Source of the DNA: Echinarachnius parma
Lineage: Eukaryota; Echinodermata; Echinoidea; Clypeasteroida; Echinarachniidae
Direction: 5' to 3'
DNA: 64,000 nucleotides
Assembly: GCA_037951105.1 (NCBI GenBank)
Contig: JBAMJV010004340.1
Span: 60,983 to 124,982 of the forward strand
The notes under the pieces are model-generated. The model was not told where the DNA came from. It was given only the letters and a program-made list of their open reading frames with translations, and did not search any database. Position numbers and translations under genes: made by a program. Position 1 is the stretch's first letter, and each line of letters starts with the position of its first letter. Positions 1 to 64,000 of the stretch are shown piece after piece.

Positions 1-580
1 TATATGTAGATACGAAGATGAATTGCTTGAAGCAACGGGCAGGTGGTCGTTTGACGAGACCCATAGAGGCTCCACTTGAAGTGAGCTGGAGGCTGTAAAC
101 ATAGTGCTGTTTTTATATGTAGATACGAAGATGAATTGCTTGAAGCAACGGGCAGGTGGTCGTTCGACACGGCCCATAGAAACTCCACTTGAAGTGAGCT
201 GGAGGCTGTAAACATAGCGCTGTTTGTATATGTAGATACGAAGATGAGTTGCTTGAAGCAACGGGCAGGTGGTCGTTTGACACGGCCCATGGAGGCTCCA
301 CTTGAAGTGAGCTGGAGGCTGTAAACATAGTGCTGTTTTTATATGTAGATACGAAGATGAATTGCTTGAAGCAACGGGCAGGTGGTCGTTTGACACGGCC
401 CATAGAAGCTCCACCATGAAAGAGCTGTAGGCAGTGAAGAGAGTTCACTTCCGTTTTTATATGTAGATATGAAGAATTAATTGCTTGAAGCATCGGACAG
501 GTGTTCAGTCCACGAGACCCATAGAGGCTCCACTTGGGGAGAGCTGGAGGCGGTGAAGAGTTTGCCGTTTTTGTTCGTAA
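1..580. repeat. Tandem repeat, about 115 bp, five copies
   Basis: Units start near 1, 115, 230, 346 and 461 with the words TATATGTAGATACGAAGATG. They run through GCTTGAAGCAACGGGCAGG and GGCTCCACTTGAAGTGAGC. The first four copies are very similar and the fifth is diverged. The array may continue to the left of the window. Open frames on the minus strand here are by-products of the repeat. Confidence 0.9.
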
Positions 581-2314
581 GATATATTTGTGTATAGTTT
601 AGTCCAGTTCAGAAGGTTAGTAAGCATGGTAAGAAGGAGCATAGTTGGGAGGGATATATAAATTGATTGGTCCCTCCACTAAGATTGATTGGAAAAATTG
701 TAGATACAAACAAAAGTTTGTTTGGGAATAAGTAAATGGCTTTGATAGTTTATTGTGGAAATCGGCCTCCTTTTGGCCGAAGTTGTATAAGGATATTAAT
801 TTGTTATTTTTTTGGTAGATGTGAGGAAGATTGACTCCGGTGGGGCAAGGAAAGGTAGAGGAAATAATGGATTCTTTGGTAATCCTAACTAGGCCTTTAA
901 ATTAGTGGCTTTGAAAGTTCGTTTCTAATGCAATGTTTTGCTCTTGCAGATTAAGACCTGGATCAGACGATCAGCTCTATAGGATACTAGCGGTCGGTAC
1001 CACTTCTAATCAAGGGCATGGCTACGCATCTGATCATGTGTAGGAGTGAGAGGGCTTCGAGGACGTATTAGGGCGCTTTCTCTCGATGGGAGTTTATTCA
1101 TTAAAAGCCTTCTGGAATCAGCCAAGCGACAGAGCTCCAGAAGGGTAATCTAGAAGGGCACAGTCGCTTTCGACGTGTTTATTTCTTTATGTGGGAAATA
1201 CACGACAGAAGCTGATGTAGAAGTTTTGCAAGATCTAGCGTGTATTGTTATGTCCATGTGCGGGGTTCCTGTGTTTTTGATGTAGTAAAGTCCTTGCGAT
1301 GCTTTGGTATATTATTGTGGGCATGTATAAGATTAATTCTATTGTTTTTAAATGTGCGCGTGAATAGCATTGGCGCACTCGCAGATGTTTGGTTTGTACG
1401 AAACCGGGGAATAGTGCTGGTTCCGTAAGTGGTGGAAAATAATTGCGTTGTGTATGAATTACACAACCCTTTGTGAAATGTTGGGCATTTGTTTGATATT
1501 ATAAAATGGTACTAAAATATATAATTATGTTTTTTTTGCTTGGTGGTCTCCTTTTAAGGTTAGGTGGCGCCACATGGGCTGCTAGAGCTTCTATTAATGA
1601 TATGTTATGGAAGAGGCATGGTTGCTGGAGGTCTAGAAAGTAAAGGTCGGTTATGTTGACGGCTCAGTTGAGCTCCAGTTACAGGTCACGAGGCCTGTCA
1701 AGCATGATGCATTGAATATGTGATAAGCACGCGTTTGTTATTGGCTCACTTGAGAAGGAAGTTAGAGCATGGAAGAGATGCTGCTCAGGCTCTTTTTTGT
1801 GGATTCGGGCGGATAGGAGTTTTTGTTTTTGATCGGGCGTTAGCCAGGGATGGTTAGAGTTGCTGATGCGTACGATGCATACGGTCTAAAGTTGTTTGTT
1901 TGTTAATTTTGAAGGGCAAAGTTTTTGTTCTTGCGGGATTACATTGTTTTAATTAAGTTGTTTGTGGTATGCATTCGCATTTGAGAAGCCATGCGGTTGA
2001 TGTTCTTGTATTGGAAGTTTATATATTTGTGGTTAATACGTTTATATGATAACGACAATGTTCGGTTATGTAGTTTTATTTGGTAAGGGGCCAATTTTGT
2101 TTTAAGAATGTATGCTCGTTTATGGCTATATTGGTTATTGATGGTGTCTTGAGGGCATTTGTCCCTAGATTGCGCCACGTATTTCTTTAATTGACTGTAT
2201 TCAATTTATTTTTGTTTTTTAATGCTTTATAGTAAGATTGTATGTCATTTTGTGATTTAATATTACGGTAAGGCGTATTTATTGGTCAGTCTCAACCCCT
2301 TCTTTTATAGGTCT
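581..2314. other. No recognisable gene
   Basis: Short open frames only, none with recognisable domains. A stretch near 1,340-1,465 resembles 3,165-3,290 (both contain TGGTTCCGTA and an ATTACA end), so parts of 1.3-3.3 kb are old duplications of each other. I see no RNA gene or terminal repeat. Confidence 0.5.
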
Positions 2315-2445
2315 AGGCACACGCTGACAAGCTTTTCCATATAAGATATGGCTCAGTGTTATTATTTGATGAGGTGTGTTTCTAGGTTGGGTGAGAGGTA
2401 TTTTGAATGGGATTGTTGTCGTTTTTTGTATGCATGGAACAGACG
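2315..2445 (+). repeat. 131-bp exact direct repeat, copy 1
   Basis: It starts AGGCACACGCTGACAAGC and ends GCATGGAACAGACG. By eye it is identical to 3,025-3,155, offset by 710 bp. The flanking sequences differ. Exact identity in an otherwise decayed region points to a recent duplication or an assembly artefact. Confidence 0.9.
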
Positions 2446-3024
2446 TTTATTTCTCTGCGCTACAGCGTATAGCAGAGAAATTATGTTTGTAACAGGCAGG
2501 TCGTTAAAACGACAGCTTTGTATGGAAGCCAGTGGAGCGAATCCGTTGATTCGCGCGGGCTTTTTTTTGAATAGGTTCGGTATGTGGCCGAGGAGGGTGA
2601 CATAGTCATGTATTGGAAGGGGTAGTCATTCTACGTTTGTCAGTCAGATCGTTAACACATACTTATTGTTGATGATGTCATTAATAATAATGATAATAAT
2701 GATGATAGTATAGATGTTTTGGTTTTTGAGGGTTGGAATGTTTTATAAGGAAGTACACCAATTTTGTGTGGGTTAGCGTTAGGTTTTCCAGAGTTTTTCT
2801 CTTATTAGTTTTTATCTCTGGTTTTTCACCCTATGCTAATCAGGCACGGTATTATCATTATTATCATTATTATCTTCGTTGTAAGAAATTATGTGCTTGT
2901 ATGCACTGGTTATATATGCTTAAGATATAAACGTCTTTGTGTACGTATGATTATGACGTTGGTTATGTGAAATTGGTGTTATTTTGTAATAAAAATGTCG
3001 GTCTCTGTACTGGGCTCGCTGCGC
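2446..3024. other. No recognisable gene, between the two direct repeats
   Basis: The interval contains small simple repeats (AAT/GAT near 2,685-2,710 and ATT/ATC near 2,850-2,875). No coding region is supported. Confidence 0.5.
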
Positions 3025-3155
3025 AGGCACACGCTGACAAGCTTTTCCATATAAGATATGGCTCAGTGTTATTATTTGATGAGGTGTGTTTCTAGGTTGG
3101 GTGAGAGGTATTTTGAATGGGATTGTTGTCGTTTTTTGTATGCATGGAACAGACG
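3025..3155 (+). repeat. 131-bp exact direct repeat, copy 2
   Basis: Identical to 2,315-2,445 across the whole length. To its right, at 3,165-3,290, lies sequence resembling 1,340-1,465. Confidence 0.9.
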
Positions 3156-3399
3156 CGATAAATCGCATACTACCATAATAACGTACGCGTATTGATTGAG
3201 CGGTCGTGCAATCAAAGTCGCGCGCGCGAACCAGTAAATAGCCGTGGTTCCGTAGGTCGTAGTAATTAATTGCATTGTTCTCAAATTACAGAAACATATC
3301 AGACCCCATGAGAGTATGACTGGTATTCAATTATAGTACCAAAACAACTAAGGATTGGTTTTATCATGCCCGGCGGTACCCTTTAATAAGACCAGGGAC

Positions 3400-4108
3400 A
3401 CATAAAGGCTCATGTGAGGAATTTCTATGAAAGCCTTTATAGCCCTGCTCTCACTGATGAGATGTCTTGTGATGATATTTTGCCACATTTCGAGAGGTTA
3501 GACTCTCAAGTGGCTATAGACCTTGATAGCCCGTAAAACCTGATGAGGTTGGTGCTGCTGTTACACCGCTCGGTAAAAATAACTTACCTGGTGTTGATGG
3601 TTTATAGTCTGAATTTTTATCAAACCTTTTGGCCGCTTTTGAAAGGCGACTTTTTCTCAGTTTTACAAATTGGCTTGGGTATTGGGCAACTTCCACATTC
3701 ATTCCGAAGGGGCATAATTACACTCATTTCTAAGATTAAAAAAGGGGGGGGGGGGTCGTTGGCAGATATGTGTAACTGACGTCTTGTTTCTATCCGTAAT
3801 AATGATTAGAAGATTTTATAAAGTGCATGCTAATAAACAGAAGCTAGATATTGGTTATATTGTTGCTGTTGACCGATCATACTGTGTACCTATTCACACA
3901 ATTTATGATAATTTGAATTTGATTCGAGATGCTTTCAACTTTGCGACAAAAAAATAACTACCTTGCAGAAGTCAATCTTGATCAGAGGAAAGCTTTTGAT
4001 AATTTAGACCATCAATTTTGTTTTTAATCAATGAGTGACATGGGTATTGATGAGTCTTTCATTGCTTATGTTAAACTTTGATATAATACAATGATGCTAT
4101 GGGTTAAG
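3400..4108 (+). pseudogene. Tx1/L1-like LINE reverse transcriptase remnant, part 1
   Basis: Conceptual translation across several frames gives FYESLYSPALTDEMS, then PGVDGL, FYQTFWPLLKGDFF, LPHSFRRGIITLISK, then VPIHTIYDNLNLIRDAF and RKAFDNLDHQFLF. These match in order the N-terminal RT blocks of Tx1/L1-type non-LTR retrotransposons. Stops, frame changes and a G11 run interrupt it. The 5' parts (endonuclease, ORF1) are not seen. The element is cut at 4,108 by a MITE and resumes at 4,619. Confidence 0.78.
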
Positions 4109-4618
4109 TAAAAAGGGTAGTTCACTTTTGGTATAGAGGGCGCTTCAAGACAAATTTGTTTGTGATGTAATGAACAACTGAGTGTAGAATTTGGAAGAGC
4201 CCAACATCTTAATGACATAATCAACTTTGTTTGATCAAAATCGGTTCACAGACGGCTGAAATATCATAAATATGTAATTATCATGGGGCCATAATAATTC
4301 GATAATTTTTAACTGTTTAAACTTTACAAACATTCACTAATAAAAGATGTTTTAAAATAATTGCTGATGATCGCTCTATTTAAACAAAACATCTCATGCA
4401 CAATCGTTTTTATACAAAATGGTTAAGACCAATACGTTTTTAGAGGGCCCCCTCTTGTATTTGAACGGCTCTTTTTAACAGGCTTTTTACTTAGTTGTTT
4501 GTAATTCGGTATACCTTTCTAGCATGGTAGAGTTATAACAACTATTTGGTATAGTTTGTAACGTTACGTTGCAGGTTTTGGTTACTAAATTTCAGTTTGA
4601 ACTGTACTGTCCCTTTAA
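4109..4618. mobile_element. MITE of the GGGGTAGTT family, inserted in the LINE
   Basis: The left end reads AAAAAGGGTAGTTCACTTTT and is followed by a GAGGGCGC block. The right end is CTGTACTGTCCCTTTAAAA, an imperfect inverted copy. Interior words (AATCGGTTCACAGACGGCTG, GCATGGTAGAGTTATAACA) are shared with copies at 25.2, 35.1 and 42.8 kb. LINE coding blocks continue on both sides, so this is a later insertion. No transposase is present. Confidence 0.78.
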
Positions 4619-5000
4619 AATGTGTGGATCCTTAACTGCTCCTTTTCGAGGCTGCCCTCCGTTGGACTTACTTTACTTCTTGGCTATTGAACTTTTTTTT
4701 AATATGCTTAAAGTAAAAGAAAAGTACAATGAGAATGATGAGCTTTTAGTTGCCTACACTAATGCATATTGTTGAGTGTCTGCCTACGCAGATAACATTT
4801 CTATTTTTGTAACAAATTATGTTATGGATACTGTTTATAAGATGTTCAGCAGATCTTCTGCTGCTTGTCTAAATTATTAGAAATCTTTTGGAGTTTGGTC
4901 TGGGTCCAGACGGACAAATATGCCTCTCTGCTTCACGTGGAACAATGATGGTATGGTATGCTTTGTAGTTCACCTGGGTAATAGTATTAGTAATTTAGAT
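4619..5000 (+). pseudogene. Tx1/L1-like LINE reverse transcriptase remnant, part 2
   Basis: After the MITE the translation gives GSLTAPFRGCPPLDLLYFLA, then SAYADNISIFVTNYVMD. These are the RT blocks that follow those of part 1. The catalytic YADD appears as YADN, so the active site is lost. Stops follow. The fragment fades out near 5,000. Confidence 0.72.
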
Positions 5001-6771
5001 AACAATTGTGAAAATTGCAAAGACGAATTAAATTAAAATCTATTTCGATGGAGTTCACTCTTTTGCAGTCTGTTTTTGATAAGGAATGTTAATGTAGTTA
5101 ATATGTTAGCTGCTTCGTAGATTTGTCATTTTTGCCGTCCTCTTTCCTCCAGAACGTACTATAAAAGAACTCCAGGAAATGCTTAGGGGCCTTGCAAAGT
5201 TAAAACAAATCCAAACATCCAAATCAAATTTAGATAGTGCTCACCCTGCCACCCACCCACCCCCCTATCCAAACTGTTGTTTTTATATTGTATCCGAAAT
5301 GGCCCTGGACCCACCCACCCACTTCCATCTTAATTGGATGTTTGGAATGTTTTAACTTTTTTAAGCTTTCTTCAACGCTTTTTGAACCTCCGTTCTCACC
5401 CTGCGTATGATTTATGTTCTTTAGTTGTAGAAGTTCCATATCGATGTTTAATTGTTTTGTATTGATTTTGTGCTGTAAATCTTCCTTGACTTTATAGCGA
5501 AGTATTGCATGATGCTTGGAATTTATCTGGAGCTCGTATCGAAACAACGACTACTATCAACCATGTTCCGTTGAACTATCCCCCCTCCTTTCTCGCTCAT
5601 TAGATGACATTTTGGTTGTCCATGCACGACTCTATGGAATCGAATTCGCCGGCACTAAGAAATGTGCCGGTGAATTCATCACTCACGCCATCTTAACCAT
5701 GTTAACATTTCCCTCGCGACGTCTCCTGGACCTCCAGTTCGCTCGCATACATCACGCTCTTTCAGTCACCCTTCCTGGACACTTATCCGCTAGTGGACAT
5801 CGGCTCTCGGTCTCCTTCATGACTCTTCCATTTATTGTGAAAAACTAGTGACAATACATATTTTCTCAACACGCCTGCTAACAAACTATATCGCATCTTC
5901 ACTCGTGCAACTAACTCTCTGTATGCAACGTCACGCACTTATTGGCATGAAGTTGACCTTCTCTGACCGTCCTCACGTAAAAACTAGACCAGGGCTTATC
6001 AGCTTCCTTCGGCCAAAAAAGATGGTGAAATTCAGGACAAGCTCATATACAGTGTTCTACCTTCCATCGCCGTTCTTCATCACCGCAACCCTTACCTTCC
6101 GTCATGTTGTGGATGATGTCATGGGAAAACGGAACAATTACACACGTATTCATCCAATGACCTCTCATCCAGCCTTGGACCTTCTTCATGTGTGCTGGTT
6201 TGCATTGTATCCTATGACCGGCATAATAATAGTGTAAAGCGCTATAGAACATAATTTATGTATTTAGCGCTTATATTCTAAACTATATTATTAGGTGATA
6301 AGTATATCATACGTATCACCTCTTGATTTCGTCAAGCTTTGTATTATTATTCTTCCAATTTTGTCCGTCGCATATGTCAAGATCAGATGAATAAATTGTC
6401 ATGAATCTTCGCATGATGATAGATCATGATCTAACTTAGATCTGCAAACTTTGTTCAATAACGTCACATCAATGTGACGTCATCAGGACGCCATTTTGTC
6501 AAATTACAATAACCATCAAATCTCAACTGTTATGAAAATCAATTTCCATTCAAATCTCGCATCAATATCAATCACCTCAATGGTCAACTTTCGCTACTTT
6601 CACTACGCTCATGCGTCTGTCAAAGAAAAAAATGTCAAAAAATGTCAAAAACCCCAACCCGAGTAATTTACTATATGTTTCAGACAATTGTAAGCGTTTC
6701 CAAAATTACCGTGCGTTCGAGTCGGCGCACGCGCATTTGCGCGCTCATCGAATTCTAAAGAATTACATTAT
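5001..6771. other. No recognisable gene
   Basis: A more GC-rich stretch at 5,510-6,230 has open frames of 110 and 129 residues on the plus strand, but neither shows a recognisable domain. The end near 6,190-6,260 (AATAATAGTGTAAAGCGCTA) resembles the 3' tails of CR1/L2-like LINEs, so this may be a worn LINE fragment. A CCACCC-rich patch lies at 5,245-5,325. Confidence 0.4.
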
Positions 6772-6958
6772 ACAGTATGTTGTTAACTGGTGGTGGACGG
6801 AAAAGCACGGAATGTTCCACTCCGAGGGATTTTAAATGCTATTGAGGGAAGAGTATAAGTCCTGAGACGTAGTCGAGGGACTTATTTTCTTAACGAAATA
6901 GCATTTAAAATCCCGAGCGAACATTCCATGATTTCCCCGACAACAAAGTAACAACTGT
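6772..6958. mobile_element. Snapback MITE, copy 1 (AATGTTCC family)
   Basis: The two halves are inverted. The left half, from TGTTGTTAACTGGTGGTGG to GGGATTTTAAATGCTATT, pairs with the right half, from AATAGCATTTAAAATCCC to TTGTTACTTTGTTG (reverse). Arms are about 75 bp. Related copies lie at 19,475-19,655 and, worn, at 30,660-30,800. No coding capacity. Confidence 0.75.
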
Positions 6959-7915
6959 TTTATCATCTGACTAAATCCGGGTGCTAAAATATACACATTT
7001 ATGCATATGCATATTGAAACTAAAATCAGTCAAAAACAACATACCTTTGGTTCTCATTGTGACGTCATAATACAATCTCTTTTGCAGCGCGCGCCATGCG
7101 GTTTACAGTGCAGCATCTGCCACGTATAGTCAGCGTATAGTCAGATGATAAATCGAAATGTTAACCTGTAATTGTATATAATTTAAGATAAATTAATTTT
7201 GTATATAATTCAAGGCGCCTAGAAACAATTTTATATTAGTGGCTATAGAAATCGAACATATAAATATTATTAGTCTCATAATTATCATTATTATTTTGTT
7301 TATTATTCCGTTTCTTCATCATCGATGTCTATGTTTTGGATTCAGTTGTGCGGAAAGTTTTGAATCCTCGACAAAGTACATTAAATGCTTTCGCCGATCG
7401 CTCGAGCAAAACAAGTTTGTATAGCTGAAAGATTATCTTCATAATTGAAAAATAAATTAAATACTGTATTTGATATAACATGAAAAAGATCTGTCATCTG
7501 GACATGTCATCTTTGGACGCAAAAAAAGCGCAGTTTGGTTTTCCCGGTCAGCATGGTCATCATCAAATCATCAAAATGATCAGTTTTCCAAAATGACACA
7601 GAACCTGTTTCTCAGTTCATAATGTTTGTTGTTGCTTTATTCTACTAAATAAATGTAAGGTGAACGTAATCGAAAGTAACAATATTCTTACATGATGCCT
7701 GTTTTATAACATGTACACGAAGAGTGCATATTACCAACAAATCAATACAAATATTGTTACAAATTCGAGACTAATTTAAGAACATTCCAAGAAATGCTTC
7801 ATTTAAATATCAAAATGTAATATACTAAAAGAATTTAAATTGACTATAAAAAATATATATGTACATGTATATTACTCTGTTTTCCTGTATACATATTGAA
7901 TGCGGATATTTTATG
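6959..7915. other. No recognisable gene
   Basis: AT-rich sequence. A short block near 7,078-7,105 (CTTTTGCAGCGCGCGCCATG) recurs at 19,673, next to the related MITE, so it may be part of a larger repeat. Confidence 0.5.
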
Positions 7916-8455
7916 GGATAGTTCAGTTTTGGTCAAGCATCATGTTTAGCAACTTTGAACTTGTAATATATCATTAAAAGCTAACAGTTATAATTCAATG
8001 ATGCTGTAATGGTAGTAAACATATAAACCGTTAAGTAACAGGGTTGTGTTCAATCAAAAAGCAGCCATTAATACAAGAGGGCGCCCTCCAGACACTTAAA
8101 GTCAAAACTAAATTCATCGAAATATTATGTGATTGTGATGTTTGGTTGAAATAATTATTCAATAAAGAGATCATCCCAGAAGAATACAACCATCTTGGTA
8201 TATTTTTAAAATGTAAAGGACGTTTAAGTATTTTCATAAATTATTGAAGAAAATTTGGTCCCAACATTTATTCCGATCGGAAATAAAAAATTATGTATGG
8301 ACATTTTAGCTGTTTCTGAACCGAATTTGATCAAACAAAGTTGATTCTAGCTTTTAGATTAAATGAGGTACTCTTTCAAATGTTACACTTAGTTTTTCAT
8401 TACCTCTCCACTAAAAGATTATTTCTCGAGGCGCCCTCTAAACCAAAATTTAACT
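7916..8455. mobile_element. Diverged MITE of the GGGGTAGTT family
   Basis: The left end is GGGATAGTTCAGTTTTGGTC and the right end is CCAAAATTTAACTACCCC TTTAAA. Interior words (TTTCTGAACCGAATTTGATC, AGAGGGCGCCCTC) match the family. Terminal repeats are about 20 bp and imperfect. Confidence 0.7.
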
Positions 8456-9180
8456 ACCCCTTTAAATTGCATCGCACTTAATACCATATTGAAATTCAAT
8501 CTTGGTTACATAACATATATAGCGACTGTATTGGTATATGATTGAAATCTCAAATGTTTCTTGAAGTTAAAGACAAATCTCATGAAGTTAATGGATCACG
8601 GTAATGAATGATGCAATTTACATGATTATATGAAAATATCTAATGAAACATGCCAAGAAGAGCTCCATTATACATAATTTGAATCGGCTTGAAAATATAT
8701 ACATAATTATGTTTTCCTTATGATATACATGTAAATGTAAATTCACCCCACTTAATACCATATTGATATTCAATCTTGATTACATAACATCATTTGTAGC
8801 GATTATATTTGTATTGGATTGATATCTCCATTGGGAAATTGAGAAATATCTCTTTGAGATATATCTCATCAATTTAATGGATCACGTTAACATATGGTTA
8901 ATAAATTATATAAATTACATGAATATCTGAAAATATCAAATTAAACATGCTATGAAATTATTCATTTTGATAACAAATTTACTGTAATAATTCGGATCGG
9001 CTAGACAAAATGAAGATAATGCTTGTGCCTATATGCAATATGCTTTTATTTGATTTTACTTTCTACCATAATGATATTCATTCTTGAGTACATAAAAAGA
9101 AAGCTATTATATTGAAATTTATATAAGGCATAAAAAGAAAGCTATTATATTGTAATTGATATAAGGCATGTATTACAAAT
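8456..9180. repeat. Imperfect tandem repeat, period about 285 bp
   Basis: The words CACTTAATACCATATTGA and TTCAATCTTG near 8,468 return near 8,750. In weaker form (CTACCATAATGATATTCATT) they return near 9,062. Each is followed by a TTAATGGATCACG-like word. AT-rich and non-coding. Confidence 0.65.
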
Positions 9181-9329
9181 ATACTGTTGAATATATTGTC
9201 AATAATAACGAGATTACACCACTATCCTGAATATAGAAGGAAGGGAATTATTATATACTGTATAATGTTGTCAATAATATAGTGATTATATCCTACTAAC
9301 ATGGAATTAACAAAGACTGAAGTATCTAT

Positions 9330-10200
9330 TGTAGGGATAGTTGAGCTTTGTATAAAGAGAGCGCAGTTTTGGTCAAAATGAATTTTAGTAACCCATACCT
9401 GCATCATTACATTACAAATTAATAGTTATAACTCCACCATGCTCGAAAAGTATAAAACACTACAAACTAATGAGGAAAATGCCTGTGATCATTCGAAAAG
9501 ATCTGTCGCAGTACAAGAAAAAAACTGTTAAAAGAGCAATTCAAACTGAGGAGAGAGCTCTCTAAAACGTTACTGGTTCAACCATAATTAACACAAAGTT
9601 GTATTTTGTTAATATAATGATTAAATAGAGAACTCATCAGCAAAATATTCAAAAACACCTTTTGTACATTTTTGAACAGTGTAAGCATTTCTTTTCAACG
9701 CCTGGTTCAAAATAATTGAATTATTACGGGGCCCCAAAATTAATTACTAATGGTTATATTTATAGATATTTCAACCGTCTCTGAACCGATTTTGATGAAA
9801 TAAAGTTTATTCTGTCATTACAATTGTATGCTCTTCCAAATTTGACACTTTATGTTTTATTATCTCACAAAAAGTATTTGTGCGCCCTAAATGCCAAAAC
9901 TCAACAATCACATATACGTTGCTGTTACAAAATTGATATTGTGGGGCCCCCAAAAAAAGTAACAAGTGGTTATATTTATTAATAATTCAACCGTCTCTGA
10001 ACCGATGTTGATGATATACAGTTTATTATGTCATTCAAATTGAATGCTTTTTTAAATTTGACACTCTGTATTTTATTATCTCACAACAATTATGTGTGCG
10101 CCCTCAAATATAAAAACAACAATAAATAACTACCACAATAGTTTGTTTGTTTTCGTTCACGCAGCATTATCAAGAAACTACCCCTCAACATTTTTCAAAT
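9330..10200. mobile_element. Worn MITE sequence, probably two overlapping GGGGTAGTT-family copies
   Basis: The left end is AGGGATAGTTGAGCTTTGT. The interior block CAACCGTCTCTGAACCGAT occurs twice (near 9,771 and 9,990), each followed by GTTTATT and TGTCATT. A GGGGCCCC-type word occurs near 9,727 and 9,942. The right end is unclear. Confidence 0.5.
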
Positions 10201-10819
10201 TATGATAACATATCAATAGAAATGTGATTATGCTACAATAGAGATTATATGATATTTAAGTAAGTTTACATATACGTTACGTTGCTAGTACAAAATGTAT
10301 TATTTTACAATGGAATACACATATCCACTTGCATTTACATGTACATGTATTTTGCGTATCAATGAGAAAATCATACTTCAATACAAGAAGGTACTACAAT
10401 TATGCAGTTGTATATGTTTTACGAATAACAATGTTCTTACACTACGATATAAATTTACTGAAAACATGAACAAAGACAATTGATTTTCCCCAGGTAAACC
10501 CTACTTTCTTCGTTTTTTGTTCTATTTATATTTCTGGTCAGTTTAACAATCAATGTTTCATACAGTATAAAGAAATACAAATAAATGAGATGTCTATTTC
10601 TCTTCAATAACAAAGTGGGTATAGTACAATGGACATTATTCAATTAAAAATATGCAATCTTAGTATAGTAAAATTACTATTCAATATGTTAGTTCTTAAT
10701 TGTGTTCATGCATCATTAAAACAACCCCTCCAATATTATCAAGTTCTAACAACTTTCATGATAATCCGTATTTACCCCCTTCCAGAAATGTATATCATTT
10801 TGTAAAAAAAGATCAAAAT
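10201..10819. other. No recognisable gene
   Basis: AT-rich sequence with short open frames only. No domains, RNA genes or clear terminal repeats. Confidence 0.5.
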
Positions 10820-11115
10820 ATTATTAGGCGCTATATGAATCGAAGTTGCGTTTGATTTTTGACGCAAGTCACCAAAAAATAAAACGCAACTTTGCGTTTA
10901 AACGCAACTATTTCTGTTGCATAGAGACTTGAGCTTGGAATCAAACGCAACTTCGCGTTTTATATCAAACACAAGTAAAATTACGTTATGGATCAGACGC
11001 AAAGTTGCGTTTGATCTGGATGTTTATCCAACAGTCAATTGCGATCAAACGCAAGTTGCGTTTCATTTTGCGTTTAATGGAACTCAAAATCAAACGCAAC
11101 TTTGTATGCAACGCT
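10820..11115. repeat. Cluster of AAACGCAA / TTGCGTTT motifs forming small hairpins
   Basis: About eleven copies of AAACGCAA or its inverse lie in under 300 bp. Several are paired head to head, as in AAACGCAACTTTGCGTTT near 10,882, an 8-bp stem with a 2-base loop. Similar pairs lie near 10,945, 11,000 and 11,048. No match to a known family is recognised. Confidence 0.75.
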
Positions 11116-11856
11116 TCCAGGTATCGCCGCACCGTTTCAGAGATTTATGAGATCTTTACACAGTCATGCGACCGTTTGTAAGTGGATGTCGGACCAGATA
11201 TTACAAAATCTTGTGAATTAGGTACCGAAATCATATGGATATTACGTATTTTTTTATAAAATTCAAGACACCGTCAAGTTTCATTCCAATTACTGCAACT
11301 ATTTAACTTAAGGCTAAAATTGATTGAACAATGGTCCGAATTTCGAAAATGAAAGAAATAAATAATATTAAAACAGCACTTCCCCAAACAATAAACTTCG
11401 ATCATGAGGACGATTTTCAATGTTGCAATTGTAAATGTTATAATATTGTTGATTAGGCCAAATAAATATAAATATACAGTATATATGCTTTGCATCCCCG
11501 CCCGATTCCTTTATTGAGGCCGCCTGGATTTTGTTTTGTTTTCATTTGTAACATTTCATGTATACCAAACACAGCAAGGATTGCCATCTTGAAAAATAAA
11601 CAACAAAATACAAAAGCACCTCTTTTCCCTTTGTTTAAACCCGGATGTGAAACCTGTTTTGTTTTTTGTTTTTTTGTTTTTTACTCGGCCCTAAGTCAAG
11701 CAGATACATCAGGAAATAATTACTGTTTGTAAATTTGTTTAAAGGAAATAAACATTAAAAGCATAAATCGAGGAACAATGTCTTGCGGATTTTGAAATGT
11801 GCGAGACAGATGATAAAGAGCTGCTGCAGCTCCCTTCTTGTAATATTATTTACTTT
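11116..11856. other. No recognisable gene
   Basis: This lies downstream of the dead tail exon in the sense of the receptor gene. Only short open frames. Confidence 0.5.
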
Positions 11857-12140
11857 AGATCTTGAGTCTTCAACATCATTCGCTGCTAAGGAGGTGAAGA
11901 TTACTTAATGGTAGAAGTCTAAACATGCCTGTCCCCCACTTGAAGTTAATCATACGCGTTGCCTGGGGTTGGGACCTCGTATATAGACAGGGGATTCAGG
12001 GAAATAATCGATCGGATTCTCCATATGAACATAGTCATGAGGCTCAAGGGTTTCATCTGGACTGAATGCAGGGTTGCTTTGCAGGCCAGGGTTACCCACA
12101 TCCCTTTCAGAGGCCCTTGTAGAATTGACTGCCTTAGACC
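11857..12140 (-). pseudogene. Decayed duplicate of the cytoplasmic tail exon
   Basis: The stretch matches the true tail exon and its 3' flank: AGATCTTGAGTCTTCAACAT corresponds to the sequence near 13,737. One frame gives RSKAVNSTRASERDVGNPGL followed by SNPAFSPDET and YVHM. Another gives IYEVPTPGNAYD and a stop. The two halves are joined only by a frame change near 11,985. At the expected acceptor, the functional TGTGCAG reads GGGCCG, so the AG is gone. Using the next AG would give an early stop. It is best read as a dead copy of the last exon, not an alternative end. Confidence 0.78.
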
Positions 12141-12752
12141 GGCCCAAAACAGAACAATCATATTAATATATTTAGGAAACATAGCAGACCATCATACTCT
12201 ACGAACTGTTACAAAATTGCATTTTGTTGAGTTGTGTTATTTTGCTTTAATTGTGACGGAATGGATTGTTTCTAGTCATTTCTTACTTGATATCATTTTT
12301 TCGCAGATTTTAGTTTGTTGAATCAAATCACTGACACACCTATTTGCCTATAATTTCTGTAACGCATCAATTACAATAGATATCATATTTAAACATAGTT
12401 TGTTTTCCATTCGTTATCTGAGTATCGATTTGTTATTTTTGTTTAAACCAATTTGAATGAAGTTCTACTTCGCAGCTAGAATGATGCTCTTCAGATTACT
12501 TACCTCACAAATAGTTTGTTTGTTGAAATGCCCTATAAATAAAATATTTTCTTTAACACGAAAGGTAGCACGGATAACGACACGGCACATCCATAACTAT
12601 GTCAGAGAAACATGCAGGCGATAACAATAATATTGACAACATAGAGTTTGCCTTATGCCCTAGGAAAATGTATGTTTTGGTTGAGGCGGCAAATAATTTG
12701 TTTGGTGAAGTAATGAAAAACGAAACGTAAAATACATGAAGAGCACACAATT
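12141..12752. other. Upstream flank of the dead tail exon
   Basis: The first 80 bp still resemble the intron upstream of the true tail exon (CAAAACAGAACAATCATAT against CAAAACAGTACAATCATAT), showing that the duplication included intron sequence. The rest shows no gene. Confidence 0.55.
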
Positions 12753-12893
12753 TTAAAGGGATCTAGTAACTTTGTTGACATGTGCAAAAGGTGATGAATG
12801 GTTGATGCAATGTATATTGTTGTTATCTCATATGTCCAGAGGATATTGTGTGAAAATGTCAAGTCAAATGGACAATGTCAATGGAGTAGGGTG
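12753..12893. mobile_element. Truncated MITE of the GGGATCTAGT family
   Basis: It starts TTAAAGGGATCTAGTAAC, then TTGTTGACATGTGCAAAA, matching the left ends at 37.96 and 44.18 kb. It stops after about 140 bp, where a different MITE begins. Confidence 0.8.
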
Positions 12894-13320
12894 TTTAAAG
12901 GGTACCACCACCCAACAATAATATTTTTTATTATAGAAAGGTAATATCTTTAGTATTCCATTCCTTCAACAAGTTCACAAAAATATGTTTTCAGAAAAAA
13001 ATATATAATTGGAAAACGCATCACCATTCTCAACCATGCGTTTATGCGGTCTGAATTGCGTAGACTACATTTGCGGAGAGCCATAGTGCTCTATGCAGAG
13101 CGAACTAATCATCCGGGATTCTATTGACGTACGCGTGAAAGCTGTAACTAGATGTGTGGCAAAATTACCATCTTTCAACGATCAAATTCCAAATACCAAT
13201 CAATCGACGACAAATCATTTTGTCATGTCTAAGAGATGTTGAAACGTGTGATTATCATAATATTGATGTAGTTTTCATTATATTTTGTTAGACATAAAGA
13301 GCTGCATCTCATGTAATGTT
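12894..13320. mobile_element. MITE of the GGGTACCACC family, right end unclear
   Basis: The left end is TTTAAAGGGTACCACCACCC. Interior words (GCAGAGCGAACTAATCATCC, GGATTCTATTGACGTACGCG) recur inverted in the copy at 36,916-37,451. The right terminus was not found, so the end given is approximate. Confidence 0.6.
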
Positions 13321-13781
13321 ACAATCATTTGCCGGAACTATGTAGACAACCTGGACATAAATGCTGTCCAGTGACCAGTAAAAGCATTACGTACATGTGG
13401 TACTTAACTAGCTCTTTGATGGTTGCATGAATAACCGGAGATATTGTTTCTCCTCTGAATGATTTTCCAGTGAATTGATTTAAAAAGTCACTAGTCAAAG
13501 TACTTCCTTTTAAATCTCGGATTGAATGGACGAGAATATGACTGGTGACTTGTTTAACCATTCATTGGAATGTCATGCATTCCTGTGTATGGATGGATAA
13601 TTAGGAGATATAATCACAGATGTCAACTATCATTGGCTTGTCGATTTCAACAGGTGTGAAAGGACTTACCTGGTAACTGGAAAAAATATATCTTCTTTAG
13701 TCTGGCTTTAACTGATAAATTTAGTAAAATGTCTTTAGATCTTAGGGTCTTCAACATCAATCACTACTAAGGAGGTGGAGA
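13321..13781. other. 3' flank of the receptor gene
   Basis: Downstream of the stop codon on the minus strand. The first 45 bp (AGATCTTAGGGTCTTCAACA) are shared with the dead duplicate and probably belong to the 3' untranslated region. I could not fix a polyadenylation site. Confidence 0.45.
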
Positions 13782-14166
13782 TTAGTTAACGGGTGAAGTG
13801 TAAACATGCTTGTCTACCCCTTGAAGTTCAACATATTCGTTGCCTGGATTTGGGATCTCGTAGACGTGGGTTTCAAGGGAACCAACGGTCGGACGTCGTG
13901 CCCCGGTGTCTTCCGTCGAACCATCTCCACGTCTCATTTGGTCTTCGGTTACCGTTACCGGAACGGTGTAGTATTCATGCGATAAACTTGGTCGATGGGT
14001 GTCACGTTCGCTTTGCCCACTCTCCCCATAAGCATAGTCGTAATCATGGCTACCGAGAGGCTTAGGGGGTAGGGTCGCTTCATCTGAACTGAATGCAGGA
14101 TTGCTTCGCAAGGCAGGATCATCCATAGCCCCTTCGGAGGTTTTGGTACAATTGCCTGACTTAGAC
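13782..14166 (-). CDS. Cytoplasmic tail exon with stop codon
   Basis: The exon starts after the acceptor TTTTGTGCAG. It continues the frame of the transmembrane exon as RSKSGNCTKTSEGAMDDPAL and encodes about 128 residues before TAA at 13,782-13,784. The tail has an SNPAF motif, a YVEL motif of the YxxL type, and three YxxP motifs (YTVP, YEIP, YTSP). YxxL-type motifs commonly direct endocytic sorting. Phosphorylated YxxP is a known docking site for Crk/Nck-type SH2 adaptors. Signalling here is an inference from motifs only. I recognise no folded domain. Confidence 0.87.
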
Positions 14167-14429
14167 CTGCACAAAACAGTACAATCATATCGATTTAAAT
14201 AGATAAACAAACTAGATCATACAGTATGAATGGTCTCTAATAAAACAGTATAGATTTGTTAATGTTTTTCCTTTATAAAGTTGGAATGGATTGTTTCCGT
14301 TGATTTCTATCTCGATATTAGATTTTCGCTGATTTATGCTTTTGAATAAAATGTTAACATCTTTGTCATTGGAGGACGGTCTACTGCTAAAAAAGATGTT
14401 AATGACTTGCATACCTGGGTTTGGATACG

Positions 14430-14726
14430 ATATATATATATCTTATATTAAAAACTTCTTCTGTGAAACCTTTTTCTGCGTGAGCCCCAAATCCTTTTTT
14501 AAGGCTATTTCATGCTTGAATTTGGTGTTGTTTGTGATGATCACACGGTTGTCCGTGGCTGGAATGCTTATCAGGGAATGGAAAACGTGCACTATGTGTG
14601 CCGGATTGATTGCAGAATGAATTCGATGACTGGGGTAATAATATAATTTTAAAGCGCTTAGAGATAATTATCAATCGTGATACGCGCTATATAATTTGAG
14701 GATATTATATTATTATTATTATTAAC
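14430..14726 (+). mobile_element. 3' end of a CR1/L2-like LINE in the last intron
   Basis: The end carries TTTTAAAGCGCTTAGAG, then GCGCTATATAATTTGAGG, then an ATT simple repeat. This 3' form is common in CR1/L2-like LINEs. Upstream sequence has a worn coding look (AATGCTTATCAGGGAATGG) but no safe frame. It sits between the transmembrane and tail exons, antisense to the receptor. Confidence 0.55.
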
Positions 14727-14740
14727 AGTAATTTACTGAC

Positions 14741-14831
14741 CTCTTGTAAGCGCAAATGACGATCACAATCACCAGGATGAGAAGAATCAGGCCTGCCACA
14801 GATGCCACGACTGGGATTATAACCGATTGAC
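14741..14831 (-). CDS. Transmembrane exon of the SRCR receptor
   Basis: This 91-bp exon is too short to stand out as an ORF. It lies between an AG acceptor (CGATAG before GTCAAT) and donor GTCAGT. In the frame set by D14 it reads GQSVIIPVVASVAG, then a run of Leu, Ile and Val of about 14 residues, then CAYKR. That is a single membrane span followed by basic residues, the normal stop-transfer pattern for a type I protein with the tail inside. The last two bases join the tail exon to make Arg. Confidence 0.9.
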
Positions 14832-15221
14832 CTATCGAAGTGAATTATTACATATTATGAATCACCATTCTAATAAAAATGAAAGCATCAAAAAAAAAAT
14901 TATTCACAGTATATCAGAGGTTGTTAAAATAGTTGTTGAAGATCTCTCTATTCAATTTTCATTTTAAATTTACATGACATTTGCAATTAACAAAAAAACA
15001 ATAGTTGAAACCAACGTTATTCTGAAGGCTCTCTGTTTTTTTTAACTGTTTTTTTTTTATAATGACAGGCTTACTTAGCCGTTTGTACGATGTTTTACCA
15101 TATTCAAGCATCATTGAATTATAATTGTTAGTTTTTTTAATGACAGCTTTAGTTTTAGTTTCTAACATTTTGTTTGACCAAAACTGTGATATCTTTTAGG
15201 TTAACGATAACAATATTATAC

Positions 15222-15548
15222 CTTGTACAGGTTCTAATTCTGAACATCGGACACCTCCTCTTGCATTCGTTACACAGTCTGCCACTCCAAGACCCCTGTG
15301 TCCACATTCAAATATGGACATCTCGTTCCCCGTGCAGTCAACACCATCTAACAGGGTTTTCATTCCTCCCTCTTCTCCAGTTGTTGGTTCTGCGTATGAT
15401 TCCTCAGCGCCAGGGTAGCCGAGGCTTGTGCAGACAACTTCGGCATCTTGCAAGTCCCAGGTCTTATCGCCACAAACAGGTCGCCACCTTCCCTGATGTA
15501 AGATCTCAACGCGCCCTTCATTAGCGACTGCACCACCCGCGAGACGTA
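15222..15548 (-). CDS. SRCR domain exon D14 (membrane-proximal)
   Basis: 327 bp, 109 residues. It is the most diverged domain: VRLAGGAVANEGRVEILHQG, then RPVCGDKTWDLQDAEVVC, then a changed centre (EPTTGEEGGMKTLLDG). It ends GGVRCSELEPVQG. Six cysteines are kept. Its length gives a short stalk before the membrane. The final G plus the first GT of the next exon make a Gly codon, which fixes the splice to the transmembrane exon. Donor GTATAA; acceptor AG before TACGTC. Confidence 0.92.
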
Positions 15549-15977
15549 CTTTAGACACAAAGTAATAAAGACAAATCATTACAGGTTATGTTTAGTCAAA
15601 AAGTAGTTGCATAGATTTATACATTCATGATACAGTGGAATAATCTAAAAATCTAAAACAAAATCTAAAAAGGCCCAGTATTCAAATGCTGTCCTCAAGT
15701 GGACTACACATTAATTCATGCAACCGCTAAGAAGTTAAAAAATTTTAATACACAGTGTACAAATTCCTTGTACGAAACTATCGGCGGCGATTCACGAATG
15801 ACGCAACAATCTGCGAGAAGTATGAAAGCATCAGCGGTTCACTCACAAAAAGGCCAAACTTAAACCGTTATTGCCCAAATTGTCAGTGATAATTGTAAAA
15901 CTCCATCTCATTCTATCGGGAAAGGAAGAAATCCAGATACTGTACCTGTAATTCCACTTTAATTGAATAAAATGTAC

Positions 15978-16292
15978 CTTCGAGGTCTGATGTACATCGC
16001 ACCCCTGCATCTTCCTGGTGACTACAGCTATTGTCCATCAGCCAATCATGGCGACAATCGAAGATGTCAGACTCTGTCCCGGTACAGTCGACTCTACGGA
16101 GGAGAATCTCCCCTGTGCCTTCACCGAATAATGCTCCTCTAAAAGCAGCCTCGGCAGCTTGGAAACCAAGACTTCTGCACACAACGTTCGCATCCTCTAT
16201 ATCCCATAAATCATCGCAGACAGTCCCCCAGGCTCCGTTGTGTAAGACTTCTACTCGACCTTCCATGCCACTTGTTCCGCTTTCAAGGCGAA
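15978..16292 (-). CDS. SRCR domain exon D13
   Basis: 315 bp, 105 residues, six cysteines. It begins VRLESGTSGMEGRVEVLHNG, has GTVCDDLWDIEDANVVCR and ends DAGVRCTSDLEG. The region between cysteines four and five is HDWLMDNSC, unlike the common pattern. Donor GTACAT matches that of D12, so D12 and D13 may be an older tandem pair. Borders are phase 1. Confidence 0.92.
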
Positions 16293-16639
16293 CTGTAACG
16301 AATACAGATATAAATACAATGTCAAATCGAAAATTGTTATTATTGTATGAGCCAGGTTGTAATGATATTTTCTTCTTTGTTTGTCGTATGAAAAAAAGCA
16401 CAAAAGAATATATTAGTACCAACCCTCTGGCAAAAGTTCGTCACTATTAATAGTATACGACCATGCCTTCAAAAACCATGGTTTATAGTATGATTGTCTA
16501 CACAAAGAGCATTCTGCTTCACACAAAGTGTGGACTGAATGCGAAACAGGTCTTCGCCATTGGTCTAATATAGGTCAAGCAACTTTCTGAATTACGTATA
16601 TGAAGATATTGGTCTGATCATGATACAGCTGGAATGTAC

Positions 16640-16954
16640 CTGGAATGTCTGCTAAACACCGGACACTAGCATAGTTTTGATGTCCGCAGTTGCTGTTCCC
16701 AAGGCCGGAGTGACCACAGTCGAGGATGTCCGACTCCGTACCTACACAGTCGATATTATCTAAGATAATGTCCCCGGTGCCTGGCCCAAATGATAACCCA
16801 GCCAGTGCGGCCTCGGCAGCCGGGAAACCAAGACTTCTGCAGACAACGTTCGCATCCTGGATATCCCAGCTATCATCACAAACAGCTCCCCACGCTCCGT
16901 TGTAATATAGTTCAACTCGACCTTCAGTGTAATTGTTTCCATTTCCTAGATGAA
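16640..16954 (-). CDS. SRCR domain exon D12
   Basis: 315 bp, 105 residues, six cysteines. It starts HLGNGNNYTEGRVELYYNG after the split codon, with an NYT sequon. It has GAVCDDSWDIQDANVVCR and ends YASVRCLADIPG, with the usual DAG replaced by YAS. Donor GTACAT; acceptor AG before TTCATC. Borders are phase 1. It is 347 bp upstream of D13 on the coding strand. Confidence 0.92.
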
Positions 16955-18005
16955 CTGCATAATAAGTGCACAAAATCACAAAACGAAAAGGTGACTAAAT
17001 GCGAGCCTTTGCTAGCTGATACTTCAATTTCAACCAATAATTGTCGGCTTTTGGACATTTAGGACTGTACACAAAATAGCAGAAAATAACAGAATGTTCC
17101 AGACATAATAACGTAAAGTTCACAAGTTACACACTTAACTTGTGTATTTGAATGTTTATTATGTATTTCTAACTATCAAGCTGCTTTAAAAATGAAGAGA
17201 TACACTGCCAATACAAGCATAGGTAACAAGTAAAGCGTTCTAGCACTTGTGCTATTTAACTTTTGGTTCTCTTTTAACAACAATTTCCACTTTCATATGA
17301 ATATGTTTTGTAGAATGTAACCATCTATTAAGTTAACTAATCTATAACAGTTTTTCATTGTTTTGCTAATAATTCATAGTTAGCATTTCAATGAGTTGCC
17401 TTGCATGCATTTAATGATATATGCCGACGATGTTGTTTTATTGTTAATAGACTTCATACGTCAATCTAGTCATATCAATATGATTTATAGTTATTTTGAG
17501 TTTGACAAATATAATCATGAGCAAAAGTAACATAATACGTACCATAAACAATGAATAATAATAATGAGGCATATTCGTCCCGACGTGAAATTCCTCAAAA
17601 TAATAAAACAAAATATAATATGCCAACCGCAATTATCAAATACATAAAGAAACAATGAAAAAATGCAAATAGGTGCACATGGGCTGGGGTACAAGAAGTA
17701 GCTAAATAGGGACATTAAAATCGATACAATATAACCACGCATTATGACAAACAAATTGAGAACACTGCATGTTGCAGGCAAATATTTTCCCTTTCTATCC
17801 TTATAATATTACAAAATAGATACTCAAATAAAGGCAAATCCTCGTCGATGATTAAGTTACAAAAACGAATTTAACAAAATGAACTCGAAAAACAAATTCA
17901 ACCTAAAAACAGATATTTAATTCTATCACATGTTATCGGTTACTATTTTTTTTTTAAATGGTGAGATATTACAACACCAATCTGTTGAGAAATGCATATT
18001 CTTAC
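16955..18005. other. Intron between D11 and D12
   Basis: AT-rich, with no recognisable repeat termini. A 62-residue and an 88-residue open frame on the minus strand are hydrophobic by composition only. Confidence 0.5.
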
Positions 18006-18320
18006 TTTGAAGTGCTGAAGCGCATCGGACGCCAACGTCTTCACGATGATCACAGTTGTGGATTCCAAGGCCAGCGTGATCACAATCAAAGATGTCTGAT
18101 TCATTTCCTACACAGCCAACGTCGGATAAAACAATGGCTCCGCTGCCTGGGCTAAACTCGATGTTATCCACAGGAGTTACTGCAGCCCGCAACCCAAGAT
18201 TTTTGCAAACAACATTCGCATCCTGAATGTCCCAACCATCATCACAGACAGTTCCCCAGACCCCATTGTGGTACACCTCTACTCGACCTTCGTTGTTGTC
18301 TGTTCCGTTTTGAAGCCGGA
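18006..18320 (-). CDS. SRCR domain exon D11
   Basis: 315 bp, 105 residues, six cysteines. It begins VRLQNGTDNNEGRVEVYHNG. NGT and NES are possible glycosylation sequons. VVCRSLGF is changed to VVCKNLGL and the next segment (RAAVTPVDNIEF) is diverged, so this is one of the less conserved domains. It ends DVGVRCASALQ, with a longer linker. The last base is A rather than G before donor GTAAGA, so the split codon to D12 would be Ile rather than Val. Confidence 0.91.
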
Positions 18321-18440
18321 CTGAAATTGCAATAATGTTTTAAAGAGAGGACTTACATTTATACAAGGACATGTACACGAATGTACTATCGAAGTAATAT
18401 AGGTTATTATCTGTGCATAAATGGTAACATAAGCTTTCAA

Positions 18441-18662
18441 CCAAAAGGCGCTAAATCCACTTTTTCAACTTCCGAGAAAAACAGGTTTCTGTGTCCCATT
18501 TTGTACACGTGCCTATGGGAATATGAAAATTGAACTTTCTATATTTTGATTTTGAGCGGGTTATTTGTCATAAAATGTGGATTCCTAGATAGCTACGTAA
18601 ATTATACATGTAGATATATCGTTAACTCAATTTGTATGGAAAGTGGATTTAGCGCCTTTTGG
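18441..18662. mobile_element. 222-bp MITE with 23-bp perfect terminal inverted repeats
   Basis: The left end is CCAAAAGGCGCTAAATCCAC followed by TTT. The right end is the exact inverse. No coding capacity. The target duplication is unclear. It lies in the intron between D10 and D11. Confidence 0.85.
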
Positions 18663-19474
18663 AAGGGAGCTCTTCGTGACATGCACATTGGTAATTTAAA
18701 AAAAAAGCTTAAAATTGGCAGTTAATTATTGTTAGATGCAATACGTACTCACGATTGTATTTATGCTAACATAATCATGCTTGTATGAACAGATCAATGT
18801 ACACGAATGTACTATCAATGTACACAATGTACACGAATGTACTATCACAGTAATATAGGTTAAACTATGTGTGGTTATGGTATTCATAATTATGTGACAT
18901 GCACTTTGGTAACAAGCAAAACCAGTTTTATTGACAACCAATTGATAGTTGCAATATATAATCACGACTGTCTTTATGCTAAAATAATCATGCCTATATA
19001 TTAACATATCAACTGTTATCCTACTTTTACGACATACATTAGATAAGTTGCCGTTTTACATGTCTTTAATTGTGTTTATTCTGCTGTAGGCATTCCCTTT
19101 TATATGACGGTTAAGTGGAACATACAATAAACATGATACAATTGATAAACGAATGGAACAGTCTACCCTTGTTTGTTGTAGAAAGCTCGTCCATAAATGT
19201 TTTTAAGTCCAATTTGGAGAGATTTTGGTCTGTAAAAAGAGAAAAATTCAGTCCTGATGAAGGTTTTGCCTGCCCATGTTCATCATATGCTGTACAGCGT
19301 CACTAATCGCACAGAAGTTCAGACCTACTCTGATGTCAACGAGGGGCAAATAAGTTTGTAAAACTTTTTAAGCCCACTTCCTAAGTTTATAATATATACA
19401 CTCCTTCCTAAATCACGGGTTAGAGGAACATAGAATACAACAATTATGGTGACATCTAAAATATGGATAGTATA
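18663..19474. other. Intron sequence between D10 and D11
   Basis: The words GTACACGAATGTACTATC near 18,371 return twice near 18,795 and 18,830 as a small duplication. A 63-residue open frame at 19,115-19,306 (FVVESSSINVFKSNLERFW) looks like the worn C-terminus of a LINE RT but is too short to be sure. Confidence 0.4.
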
Positions 19475-19655
19475 CAGTTGTTAACTGGTGGTGGAGGGAA
19501 CATTATGGAATGTTCCATCCGAGGGATTTGAAATGCTACTGAGGGAAGAGTAAATAATTCCCAAGACGTAGTCGAGGGACTTATTTTCTTCACGAAATAG
19601 CATTTTTAATCCCGAGGATTGGAAAATTCCATGATTTTCCCGACGAGAACTGTTA
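19475..19655. mobile_element. Snapback MITE, copy 2 (AATGTTCC family)
   Basis: The left part CAGTTGTTAACTGGTGGTGG and the word GAATGTTCCATCCGAGGG are inverted in the right part (CCCGAGGATTGGAAAATTCC). The centre GACGTAGTCGAGGGACTTAT is the same as in copy 1 at 6.8 kb. Confidence 0.75.
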
Positions 19656-19826
19656 TATCATCTGGCTAAATCTCTTTTGCAGCGCGCGCCATGCGGGTGT
19701 CATAACTCTCTGGCCATGGTGTCATACCAAATTGACACCCCAATCAACGACGCGCACTTTACTAAGTCAGATGATATAGCATTTTATTTCATAAATAAAT
19801 ATACATTTTCATGTTCATATAATTAC

Positions 19827-20132
19827 CAGATAAACAACGAACACCCGCATCTTCGGAATGTCTGCAATCATTCATTCCAAGGCCACTGTGGTCACATTCA
19901 AAGATGTTAGTTTCGGTTCCAGCACAACTGACGTCATCGAAGTGAATATATCCAGTGCCCTCACCGAACGCACCCCCTCCAAGGGCTTCCAGAGCAGCTG
20001 GAAACCCGAGACTTCTGCAGACAACATTCGCGTCATCTATATCCCAGCTATCATCACAGACAGTTCCCCATGTTCCGTCATAGAACACTTCTACTCGACC
20101 TTCCTTTGTGTTACTCCCAGCTTTAAGGCGAA
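19827..20132 (-). CDS. SRCR domain exon D10
   Basis: 306 bp, 102 residues, six cysteines. It begins VRLKAGSNTKEGRVEVFYDG and has GTVCDDSWDIDDANVVCR. The usual GTGDILLD reads GTGYIHFD. It ends DAGVRCLSG. Acceptor AG precedes TTCGCC; donor is GTAATT. Borders are phase 1. Confidence 0.92.
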
Positions 20133-20788
20133 CTTTATCATGAAATAGAAAGTGCGATGCATATTATGTATAATTTACAAATAATATTAGATTTTATATT
20201 ACTGTGAGCAAAACATATATACACCTGTCCGAACCTTAATATCATTTTAAATCTTCCGTCATGCCCTGTACGTTAACAAATGAATATATGTTGTCGATAT
20301 GAATCGTAACACTTTCCTAAATCAATGCAAATCATTGCGCTTTATTAATATAGCCATCGTTTCTTATCGTTGTAAAACACATTTTCATTTTTGCAAAAGT
20401 CCTTCATGTCAGTCATGTGCCAAACGACCGAACGAATTCTCGTTTCTGACGTGTACGAAGGAAAAAAACATTATTTTAAGCTGCACCAATTAAAAACAGA
20501 TAATAATCCTGATGACCTATGAAAATTGCATCATCTCATTACATGGCAAAGAATCCAATCACGGCAGTCCTGGAATCATGATGCTACATGCACCTGTTCA
20601 TGATAATTCATGAGTAAATATGCATATTTCATACAGACAACACTAGCTAGTCAGTCATCGCAAAGTACAATATTGTGTGCCTAATGTTTTATCAGGTAAA
20701 TAACTTGTAAAATATATGTCTGAAATAATCTTCCTTGTAATTCGACAAAGTACACTGACGAAATAATGTACAATATATTTGTAGTTAC

Positions 20789-21130
20789 CTGTCATACATT
20801 GGACACCTGCATCTTGAAGATGATCACAGTCGTGTTGCCCAATCTGTGCACATCGAACACCCGCACCCCTAAACAAACCAGGCCCACAGTTCTGGTTTCC
20901 CAGACCTTCATAAGTGCAGTAAAAAATGTCCGACTCTGTTCCCGCACAGTTCACATTGTCCAGTAGAACAGCTACAGCATCAGAACTGAGTTCCCACTGA
21001 GAAGAGGCAGTTTCGGCAGCTAGGAAACCTAGACTTCTACAGACAACGTTTGCATCCTGGATGTCCCAGCCATTATCACAGACACTCCTCCAAGCTCCGT
21101 CATAGAACACATCAACACGACCTTCGTTGT
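20789..21130 (-). pseudogene. SRCR domain exon D9, 3' fragment, interrupted by hAT-like element
   Basis: The segment reads EGRVDVFYDGAWRSVC, then VVCRSLGFLAAETA, and ends DAGVQCMTG before donor GTAACT. Without the insertion the exon would be 366 bp, about 20 residues longer than its relatives. The extra length lies at the end, where the last block occurs twice: NCGPGLFRGAGVRC and then DCDHLQDAGVQC. This raises the cysteine count from six to eight, an unusual partial internal duplication. The insertion adds stops, so the exon can only be used if it is skipped or if the element is spliced out or excised. Confidence 0.87.
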
Positions 21131-22586
21131 CAGGGGCGTAGACAACGGGGGGGATGAGGGGGATGCATCCCCCCCACCTCACAAGGTGGGGGGGATGACA
21201 TGTACAATCATCCCCCCCAGGTTTTAGGGAAGGATATATTTTGTTGTGTGTATCTATACGAGTGAAAAAAAAAAACATTACTTGTATGCATAGGCGTACC
21301 CAGGGGGGGGGGGGGTTTGGCGGTTCAACCCCCCCCCCCCCCTTTGACCCAAAAATGGCTGTAAGGGGGGGTTTGAACCCCCCTTTTCACATTTTAACTG
21401 GTCTCGAGACTACTTTTAAGCCGTCTTGACCGTCTAAAACCTGGTCTCGACCGACTAAAACGTGGTAACAACCGACTAAAACCCGATCTCGGTACCAACA
21501 ATTGTCAAAGATCTCCGGTATCGGGTTCGAAAATTGTGAAAGTATTTGGACTGAGAGAGTTGAATGAACCTGGTCTCGGTCTCGACAATTTTGAAAGTAC
21601 TTGGTCTTGGCTTCGAAAATTGTTCACGAACCCCCCCCCCTCCCCCCCCCCCCCCCCCCCCCACTGAGAGGGGTTTTCAACTTTGAAGGTACTTGGTCTT
21701 GGGCTCGAAAATTGTGAAAATTTACGGTCACCCCCCCCCCCCCCCCCCCACTGAGAGGGGTTTTCAACTTTGAAGGTACTTGGTCTTGGGCTCGAAAATT
21801 GTGAAAATTTACGGTCACCCCCCCCCCCCCCCCCCCCCCCCCACTGAGAGGGGTTTTCAACTTTGAAGGAACCTGGTCTCGGTCTCAAAAATTTTGAAAG
21901 TACTTGGTCTCGGCTTCGAAAATTGTTCACGAACCCCCCCTCCCCCCCCCCCCCCCCCCACTGAGAGGGGTTTTCAACTTTGAAGGTACTTGATCTTGGG
22001 CTCGAAAATTGTGAAAATTTACGGTCACCCCCCCCCCCCCCCCCCCCCCCCACTGAGAGGGGTTTTCAACTTTGAAGGTACTTGGTCTTGGGCTTGAAAG
22101 TTGTGAAAATTTACGGTCACCCCCCCCCCCCCCCCCCCCCCCACTGAGAGGGGTTTTCAACTTTGAAGGAACCTGGTCTCGGTCTCAAAAATTTTGAAAG
22201 TACTTGGTCTCGGCTTCGAAAATTGTTTACGGAACCCCCCCCCCCCCCCCCCCCCCCCCCACTGAGAGGGGTTTTCAACTTTGAAGGTACTTGGTCTCGG
22301 TCTCGAAAATTTTGAAAGTACTTGTTCTCAGCTTCGAAAATTGTTTACGGAACCCCCTCCCCCCCCCCCCCCCCCCACTGAGAGGGGTTTTCAACTTTGA
22401 AGGTACTTGGTCTCGGGCTCGAAAATTGTGAAAGTACTTGGTCTCGAAATGAGAGGACTTCCAAGCAATTGCCTTGGTCTCAAAATATGTGGGCAGGTGG
22501 TCTCGGCCGCGAACAAATTAGTCTTGGTCCGGTGAACTGAACAGCAAATCATCCCCCCCAGGTGTAAGAACCTGTCTACGCTACTG
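21131..22586. mobile_element. Non-autonomous hAT-like element in SRCR exon D9
   Basis: The left end is CAGGGGCGTAGACAAC. The right end, inverted, is CAGTAGCGTAGACAGG. The element is flanked by the 8-bp duplication TTCGTTGT at 21,123-21,130 and 22,587-22,594. CAG-starting ends and 8-bp duplications are hallmarks of hAT transposons. The 1,456 bp contain no transposase, only C-run-rich minisatellite and a short GC-rich hairpin near the left end. A second word, TAGGCGTACCCAGGGGG near 21,292, may be the end of a nested element. Confidence 0.9.
21630..22440. repeat. Minisatellite with poly(C) runs inside the hAT-like element
   Basis: Eight units, each a C-run of about 17-30 bases followed by ACTGAGAGGGGTTTTCAACT and TTGAAGG. 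Units of about 90 bp (with TTTACGGTCA) alternate with units of about 117 bp (with TCGGCTTCGAAAATTG). On the sense strand of the receptor the runs are G-runs. Run lengths in an assembly are unlikely to be exact. Confidence 0.9.
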
Positions 22587-22594
22587 TTCGTTGT

Positions 22595-22618
22595 AGTCAT
22601 TACCACCTTCAAGACGAA
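22595..22618 (-). pseudogene. SRCR domain exon D9, 5' fragment
   Basis: These 24 bp encode the first residues of D9 (VRLEGGNDY with the split first codon). They follow an AG acceptor and stop at the 8-bp duplication TTCGTTGT that borders the hAT-like insertion. Read together with 20,789-21,130 and counting the duplication once, they make a complete SRCR domain in frame. The interruption is therefore an insertion into a formerly normal exon. Confidence 0.85.
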
Positions 22619-23010
22619 CTATCAGATTGCGTTAATAAAATAAATGGAGACTGTTTATAAGGAACTAACTACTGGTATCATATATATTATACATGTATTG
22701 CAAACATAGTACATCGAAGTAACCATGAATGAAATTCATTATTTGTCATGTCCCTGGTGATGTTTGTTGTAACCCTGAAGATAGCTTTTCAAGTAAGGTC
22801 AGATGAGGGCAACGAAGGGATGATTTCCCATAAGGGGGTCACCCGAGCCGATAATAAAATAATAACGGTGTTGACTTTATATTCCAGGTTCGTGGATTAG
22901 ACAATGGACACAACATATAAGAAAATGCCCAAACAGGCGTTATCTTCCAGAACGTATCAATGGTGAATGCAATATAGTTATATTTAAAATGTTTTATTGC
23001 CGAAAAATAC
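22619..23010. other. Intron sequence between D8 and D9
   Basis: No repeat ends or coding sequence recognised. Confidence 0.45.
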
Positions 23011-23559
23011 TTATAGTGATGCCTGTAAAGTGTATAACTCCACAAAAATACTTGGAGCTTCCTCGTTTCTATTCTGCCGTGTTGTTTAGCATATGGTAAC
23101 AGAAGAATAAAATAGGGTTAGATTTGTTCAACTGTTCCTTTAGTATGAAAATATTTATCATTGAAAATCATTATTTTAAAAGCGTTGCTAACGCTTTTGA
23201 TAACAAGTACAATTGCCGTAGCTGAACACGTCCGGCCAACCCGCGTGGGAAACCTTCCCGATATACGACTGTTGAGCCAAGCGTGCGCAAATTCCACGAA
23301 TTCCGTACCGTCTGTATTCACGGGTGCGGAAATCGTCAAGATCATGGATGATTATTACTGCGACAAATTTACGGCCGGCCATCAGTATTCGGTGATAAAA
23401 TATGAACTCAATATTCGTTTTTTCGCTAGGTAAACAGTGTTCATTTTCTTTCACACTTTCACAAATCTTTCAATTGTATTGTATAATGATATTGATATAG
23501 GATTGAAGTCTCAAATTTCATTTTTCGCAATATCTGACACTTTACAGGGATCACTTTAA
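23011..23559. mobile_element. MITE of the AGTGATCC family, copy 1
   Basis: The left end is TATAGTGATGCCTGTAAAGTG and the right end is GACACTTTACAGGGATCAC followed by TTTAA. It shares long interior words (TTGGAGCTTCCTCGTTTCT, GAAAATCATTATT) with the copy at 47.86-48.40 kb. A 90-residue open frame inside (WPDVF/VRPTRVGNLPD) is not conserved between copies and is not taken as a gene. Confidence 0.82.
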
Positions 23560-23753
23560 GTCACAGTTAACATGATTCTAATAACTTTCTTGACAAGTGC
23601 ACAAAGTGATAAATGGTTAATAATAATTATGTGTATTGGTGTAATTTGGTATGTCTAAACTACATGCCATTGGTAAGCTTACATCTCTCCAGTCATTAAA
23701 TTATTCGGTTGTTTTTTCGAACCGTTCGAAAGACAAACCAAATGATTCTCTAC

Positions 23754-24059
23754 CTGATGTACACCTAACCCCTGCATCTTCTTGGTGGGAACAATCATTG
23801 ACTCGTAGATCAGGATAAACACAATCAAAGATGGTTGACTCTGCCCCAGTACAACGAACATCATCCAGTAGAATGTCTCCGGTGCCTTGACCAAATGCTG
23901 CGCTACTCAGTGCGGCCTCTGCAGCTGGGAAACCAAGACTTCTGCAGACAACGTTCGCGTCATCAATATCCCATAAGTCATCACAGACAGTTCCCCAAAC
24001 TCCGTTGGAGAATACTTCTACTCGACCTTCCTTACCATAACCCCCATCTTGTAGTCGAA
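23754..24059 (-). CDS. SRCR domain exon D8
   Basis: 306 bp, 102 residues, six cysteines. It begins VRLQDGGYGKEGRVEVFSNG, has GTVCDDLWDIDDANVVCR, and ends DAGVRCTSG. The segment between cysteines four and five (YPDLRVNDC) differs from the common HAGLGSHNC. The donor is GTAGAG. Borders are phase 1 and no damage is seen. Confidence 0.92.
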
Positions 24060-24467
24060 CTGGGAACAACAACAATGAATTTGCAAAAATTAGCAGCATC
24101 TTTATTTAAATTTCAAGCGAGAGCAACATTAAATGAATAACTATGGATTTATGGATTGATGTGGTAGTATAATTTTAGAAACCAAAATGGGATTTCCCAT
24201 TAAAACATTATAACGAGTTTCGTTTGACGCCCTCTAATGGTACAGTAAATTGAAGAAAAAACAACTGACTTCGAACATAGATTTTCAAATTGTTTTATTC
24301 TTTTGGGATATCACTAGACTAGTTATGTTACCTTCCAATTGTACATTCGACTCAGAGTACAAAGAAGATCCATCGTAAATGATTTTTGTCATTAGTAGGC
24401 GGTTTCTTGGCCAAATTTGGATAATCCTATATTAGTATAATTATATTCTTTCACATTATTGGTAATA

Positions 24468-24871
24468 GAGTGGTGAAGTGTGATGTCATAAATGATGTCA
24501 TAAACATTTTGTTTAGAATTTTTAAATTTGGACTTCATTTTCAGAAAGAGCATAACAAATAATGTCCAAATACCGAAAATCAAAGAAATGGTTTACTTAT
24601 TGACTGAGATATGTCCATCCGAATGATTTTTTGTCAATGGGCAATTAGTGTTAAAGTGCACTGGTTAATAAATGTATGAACCAGTGCACTATAACACTGA
24701 TTGCCCATTGAAGTAAAATTCACTCGGATGGGCATATCTCAGCCAATACGTAACCTATACCTTTGATATTCGGTATTTGGACATTATTTGTTATGCTCTT
24801 TCTAAAAATGAAGTCTAAATTTTAAAATTCTAAAAGAGTGTTTTTATGACATCATGGCTTCTGTACTCTAT
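24468..24871. mobile_element. Large near-perfect hairpin (snapback element)
   Basis: Two arms of about 195 bp meet at a loop of about 15 bp near 24,672. Paired words include AAAGAGCATAACAAATAATG with its inverse at 24,783, and GGGCAATTAGTGTTAAAGTG with CACTATAACACTGATTGCCC. TGACATCA-type words lie near both outer ends. No coding capacity. Confidence 0.82.
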
Positions 24872-24974
24872 AAGAACATCTATTTCATTTTTTTGAGAGG
24901 GGGCGTTTCCAAAACTGGTCTTTACCTTTAATGCAGGCTGTAAATTTAATAAACAAAACACAATTTATATTATT

Positions 24975-25135
24975 ATAACACACCCGATTTAATTTTCGGA
25001 TTAACGAACCCTATTTGATTTCTGACTAATGAACCTTCGTAATAACGCACCTTCGGAATAATGAACCTTCGGAATAACGACCCCGATTTTATTTTCGGAT
25101 AAACGAACCTTCAGAATAACGAACCCGATTTTATT
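24975..25135. repeat. Short array of the 16-bp CTTCGGAATAACGAAC repeat
   Basis: About six diverged units, mixed with words such as CGATTTTATTTTCGGAT, as in the arrays at 45.2-45.5 and 46.2-46.5 kb. Confidence 0.75.
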
Positions 25136-25238
25136 ACAATTTTACATTTTATTAAAATCTGCTCAAACTGTATTTAAGATAAATTTTAAATTGATCCATT
25201 TTCCTTATTTTGCTGAAAAGCCGGTATAAACTTTTCGT

Positions 25239-25728
25239 ATAGAGGGGTAGTTCAGTTTAGGTACAGAGGGCGCTGCACAAATTATTTTTTTGTGAGATAA
25301 TGGAAAAACTGAGTTTACCTGTGAAAGAGCATACAATTTTGATGACAGAATAAATTTAATTTGATCAACATCGGTTCAGAAACGGCAAAAATGTCAATAA
25401 ATATATATCTGCTTGAAAAACATGATTTGTTATTCTATTTTGAAAATGCTTACACTTTTTCAAAAATTGTCAAAGAGGCTTTGGAAATTGTTTGTGATGA
25501 TATATTAATTTAAGCATTATTTCAACAAAACATAACACCCAAAATGCTTGATTAGAAATCGCCCTCTTGTGTTTTAGTGGCTTTTCGCTGATAACATGGT
25601 TTTTACTTAGTCGCTTGTATGTTATATTCCTGTCGAGCATGGTGGAGTAATACCTATTAGTTTGTAATGTTAGTGTGCAGGTTTTGGTTACTAAAGCTTA
25701 GCCTTACCAAAACTGTACTACCCCTTTA
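25239..25728. mobile_element. MITE of the GGGGTAGTT family
   Basis: The left end AGGGGTAGTTCAGTTTAGGT is inverted at the right end as TTACCAAAACTGTACTACCC, then CTTTAA. A GAGGGCGCTGCAC word follows the left end, as in the other copies. Confidence 0.82.
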
Positions 25729-25757
25729 ACAAAACTATGTAGGTATGTGCATGTATA

Positions 25758-26687
25758 CTCCGCACAAAAAGAAACAGGACACTTATTTAAGATAACATAT
25801 CTCATATTGTTAACGATAAGATATATGTTATTGTATATCAAATTAAGGATAAAATTGGCCTCTTTGATATTAGCATAGAATCCAGGAGAAATTATTCATG
25901 CATGACTTGTCGTGGTCAATTAACCACCGCAAGGTCTGTTTTCAAAAATGGCAAAAATGGAACATCCATTCAATAATTTAAATGTTGACAAGCATGATAT
26001 AAACGCTATATTCATGACATGACATAATTATTTCATTACAAATATGATTTTGTTTTGCTTCATCTCATACAAAAAGTGTAAATGAAGACAAATTGTGAAC
26101 GTTGTAGGTTTTATTTTCATCCAAATTTAACAACATGGGGAATTCCATGGCTAAGGTGTATTCGTCGAAACTACAGTTTGTGCCCTTATTTCAGCATGGA
26201 TCGTGGTATAAATTCTTCTCAAGAATTCTTCCGTAGTCCAACGACCTTCCAAATCTGATGTTACCCTTGGTCAACCATTTGGGCAGTCTCTAACACGTCA
26301 CTTCTCTAGGTAACTATGGTTGAAATTTGAAGGGACACATGTAACAGACAAGTTTTATGGCGCAAGAACAGATCAATATGTTGATGTTCTCATAACCTGG
26401 CCCTTGGAAAATGTGTATTTTGGGAGTTTGTTCATGACATGACAATACGGTTAAATTGTGTCATAAAAAACCTGCCCCGCACATCTTGTTTCAAGCAAGA
26501 CGCTTACTCATTGCAGTTGAATGGCGCGGTCATCCACTGTTTTTGCTATATTTGAAAACAGATCTTTCTATTGTTAATTGATCATGGCATTTCATGTATG
26601 AACGATTACTCCTTTAATTTATATTCTGCTTGTAGAGGACAAAATTCTCCTTAATTTGATAAGTGTCCTCTTTCTTTTTGTGCGGAG
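25758..26687. mobile_element. Tc1/mariner-like non-autonomous element
   Basis: The left end CTCCGCACAAAAAGAAACAG, then GACACTTAT, is inverted at the right end (ATAAGTGTCC ... TTTTTGTGCGGAG). The terminal repeat is about 29 bp with an internal two-base difference. TATA flanks both sides, consistent with a TA target duplication. No transposase frame is recognised in 930 bp. The right end lies 10-12 bp from the D7 exon. Confidence 0.82.
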
Positions 26688-26703
26688 TATAAATATGTAC
26701 TAC

Positions 26704-27012
26704 CATTATGGTGACATCGGACACCTGCGTCTTGATCATGTACACAGTTATGACTTCCTAGACCAGCGTGGGTACAACCAAAGATGGCTGACTCTGTCCC
26801 GGTACACCGAACATCATCCAATACAATTTCTCCAGTGCCTGGTCCAAATGCTGCCTCACCGAGCGCGGCCTTGGCAGCTGGGAATCCAAGACTTCTGCAA
26901 AAAACGTCTGCATCCTGAATGTCCCAATCATCATCACAGACAGTTCCCCAGGCTCCATTGTAATACACCTCTACACGACCCTCATTCACATTTTCCCCAT
27001 CTTGGAGCCGAA
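26704..27012 (-). CDS. SRCR domain exon D7
   Basis: 309 bp, 103 residues, six cysteines. It begins VRLQDGENVNEGRVEVYYNG and ends DAGVRCHHNG. The usual VVCRSLGF reads VFCRSLGF. Its C-terminal third closely matches D2. The donor is GTAGTA. A TATA-flanked element ends only about 12 bp past the exon, so almost none of the original donor-side intron is left next to the splice site. Both borders are phase 1. Confidence 0.92.
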
Positions 27013-27767
27013 CTGTCATGAGGAGGGGATTGATAGTGAAAGACGCATTTCATGTTATTACCGTATGTATATATATATATATGCTAAGGTAAATTATGCA
27101 TTAGAAAGAAAGGCAATACCACATACATATGAAACTAATTATGTCAAACAAGATTTCACTAATGATTGTATATTAAGAGAGATCCCGCTAATGATGTATC
27201 AAACATGACAATATTTTGTTAGTATACTGTGGTTATCTAAACGAAATAGCTAAGCACAGAACAATAAGGCATAGTATGACGACATGTACCTCACCATTGA
27301 ACCTTCTCTTGTAAAGGCTTTAATTTCATTAGGTAAAGCAGACTCTGTCCGTTGTAAGGTCTCACCGACAATTGTTATACGTCATCCAAGTCTGTGAAAC
27401 TGCCTCGTGGGAATGGGAAAGTAGTGCACAAAGTAACCCTGTTTTCGAGAAAAACCTTAGGGAAATTCGTATACGTGGTCCATGTCTGTGTAATGGCCCC
27501 ATGGAAACGTCGTATACCAGGCCGTTGTCTGTGAAAAGGGATCGTACTGGAATCTACTACAGTATGCAAGTTCTCCGTTCATGAGATAGATTTACAGTGA
27601 CCTCGTATACCACGTCCATATACCTGTGAAAACTCCTTACGGGAATCTAATGTGCCTGGCTATTATCTGTGATCCAAATAAAACCAAAAAAATACAAGAA
27701 CGTGTTACCCATCGGAAATGGGTTAACATTGTTTTTTTGTTCATGTAACTTCATAGTTACAACTTAC
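27013..27767. other. Intron between D6 and D7
   Basis: A phrase of the form 'GTATAC ... CCATGTCTGTG' repeats with variation near 27,465, 27,510 and 27,610. This is a weak local repeat of about 50-90 bp. No gene. Confidence 0.4.
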
Positions 27768-28064
27768 CCCTTGCACACCGAACTCCTGCATCATCTTGAT
27801 GGGCGCAGTTATGGTTTCTTTCGCGAGGACAATCAAGTATGTCTGACTCTATCCCTATACAACCAATGTCGGGAAGGATGTCCCCTGTGCCTTTTCCGAA
27901 TGTTGCCTCTATCAAGGCGGCCTCGGCAGCTGGGAAACCAAGACTTCTACAGACAACGTTCGCATCCTGGATATCCCAGCTATTATCACAGACAGTTCCC
28001 CACGTTCCATTGAAGTATACTTCCACTCTACCTTCATTGAAGTCATTCCCATCACTAAGGCGAA
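27768..28064 (-). CDS. SRCR domain exon D6
   Basis: 297 bp, 99 residues, the shortest intact domain of the set. It begins VRLSDGNDFNEGRVEVYFNG, with an NGT sequon, and keeps VVCRSLGFPAAEAAL and GTGDILPD. The stretch between cysteines four and five (LDCPRERNHNC) is about three residues shorter than usual. Six cysteines remain. The acceptor follows a short T/AG tract and the donor is GTAAGT, a strong consensus. Both borders are phase 1. Confidence 0.92.
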
Positions 28065-28515
28065 CTGCAAAAAAAAGACATTAAAAAAAAAACATTTATA
28101 TGATCAGATTATGTGTATTATGTAGCGAACGTATTTGTAATACATTTTAAATAAGTATGTGTTTCAAAGAGATATTCACACAGAGTATTGTTTTGGAGTG
28201 GACCCAAAACATTTCGATGCATGAACGATTCCTCAAAGATTAGAACATACGGTGCACAAACCTTTTTCTGATTTAAACATAAAGTAAAACATAATTTCAC
28301 AAAGTTGGTGTTCTTGTTTAGGATCTCTATAGGTCTACAAACTAAAAACATAGTTGTAACATAGGCCGGTATTCTGAAGTCTTGTCTAACTTAGTCATGA
28401 CTAAATTAAAACAACTGTTTAGTTAGACAGGGATCCCATGATTGAAATTACTATCGATCTTGCCACACTCAATCATCATGAGTACACGCTATTAAGCAGT
28501 GTTCTTATTATTCAC

Positions 28516-28830
28516 CTGTGTATAAACATTTGACACCAGCATCTGTACGGTAATTGCAATGTATATTATGGGAACCGAAGCCCATGTGAGCACAATCAAA
28601 GACGGATGACTCGGCCCCAGTACAACGAACATCATCCAGTATAATGTCGCCGGTGCCTCGACCAAATGCTCCATGTGTCAGTGCAGCCTCGGCAGATGGG
28701 AAACCAAGGCTTCTGCAGACAACGTTCGCATCCTCGATTTCCCAGCTGCGATGACAGACAGTCCCCCAGGCTCCGTTATAGAACACTTCTACTCGGCCTT
28801 CGTTGCTTTCTGCACCTCCTTCTAGACGAA
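28516..28830 (-). CDS. SRCR domain exon D5
   Basis: 315 bp, 105 residues. It begins VRLEGGAESNEGRVEVFYNG and ends DAGVKCLYTG. Six cysteines are present, although the fifth sits in an unusual HNIHCNYRTD segment, slightly longer than in its neighbours. The WDIQDA block is WEIEDA. Acceptor and donor (GTGAAT) give phase-1 borders. It is a normal member of the exon array with no disruption seen. Confidence 0.92.
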
Positions 28831-29376
28831 CTGTGCAATCGACATATCAAGTTTAACTAATATAATGCAGAATATCAAGACATTCATAATATTGGTGACT
28901 ATTATAAAGCCTTAGTCCAACGTACAAAAGGCGTGAAATATATTGAAATGTAATTCAGACATTGGTAACAACATATTCACGCACCATATTTTGCCAATTC
29001 AATAATTACTTAAAACATGCTACATATTTGCTCATAAAATAACTACATATTATTGGTTAGATAACTAATATACAGGACGCAAATTGACACCACGTGGATT
29101 TCGAAATTTTTGCAAACAAATGGAAAAATATCCTACGATTTATAAATCCAATTAAGCTGAGCTAAAAACCATCAGGAAGCCTGATGTTTTTTCTGTAATA
29201 TGACACCAAATATTGTTTTTCTTCTTCAAATTACCATCATACCTTTAGAAAATATATTTAAAGTGTACAATTCGTAGTGTTCCAGTCCCATAAGCAGAAA
29301 TGGCCGGATGTGCTTGAATAGTACATCTCTCATACTAGACTACAAATAATACGTATGTATTGTAGATAATAAAGTA
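28831..29376. other. Intron sequence between D4 and D5
   Basis: AT-rich. No repeat ends or coding sequence recognised up to the start of the long-armed element. Confidence 0.45.
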
Positions 29377-30263
29377 AACCCCTCAAAAAAAGTTCGGAAA
29401 CTCAAGTTTGATCGATCATATCTCTCGTATTTTTTAATAAGCATATTCGAAATTGGTGTCACAGTAAAGCCTCATTATATAACTTTCAAACGGTGCATTA
29501 TGTGTAGTGATTATGCAATTGGGGCGATGGCAGTAGCCCAGAGAATAGGGGGTGGCAGGAAGTGAACTGTCGCAAAATGGCCCTCATTCATTTAATTTAC
29601 GAGTGCATGAGTGTGTTGACCAGTTTTCTAAAGGTTAACATTCTTTTGAATACTGCCACCCTTTCCATTCATCAAAATTGTTGAATTTGATACCATTTTA
29701 ATGGAAATTATCTCTTCATTACGATGGCATATTAATCGTAAGGATTATGCAAATGGGGTATGTGCAGCGAACCGGAATATGGAGATGGGTCGAGTGTGAA
29801 ATCAGACAAAAAGATATGGAGTTGATACAAAATCAGAGCGTTGCATTTTTTTCGAGCTTTTGGGAGGATTTTTTAGCATTTCAAATAAAATATTCATGAT
29901 TTAAATCGATATCAACGGAAAGCCCAACAACTCTTCTGTATGAAAATGTGAAATTTATAATGATTTTAGCAAAGGGCGGCTGCGGCTGAGATAAATGTGG
30001 GGGAGCCTTAGAAAAACTGGTCAACACAGTCATGCACTCGTAAATTAAATGAATTAGGGCCATTTTGCGACATTTCACTTCCTGCCTCCCCCTATTCTCT
30101 GGGCTACTGCAATCGCCCCAATTGCATAATCACTACACATAATGCACCGTTTGAAAGGTATATAATGAGGCTTTATTGTGTCACCGATTTCGAGTATTCT
30201 TATTAAAAAATACGAGAGATATGATCGATCAAACTTGAGTTTCCGAACTTGTTTTGAGGGGTT
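29377..30263. mobile_element. TA-flanked element with inverted arms of about 260 bp
   Basis: The left end AACCCCTCAAAAAAAGTTCG is inverted at the right end (CGAACTTGTTTTGAGGGGTT). Similarity continues through TCAAGTTTGATCGATCATAT, TGATTATGCAATTGGGGCGA and CGAGTGCATGA to about 29,636 and 30,008. TA flanks both ends, suggesting a Tc1/mariner-group origin. The centre has no coding frame. The right end is 14 bp from the D4 splice donor. Confidence 0.85.
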
Positions 30264-30281
30264 TAGTTTTCCTTATTTTAC

Positions 30282-30589
30282 CTGAATATAAACATCTTAC
30301 AGCAACGTCCTGGCTGTGGTCACAGTTGTGGACTCGAAACCCAGCATGTAGACAATCAAAGATGACGTCTCTATCCCGGTACATGCAACATCATCCAGTA
30401 TGATGTCTCCTGTGCCTGGGTTAAATGCATCGCTACTCAGTGTCACCTCAGCACCCATGAAACCAAGACTTCTGCAGACAACGTTCGCATCCTGAATATC
30501 CCAGTTATCACTACAGACAGTTCCCCAGGCTCCGTTGGAGAAAATTTCAACTCGTCCCTCATTCAGACGATCTCCACCTTCAAGACGAA
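30282..30589 (-). pseudogene. SRCR domain exon D4, frameshifted
   Basis: The exon is 308 bp where its relatives are 306 or 309. It reads normally from VRLEGGDRLNEGRVEIFSNG through DDVACTGIE. It then leaves frame at about 30,364-30,370. The other frame gives the expected IFDCLHAGF, HNCDH and DVAVRC blocks, so one nucleotide is missing. Splice borders are normal (donor GTAAAA). If included, the exon would truncate the receptor; if skipped, the phase-1 borders keep the downstream frame. A TA-flanked element ends 14 bp beyond the donor. A single-base assembly error is possible. Confidence 0.85.
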
Positions 30590-30654
30590 CTGTCAGAAAG
30601 TAAACAAATGTCCATGTGTTAACATGAAACATTACATGGACTGTATAAACAAAT

Positions 30655-31060
30655 ACATGCTTACTTTTACTGGAGGAGAGAACATAACGGAATGTTACTC
30701 TCCTAGCAATTTAATTTGAAATATCAATGTAAATCTCGATGGAACATTCTATGATGCTCCCGACAACAAAGTCAATATACTGTATGCATATGACTAAATA
30801 GACCAGGCCTATAGAGAGGAGGCGTTGGATGCATACACACACACACCCCCACCCCCCCCCCCCCCCCCCCCCCCCCACCCCTTCCAATTTCAGAAAGGTA
30901 CACACTTCAATCGGTCTCGGCCATCTTGGTTCCCCTCGCTTAAAAACTCAAACCAGTGGTCTAGGGCTCAGTCTCGACCAGGGTCGGTCTCGGCCATGAC
31001 TCCTCCCACCCCCCCCCCTCCCCCCCCCCCCCCCCCCACTCCGTCAAAACATTTAATAGT
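30655..31060. repeat. Worn MITE followed by poly(C)-rich minisatellite remnant
   Basis: 30,660-30,800 resembles the AATGTTCC snapback family (CGGAATGTTACTC ... GGAACATTCTATGAT). At 30,845-31,040 come two long C-runs separated by TCGGTCTCGGCCAT-type words, like those in the hAT-borne minisatellite at 21.6-22.4 kb. Confidence 0.6.
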
Positions 31061-31370
31061 AGTTTCAAAAACATTGATTTCATGGTTGTATTATTCCCAA
31101 AAAACGAGAAGTAACGAGAAGAATGCACGTATCAATTAACGCGAAGATGACAGTATTTGGCTCCCATGCATTTAACGTAATCAAAAAACATTATTTGGGT
31201 GAAAAAACACATGATATATTGCTAATCGGAAAATCGGTATTGGACAAGATTGAGGAAAGAAATTCATTAAAAAGTTAGTGAGTTCATGGTTGGATGCAAT
31301 GGTGACAAAGCTGGATTACAATGATGATAATGATCCACAACACTTGTATGACGCCCTTTATCTGTTCAAA

Positions 31371-31840
31371 CCCCGTGCTCACACACAAACATTTAATCCC
31401 TTAATCATGACTAAAGAATCAGCAGCTGACTATAGAATCAGCTGCTGATTAGCTATACCATGAAATGTGTGTGTCTGAATGCTGACTAACGAAACGACGT
31501 ATAGCGAATCATGATTAACGAAACGCGGGTTTGATCGTCGTTCCGTACGAGAGCTGACTATAGAATCACGATCTGTTCGTGTGTGAACAACAGTCGCTCG
31601 TTTAATCATGATAAGCTATATGAGACTCGTATAACTGGGCATGGCTTAACGTGAACGTTCGCGCGCACAGGGAGACCTGACCTCTTGCGATGTTTGGTGC
31701 ACCTGGAAGCCAGCTGTTGTGGGATCTTGGTTGTGTGTGTGTGAACGTAAGGGGTAGTTTGGTTAATCATGATTCTCTGTACGACGTATCGTTAGTCATG
31801 ATTAAGGGATGGATGAAAATGTTTGTGTGTGAACACGCTG
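31371..31840. mobile_element. Harbinger-like MITE, copy 1
   Basis: The left end CCCCGTGCTCACACACAAAC is inverted at the right end (GTTTGTGTGTGAACACGCTG). AAA occurs on both sides as a 3-bp duplication (31,368-31,370 and 31,841-31,843). Interior words TTAATCATGACTAA and ACGACGTATCGTTAGT are repeated and inverted. A second copy is at 33,060. Three-base duplications are typical of PIF/Harbinger elements. Confidence 0.8.
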
Positions 31841-31849
31841 AAAGGCGCC

Positions 31850-32330
31850 GCTCCTCCAAACACTCAATTTACTGCGCATATTGCTTGAAAAGAAATGTAT
31901 TAGGCCGGCTTTGAAACCTTCAGGTTTGTCAAGTTTGCGAAGCACAAGAAGGAGGGAGTTCCAGAGGCGTGAATCAACTAAAGAGATCACCATACTTCTG
32001 GAGTCGTGTCCGTGGGACGTGGAGAAGAAGACCTTATGAGCGTAGCCCTGGAAGAACCTGATTATTTTCCACTAGGTAAGCAACACATTGATGGGCCAGA
32101 TCGTGGACAGCTTTGAATGTCAGAAATAGGACCTTGAACTGCATGTATCCTGTACTCAACTGGCAGCCAATGCAATTCTTCCAGGATTGGTGTGATGTGG
32201 TCGTACTTTTTCCTTCATGTGAGTAAACGAGCAGCTGCATTCTGCATAGCATGAAGTCTTCTTATTGATGAAGCTGGAAGGCCAACAGGGATGCTATTGC
32301 AGAATTCCGATATGGATGTTATTAGGGAGT
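31850..32330 (-). pseudogene. CR1/L2-like LINE reverse transcriptase C-terminal fragment
   Basis: Conceptual translation on the minus strand gives IGCQLSTGYMQFKVLFLTFK and AVHDLAHQCVAYLV, then VPRTRLQKYGDLFSRF and LELPPSC. These correspond in order to the C-terminal RT stretch of CR1/L2-like LINEs (LHWLPV.YRI.FKILLLTFKA then P.TRLKTYGDRAFS). A stop and frame changes are present. Confidence 0.75.
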
Positions 32331-33059
32331 GGTTGATGCTCTCTGCTTCAGCACGGGTGAGGAGTGGACATATCCCGGCAAAGCAAATTATTAAAATGTT
32401 TCTAATCTACAAAAAAAACGCTGAATTTAACTTAAACGGGTAAAATAAGGTTCGAATTGATCTGATTTAGCATAGACCCGAGTAATTTCGTAGTATGTAT
32501 ACTATAGTTATATAATACCAGTCGCTTTTGTGGCAATCAATTCCTTGTTATTTCTAGTGACACAGTGTATGCAATGCTATTCACGCTTTTTGAGACAATA
32601 GAATCCCGGACGATTCGTTCGCTTTGGACAAAGGTAGACTTCATACAGACAGACCTATGAACGAACGCTTACAATGGTGATCCCTTTTCCATTTACATAT
32701 TATTCTGACCTTGTTGATGGAATGGACTACTAAATATGTTACCTTTCATATTTATAATATTAATGTTAGGTGGTGGTACCCTTACAGTTTGGGTTTAGAG
32801 GGGACTTCAATAAATAATGTTTTGGCACGGTAATGTCAACATGATTGAAAAAGCGCACAATAATAATGTCAAAATCAACTTTGCTTGAACAAAATCGGTT
32901 CAGAAACAGCTGAAATATTTATGGCCGGGGGCATTATGCCCCCCCCCCCCCCCCCCCTTAGGATTTCGGCCCAAGGAGTTACTTGCTCGGCCGCTGATCG
33001 CCACGAAAATGTGCACGCATAATATGTGAAGTGTATAGTGACTACGTATTATAGTCTTC
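32331..33059. other. Repeat fragments without a gene
   Basis: Near 32,560-32,785 lies an inverted partial copy of the GGGTACCACC MITE, ending AGGTGGTGGTACCCTTA. At 32,795-32,930 is a fragment of the GGGGTAGTT MITE (AATCGGTTCAGAAACAGCTG). A C-run lies at 32,940-32,957. Confidence 0.55.
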
Positions 33060-33569
33060 CCCCGTGTTCACACACAAACATTTTCATCCCTTAATCATGA
33101 CTATATAATCATGACTAATGATACGACGTATCGTTAGTGATGATTAAATCAAACCTGCTCTACGTTCACACACACAGAGCATAGATCGAACAACATCTGG
33201 TTTCCAGGTGGCGCCGAACCTCCCGAACATCGTATAAGTGCGCAGTTTGCTACTGCGCAGTGTGTTGTCCTTGTTTCTGTATGCGCTGTCTCCCTGCAGC
33301 TGTGCAAGCGAACGTTCGCATTAAGCCACGTCCAGTTAGTCATGATTAGCGAGTTACGGTCATTCACACACGGAATAAGCGTGATTCTATAGTCAGCTCT
33401 CGTACGAAACGACGATAAAACCCGCGTTTCGGTAGTCATCACTAACGAAACGTCGTTTCGTTAGTAAGCGTTCAGACACACGAATTTTTAATGAGAAGCT
33501 GATTCTATAGTCAGCTGCTAATTCTTTAGTCATGATTAAGGGCTGAAAATGTTGTGTGTGAACGCGGGG
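33060..33569. mobile_element. Harbinger-like MITE, copy 2
   Basis: The left end CCCCGTGTTCACACACAAAC is inverted at the right end (GTTGTGTGTGAACGCGGGG). TTC flanks both sides (33,057-33,059 and 33,570-33,572). Interior words match copy 1 at 31.4 kb. Confidence 0.82.
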
Positions 33570-33579
33570 TTCGTATGAT

Positions 33580-34010
33580 CAAGCCGATCAGTAAACAAGG
33601 AAGTTCGGTTTTGTTTATTTACTTCGGAACTGCCCTAGTTTGGTTGCCAGCTGACCTGTTTCTATCGTTCATTTTCGTTATTTCACACAAGCATCTTTGG
33701 ACATCGCGAATAGCGAAGAGTTTGTGTTTCGTTTAGAGTTATTTTTTTATCGCGAAGTTTCACTCAGTGATCGCATGATTTATTTAGTTAGTTTCGGGTT
33801 TTGTGCAATTTATGGACATCCGCGTTTCGATTACGGAGCATCTCCTCGCCGGACCAGTCAGCGCGGCGCCGTTCTTTCCCCGGAACTCTCGCGGTGATCG
33901 TCCGCTACGACTCCACGGGCCTCATCCGGCAGCCTATCGCTTCCTCGGATTCCTCGCAAGAAACCCCGGCAATTCCTTTTGTCCGCATAAATCCCGTGGT
34001 GAGTAGGTTC
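33580..34010 (+). other. GC-rich unexplained stretch, possibly an exon or 5' end of an element
   Basis: It is clearly richer in G, C and CpG than its surroundings from about 33,820. It ends at CCCGTGGTGAGTAGG, which contains a good donor-like GTGAGT. Open frames of 66-74 residues (for example SPDQSARRRSFPG) show no recognised domain. It may be the first exon or promoter end of an element, or of an antisense transcript. Low confidence. Confidence 0.3.
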
Positions 34011-34610
34011 ATTTGGTTTTTGTAATCAACAATACTTATTCCCACAAGTGTATGGTAATTTTAATTTGCATATTTATGGTAATTTATGCAAATAAGGTCA
34101 AACAATTAATATTCTTACCCATAAATCCGATATTCTTTATAATCAAACATTGGTTTTCGCTACATTTATTCTTTACATTCAGAATAATAATACGAAACGT
34201 TTTTTGGAAGAGCCAGGTTCTTCCTTATGTTTTATATTCTTTTGAATTTCTGATGTATATTTCTTTTTTTTTTTTGCTTATGTATTTTACTGTTTAAATT
34301 AATCAAATTGAGGTGTCTGGAGGGCACTCTTTTATGTTAATAGCTGCTTTTTGAATAAAAAAACAGTCATGTACATGTAACTTAACAATTTTGTTCTTAT
34401 TCCATTGCTGCATCATTGAACATGCTGAATTGTTATTATTATGTTTTAATTATACCTCACAAGGTTTTCTTACAAAAAAGGTGCTTAACCCAAATTACTG
34501 TCCGGTCCCTGTAATGTATATAATCCAGGATTCCTATATAAGATAATGTAAAGTGAAGACATGTTGTTACCTTTCAAATGTAAATAGAGACTTCAGTAAA
34601 GAAAACTTAC
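34011..34610. other. Intron sequence between D3 and D4
   Basis: Very AT-rich, with an open frame of 94 residues (34,013-34,297) rich in Phe, Ile and Tyr as expected by composition. No domain. Confidence 0.45.
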
Positions 34611-34916
34611 CTAGGCGACAACGAACACCTGCATCATCCTTATGTACACAGTTATGTTGTCCTATACCACTGTGATGACAATCAAAGATGTCCGACTCTG
34701 TCCCGGTACAACGAACACCGTCCAGTAGAATGTCTCCTGTGCCTTGACCAAATGCTGCGCCTCTCAGTGCGGCCTTAGCATTTGGGAAACCAAGAATTCT
34801 GCAGATAACGTTCGCATCCTGGATATCCCAATCATCATGACATACTGTTCCCCAGGCTCCATTGTAATAAACCTCTACTCGACCCTCATTGGTACTGTTC
34901 CCATCTTGAAGGCGAA
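34611..34916 (-). CDS. SRCR domain exon D3
   Basis: 306 bp, 102 residues, open throughout. It contains no methionine codon, so a search that requires ATG misses it. It reads VRLQDGNSTNEGRVEVYYNG at the start, then GTVCHDDWDIQDANVICR, and ends DAGVRCRLG. Six cysteines are in the usual places. NST is a possible glycosylation sequon. The acceptor AG precedes TTCGCC, and the donor is GTAAGT. It belongs with its neighbours by phase, spacing and sequence. Confidence 0.92.
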
Positions 34917-35096
34917 CTGTGTAATTTCAGAAGTATACAACAATTTAATAATAACATACTAAAGCTACGTTCCTTACTCAATTGACAGTCACTTTTGAGG
35001 GTATGATACAAGTCGTTTTAAAAGGAAGCAGGAAGAGATATCCTGTTCTACTATGTGTCATACATGGTTTATTTTCATTGTGTATTATTATTGCTA

Positions 35097-35611
35097 AATG
35101 GGTAGTACAGTTTTGGTAAGGGTGAGCTTTAGTAACCAAAACCTGCACAACAGCACTACATACTCATAGTTATAACTCCACCATACTCGAACGGTATAGA
35201 AAATTACAAACGACTAATTAAAAAAAGCCTGTTATCATTAAAAAAAAGAGCCATTCAAACACAAGAGGGCGCTCTCTGAAAAAGCATTGGTTTCAACGAT
35301 TTTTCATACAAAATTATGCATTGTTGAAATAATGATTGCACAGAGAGATCATCAACAACTTTTTTTAAAACTCTTGAAATTTTTGGAAAAAGTATAGGCA
35401 TTTTTTTGTTAAATCATCGAATAAAATTTCATTACGATCGGATATATTTATTAATATTTCAGCCGTTTCTGAACCGATTTTGATCAAATAAAGTTTATTC
35501 TGCCATTAAAATTGTATGACCGTTCCAATTTTACACTCAGTTTTTCATTACCTCACAACAACAACAAAATATTGCAGCGCCCTCTATACCAAAACTGAAC
35601 TACCCCTTTAA
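35097..35611. mobile_element. MITE of the GGGGTAGTT family
   Basis: The left end GGGTAGTACAGTTTTGGTA pairs with the right end TACCAAAACTGAACTACCCC, then TTTAA. Relative to the copy at 42.8 kb its interior is in the opposite orientation (GAGTGT, ACCGATTTTGATC, GCGCCCTCT). No coding capacity. Confidence 0.82.
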
Positions 35612-35820
35612 CAATATTGGTAATGTTCAACTTTCTTATTTTACTTGAATATTCACATGTAACACTTGTAGCTTCTTTATGGAAAATTGTATGGATACCA
35701 CGACTTTCTTGGGGATATTCAAATTAAGATGATAGATTCATTAAGACTAATAAATGTTAGTACGTGCTGCATGTGCATGTAATTATATATATATATATGT
35801 ATATATACATGTATATATAC

Positions 35821-36129
35821 CATTATGATGACATCGGACACCTGCATCTTGATTATGTACACAGTTGTGACTTCCTAGACCAGCATGCGTACAATCAAAG
35901 ATGGCTGACTCTGTCCCGGTACAACCAATATCGTCAAGTAGAATGTCCCCAGTGCCTGGTCCAAATGCTGCGCTATTCATTGTGGCATCGGCAGCGGGGA
36001 AACCCAGACTTTTGCAGATAACGTTCGCATCCTGGATATCCCAGCTATCATCACAGACAGTCCCCCAGGTTCCGTTGAAATAAACCTCTACTCGACCCTC
36101 ATTGACACTATCCCCATCTTGAAGACGAA
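35821..36129 (-). CDS. SRCR domain exon D2
   Basis: 309 bp, 103 residues, six cysteines. It begins VRLQDG and ends DAGVRCHHNG. An NGT sequon lies before the first cysteine. The last part (CTHAGLGSHNCVH onward) is nearly the same as D7, while the middle differs, which suggests a recent duplication or gene conversion between D2 and D7. The donor GTATAT lies inside a TA-rich microsatellite at about 35,783-35,820, so repeat-length changes sit directly on the splice site. Both borders are phase 1. Confidence 0.92.
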
Positions 36130-36915
36130 CTACGTAATGGTATAAATGTGAACTAAGTATTAATAATTGCAATTACAAATATCGCTTAGTGTGATAATGT
36201 TTTTCCTACCCAATAGACAAGAATTTTGTATTTAAATGGCATTTTAGCGGCTGACGTGTGTTAACTCTGTAAGCATAGCAACACCATGTTAAACAAAGAC
36301 AAAAGCATTTATATCACATCTGCAATAAATTGTCATGTGCAATACATTTGCATGAATAATTTGGAAAAATTGCGCTCTACAAATTTGTGCAATAAAATTA
36401 CATACTTCCTCACGATTATGGTTACAATGACAATTCGCATTTCCCGAAACACACCAAAGAACGAGTGACCATCGGCACTTCAAATCTCACACATTATATT
36501 ATGTAGCAGGTTTCGATGCCAGATTTCCAGAGTGGCAAAATTCCACCCTCCCCACCCCCAATGAAAATATCAGGGTGAAAACATATCGTTTTTCCACCCC
36601 CGCCCCCCCCCCCCCCCCCTCCCAGAATTCCGAAAGATGAATAAGAAAATCTTTAAAAAGGTGCATAAGTAATGTATTTTCGACAACGGAAATGACCACG
36701 GGACATGGGAACGACCACGGGACATGACAACGACTTATATGATATCATTACTAAATGTTGTCGTAGATAATTTGACATGTTCTGAACATGCATCTATTAT
36801 GATCTATTATGATCGACAGTTTGTAATATGACACGAATTATATACACAAAGCAAAGATGATCGTAACATATATGGAAATGTGGAATAACGATGGGAATAA
36901 CGATAAGAAATTGCC
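36130..36915. other. Intron sequence between D1 and D2, near D2
   Basis: No gene. A C-run lies at 36,602-36,620. A short direct repeat (GACCACGGGACATG) occurs at about 36,693 and 36,711. Confidence 0.45.
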
Positions 36916-37451
36916 TTAAAGGGGACCACCAGGCAAAGGACAACACATTATTATATGTTTTGGTGCCGTTTTGTGATATCAAATAGATACCCAACATTTT
37001 TCAAAGGGTTGGGTGATTCATAAACAAAGCAATTAATATCCACCACTTACGGAACCACTGCTATTTCCTGGTTCCACACGGGCCAAGTATTTGCGAGTGC
37101 GCCAATGCTTTCACGCGTACGTCAATAGAATCCCGGATGATTCGTTCGCTCTGCACAGAGCGCTCTAGCCAGCCGATAGGCATCGTGCTGTCTGGCAGGT
37201 TCTACCGGCAGTGTACTAACCGCGATATGCCTAGTTTGAGCGCGCATCGGGATCGAGATCACCGGTTTTCCGTCTCCATAACGCGATTAGTACTTGCCAG
37301 AGAGCTCAGACGCCTATCGGATAGGCTAAGAGCGCTCTGGATCTGCGCACATGTAGTCTAAAATACTAAAGATGTAACCTTTCTATAATAAGAATATTTT
37401 TTTGGGGTGGTGGTACCAAGGAGGTTTAACCTCCTTGGTGGTACCCTTTAA
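36916..37451. mobile_element. MITE of the GGGTACCACC family, both ends present
   Basis: The left end TTAAAGGGGACCACCAGG is inverted at the right end (CTTGGTGGTACCCTTTAA). Near the right end a second small palindrome, CCAAGGAGGTTTAACCTCCTTGG (written here only as its 23-bp span at 37,416-37,438), forms an 11-bp-stem hairpin. The interior carries GCGATTAGTACTTGCC and CCGATAGGCATCGTGCTGTC words, also found inverted at 58.7-58.8 kb. Confidence 0.75.
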
Positions 37452-37956
37452 TCCGTCATCTACCAAAGGCTTAAACCTGTGCAAGGCCTTATTAGACTGG
37501 GCCCCTGTCCCCATCTGTAAATGACAAGTCGACTGTATACTCGCCAAATAGCTCGATATGTCGGTCTTATGATATTAAAATATGCAATATTTCACTCCTA
37601 GAACTGAACATGTTCTAGTCTCAACGCTATTTGTGCTTAATTCCCTAGACCCATCACTGGGCTGTAGTATAAGAGCCCCTCAATACAATCCATACAAGGC
37701 TGTTTTACTTCTGTATTTCCATGCGCACTAAAAGAAACCACCCAAAAGATCCACTAAATGCCAAATCCTAAATCTTCCGGGGGCTCCCCCCTGCATTCCG
37801 ACAAGAGCAGTTAGATTAAACTGTAATTAAACTTACTTGATTAAAATCGGAGTTTTTAATCCTATGATAATCACAAAGAAAAAAGAACTGTGCATTGTCG
37901 AACACATTTCAAAATTTAACTACCTGTACCCGAATTGAAGCTCGCAGCAAAGACGC

Positions 37957-38341
37957 TTAAAGGGATCTAGTAACTTTGTTGACATGTGCAAGAAGTGATG
38001 AATGGTTGATGCGATGTATATTGTTTTTATCCCATATGTCCGCAGGGTATTGTGTGAAAATTTCAAGTCAAATGGACATTGTATGGCCAATTAATGAGCG
38101 AAAATCCAAAGTGATATTTAGTTACTCACTGCACTTACTTTTTACACGGAAGAAAAACTCGCCCGGAGTCTTTCTTATCTGAATACTTCAATCATACATA
38201 TCTTTGTAACGAAAGGGAAATTTGAAAACCAAAACCTGTCCCGTGATTTTATTGTTAATACGAATACAACAATGTATAAGGGAACCGCTAGAATCACAAT
38301 TTTATTTTGAGGATTTGGACAATGTTACTAAGTCCCTTTAA
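37957..38341. mobile_element. MITE of the GGGATCTAGT family, full copy
   Basis: The left end TTAAAGGGATCTAGTAACTT is inverted at the right end (AATGTTACTAAGTCCCTTTAA). TTAA lies at both ends. The core is about 377 bp, with no open frame of note. Other copies: 12.75, 42.13, 44.18 and 63.0 kb. Confidence 0.85.
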
Positions 38342-38439
38342 TGGAAAGACCGATCACTTTACAATTATCCTGTACAGAGTGAACGGGCAGATCGAGATGT
38401 TCAAAATTAACATGCACTTTGCTAAGCACGCTTTTCATT

Positions 38440-39870
38440 ATGACGTCACAATAACAATGCTTACTTCGCCTGACTAATAAGCTGTTAAAAGTTGGGACAA
38501 ATTACTGCCGTCTGCATGGCGTATGGCGTATGAAATACATTTTATATTTAGATTAATAGAATCGCGATTGATTAATTTTTGGGCAAGGCTAGAATGTGGT
38601 CCTCCAAAGGAGCTTAGTCAAGTAATATGTGCGCTGTTAAAACAGTTTTATAATAAAGAGATATACTTCTCTCCTTGGTTGAAAAAGATTAAATTGATTC
38701 TTGACAAAACTGGAATGCCATACTTATGGAATAATTGTGCCAAATACTCAATAAATTGGATACAAAATACAATAAATCAACGTTTGACATGGATTTACTC
38801 TCAGAATTGGCACTATGAAGCAAAGACAAATTCACTGTGCATAAACTATCGTGTTTAAAACGAACTTGCGAATTGGAAGCTTATCTTACAAAGATACCTT
38901 TGAAATTGAGGACAATGATGATTAAATTTAGATGTGGTAATCACAAGTTACCGATTGTAGCTGGCAGATACAATAATATTGAAAGATCAAATCGCCTTTG
39001 TCCGCGTTGTGATCAACAGAAAATTGGTGATAAATACCATTATCTTTTTAAATGCCCTCTTTTCGAAGTGGAAAGAAAAAGGCATCTGACTAAGCAATAT
39101 AGAAAACGCCCTAGCACTGAAAAGATGCATGATTGATTTAATTCTACTAATTACTCTATCATGATAAACCTTGTTAATTTTTTTAGTCTTATCGTCAGGA
39201 ATTTCTCATCAACGAGTTCATAGTAAAATAGCTTGAAGCTTGTAAATGACGATCTTATTATCAACAATATTAATCGTACTCTTTTTAGTTGCCCAATCAA
39301 AATTAATATCAATGTATATATATGTATATATATATATAAGCGAGAAGTGCCAGTGCCAGTGCCTTTTTTCATTTGGAGGATTAAAGGGAGGAACAATGCT
39401 TATTAAGCTACGCCTATTATTCTTCCTTCTCAATCATTTATGATTATTTCTTGCATTATATGTATATATATATATACATATTTAATTTTTTTTTTTTTTA
39501 TTGTATTGCTATATCACTTAATATTTACTTTTATTTATTTGTACTCATTGTATTATACTTATTATCACCATATATATATTGTTATAGAACTAATTGTACT
39601 ATCATTATTGTAATAATTTTGTTTGTTTGTGTTTCTAGTTTGACTATTTATATATTTTGTTTGTTTACTGTTACCAATTTAATTGTTTTCTAACTTGTAC
39701 ATTCTGTGTAAATATTGCATAGTGTTATGGATATTTTGAAATTGACTGTTTCCTTTTTCTCTAATACCCATCCTTGGGCGACATGATAAATAAACAAATT
39801 TCATTCATTTCAAATTTAATTTCATTTAATTTCATTCATTTCATTTTAAATTTCATTTCAATTATAAACG
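38440..39870 (+). pseudogene. LINE 3' part with zinc-binding RT C-terminus
   Basis: Two overlapping frames encode a LINE ORF2 C-terminus. One reads GMPYLWNNCAKYSINWIQN; the next, after a frame change near 38,840, reads LRTMMIKFRCGNHKLPIVAG and then RLCPRCDQQKIGDKYHYLFKC. The second carries the C..C...H...C pattern typical of the domain after the RT in several LINE clades. The 3' end at 39,780-39,870 has AATAAA followed by an (ATTTC)n-type tail, the same tail type as the LINE at 45.0-51.1 kb. 39,160-39,780 is its AT-rich 3' part. Confidence 0.75.
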
Positions 39871-39891
39871 GGTTGGTGTGTTTATTCACCC

Positions 39892-40868
39892 AGGTAGCAA
39901 GCCAACGTTGGACCAACGTTGGAAACTTGCCAACTCGTTGGAACTCGTTGGACGTTGGACAGACTCGTTGGACCAACGTTGGATCAACATCGGTAACTCG
40001 CAGTAAAATGGACGTTGGACAGACTCGTTGGACCAACGTTGGATCAACATCGGTAACTCGCAGTGAAATGGACGTTGGACAATCTCGTTGGACCAACGTT
40101 GGATCAACGTCGGTAACTCGCAGTGAAATGGACGTTGGACAATCTCGTTGGATCAACATCGGTAACTCGCAGTGAAATGGACGTTGGACAATCTCGTTGG
40201 ACCAACGTTGGATCAACATCGGTAACTCGCAGTAAAATGGACGTTGGAGAATCTCGTTGGACCAACGTTGGAACAACATCGGTAATTCGCAGTGAAATGG
40301 ACGTTGGACAATCTCGTTGGACCAACGTTGGATCAACATCGGTAACTCGCAGTAAAATGGACGTTGGAGAATCTCGTTGGACCAACGTTCGATCAACATC
40401 GGTAAATCGCAGTGAAATGGACGTTGGAGAATCTCGTTGGACCAACGTTGGATCAACATCGGTAAATCGCAGTAAAATTGACGTTAGACAGACTTGCTGG
40501 ACCAACGTTGGATCAACATCGGTAATTCGCAGTGAAATGAACGTTGGACAATCTCGTTGGACCAACGTTGGATCAACATCGGTAACTCACAGTAAAATGT
40601 ACGTTGGAGAATCTCGCTGGACCAACGTTCGATCAACATCGGTAAATCGCAGTAAAAATTGACGTAAGACAGACTTGTTGGACCGACTTGTTGGACCAAT
40701 ATTGAATGAAAATCCGTAATTCGCAGTGCAATGGACGTTGGACAATCTCGTTGGACCAACGTTGGATCAACATCGGAAACTCGCAGCTCGAAAGCTGTTG
40801 GACAAACTCGTTGGACCAACGTTAGATCAACGTTGGATATCCGCATAAGAATATCACAATCGTTAGTC
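39892..40868. repeat. 60-bp minisatellite with palindromic core, about 15 copies
   Basis: The unit reads GTTGGACCAACGTTGGATCA, then ACATCGGTAACTCGCAGT, then AAATGGACGTTGGACAATCTC-like sequence. It contains the perfect palindrome CCAACGTTGG. Units keep a 60-bp period over most of the array, so both strands are open over 150-200 codons. Those frames have no other coding feature. One unit near 40,148 is shortened. Confidence 0.93.
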
Positions 40869-41162
40869 TAATGTTGGAAATTTTCCAACTCGTTGGACAG
40901 ACTAAATGCGGCTGCATTCTGGTACTGCTATCGTTCTTTGACAATTTGCTCTCAATTCAATGAGATTAAATTAAATCCCTATTTTTAGTTTGAATTGATA
41001 CTCATCGAGAACATGATCTAGATTTAAGGTATGCATGCATTTGATTAGTGGTAAATGTGTAACACAAAAAACAGTGAATCTAGCAAAATTGTCATGGGAG
41101 TGAAATATGCTGAATCACAGTCAGTAGGACAAGTATGAAGTAAACACCACATAAGTGAGTGT

Positions 41163-41240
41163 AGGAATATGAATAGGACTATATGGATAGGAATAGGAAT
41201 AGGACTATATGGATAGGAATAGAAATAGGAATAGTCTTAG
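41163..41240. repeat. Short tandem repeat of GAATAG and ACTATATGGATAGG words
   Basis: ATAGGAATAGGACTATATGG-type units are repeated two to three times. Non-coding. Confidence 0.75.
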
Positions 41241-42125
41241 GTATAGGTATAGCAATCATAGGACGCTCTAGATATCACCAATAGGTGTGCCATATGAATA
41301 TTAAATTTTTTTTAGTATGGTGAGACGTTGGTCCAACGTTGGACGTCGGGCTAATATCGCGCCGATGTTGTAACTGGTATCAAATTAAGAGGTCGGTCAA
41401 AGATTGAAAACTTGATGTTGGGCTTATGTTATTAAATATACATAAATATGACAGCTCAAATATAACGTTGGGTCAATGTTGTACCGATGTCGGAATTGGC
41501 GACCATTTGCCGACTTGTTTCATGGTTTCAACTCTGACATCGGCAGGATATCGGGATGACGTCATAATTGAGATGTCATATTGAGGTCCAATTAATAACA
41601 TTGGCCCGACATAAGTTTCACAACCATGTACCGACCTCTTAAATTGCTACCAGATCCAACATCAGCACAATATCGGACTGACGTCGTAGTAGAGATGTCA
41701 TATTTAAGTAGGAGTAATGACATCAGCCCGACATCTATTTCACAACCATTTACCGACCTCTTTAATTGCTACCAGCATATTTTGGTACCCTTTTCATTGT
41801 AAGTTCTGCACGCATGACTGAACATCAGACACTCTTTACAAGACTGCAAAATCACACTTCAAGTTACATTGTCTTAATCCACTGGATTTACTCTAATTGT
41901 GCAGGAATGTACAGCAAAATGGCATTTTCATGAGAATAGTGGTTTGGTTTGGCATATCCTAACAAACACCTACATCATAAATTATTGTTGAAATGCCTAT
42001 TTTTCTTGAATTGTTTCACTTTAGAATCAATATGAAGTCCATCAAAGTGAAATGTATGGTTCAGATACTGAGGTCCAATTAATAACATTGGCCCGACAGT
42101 AGTTTCACAACCATGCACCGACCTC

Positions 42126-42257
42126 TTAAAGGGACTTAGTAACATTGTCCAAATCCTCAAAATAAAATTTTCATTCTAGCGGTTCACTTATACCTTGTTG
42201 TATTCGTATTAACAATAAAATCATGGGACATGTCAACAAATTACTAGATCCCTTTAA
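42126..42257. mobile_element. Internally deleted MITE of the GGGATCTAGT family in the foldback arm
   Basis: The 124-bp core runs from AGGGACTTAGTAACATTGTC to TTACTAGATCCCT, with TTAA on both sides. The uninterrupted arm sequence CCGACCTCTTAAATTGCTAC at 41,638 shows the empty site with one TTAA. The target duplication is therefore TTAA or, read differently, TA. Confidence 0.9.
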
Positions 42258-42830
42258 ATTGCTACCAGATCCAACATCATCACAATATCGGACTGACGTC
42301 GTAGTAGAGATGTCATATTTATGTAGGAGTAATGACCATGATGACATCAGCCCGACATCTATTTCACAACCATTTACCGACCTCTTTAATTGCGCGAAAA
42401 TAGCCCGACGTCATTCATGAGATGTCATATTCATGTCATACTATTGACATCTGGGCAACATCAAGTTTATGATTACTTGCCGAGTTGTTTCATTGCTGCA
42501 TGTTCTGACATCGGCAGGATATCGCTATGGCGTCATCATTGAGATGTCATATTCATGTCTAATCATTGACGTCGGCACAACATCAATTTAAAGACCATTT
42601 GCCGAGTTCTTTCCTTGATGTTGTGGATATATCAGATCACTGCAGTACAAAGTATATTAATCCCTCAACTTTTTTTGCACGTGTGTCAACAAAGTTACTA
42701 CAGAGTGAGTCAGAAAAAAGTCCCATCTTTTAAAAGTTGCCTTGTTTGAAGTATGAACATTTAATCATGGGTTTTATGATATGTCTTGGTAAAGTTATCC
42801 TCCCAGCATATTTTGGTACCCTTTTCATTT

Positions 42831-43368
42831 TAAAGGGGTAGTTTAGTTTTGGTAGAGAGGGCGCTGCATATCACAATTTTGTTGTGAGGTAATGAAAAAC
42901 GGAGTGTCGAATTTGAGAGAAATGCAATTTTAATGGCAGAATTAACTTTATTTGGTCAAAATCGACCCAGAAACGGCTGAAATATCAATAAATCTATCTG
43001 ATCTTATAATTATTTGGGACCCAAATAATTAGACGTTTTTTCAAAAAATTTAAAAAATGCTAGCACTTTTACAAACATTTTCAAAATCTTTTTTTAATTA
43101 TTTGTTGATGATTTCTCTATTTAATCATTATTTCAATCAAACAGCACATGCATAATTTTGTATGGAAAATGGTTGAAACCGATGCCTTTTTAGAAGCGCC
43201 CTCTTGTGTTTAAATGGCTCTTTTTGAATGATAACGTGCTTTTTACTTAGTCGTTTGTAATTTTGTATTACTTTTGAGCATGGTGGAGTTATTACTATTA
43301 GTTTATAAGGTTACTGTCCAGGTTTGGTTATTAAAGTTCAGCCTTACCAAAACTAAACTACCCCTTTA
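42831..43368. mobile_element. MITE of the GGGGTAGTT family in the foldback core
   Basis: The left end AAAGGGGTAGTTTAGTTTTG is inverted at the right end (CAAAACTAAACTACCCCTTT). The flanks CCCTTTTCATT and AAGTTCTGCACGC are continuous at 41,790 and 59,723, which are empty sites. TA is duplicated. No coding capacity. Confidence 0.9.
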
Positions 43369-44181
43369 AGTTCTGCACGCATGACTGAACATCAGACAAT
43401 CTTTACAAGACTTCAAAATCACACTTCAATCTACATTGTCTTAATCAACTGGATTTACTCTAATTGTGCAGGAATGTACAGCAAAATGGCATTTTCATGA
43501 GAATGGTGGTTTGGTTTGGCATATCCTAATAAACACCTATATCATAAATTATTGTTAAAAAATGCCTATTTTTCTTGAATTGTTTCACCTTAGAATCAAT
43601 ATGAAGTCCATCTAAGTGAAATTTATGGTTCAGATACTTTTTTATTCCCTTCTGAAAAGAAAATCACCTTGAAAAATAAAAATGGCAAGCGTATATGCAA
43701 GGTTAAACTGGTTGCTAGGGAAAATTATGTTGCTAGGCAACACAATTTCATTATTATTTACTTACAAATTATGTCAGACTGTTCGGAGTTATTTTTTAAT
43801 TTCATTATTAGGGTTTAAATCATTGGAAACATACATTTACTTTTTTTAAATATTAAATAAAAATTGCTAAGTAACTAATTTGTTCTTAATATCAGTTGTA
43901 TTTCATGTGAAAATTGGCATGTGTAATATAATTGGCGTTGCCATGGTTACAAGCAACTATTTTAATGGGGGTTAGCATATATCGGGAGCTGGGTTCATAA
44001 ACTTTCCTTTGATACCAAATTTTCCATGCCCGTCCGTAGGTGCAGCCAAATCCTAAATTAAGGCTCGTTCTGGACTTGGCTCATGGACTATAAGGGGTAA
44101 TGAGAGTTAGCATGAATTACATACTCATGATGTATGAAGTAAGGATTTTGTCATTGACCTTGAGGTGAACCTTAAGTGACC

Positions 44182-44578
44182 TTAAAGAGATCTAGAAACT
44201 GTGTTGACATGTGCAAAAAGTGATGAATGGTTGATACAATGTATAGTGCTGTTATCATATATGTCCACAGGGTATTGTGTGAAAATTTCAAGTCAAATGG
44301 ACATTGCATGGCCAAGTAATGAGCGAAAATGCAAAGTGATATCAAGTGATATTCACTAACTCACTGCACTCACTTTGTACATGGATGAAAAACTCGCCCG
44401 GAGTTTTTCTTATCTGAATACTTCGATCGTATATATCTTTGTAACAAAAGGGAAATTTGAAAAAACCGAAACCTGTCCCGTGATTGTATTGTTAATATGA
44501 ATATAACAAAGTATGAGGGAACCGCTAGAATTCAAATGTTATTTTGAGGAATTGGACAATGTTACTAAGTCCCTTTAA
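44182..44578. mobile_element. MITE of the GGGATCTAGT family in the foldback core
   Basis: The left end is TTAAAGAGATCTAGAAACTG and the right end is ACAATGTTACTAAGTCCC, then TTTAA. The related core at 60,430-60,470 (CCTTAAGTGACTATGTCACT) lacks it. Confidence 0.85.
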
Positions 44579-45516
44579 TATCGATAGGTCACTCATTAAC
44601 TTTAAGGAGTTTATAACTGATATCATACTCTCCATTCCCTAAACAAATAAAAGCCTTTCACGACTGGATGACGAGAATATAGTCCGGTTTCAATAAAAAT
44701 ACAGTTTTCTGTATATAGAAATCGTTATCATATATATCAGCGTTTCCATGGCAACGGGTAGACTGTCCGATGTCACATGGTGGATTTGAACTCTGGAGGC
44801 CTTGTGCGTGTGTTCCTCCATTACAAATGTGTCATAGTATAGCTCAGAAAACCGACTACAGAGAAATAACTAGCCAGAAATCTAGTAAAGTTCTAATTTG
44901 TGACTGTAGTATACAATTAGGGGTTAATTAGCGGTGACCCTTGGGACCTTAAAATGGTAGCCTCATCTTAAAACATGTTCTAACAGAAATACAGTCCTTA
45001 AATGTCTGAGTATATGAAAAATCAAGAGTATTGAAATGAAATTAAATGAAATTTGAAATGAAATGAAATGAAATTTGAAATGAAATGAAATGAAATTTAT
45101 TTTTACCAATTGAAACAACAACAAAAAACATTTACAATATAATACAAAGATTCCACAAAATTAAAACTTATTGGTAAAAAAGGAACTAGTAATAGCACAA
45201 AATGCTAGTTGGTCTAGCCCTTATAAAATGGGTGCGGTTCGTTATTCCGAAGGTTTGTTATTCCGAAGGTTCGTTATTCCGAAGGTTCGCTATTCCTAAA
45301 ATGAAATCGGGTTCGTTATTCCGAAGGTTCGTTATTCCGAAGGTTCTTTATTCCGAAGGTTCGTTATTCCGAAGGTTCGTTATTCCGAAGGTTCTTTATT
45401 CCGAAGGTTCGTTATTCCGAAGGTTCGCTATTCCTAAAATGAAATCGGGTTCGTTATTCCGAAGGTTCGTTAGTCCGAAAATGAATTAGGGTTCGTTAAT
45501 CCGAAAATGAAATAGG

Positions 45517-45890
<374 letters not shown>

Positions 45891-46664
45891 AAATACATAC
45901 AATTCAGACAAATAAAATGTGATTTTGGACTGATATCAAGCAGCAAAATCTAACTTTATGACATAATTATAATTATATCAAATTGATTTTGGTTTTATTT
46001 CATGTTTTTTTTACATGAGAAAGATATAAATATATATATCTCATTCTTATTGCACTGTTTTACAAAGAAAAATCAAATACAATTTGACTAGAATTGTAAA
46101 GCCACTCTTTGCCCCCCTCCCCTTCTCCCCCACCCCCCATGCAGCCACGGCAATTAGAGTAAGATTGATCCCCTTTCCCAAGTCCACACTGCTCAAAATC
46201 AAATCAACTCAATTCTTTTCTACGTCGTATTTATTTAATTTTCGGATTAACGAACCCTATTTCATTTTAGGACTAACGAACCTTCGGAATAACGAACCCG
46301 ATTTTATTTTCGGATCAACGAACCTTCGGAATAACGAACCTTCGGAATAACGAACCTTCGGAATAACGAACCCGATTTTATTTTCGGATCAACGAACCTT
46401 CGGAATAACGAACCTTCGGAATAACGAACCTTCGGAATAACGAACCTTCGGAATAACGAACCTTCGGAATAACTGAACCTTCGGAATAACGAACCTTCGG
46501 AATAACGGACTGTAACCTATAAAATATGCATTAAATAAATATTGGAATTATATTCAAAATACAGAAAAAATCAAGAATGCCGAACATACTGTATATATAC
46601 AAATGGAAAAGAATCATTTCGAATCTAAAAAATAACCTTTCAGCAATTTACGAAACGTGTGTCT

Positions 46665-47850
46665 TCACATTTTACTTTTTAAATTATTTGGAAGTTCATT
46701 CCATATTTTTGGTCCGATATATGAAATGGATTGCTTTGCTAATTCTAATTTTACTGGAACTATTTTAAATGTATCGTCATTTGTACTTCTAGTATCATAA
46801 CAATGATCAATGCGAGTACAATAAGTAACTAAGCTTTGTGAGAATTTATCGTTTATCAAATCATACATCACTGTTCCTATGACATATCTATATAAATCAA
46901 AAATATTAAGGACAGATAATTCCATAAATAATGGAGCTGTGTGCTCCCTTGGACTCTTAAAACATATTGCACGCATGGCTCTCTTTTGAAGCAAACATAT
47001 ATTCATTAAATACGACGGATAAGTTCCACCCCAGACTTCTAGGCCATATGTAATGTGTGGTTCAACAAGTGTAAAGTACAACAATTTTAAAATTCTTTTA
47101 GGCACAAAATTTCGTATTCTATATAATATACCTATGTTCTTTCTCAAGGAGACACAAACAGAATCAACTTGTTTCTTCCATGTTACATTTTCATCAATAT
47201 TAACTCCAACAAATGAAGTGTAAGGAACTTTGTCAATTGTTTCATTATTCAATACAATATTACCAAGAACATCAATTTTCCTGCACCTACTTTTAAATAT
47301 GATGTACTTAGTTTTCGTAGTATTAATAGTAAGTTTATTTTCTTTACACCAAGTCATTATCAAATCAATATCATTTTCCATCTCAATCAAATTAATAGCA
47401 TCTCCTACACCCTGAAAAGTATGAATTAAGCTAGAATCGTCTGCAAAGAGACGGAAATTAAAATAATCGGATGAGTTAGGAAGATCATTTATATAAATAA
47501 GAAATAACGTTGGACCTAACACATATCCCTGGGGAACTCCACAAGTTGTTGGTAGTTTGTCTGAATGAATATTATCATAATCAACAAATTGAAATCTATT
47601 AAATAAATAGTTCCTCATCCAAGTTAGAGGCATTCCTTTCACACCATAATGCTCTAATTTATATAATAATATATTGTGATTTATGGTGTCGAACGCTTTA
47701 GCAAAGTCTAAAAAGAGTCCAACCGTTGTATTACCCTGATCAATATCATGACAAATTTGCTTTAACAGATTTATTTATGATAATTTAGTACTATAACCAG
47801 AACGAAATCCATATTGGTGCTCATACAAAACAGTATTATCATTAAAAAAC
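46665..47850 (-). pseudogene. LINE A ORF2, reverse transcriptase C-terminal part
   Basis: It continues the RT with YGFRSGYSTKLS, then a TAA near 47,776, then GLFLDFAKAFDTINHNILL, VPQGYVLGPTLFLIYINDLP and the catalytic FADD in FRLFADDSSLIHTFQ. The open frame from 47,642 is 325 residues and ends KIWNELPNNLKSKM. No RNase H follows, as expected for CR1/L2-like elements. It is joined to the N-terminal part only across the MITE. Confidence 0.9.
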
Positions 47851-48405
47851 TTAAAGTGATCCAGGTAAAGTGTCTAACTCCACGAAAAATAATTGGAGCT
47901 TCTTCGTTTCTCTTCTGCCGTGTTGTTTAGCTTATGGTAAGAGAAGAATAAAATAGGGTTAGATTTTTTCAAATGTCCCTTTAGTATGAAGATAATTATC
48001 ATTGAAAATCATTATTTCTAAAGCGTTAATCAACGCTTTTCTAAAAAAGTACACTTGTTTCAGCTGATTACGTCCGAGCGTGGGAAACATTCCCGACCTA
48101 GAGAACTTTGATCCAACACGTGCGCGAATTCCAGGAATTTTGTATACCGCATATGTAAACATACACGGGTGCGGATATATCGTCATAGGCTGCCAGTTAT
48201 AACTGTTGCAATTCTACGACAAGCCATCAGTATTCGGTGATAAAATATGAACTCAATATTCGTTTTTTTCACTAGGTAAACAGTGTTCGTGTTCCTTCAA
48301 ACTTTCACAAATCTTTCAATTGTATTTTACAATGATATTGATATAGGATTGAAGTCTCAAATGTCATTTTGTGCAATATCTGACACTTTACCTGGATCAC
48401 TTTAA
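47851..48405. mobile_element. MITE of the AGTGATCC family, copy 2, inside LINE A
   Basis: The left end TTAAAGTGATCCAGGTAAAG continues TGTC; the right end is its exact inverse. TTAA lies at both ends. RT blocks continue on both sides (KVFEKV before, YGFRSGYSTKLS after), so the insertion is later than the LINE. It is related to 23,011-23,559. Confidence 0.92.
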
Positions 48406-48412
48406 TCAATCT

Positions 48413-48919
48413 ATTATTTGCCACTTTCTCAAATACTTTACTTAAAACAGGTAAAATAGAAATAGGTCTAAAATTACCAGGTGTGTCTGTACTACCCTTT
48501 TTATGTACAGGAATTACCTTTGCAATTTTCAATTTATCAGGAAATATACCAGTTGAAATTGATAAGTTTATTATATAAGCCAATGGGTGAGAAACGTAAT
48601 TAACACCATCCATCAAAATACCAACCGGAATATCATCAAAACCACAAGCTTTGTTTCTTTTCAGGGAACAAATTATATTTCGAACTTCAGTATGAGTAAC
48701 GGGTAAAAAATAAAATGTATTAGATACTTTCTGACCCAAAAATGTATGAAAGGTACCATTTGTATCACCAATTTTATCAGCTAAATTTTCTCCAATCTGT
48801 GCAAAGAAATTATTAAACATTTCACAAATTTTTCCAGGGATACTAGATTCTTCATATACACCATCAATATTCATTCCTAACTTTTCTACTCTGCTTGATT
48901 TTCCTCCCTTTTTATTCAA
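48413..48919 (-). pseudogene. LINE A ORF2, reverse transcriptase N-terminal part
   Basis: The frame reads NKACGFDDIPVGILMDG, ISTGIFPDKLKIAKVIPVHK and NFRPISILPVLSKVFEKV, the RT blocks 1-2 of CR1/L2-like LINEs. It stops where a MITE was inserted. RT continues at 47,850 on the other side. Confidence 0.88.
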
Positions 48920-49088
48920 AATGTTCTTTATATGCGTCCATACTTTTTTGAATTTCCTTTATCTTTTACAAATAATTCTTCATAATAATTTTTCTTCGCA
49001 TATCGCAATACATTAGTCAATGTGTTTCTAAACTTTTTATATTTATTCAATTTTTCATCATTATGGTTTGACAATACAGATTGCTTAC

Positions 49089-50087
49089 CTACTTGGTTTT
49101 AATTGACTTTAAAATAGCTTTAGTAATCCATGGTTTCTTAATTTTCGGATTAGGACTACGAAATTGTAAAGGTGCATGTTTATCACAAATCCTACGAAAT
49201 ATTATCAAAAACTTATTGTATGCATCATTAACATCATTTGATTCATATACCTCATCCCATGTGATCGTTTCTAGATCATCACGTAAAGCTTGAATAGAAT
49301 ATTGTTTATAACTTCGACATTTTTTCCTAGTTTCATTAATTAACGTTTGTTTATCAAAATAATTATGGAATATTGCATAACAAGGCAAATGATCTGAAAT
49401 ATCAACAAATATAGTTCCTGAAGTTATTTCACATAAACTAATGTTTGTATAAATATGATCAATTAGAGTTTGACTGTCAGAAGTAATACGTGTCGGCGAA
49501 GAAATTAGCTGTTGGAGTCCATAACATTCCATCATCGTCTGAAGTTCATTTGACCTTTCATTAACTATATTCAAATTCACATTAAAATCTCCAACTATGA
49601 TACACTGAAACTTGTCTAATTTTACATCATGAAGAACACTATTCATATCATTTATAAATTCATCATAATCACTGTCTGGTTTCCTATAGACTACTCCAAA
49701 TACAATTATATTATCGTTTGTACTAATCTTCAACCAAAGCGACTCTGTACTTGAGATCGTAATGTTCAAACGCGTATACAATAAAGACGAGTGTATATAA
49801 GCTCCAACACCTCCTCCTCTCCCATTCTCTCTGCAGTTGTATTCAAGCTTATAACCATCAATATGAAACAAATTAGGGTTTAGAATATTCCACGTTTCAG
49901 TTAATGCAAAGAGCTTAAAATTTGAACATACATTGAAATCAAAGAAAACTTTAAAATCATCAAAATTCGCATTTACAGAACGAATATTTAAATGTCCAAC
50001 TCCAAGTGCAGAAGCAAACAAATGTGTATTTAATTCATCAGCATTCAAATTTCGATTATTAATGTGAAATAATTCGTTGCTCGTCAT
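49089..50087 (-). pseudogene. LINE A ORF2, endonuclease part
   Basis: 332 residues from ATG at 50,087. It is an apurinic-type endonuclease: LNIRSVNANF, ALTETWN, GGGVGAYIHSSL, VVYRKP, IVGDFNVNLN and SDHLPCYAIF keep the catalytic Asn, Glu, Asp and His positions. In living elements it nicks the target to prime reverse transcription. The frame ends at ALKSIKTK with TAG. The expected continuation lies in other frames (49,088-48,920), so two frameshifts separate it from the RT. Confidence 0.88.
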
Positions 50088-50138
50088 TATTCACACTATT
50101 CATTAACAATGTTATTTACAAAGCAGGCCAGTCGTGAT

Positions 50139-50940
50139 TTATTTGATTTTCAGCAGATCCTCTTCACTGGCGATGACAAGCGGCGGGCTGGTCTCGGTTT
50201 TCCTCACAAGAATCTTGGTATTCCAGGTCCACAAGTAGCGGTAGCCCTCCCTCTTTCTGATCGCGTTCGCCCTCGACAGCAAGACTTTGGTGCTTGGCAG
50301 CAAGTTCTCATTGATGTACACCTTCCTCTCCTCTCTGCAACCTAGGTCACGGCTCGTCATGGACTTCAGCTTCTTCTTTCCCTCATACACAGCATCTCTG
50401 GCCCGACGGGTGGTGAACCTCACGATGATGGCCCTCGGAGGTGGATTCCCGGCTGCTTCAGACTTCTTGCCCATCCTGTGACATACATCGATGTCAGTCG
50501 GGCCGACGTTGGCATGGTTGGGTGCCACATGCTGGATAACTTTGGCAACGATCTCCTTTACGTTCTCCCCCTGGACCTCTGGGACACCTGCTATCTCAAG
50601 ATTCACCCTTCGATGATATTGATCAAGTTCATTCAATCTCGTTTACAATCCTCCAACTCTATCTTTTAGAACACCATTGTCTTTTTTCAGCTCTCTGTTT
50701 TCTGATTTCAGATCATGGACAGTTTTATTCAGCTCGTCGAATTTCGAACTGAAAAAGTCTAAGGCTTTTGTGAGTTCAGATTGCCCTTGCTTTAAGTTCA
50801 ATGAGTGATGTCTCGACAGTACTTAATTTTGTAGTAATGTTTTCGGTCAGTTTTGTAATTTCGTTTTTCAATACAAACAAATCAGTAAATGTATTGTCCG
50901 ACTGATGACTCTGGTTGTCTTTATTCTTTTTCGGAGGCAT
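50139..50940 (-). pseudogene. LINE A ORF1
   Basis: It starts at ATG 50,938-50,940 with MPPKKNKDNQ and a coiled-coil-like heptad stretch (LKNEITKLTENITTKL). It changes frame near 50,790, continues as LKSENRELKKDNGVLKD, meets a stop near 50,640, and ends with a 165-residue open frame. That frame (YHRRVNLEIAGVPEVQGEN ... IDVCHRMG ... AIIVRFTTRRARDAVY) matches the RNA-binding fold of L1-type ORF1 proteins. These bind their own RNA and act as nucleic-acid chaperones. Two breaks make it non-functional. Confidence 0.8.
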
Positions 50941-51106
50941 TTTGACTCACATGTTCTATCGTATATGTATCATATATGCATTTATATCATCATATAGTAT
51001 AAAGGATATAAGTCCAGATGAGCAGTAATCCAGGCCACGGGTCACGTAATCCTAGCTCGATCCGCTTAGATGAAATGGTCAAAACCCGTCAAATCCCTTT
51101 AAACTT

Positions 51107-51798
51107 GATCACTCCGCTATTGCTCATGTAAGTTCTGAGAAATGTGATTTAGGAGTATGGAGTATCAGAAATAGCACTACAAAGCTCGCTAATGAGTCAG
51201 TTTAAACATGTATCACGAGATTGGCGTTGCCATGGTTACGAGCAAATATTTTGTTTGGGGGGGGTCAGCATTTCTTGGTAGCTGGGTTCATAACCTATCC
51301 GCTGATAACAAAATTTCCGCGCCCGTCTGGGGGTGCTACGGATTTCATTTTTTCTGGCCTCGGCACATGAGCACAGGTATCGGCACGGTAGTGCAGGTGG
51401 TGCCGATGTTAGAACTTGATAGCAATTTACGAGTTCGGTAATTGGTGTTTAATTTGATGTCAGGCCGATGTAATTTAGACATCGATACTATGACGTCAAA
51501 CATATATTCCATCGATGACAGAACCTTCGGCAACGGAACAAGTCGGCAAATGGTAAAATTAATATTCTCTCATTAATCCATCATAAATATGACATCTCAA
51601 ATATGGCGTCGGTTCGAAATTTTGCCGACGATAGATCTGGTAGCAATTTTAGATGTCTTTATAATAAATGGTTGTAAAATTTATGTCGGGCCGATGTAAT
51701 GAATTAGACATCTCAAATATGACGTCAAACCCTTATCCCGTCGATGTCAGACCGTCAACAATGGAACAAGTCGGCAAATGGTCATTAAAGGACCTACA
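51107..51798. mobile_element. Foldback-like element copy A, core end and right arm
   Basis: The core continues from 45,033 as TTGCTCATGTAAGTTCTGAG, matching 60,750 onward. The arm then reads GCCGATGTTAGAACTTG ... GTCGATGTCAGACC ... ACAAGTCGGCAAATGGTC. This is the inverse of the left arm (GACCATTTGCCGACTTGT at 41,509). It ends TTAAAGGACCTA, the inverse of the left end TAGGTCCTTTAA of copy B. Confidence 0.75.
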
Positions 51799-52573
51799 GC
51801 GTCTAGATGGCCTAATTTTCACAATTCGGCTCTCTATATGTAATGTTTCCTGAAGAAAACTAATTTGGCAGTCATTTTTTCATGAAATCAATCAATTTTG
51901 GGGTAATTAGTAAATGTTGTTGTTGTTGTTGTTTAGAGTTTATTGGCGGTTCATTCAATTTGAATATTTTCGCCAAAAACTAAATATTATTTTAATTCTT
52001 CTCATTAATTTTCTTTATTTTAATATTTTCATTATTTATATTTCTTATTTTCTTTCTTTTGGGGGTGCATAAACGTTTTCAAACCATCGATAAACAAAAC
52101 CAAAATTAAAGGCATCATCGGGCCAACCCGGCTCGGTACGTTGAGCAGGCTTCTCAACTGACGAATCAGTCTAGGCCCCCCGATGCATGGAGATGCGGTC
52201 TGGTCGCCTTCGTTCTATTTTGCACCTGCATCCGATTCCAAAAAACAAAACAAAATTATATATCAAATCAAATCAACTCACAAAAGAGATTTTCAATTAT
52301 TCAAGAACATACAAGGTAGCAAACATTTTGGGGCATTGAAAGTGAAAGTGCAAAGTGCAGGATGTAATTTACTAATTATTTACATAAACAAATTATACAA
52401 AAGAAAGTTACGCATTACTTTTTCAGCAAAATTTATATGCTGATCAAACCAGCTTCAGAGGCTTGCACAGATGTCCTGTAAACAGTCTCTGTTCCGGCTT
52501 GAGCATGCATATAATTTTACGAGAGCCAAACATAATTATTATACAAAAACAATTTCAATACAAACTCTTAATA

Positions 52574-55500
52574 TTATACGGGTAATCTCCCGGTTCTTCT
52601 TACATAATCAACGAGAGCTTGTTGGAGGGGTCGCTCTAAAGAATTTAACAAAGTCATTATTTTTCCTTCTTCATATAAACCTGTTTCAGCCATCAACATG
52701 GCCCTTTGAACTATGTACTCTGGACACTGACACAAAAAATGTGTAATAGTTTCAAATATACCCTCACAATTAGGGCAATACCCAGTATCGTGTTTTTTCA
52801 AGACACATAAATTTACATTTAAACCAATGTTTCCCATTCTTAAACAGTGCAATATACTTTCATTTTTTCTATTATTTAATTTACATATATATATACTCTT
52901 AACATTCTTTTGCACATCTTTAAGACATGATTCAGTTCCTTCCCATCTTGTCTGCCATTTAACATACATTCGTTTCCTTATAATACTATTAATTTCATAC
53001 CTTGCTAATTTATTATCAATTTCTATTTTTTTTTTCAAACCTCGTTTCGCTTCTATATCCACAATCTCATTACCATTAAGTCCACAATGACTAGGAATCC
53101 ATTCAAAAAACACAAAAGTCCTTTTATTCTTCAATTGTAAACACAAATTTAAAATTTCATATACAGGAAGTTCCTCTTTGTGACTCTTTATGGCTTGTAA
53201 AGAACTTAAAGAGTCGCTAAAAATAACTGCCCCAGTGTACAAAATAGGATGATTATCCAACCATTCTAAGGCGAGCACAATTGCTGCCATCTCTGCCCTA
53301 TAAGAGGATGTATAGTTTGAGAGTCTCTTAGATAATGAATAATCATAGTAGGGGACGTAGAAGGCGGCGGCCGCACTCTCCTGTTCTGGTGATTTTGATC
53401 CATCAGTATATATTTGCAAATAATTTTTCCATTTTGTATTTATCATTTCTATTGTTGCTTGCCTTTGATGCAATTGATTGTCTCTTTTACAAATATAATC
53501 ATGTAATTCTATTGATATTAAAGGAACATTCAAGTGCCAAAAGGGGGTTCTAGAAAAAATCATCTCCTCAACTTCAAAATTAAAAGTATTCATCAATTCC
53601 ATTGATCTTTGTCCAAAAGCTGTCCTAGAATTATTACCTCCATATATATGAAATTGCCAACAATCTTTGATATCCTCTTTCAAAGGATGATTTTTTACAC
53701 TTTCAATTCGCTTTTTAAGTTTACAACATAACATTTCTCTTCGTAAGTCTAAGGGCATCTCTCCTCATTCCACTTGTAGGTCTCTGAGAGATGTCCCCTT
53801 GCGTGCGCCGGCACATACATATAAACTTTGGTACTGGACTGTATTTAAAATATTTTTAATACTGGGTGCCGCTGAGTCATAAGCTTCACAAGCGTAATCT
53901 ATGGTTGATAAAATCAAAGATGTATACACCATCAAAAGTTCTTTAGCATCTCCACTCCATTTAGCATGTGCTAAACTTTTGACTACATTTAATTTACGTT
54001 TACACCGATTTGCAACATCTGTTATATGAGGCCGCCAAGTAAGGCGTTTATCAAAAATAACTCCAAGATACTTATGCTGTTTTTGAGGAAGCAATTCATG
54101 TTCTCTTAAATGTAATTTAATATCATCATTTGATTTATTTGAAAAGAGGACAGGAACTGTTTTCTCTAGAGACATTTTCAAACCCCATGACAAAAACCAA
54201 GAATCCAAGGTATTGATGCAATTTTGTATCAATTGCGTATTCATATTTATATCATAACCAGATTTCCATATGACACAGTCATCTGCATAAACCAAATTAT
54301 GAATGCCAGGGGGCGAAGGGATATCCTTCAACATCACATTAAACAATAAAGGACTAAGAATACTACCTTGAGGTAAGCCATTTTGGGGGTGCATAATTTG
54401 GGATTTGCTATCCCCTACTTGAACCTGAAATGTACGATCCAACAAATAATTCCTTAGAAAAACAAGAATATTTCCTTTAAGGCCTATATTACTAAGCTTA
54501 ACTATGAGTCCCTTCGTCCAAAGGGTATCGTAAGCTTTTTCCAAATCAATAAATACTGCTAGAGTTTGCATACCAACTCGTAAATGTCTTTGTATCTCAT
54601 TTTCTAAATGCACGATGTTATCTATAGAGCCTCGACTTTTCCTAAAACCACTCTGATTATTATTTAATATTTCATTCTTTTCTATATACCATTGTAATCT
54701 TTCTTTTACCATACTCTCCATAATTTTCATAAAACAAGATAACAAAGAAATGGGTCGGTAAGATGACGTCATAGTAGCATTCTTATTTAACTTCAATACA
54801 GGAATTAAAATGGCATGTTTACATTGTTCTGGTACGATGCCAGTACTCCATATCTTATTAAATAAATTCAAAAAAACCTTCTTGGCCATTTGGGACATAT
54901 TTTGATAAATTTCATAAGTTATACCATCTTCACCAGGAGCCGATATTTTTTTCTCCTTCAAAGTCTTTTCTAACTCCAACATTGTGAATGATTCATTTAT
55001 TACCAAATCAAAATTATTATTATAACTTTCCTCAACATCAATTTGCTTAAAAGCTTCAAGCACTTCTCTCTTCTTCGTCTTATGACCACTAACTGAGTTT
55101 CCAACGGATGTAAAGTACTCTCCAAACTCATTAGCTTTATCCTGGTCATTTACTATCACCTGTTCTCCTTTATATATTACTGACATTTGTTTAACTTTCT
55201 TCCCTATATTACCATTTAACATTCGAATAAAATTCCATAATTCCGAAACAGATGTAAAACGATTCAATTTCATAGCGTAATTTAACCAAAAGGTTCGTGT
55301 TGCCTGCCGTATAGTCCACTGGGCATCTCTTTTCTTATCTTTATATAATTGAACGTTTTCTACACTCCAAAATTTCATCAATTTATTGTTTTCCTTATTT
55401 CTTGCTTTTATCTTTACATTACATTCTTCTGTCCACCACGGGACTGCATTACAACCTTTTCCTTTCTTACTACTTAATAACTCATTTAATATATCATATA

Positions 55501-56323
55501 AACATTCCATAAAGTTTGCATAGAATACATTTACATCATCGTCATATAATGTTTCCATATTGATCCTTTCTTCACTCAATCTATGAAAGGCTGTCCAATC
55601 CATTTTTTTAAAGGACCACCTAAAATATTGATTTTCTTTTTTGTCCTTTTCCCTATTATTAACACTATATTGAATGCAGACTGGGAAGTGGTCACTTCCA
55701 AACTTGTCTGCAAAGACCGACCAAGTACACTTACTGGCTATCCCCGATGAGATCAAGGATAAGTCTAAACATGACGTTCTCCCCGAAATGGGGTCAAGAC
55801 GTGTACCAGATCCATCATTTAAAATAACCAAATTATGTTTCAACAAAAAATCTTCTATTAATCGACCATTTTTATCAATTTTTTCACTCCCCCATAAACA
55901 ATTATGGGAATTAAAATCTCCCACTATTAATAATTTATCTTTATCTTTAACATGCTTAACCAAAGTATCCAAAATAGCATTGGTTATATCATTACATGGA
56001 TTATAATAATTTACGACTGCTAAATGATTATCTCCATAATATATATTTACTAATTGCATTTCTATGTCTGTTTCAATTTCCACATACTCATAATTGATGG
56101 AAGTATGAATATATATAGCACATCCACCTCTTCGTTTATTAATTCTATTTTTACAAAAACATGAATAATTTGGAATATCAATTATAATATTCCCCTCATA
56201 CCAAGTTTCCTGAATACAAATTATGTGAACAACTTTTTCTTGCGAGTTTAAATAATTAATCAATTCTCCACTATGTCCATTCATGCCCTGCGCATTCCAC
56301 TGGAGGATGAGTAGCGCAGTCAT
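52574..56323 (-). pseudogene. LINE B ORF2 (endonuclease, reverse transcriptase, RNase H) with one in-frame stop
   Basis: ATG at 56,323 lies 6 nt after the ORF1 stop, suggesting reinitiation. The endonuclease keeps WNAQGMN, QETW, VGDFNSHN and SDHFPV. The RT has APGEDGITYEI, SYRPISLLSCFMKIMES, FIDLEKAYDTLW, LPQGSILSPLLFNVML and the catalytic YADD. A TGA at 53,765-53,767 follows LRDLQVE. The same frame resumes at once with GEMPLDLRRE, and continues through RNase H (IYTDGSK, YRAEMAAI, FSDSLSS, EIVDIEAKRG) and a C-terminal C..C...H...C motif (CPNCEG ... HFLCQC). Without the stop it would be about 1,249 residues. Catalytic residues all look intact. Confidence 0.93.
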
Positions 56324-56329
56324 AATAAT

Positions 56330-57716
56330 TTAAGTATCACCATCTTGAGTTCCTCGTTTTACTGCATAAAATAGCTTATCTACGACTGACTTAATTATTC
56401 TAAGGCTATCTTCTTGTGGTCTGTCTTCTAAGAAACCCGATACTAATTTAAAAATAAATTGTATCACTTCCTCATCTGAGGCCAATGTTAAGAAATTGGC
56501 TGTTTTCTCTTGAGCTGGTACCGCAGTAGGGGGTTTTACAGATACGTTAGCTGGCCGCTGAGTCTGCTGAGAGGGCCCAGGGGCTCGGTCTTCAACCGCA
56601 GCAGGGGGGACAACTGGGGTGGGGACAACTGGGGTGGGGACGTGTTGAGGGGGGGGGGGGGGCACCCTGTCCCCTGCTCACCTGTGATGATTGTGTTATT
56701 ACTATGGGATTGGTCGTTTTTTCTGACCCCTTCTCCAACAATTGCTTTGCTGCCTGTGCGTAAGAAACTTTAGATTGAACTTTTATTTGTTGTACTTCTT
56801 TCGCCTTTTTGGCTTCTTCACACCCATTATAGGCAGCCGAGTGATTTTTGCCGCAATTGGCGCATTTGTGTACATCTTTTTGAGGGCACTCATCAAAAGT
56901 GTGCGGGCCACTACAGCGAACACATCTATTTTTTGATCTGCATTGATGGGAGACATGACCGTAGCGCTGACATTTGTAGCAGCGAACAACAGGGGGGATA
57001 TATTCTCTTACTTTGAACTTTTGATAGCACAGCGCTACATCTTCAGGCAAGACCGTACTATCAAAAGAGATAATAACACTGCGTGTGGGAATCCATTCAA
57101 TTGGATTTACACTAGCCCCATCTTTATTTTGCTGTTTTCTTTTGATTCTTTTTACGCCCACTACCTTTTGTCTCTTGAGTTCCCCTTGAATATCTCCTTC
57201 GCTCATCTCGCTCGGTACCCCCGAGATTACTCCCCTCGTCTGGTTGATACCATTTTGTATTTTGACGGGGGTGTTTCCAAGCGTTTGTATCCCCAACAAC
57301 AAGTTATACTGTTTTACATGAAAACATTGGACTAGAATGCCCGATCTAACTGGTTTTATGTACTCAGGGCTTGTGCCGCTAATTGTTTGAATATCCTTCG
57401 CAATGCGAATCAAATTAATGTTTCGCAATGACTTTTTTGTATCTATCGGCACGATAAACACCTTTAAGTCAAAACTCTTTGGCTTTGTTTGTGCCCTTGG
57501 TGTCATGAACGGGGTATCATGCTCTTGGTCAGATGACGAGTCTTTTCTAAAATTCAAACTTTCCACATTATCATTGAGACTACCTTCTCGGCCTCTCTTT
57601 GTTGGGGGTCCACCCACTCTCGTAAAACGATGAGAGTTCTTTCTATTTCTAGGTGTACTCCCTCCAGGGTCAGAGGGAGCCGAGTAAATCATTTCCCCTG
57701 CTGATGACCCCGCCAT
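56330..57716 (-). pseudogene. LINE B ORF1 (gag-like, zinc knuckles)
   Basis: From ATG at 57,716 the frame reads MAGSSAGEMI and has an RNA-binding-like region (SLRNINLIRIAKDIQTI, then VISGVPSEMSEGDIQGELKR). Three CCHC-type knuckles follow: CYKCQRYGHVSHQC, CVRCSGPHTFDEC and CANCGKNHSAAYNGC. At a 14-base G-run (56,649-56,662) the frame changes. The continuation (PPPPQHVPTPVVP ... EEVIQFIFKLVSGFLEDRP) ends at TAA 56,330-56,332. Total is about 460 residues. It packages the element RNA. The frame change may be real or a homopolymer error. Confidence 0.85.
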
Positions 57717-57990
57717 AAGAGACCACGGGTCCTTTTGGCGGGAAATTCAATAATAGATACAATATATACGGTGCTGTGCTATAGTGAGGTGCAATCATAT
57801 ACGAAAATGAGCCCAAAATGTTTGCTTACCTGTCAGTACGCGATCGTGAGTATAACATGATCCTAATCCAAACAATTATCCTCACAATTAATATATAATC
57901 CAAAAATAAGATATATCCAAATTATAGTTCGTAATCAATAAGGACGGAGAGGCGACCCATACGTGCCGCACCCGCGCTACCAAAAAAAAA

Positions 57991-59102
57991 ACTAATTTTG
58001 TTGTCCTTAGCCTTTAGTCAAGGCTCTATATGGCTTGGAGATTCTCTATGCGATCGCGAGCTAGATAGCTGTGAGAGAGCTAGATACTAGTAAACTGGCT
58101 CCATATATAGCCTTTAAGCACTGGATTCGCAGTAATTTATTAATGTGCAAAGAGAATAAGGCATTACTAATTCATGAGAGAAATCAGCAACCAATCAGAT
58201 CGCTAGATCTGGATACCGTATGCCTAATCGGTGGCGTGTTCTACCGTGTATTAAGGGGGATATTAGTATCAGACATTACTTTTATCATAACTATCATAAT
58301 GATAAAATATGAGATACATTACAATAAAAACTAAAGCATAGAAATACCTTTTTCCATGCATATCAAATCTCAACTCTTTATTTAAAAGAAAACAACATAT
58401 TTTGTAATGACGTACCCTATAAATAATGGACGCGTCCGCACCGGTCCACCGCGGTGGTCTTCATTGCACACAGCATACGCTAGTCCGTAGCGGAGACCCT
58501 ATAACAACCACTACTCTATGCCACTAACAGTGTATTGTGCAAGGTTGCGCGTTTGGTTTTACAATGCAGCTTCCAAACGAAGACTAACACTCACAAACAG
58601 CTGAGCAACCTGGTCTGTGGCATATGAATATGGGCTTCGTAGATTTTCTACGAAGATTTTATTTGTAAATAAAAGAAAAGAAAACTTTTCACGTTCATGA
58701 CTGACGATAGGCTTCGCGCTGCCCCGCTCAAACTCAGGTTAGTACAGGTACCGTTGTAGTACCTGCCAGACAGCACGATGCCTATCGGATAGGCTAAATT
58801 GTCCTGGGAACGCCCCTTTTAAATCGCCAAAATGTGACGTAATCTAAAGAACGGACTAATGAACTAAATTATGTAGATGACGCGTCATGACGTAAGCCAA
58901 TGAATCGTCAATCACCTGTCAATCACGCTGCCGATTCTGGACTCCAAAATGTGGGTGGGGCGTAAACTGGCTGTAGATGTGGTTTGGCATCAGAAAGTTA
59001 GTCTTTAATCACTACTGTGTTTATTTTCATGGATATTTTTTCGGGAGACCTATGTTTCAAGTCATCAACTATGGAATAAGTGTCAAAGTACGTTGTATTC
59101 TT
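57991..59102. other. No recognisable gene, repeat fragments
   Basis: 58,700-58,800 carries an inverted partial copy of the interior of the GGGTACCACC MITE (CAGACAGCACGATGCCTATC). A palindromic GGTCCACCGCGGTGG word lies near 58,443. An 87-residue open frame at 58,071-58,334 has no recognisable domain. Confidence 0.45.
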
Positions 59103-60954
59103 TAGGTCCTTTAAATTAATGTCGTGCCGAAGTCATTAATCCGACATGAATAAGAGATCTCAAATATGACGTCGGGTTAATATCGCGCCGATGTTTTAAC
59201 TGGTATCAAATTAAGAGGTCGGTCAAAGATTGAAAACTTGGGTGTTGGGCTTATGTTATGACAGCTCAAATATAACGTTGGGTCAATGTTGTACCGATGT
59301 CGGTATTGGCGACCATTTGCCGACTTGTTTCATGGTTTCAACTCTGACATCGGCAGGATATCGGGATGACGTCATAATTGAGATGTCATATTGAGGTCCA
59401 ATTAATAACATTGGCCCGACATTAATTAGTTTCATCAAATTGCATTTTTCTTGAATTGTTTCACTTTAGAATCAATATGAAGTCCATCAAAGTGAAATGT
59501 ATGGTTCAGATACTGAGGTCCAATTAATAACATTTGCCCGACATTACTTTCACAACCATGTACCGACCTCTTAAATTGCTACCAGATCCAACATCAGCAC
59601 AATATCGGACTGACGTCGTAGTAGAGATGTCATATTTAAGTAGGAGTAATGACATCAGCCCGACATCTATTTCACAACCATTTACCGACATCTTTAATTG
59701 CTACCAGCATATTTTGGAACCCTTTTCATTGTAAGTTCTGCACGCATGACTGAACATCAGAGAATATGAGAATAGTGGTTTTGTTTGGCATATCCTAACA
59801 AACACCTATGATTATCATAAATTATTGTTGAAATGCCTATTTTTCTTGAATTGTTTCACTTTAGAATCAATATGAAGTCCATCAAAGTGAAATTTATGGT
59901 TTAGATACTTTTTTATTCCCTTCTGAAAAGAAAATCACCTTGAAAATTTAAAATGGCAAGCGTATATGCAAGGTTAAACTGGTTGCTAGGGGAAATTATG
60001 CTGCTAGGCAACACAATTTCATTATTATTTACTCACAAATTATGTCAGACTGTTCGGAGTTATTTTTTAATTTCATTATTAGGGTTTAAATCATTGGAAA
60101 CATACATTTACTTTTTTTAAATATTAAATAATTGCTAAGTAACTAATTTGTTCTTAATATCAGTTGTATTTCATGTGAAAAGTGGCATGTGTCATATAAT
60201 TGGCGTTGCCATGGTTACAAGCAACTATTTTAATGGGGGGTTAGCATATATCGGGAGCTTGGTTCATGACCTTTCCTTTGATAACAAATTTTCCATGCCC
60301 GTCCGTAGGTGCAGCCAAATCCTAAATTAAGGCTCGTTCTGGACTTGGCTCATGGACTATAAGGGGTAATGAGAGTTAGCTTGAATTACATACTCATGAT
60401 GTATGAAGTAAGGATTTTGTCATTGACCTTGAGGTGAACCTTAAGTGACTATGTCACTCATTAACTTTAAGAGTTTAAAACTGATATCATACTCTCCATT
60501 CACATGGTGGATTTTAACTCTGGAGGCCATGTGCGTGTGTTCCTCCATTACAAATGTGTCATAGTATAGCTCAGAAAACCGACTACAGAGAAATAACTAG
60601 CCAGAAATCCACTAAAGTTCTAATTTGTGACTGTAGTATACAATTAGGGGTTAATTAGCGGTGATCCTTGGGACCTTAAAATGGTACCCTCATCTTAAAA
60701 CATGTTCTAACAGAAATACAGTCCTTAAATGTCTGAGTATATGAACAATCACGATTATTGCTCATGTAAGTTCTGAGAAATGTGATTTAGGAGTATGGAG
60801 TATCAGAAATAGCACTACAGCATTTCTTGGTAGCTGGGTTCATAACCTATCCGCTGATACCAAAATTTCCGTGCCCGTCTGGGGGTGCTACGGATTTCAT
60901 TTTTTCTGGCCTCGGCTCATGAGCACAGGTATCGGCATGGTAGTGCAGGTGGTG
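59103..60954. mobile_element. Foldback-like element copy B, left arm and core, right arm lost
   Basis: It starts TAGGTCCTTTAAATTAATGT, then the arm words ATCGCGCCGATGTT and GACATCGGCAGGATATCG. The core runs in the same order as copy A without the three MITEs and without LINE A. The match to copy A ends at GTAGTGCAGGTGGTG (60,954), just where the right arm should begin. It has small deletions relative to copy A. Confidence 0.78.
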
Positions 60955-61264
60955 AAAAGTAATCAATCCCCACGTGATCGGTATTAGCCAATCACGTTAC
61001 TGAATTTACCGGAGCCGTTTTATAATATGGTTTACGCACTTGGGTACGTGTACAATGATAAAGAAGTACATAAAGACATTGCGCGGACTGAGCGCGCGTT
61101 AACATGATAATACGCGAGAAGTCTGAAGCTAACCACAACTATTTCTTTTCACACTTCATCATCACGTTTAAATAGGCATCATAGGTAATTATAGAATGGG
61201 TTGATACATCCCTGCAATCTGATTGGTTGAGAGCAAAATTTGTGCAGACAATTAATTGTACTGG

Positions 61265-61441
61265 ATGCATGAAAAGTCATGCGTCCGGTAAAAATGTCAT
61301 GCGTCCGGTAAAAATTTCATGCGTCCGGTAACAAATGTCATGCGTCCGGTAAAAAAATCATGCGTCCGGTAAAAAATTTCATTCGTCCGGTAAAAAATTT
61401 CATGCCTCCGGTAAAATTATTTCATGCATCCGGTAATTTTT
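61265..61441. repeat. Short tandem repeat CATGCGTCCGGTAAAAA, eight copies
   Basis: Units of 18-22 bp with a constant CATGCGTCCGGTA and a variable A/T tail. The last three copies have single-base changes. Non-coding. Confidence 0.93.
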
Positions 61442-61492
61442 CTAATTTTTAATTTTTTGACTTTTTTGGGGGCGTAACAATGCCCATTCTAT

Positions 61493-61662
61493 AAAACAGA
61501 TGATGCGCAAGTTTATTTCGTGGGTCGGTGGAATTGTTTGCACGCGGTAACTATGGAAACTAGTCTAAACCCACTCGGCTTCGCCTCGTGGGTTTAACAG
61601 TTCCATAGTTACCTTGTGCAAACAATTCCTACCGACCCACTCATACCTGCGCATCATTTGTA
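61493..61662. mobile_element. Snapback MITE next to D1
   Basis: The left arm (CAGATGATGCGCA ... GTGGGTCGGTGGAATTGTTT ... GCGGTAACTATGGAA) pairs with the right arm (TTCCATAGTTACC ... AAACAATTCCTACCGACCCA ... TGCGCATCATTTG). The centre is a smaller stem, ACCCACTCGG/CTCGTGGGTT. The right end lies about 30 bp from the D1 splice donor. Confidence 0.82.
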
Positions 61663-61692
61663 TACTGCCAAATAAGGGTTGTCAATGTTTAC

Positions 61693-62001
61693 CTGTATAA
61701 ATACATCTGACACCAGCATCTTTATAGTGTAAGCAGTTTTGGACATAGAGACCAGGGTGAGTGCAATTTAAGATGGTCGATTCAGACCCAGTACAACCAA
61801 CATTATCCAGTAAAATGTCTCCGGTGCCTTGGCCAAATGCTGCATAAGTCGGTGCGGTCTCGGCAGCTGGGAAACCAAGACTTCTGCAGACAACGGTCGC
61901 ATCCTGGATACCCCAGTAGTCATGACAGACAGTTCCCCAAGCTCCGTTATAGAACACCTCTACTCGGCCTTCATAACTTCTTGAACCACCTTCGAGACGA
62001 A
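61693..62001 (-). CDS. SRCR domain exon D1
   Basis: 309 bp, 103 residues. It opens with VRLEGG and keeps the family blocks EGRVEVFYNGAWGTVC, VVCRSLGFPAAE, GTGDILLD and DAGVRC. Six cysteines are present. The usual WDIQDA motif reads WGIQDA, a change at a normally acidic position. An NCT glycosylation sequon lies near the fourth cysteine. The acceptor is AG before TTCGTC and the donor is GTAAAC. This is the most upstream SRCR exon in the window, separated from D2 by 25.5 kb of repeats. It may belong to the same gene through a long intron or to a separate upstream gene. A snapback MITE ends about 30 bp beyond its donor. Confidence 0.88.
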
Positions 62002-62057
62002 CTGCAAAAACATAATAAAACAGAAATGGTACGGTAGGACACATATGAACCGATCAT

Positions 62058-62235
62058 GGTGGCTAATAGCGATTAGAGTATCCGCCTCATGCACGGGAGG
62101 ACTTGGCTTCGGACTCAGACCGGGTCATTCCAAAGATTTTGTTTTGTATGGTACCTTCGGCCCTATAGCCAGGTGCTTGGCATTAGTAACATGGAGAAGA
62201 GAAGTTAATCACAGGAGTAAACAGACTCTTGACTT
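62058..62235 (+). mobile_element. Probable tRNA-derived SINE
   Basis: The head GGTGGCTAATAGCGATTAGA, then GTATCCGCCTC, CACGGGAGGAC and TTCGGACTCAGACCGGGTC, has the layout of a tRNA-like promoter with weak A and B boxes. The body follows with TACCTTCGGCCC and GGTGCTTGGCATTAGTAA. The tail is not clear. It could also be a worn tRNA pseudogene, but the body argues for a SINE. Confidence 0.5.
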
Positions 62236-62289
62236 GACTCTTCAATGGTGCTTATAGAGATAACTTCAGTGTATACTAATTCCATCCTC

Positions 62290-62557
62290 AGTGCCGGATC
62301 AGGGGGTTTAAACCACCACCCCCCCCCCCCTCCCCCACCCCCACCCCTTGGGCTGCCAAGTGAAAATGTGATGTGCATAGAAAAACACTGCGCTGCTTTT
62401 TATGGTCTCCATTGTGTAAGTAGATGCCAGTAAAATATCACTTACGGGGTTCAAAATAGCACCAACAAAATCGCCAAGAGGGGGGACATCATACCCCCCC
62501 CCCCCTCTAGGACTCTCCCCCCACTCGCCGCTACGTGGCTCGGACTTCGCCGCTGGG

Positions 62558-62588
<31 letters not shown>

Positions 62589-62617
62589 ACCTTAGCAAAA
62601 AGCTAGATCCGCCCCTG
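62290..62617. mobile_element. hAT-like MITE rich in C-runs
   Basis: The left end CAGTGCCGGATCAGGGG and the inverted right end CAGGGGCGGATCTAGC share the hAT-like start. ATCCT lies directly outside both ends (62,285-62,289 and 62,618-62,622), a possible 5-bp duplication rather than the usual 8. The interior words TTGGGCTGCCAAGTGAAAAT also occur at 45.79 kb. Confidence 0.65.
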
Positions 62618-63032
62618 ATCCTGAACCATGGGCTGTTCGGGCTGTTTGTATGAATATTAATTTACCAAAAAACATAAAACAACACAAAGCCCCCATAAAC
62701 AAGTTTTCATATTTGTTTAATTAAGAGGTTTTTTACCATTCTGATTTGCTAGAAATATTTCCACAGCTTATCATGAACATTTTTGTTTTCAAATCAGATA
62801 ATAATTATGTTCATCACTTCATGGTTGAATTAGCATTGGTTGAAGACAAAAATACCCATAATATTTCAAAGTAACAATAACTTGCGTATTTATGTGCATG
62901 CGGTTGTGAAACGGTACATATTGTGGTTGAGTGGATTTGTTATATGCTTTGTTGTTAAATTCCATACAACCCGTTTTGTAAATAACACGTGTGGTTGGTT
63001 GCATTCAAAAGTGATGCGTGGTTTATAAATGT

Positions 63033-63330
63033 ATGTGGGTGTGATCTGATATGTCTAGAAAGTAATGTGTGAAATTTCAAATTGAATATTATTTGGCCGA
63101 GAAATGAGCGAAAATGAAAAGTGATATTCACTTACTCATTGCACTTACTTTGTACATGGCTGAAAATGTCCCGAACACTTCAATCGTAAATATCTTTTGA
63201 ACGAAAAATTTGAAATACCGAAACCTGTCCCATGTTTTTATTGTCAATACGAATAAAACAAGGTATGATGGAATCGCTAGAGTTCCAATTGGTGTGTGAG
63301 GATTTGGACAATGCTACTAAGTCCCTTTAA
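63033..63330. mobile_element. 5'-truncated MITE of the GGGATCTAGT family
   Basis: Interior words (TGGCCGAGAAATGAGCGAAA, ACCTGTCCCATG) and the right end GACAATGCTACTAAGTCC followed by CTTTAA match the full copies. The left end is missing. Confidence 0.8.
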
Positions 63331-64000
63331 TTTGAGGTCAATCAACCATGAAGTTATAGTTACCTTGCATTTTTAAACGTAGTTTTCCTACTTACATTTA
63401 AAAAACTTTGCAAGACGAAATCTTGAAATAATTCTTAGTTATGGTATTACGAGGTGTGTTTTTTTAGTTTTTTTTTTTAGGGGGGCTTACTTTTTGTGTG
63501 TCCACCAAGACAATTACTTCCAAAACAATTACCCCCAAGACTATTACCCCCAGAAAATGACCCCAATTCAAGAAAAGGTGATCTGGTCAACAAGTCATAG
63601 CTCTTCGCACTAATCGGCTAGATTTCGAACCTCGGCTGTGTCCCTCGGATGGTGATGATAAAGGGCGGCCCCAGACGTAAATTTCGGTTGATGCGTCTGT
63701 AAAACCAACTACTTAGTAACCAATTACTCCGCCCACCCCCCCCCCCCCCCCCCAAACAACTACTTCCGGCCGGTGATCCCCGGACAATTACCCCAGTGAG
63801 GAGAACCCCCTCCCCGCCCCCGAATATGTACCATTCGGATGATTGTTATGTGATTATGATAACTGCCTTGCCTTTGGTCATAAAACCTCGCTAGCTTAAT
63901 AGTTTAATGCTAAATCTGTTTTGGATGACGTGGCTTAGATTAAAACGTGTGGTTTGCGGTAGGACAATGCGAACGAGGAAGATTGGAAAGTCCAAAAAAG
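63331..64000. other. No recognisable gene
   Basis: Several ACAATTACCCC and ACTATTACCCCC words near 63,510-63,560 and 63,720-63,800 suggest a worn short repeat with a C-run at 63,738. No coding sequence. Confidence 0.45.

Follow-up and report, generated by a model that had tools for sequence, protein, structure and literature searches.

Whether a receptor gene built from many similar domains is silenced when a transposon enters one of its coding exons, or continues to yield a receptor with a single domain lost or altered, is the question raised by exon D9 in a 64-kb stretch of the Echinarachnius parma genome (contig JBAMJV010004340.1; hereafter the window, meaning all 64,000 nucleotides analysed).

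The SRCR Exon Array and Exon D9

Fourteen SRCR exons lie on the minus strand of the window, from D1 (62001) to D14 (15222), interspersed with LINE-like frames and satellites, and the host gene of D9 is a large, multi-SRCR gene of the scavenger-receptor type. All 14 exons begin behind an AG, with a phase-1 border. For eleven sibling exons the donor was read by eye, and the length of ten of them is divisible by three. D2 and D11, which are not among these eleven, are in phase by selection, since their donors were picked among in-phase GT dinucleotides only. The exception among the eleven is D4 (30282-30589, minus strand; 308 nt), where the frame is lost near 30363, about three quarters through the exon, and SRCR similarity resumes in another frame up to 30292. 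This frameshift could be a real lesion or an assembly error, possibly of a single base, so that the gene copy is possibly a pseudogene or one assembled with errors. If real, it may mean that the gene copy is partly dead or also skips D4; as an assembly error it would be of no consequence. The 12 SRCR exons other than D4 and D9 are open, without a stop. A stretch at 13782-14216 (minus strand) with several tyrosine motifs, recognised by eye, is likely the cytoplasmic tail of the receptor; Pfam returned no match for it.

D9 itself (20789-22618, minus strand) extends from an AG acceptor before 22618 to a GT donor after 20789 and is interrupted. When the interrupting element and one copy of its flanking duplication are left out, the joined exon measures 366 nt, is phase 1-1 and contains no stop in the phase-1 frame. 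An earlier reading made from the letters alone (the sequence-only reading) had described D9 as reconstructable and open over 366 bp, with phase-1 borders that make its skipping frame-neutral, and both descriptions hold. The SRCR family of Pfam (PF00530) matches D9 with 86.2 bits (cut-off 26.1) over positions 7-99 of the 100-position profile, the match beginning at the duplication, and 22 sequences of solved structures match at 1e-10, with CD163/M130 as the best.

D9 is 39-69 nt longer than its 12 intact siblings (297-327 nt), because its C-terminal stretch (20789-20910, minus strand) is partly duplicated in tandem, which adds about 20 residues and two cysteines. The two pieces, both picked by eye, align with a score of 9.5, a value reached by none of 500 base shuffles. 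In a leave-one-out comparison D9 scores 139 bits, the second-lowest value of the 13 exons without a frameshift (D14, 108 bits; the other 11, 149-177 bits), and the frameshifted D4 scores 119 bits. Among 12 exons, D4 and D14 being left out, its mean amino-acid difference is the highest in the 3' part (0.571; others 0.395-0.519) and barely the highest in the 5' part (0.317; others 0.254-0.307), so that its divergence lies mainly in the 3' part.

The repeats among which these exons are set include LINE-like frames at 52574-56329 (minus strand), in which endonuclease and reverse transcriptase share an open stretch of 854 aa and RNase H has one of 396 aa. A 167-aa frame at 50139-50642 (minus strand) matches Baculo_FP_2nd with 49.6 bits (cut-off 24), the L1 ORF1-type family Transposase_22 staying below its cut-off, and is probably the first frame of a LINE. 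A large satellite with 60/120/180-bp periods, open in several frames, occupies 39949-40831. The repeats at 43497-44180 and 59766-60449, which are 95.8% alike over 689 columns and have further pieces of 94-98% nearby, are a recently active or duplicated repeat family.

A Transposon Insertion Within D9

The interruption of D9 is a genuine, clean transposon insertion into an exon. The element spans 1456 bp (21131-22586) and is flanked by an 8-bp target-site duplication, TTCGTTGT, the left copy (21123-21130) being identical at all eight positions to the right copy (22587-22594). Its CAG/CTG ends form terminal inverted repeats, CAGGGGCGTAGACA on the left (21131-21144, plus strand) and CAGTAGCGTAGACA on the right (22573-22586, minus strand), which agree at 12 of 14 bases, with mismatches at positions 4 and 5. 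Both the duplication and the inverted ends sit exactly at the break in the exon. This anatomy had been proposed before, as an 8-bp duplication with CAG-type inverted ends left by a transposition into D9, and is correct to the base.

When the window was searched for identical 8-mers flanking a CAG...CTG pair with a spacing of 100-6000 bp, the D9 element was the single pair found; its ends match at 10 of the 12 bases compared. One hundred first-order Markov resamplings of the window gave a mean of 1.02 such pairs; none reached 10 of 12 matches, and the best, in one resampling, had nine. The flanking 8-mer alone is thus not beyond chance, whereas the 8-mer and the ends together are.

Consequences for the Message

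The insertion leaves a 5' piece of D9 stranded behind the native acceptor (22595-22618, minus strand; 24 nt plus the right copy of the duplication). Read on from that acceptor with the element retained, the frame encodes RLEGGNDYNEQ before it meets a stop at codon 12, within the right end of the element. A plain knock-out could follow, in which the message is truncated and targeted for decay and the gene copy is a pseudogene or a null allele. To this predicted stop can be added the independent frameshift in D4. However, D4 may owe its frameshift to a one-base error of assembly, the other 12 SRCR exons have stayed open, and skipping of D9 would keep the frame. We therefore regard a knock-out as unlikely, at a level that still deserves attention.

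The element also carries an acceptor-like site on the transcribed strand (approximately 21251-21282, minus strand), composed of a poly-T tract followed by TATAG, with 21253 as the first exon base. Independently of any score matrix, the site has phase 1 and a frame that stays open as far as the D9 donor, and the predicted alternative exon, D9' (20789-21253, minus strand), would be 465 nt long, open and phase 1-1. Of the 89 AG sites of the element only four combine the right phase with such an open frame, and 21253, the site with the highest score, is one of them. Splice sites were scored with a simple weight matrix built from metazoan frequencies. Under this matrix the site scores 7.1, above 12 of the 13 sibling acceptors, while the native D9 acceptor scores -1.6, the lowest of the 14; these values come from a matrix that separates real sites poorly, as seven of the 13 real sibling acceptors score below 2.5. 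Nine sites on that strand score at least 6.5, only two of which are SRCR acceptors, and an unassigned site at 19229 scores 9.7.

The D9' product would keep D9 from the duplication onward and replace its first eight full codons (RLEGGNDY) with 41 residues; one would come from the codon across the border, and the 40 others, which are element-derived, contain three new cysteines. The start of the SRCR domain would be lost, so that the product might not fold. Use of the site would re-start D9 as a chimeric SRCR domain with a transposon-derived N-terminus, in an array receptor from which single domains can drop out with the frame intact, an outcome that we put forward tentatively and consider improbable rather than far-fetched. 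A search of the literature collection for SRCR together with exonization gave no paper. The in-phase acceptor-like site goes beyond the earlier account of the insertion, which did not include it.

The explanation that we favour, and consider fairly probable as a whole, runs as follows. A transposon entered D9 and, as the anatomy shows, duplicated 8 bp of its target; it is probably a non-autonomous hAT-like element that was moved in trans by a transposase from elsewhere. Where the element is retained in the mRNA, translation is predicted from the sequence to end at codon 12 of D9; the acceptor-like site inside the element outscores the native acceptor, lies in phase and leaves the frame open up to the D9 donor. 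Since D9 is phase 1-1 and this site is in phase and open, we infer that the allele would make mainly in-frame messages: D9 would be skipped in one and, in a possible second, would begin at 21253. In that case the gene would still yield a receptor, with a single domain missing or altered, and would not be knocked out.

The Element and Its Superfamily

The element has a GC content of 0.526, against 0.375 for the window. The motif GGGGGATG occurs six times in the window, always inside the element: five copies at 21149-21216 (21149+, 21158+, 21166-, 21190+ and 21209-), all no more than 90 bp from the left end, and a sixth at 22550-22557 (minus strand), no more than 40 bp from the right end. The interior contains 3.3 copies of a 21-bp tandem unit (21423-21491) and, at 21560-22446, a tandem array whose units of 87-118 bp carry poly-C tracts. 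In this array a higher-order period of 300 extends over 21560-22317, and C-runs reach 26 bases. The hexamers AATAAA, ATTAAA, AGTAAA and TATAAA are absent from the transcribed strand of the element.

As to coding capacity, the element's open frame of 186 aa had no match in Pfam, and a stretch of 199 aa that continues from the element into D9 matched SRCR families only. No hAT transposase was detected in 67 of the window's 78 frames of at least 90 aa, scanned whole or in part, the other 11 being SRCR exon frames. The element is present in one copy in the 64 kb. Among the blastn matches listed for the window, only its own array and plain C-runs appeared, and a filtered self-comparison of the window at 1e-8, with pairs less than 1500 bp apart omitted, returned no row inside 21132-22586. 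Exact patterns of the array and the left end had no matches in viral_contigs, and blastn against phages gave no match to the element; neither collection is one of animal sequences, so that these negatives carry little weight. Rfam reported nothing in 20000-24500, and among the matches listed in a literature search for the end sequences none was about transposons by title.

A relaxed scan of the window for other hAT-like insertions, which required six identical end bases and so did not recover the D9 element itself, gave 17 matches. Among the 15 listed, 14 are TA repeats and one is a weak lead, a possible short insertion at 50962-51506 with a 7/8 duplication (TTCTATCG/TTCCATCG) and 10/14 ends.

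The element is best read as a non-autonomous DNA transposon that is hAT-like, rather than a proven member of the superfamily, on the basis of its duplication length, short ends, size and a subterminal motif chosen post hoc; it would have been mobilised in trans by a transposase encoded elsewhere. hAT elements are characterised by an 8-bp duplication, short terminal inverted repeats of 5-27 bp and a length below 4 kb (PMC3517528), and repeated subterminal motifs are described for Ac/Ds (PMC3260210). The D9 element has the 8-bp duplication TTCGTTGT, perfect over its whole length, 14-bp ends with 12 matches and a length of 1456 bp. Its ends and duplication thus agree with the hAT-like assignment made in the sequence-only reading.

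Other superfamilies share some of these features, P-like elements being an example with 8-bp duplications and short ends. An origin in such a non-hAT superfamily would be compatible with all splice outcomes. Ac elements have the target consensus nTnnnnAn. The duplication TTCGTTGT fits this consensus at one of two positions, the second base being T and the seventh G, and has GT in the middle, not the TA of the consensus nnnTAnnn given for Buster targets (PMC3517528). Both this incomplete fit to the hAT target consensus and the lack of a transposase in the frames scanned leave room for a non-hAT origin. Against it, the CAG ends resemble the CAG(G/A)GGTAGGC ends of the hAT element Mar, and the 8-bp duplication, short ends and length below 4 kb are those listed for hAT elements in the same source (PMC3517528). 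A non-hAT origin is accordingly rated as distinctly improbable, and the hAT-like assignment is retained.

Two further alternatives fare worse. The element could act as a new intron. The donor would be one of two sites within the 5' piece of D9, 22607 or 22604, and the acceptor 21121, immediately beyond the left duplication, so that 21 or 18 nt of the exon would be removed in frame. Maize Ds elements can be removed by splicing, and the geometry here resembles theirs; the two products, of 345 and 348 nt, would be open and keep the frame. However, the same matrix gives acceptor 21121 a score of -4.2 and the donors scores of 0.7 and 0.8, and the higher-scoring acceptor 21253 comes earlier on the transcript, which makes this splicing very unlikely. 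A chimeric contig, with unrelated pieces joined at 21130 or 22587, would draw on the poly-C runs of the element, which are of a kind that is hard to assemble, but is scarcely credible with the duplication and inverted ends exactly at both borders and the exon continuing in frame.

Age of the Insertion

The exon was previously argued to have decayed little and the insertion therefore to be recent. The openness of the exon stands, but as evidence of age it is weak, with 51% of simulated exons still open at 5% neutral substitution. In these simulations 3.8% of random substitutions in D9 created a stop, and the probability that D9 stays open was 0.75 at 2% and 0.51 at 5% for substitutions alone, and 0.38 and 0.13, respectively, when a crude indel term (0.12 per substitution) was added. 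An open exon alone thus argues only against an old insertion.

Decay after insertion was also considered as the source of the divergence of D9 and was rejected. The ratios of first-and-second- to third-position differences are 0.64 and 0.39, within the sibling ranges of 0.52-0.69 and 0.34-0.49, which is a coding-type pattern. Since this pattern falls within the range of the siblings, most of the divergence of D9 probably predates the insertion.

Significance and Comparison With Known Systems

The D9 insertion is an ordinary event except for one testable feature, the acceptor-like site that the element carries in phase. An exact duplication together with a reconstructable exon makes it a clean case for the damage tolerance of tandem-domain receptor genes. 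If D9 is skipped, the number of domains changes and the frame is kept; if the acceptor in the element is used, the phase 1-1 SRCR array absorbs the transposon as new coding sequence. Should the chimeric D9' be real, a DNA transposon would here be seen in the act of diversifying a scavenger-receptor array.

Introners have a DNA-transposon origin and show a duplication at some of their borders. They are mobile elements that copy into many genes (PMC9860276). By contrast, the D9 element is present once in 64 kb and has its good splice sites away from its borders. At the borders themselves, where an introner reading would place the splice sites, the scores are low, -4.2 for the acceptor beyond the left border and 0.7 and 0.8 for the donors close to the right one, which speaks against this reading.

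In antisense Alu exonization, an A-rich tract read antisense becomes the poly-T of a new acceptor. The acceptor-like site of the D9 element resembles this case in that an antisense A-rich tract supplies its poly-T, but the D9 element is a DNA transposon, and its new site is placed within an exon that was already there, which it could re-start instead of adding a cassette.

The Drosophila element Mar, a hAT element of the Buster group, is described as having CAG(G/A)GGTAGGC ends, an 8-bp duplication and no coding capacity (PMC3517528). The D9 element is like it in its CAG ends, its 8-bp duplication and the lack of a detected transposase; the two differ in that Mar, as described there, is 610 bp long and AT-rich with an nnnTAnnn duplication, whereas the D9 element is 1456 bp long, with a GC content of 0.526, poly-C arrays and the duplication TTCGTTGT.

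The Ac/Ds family of maize, represented by Ds1 and Ds-l4, offers a further parallel among hAT elements. Its members are described as non-autonomous, with an 8-bp duplication, 11-bp ends, subterminal hexamer repeats and unrelated filler (PMC3260210), and the D9 element, compared by description, shares the 8-bp duplication, the short ends and the probable non-autonomous state, and may share the subterminal repeats, for which its motif was chosen post hoc. Ds1 is described as offering three donors and two acceptors for exonization, none of them more than 35 bp from its ends, in work based on simulated intron insertions (PMC5432752). The acceptor-like site of the D9 element differs in lying 123 bp inside, and the insertion in being in an exon, not an intron. 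Since Ds1 is described there as a supplier of donors and acceptors (PMC5432752), the use of an acceptor from the D9 element would be a mechanism of a known kind.
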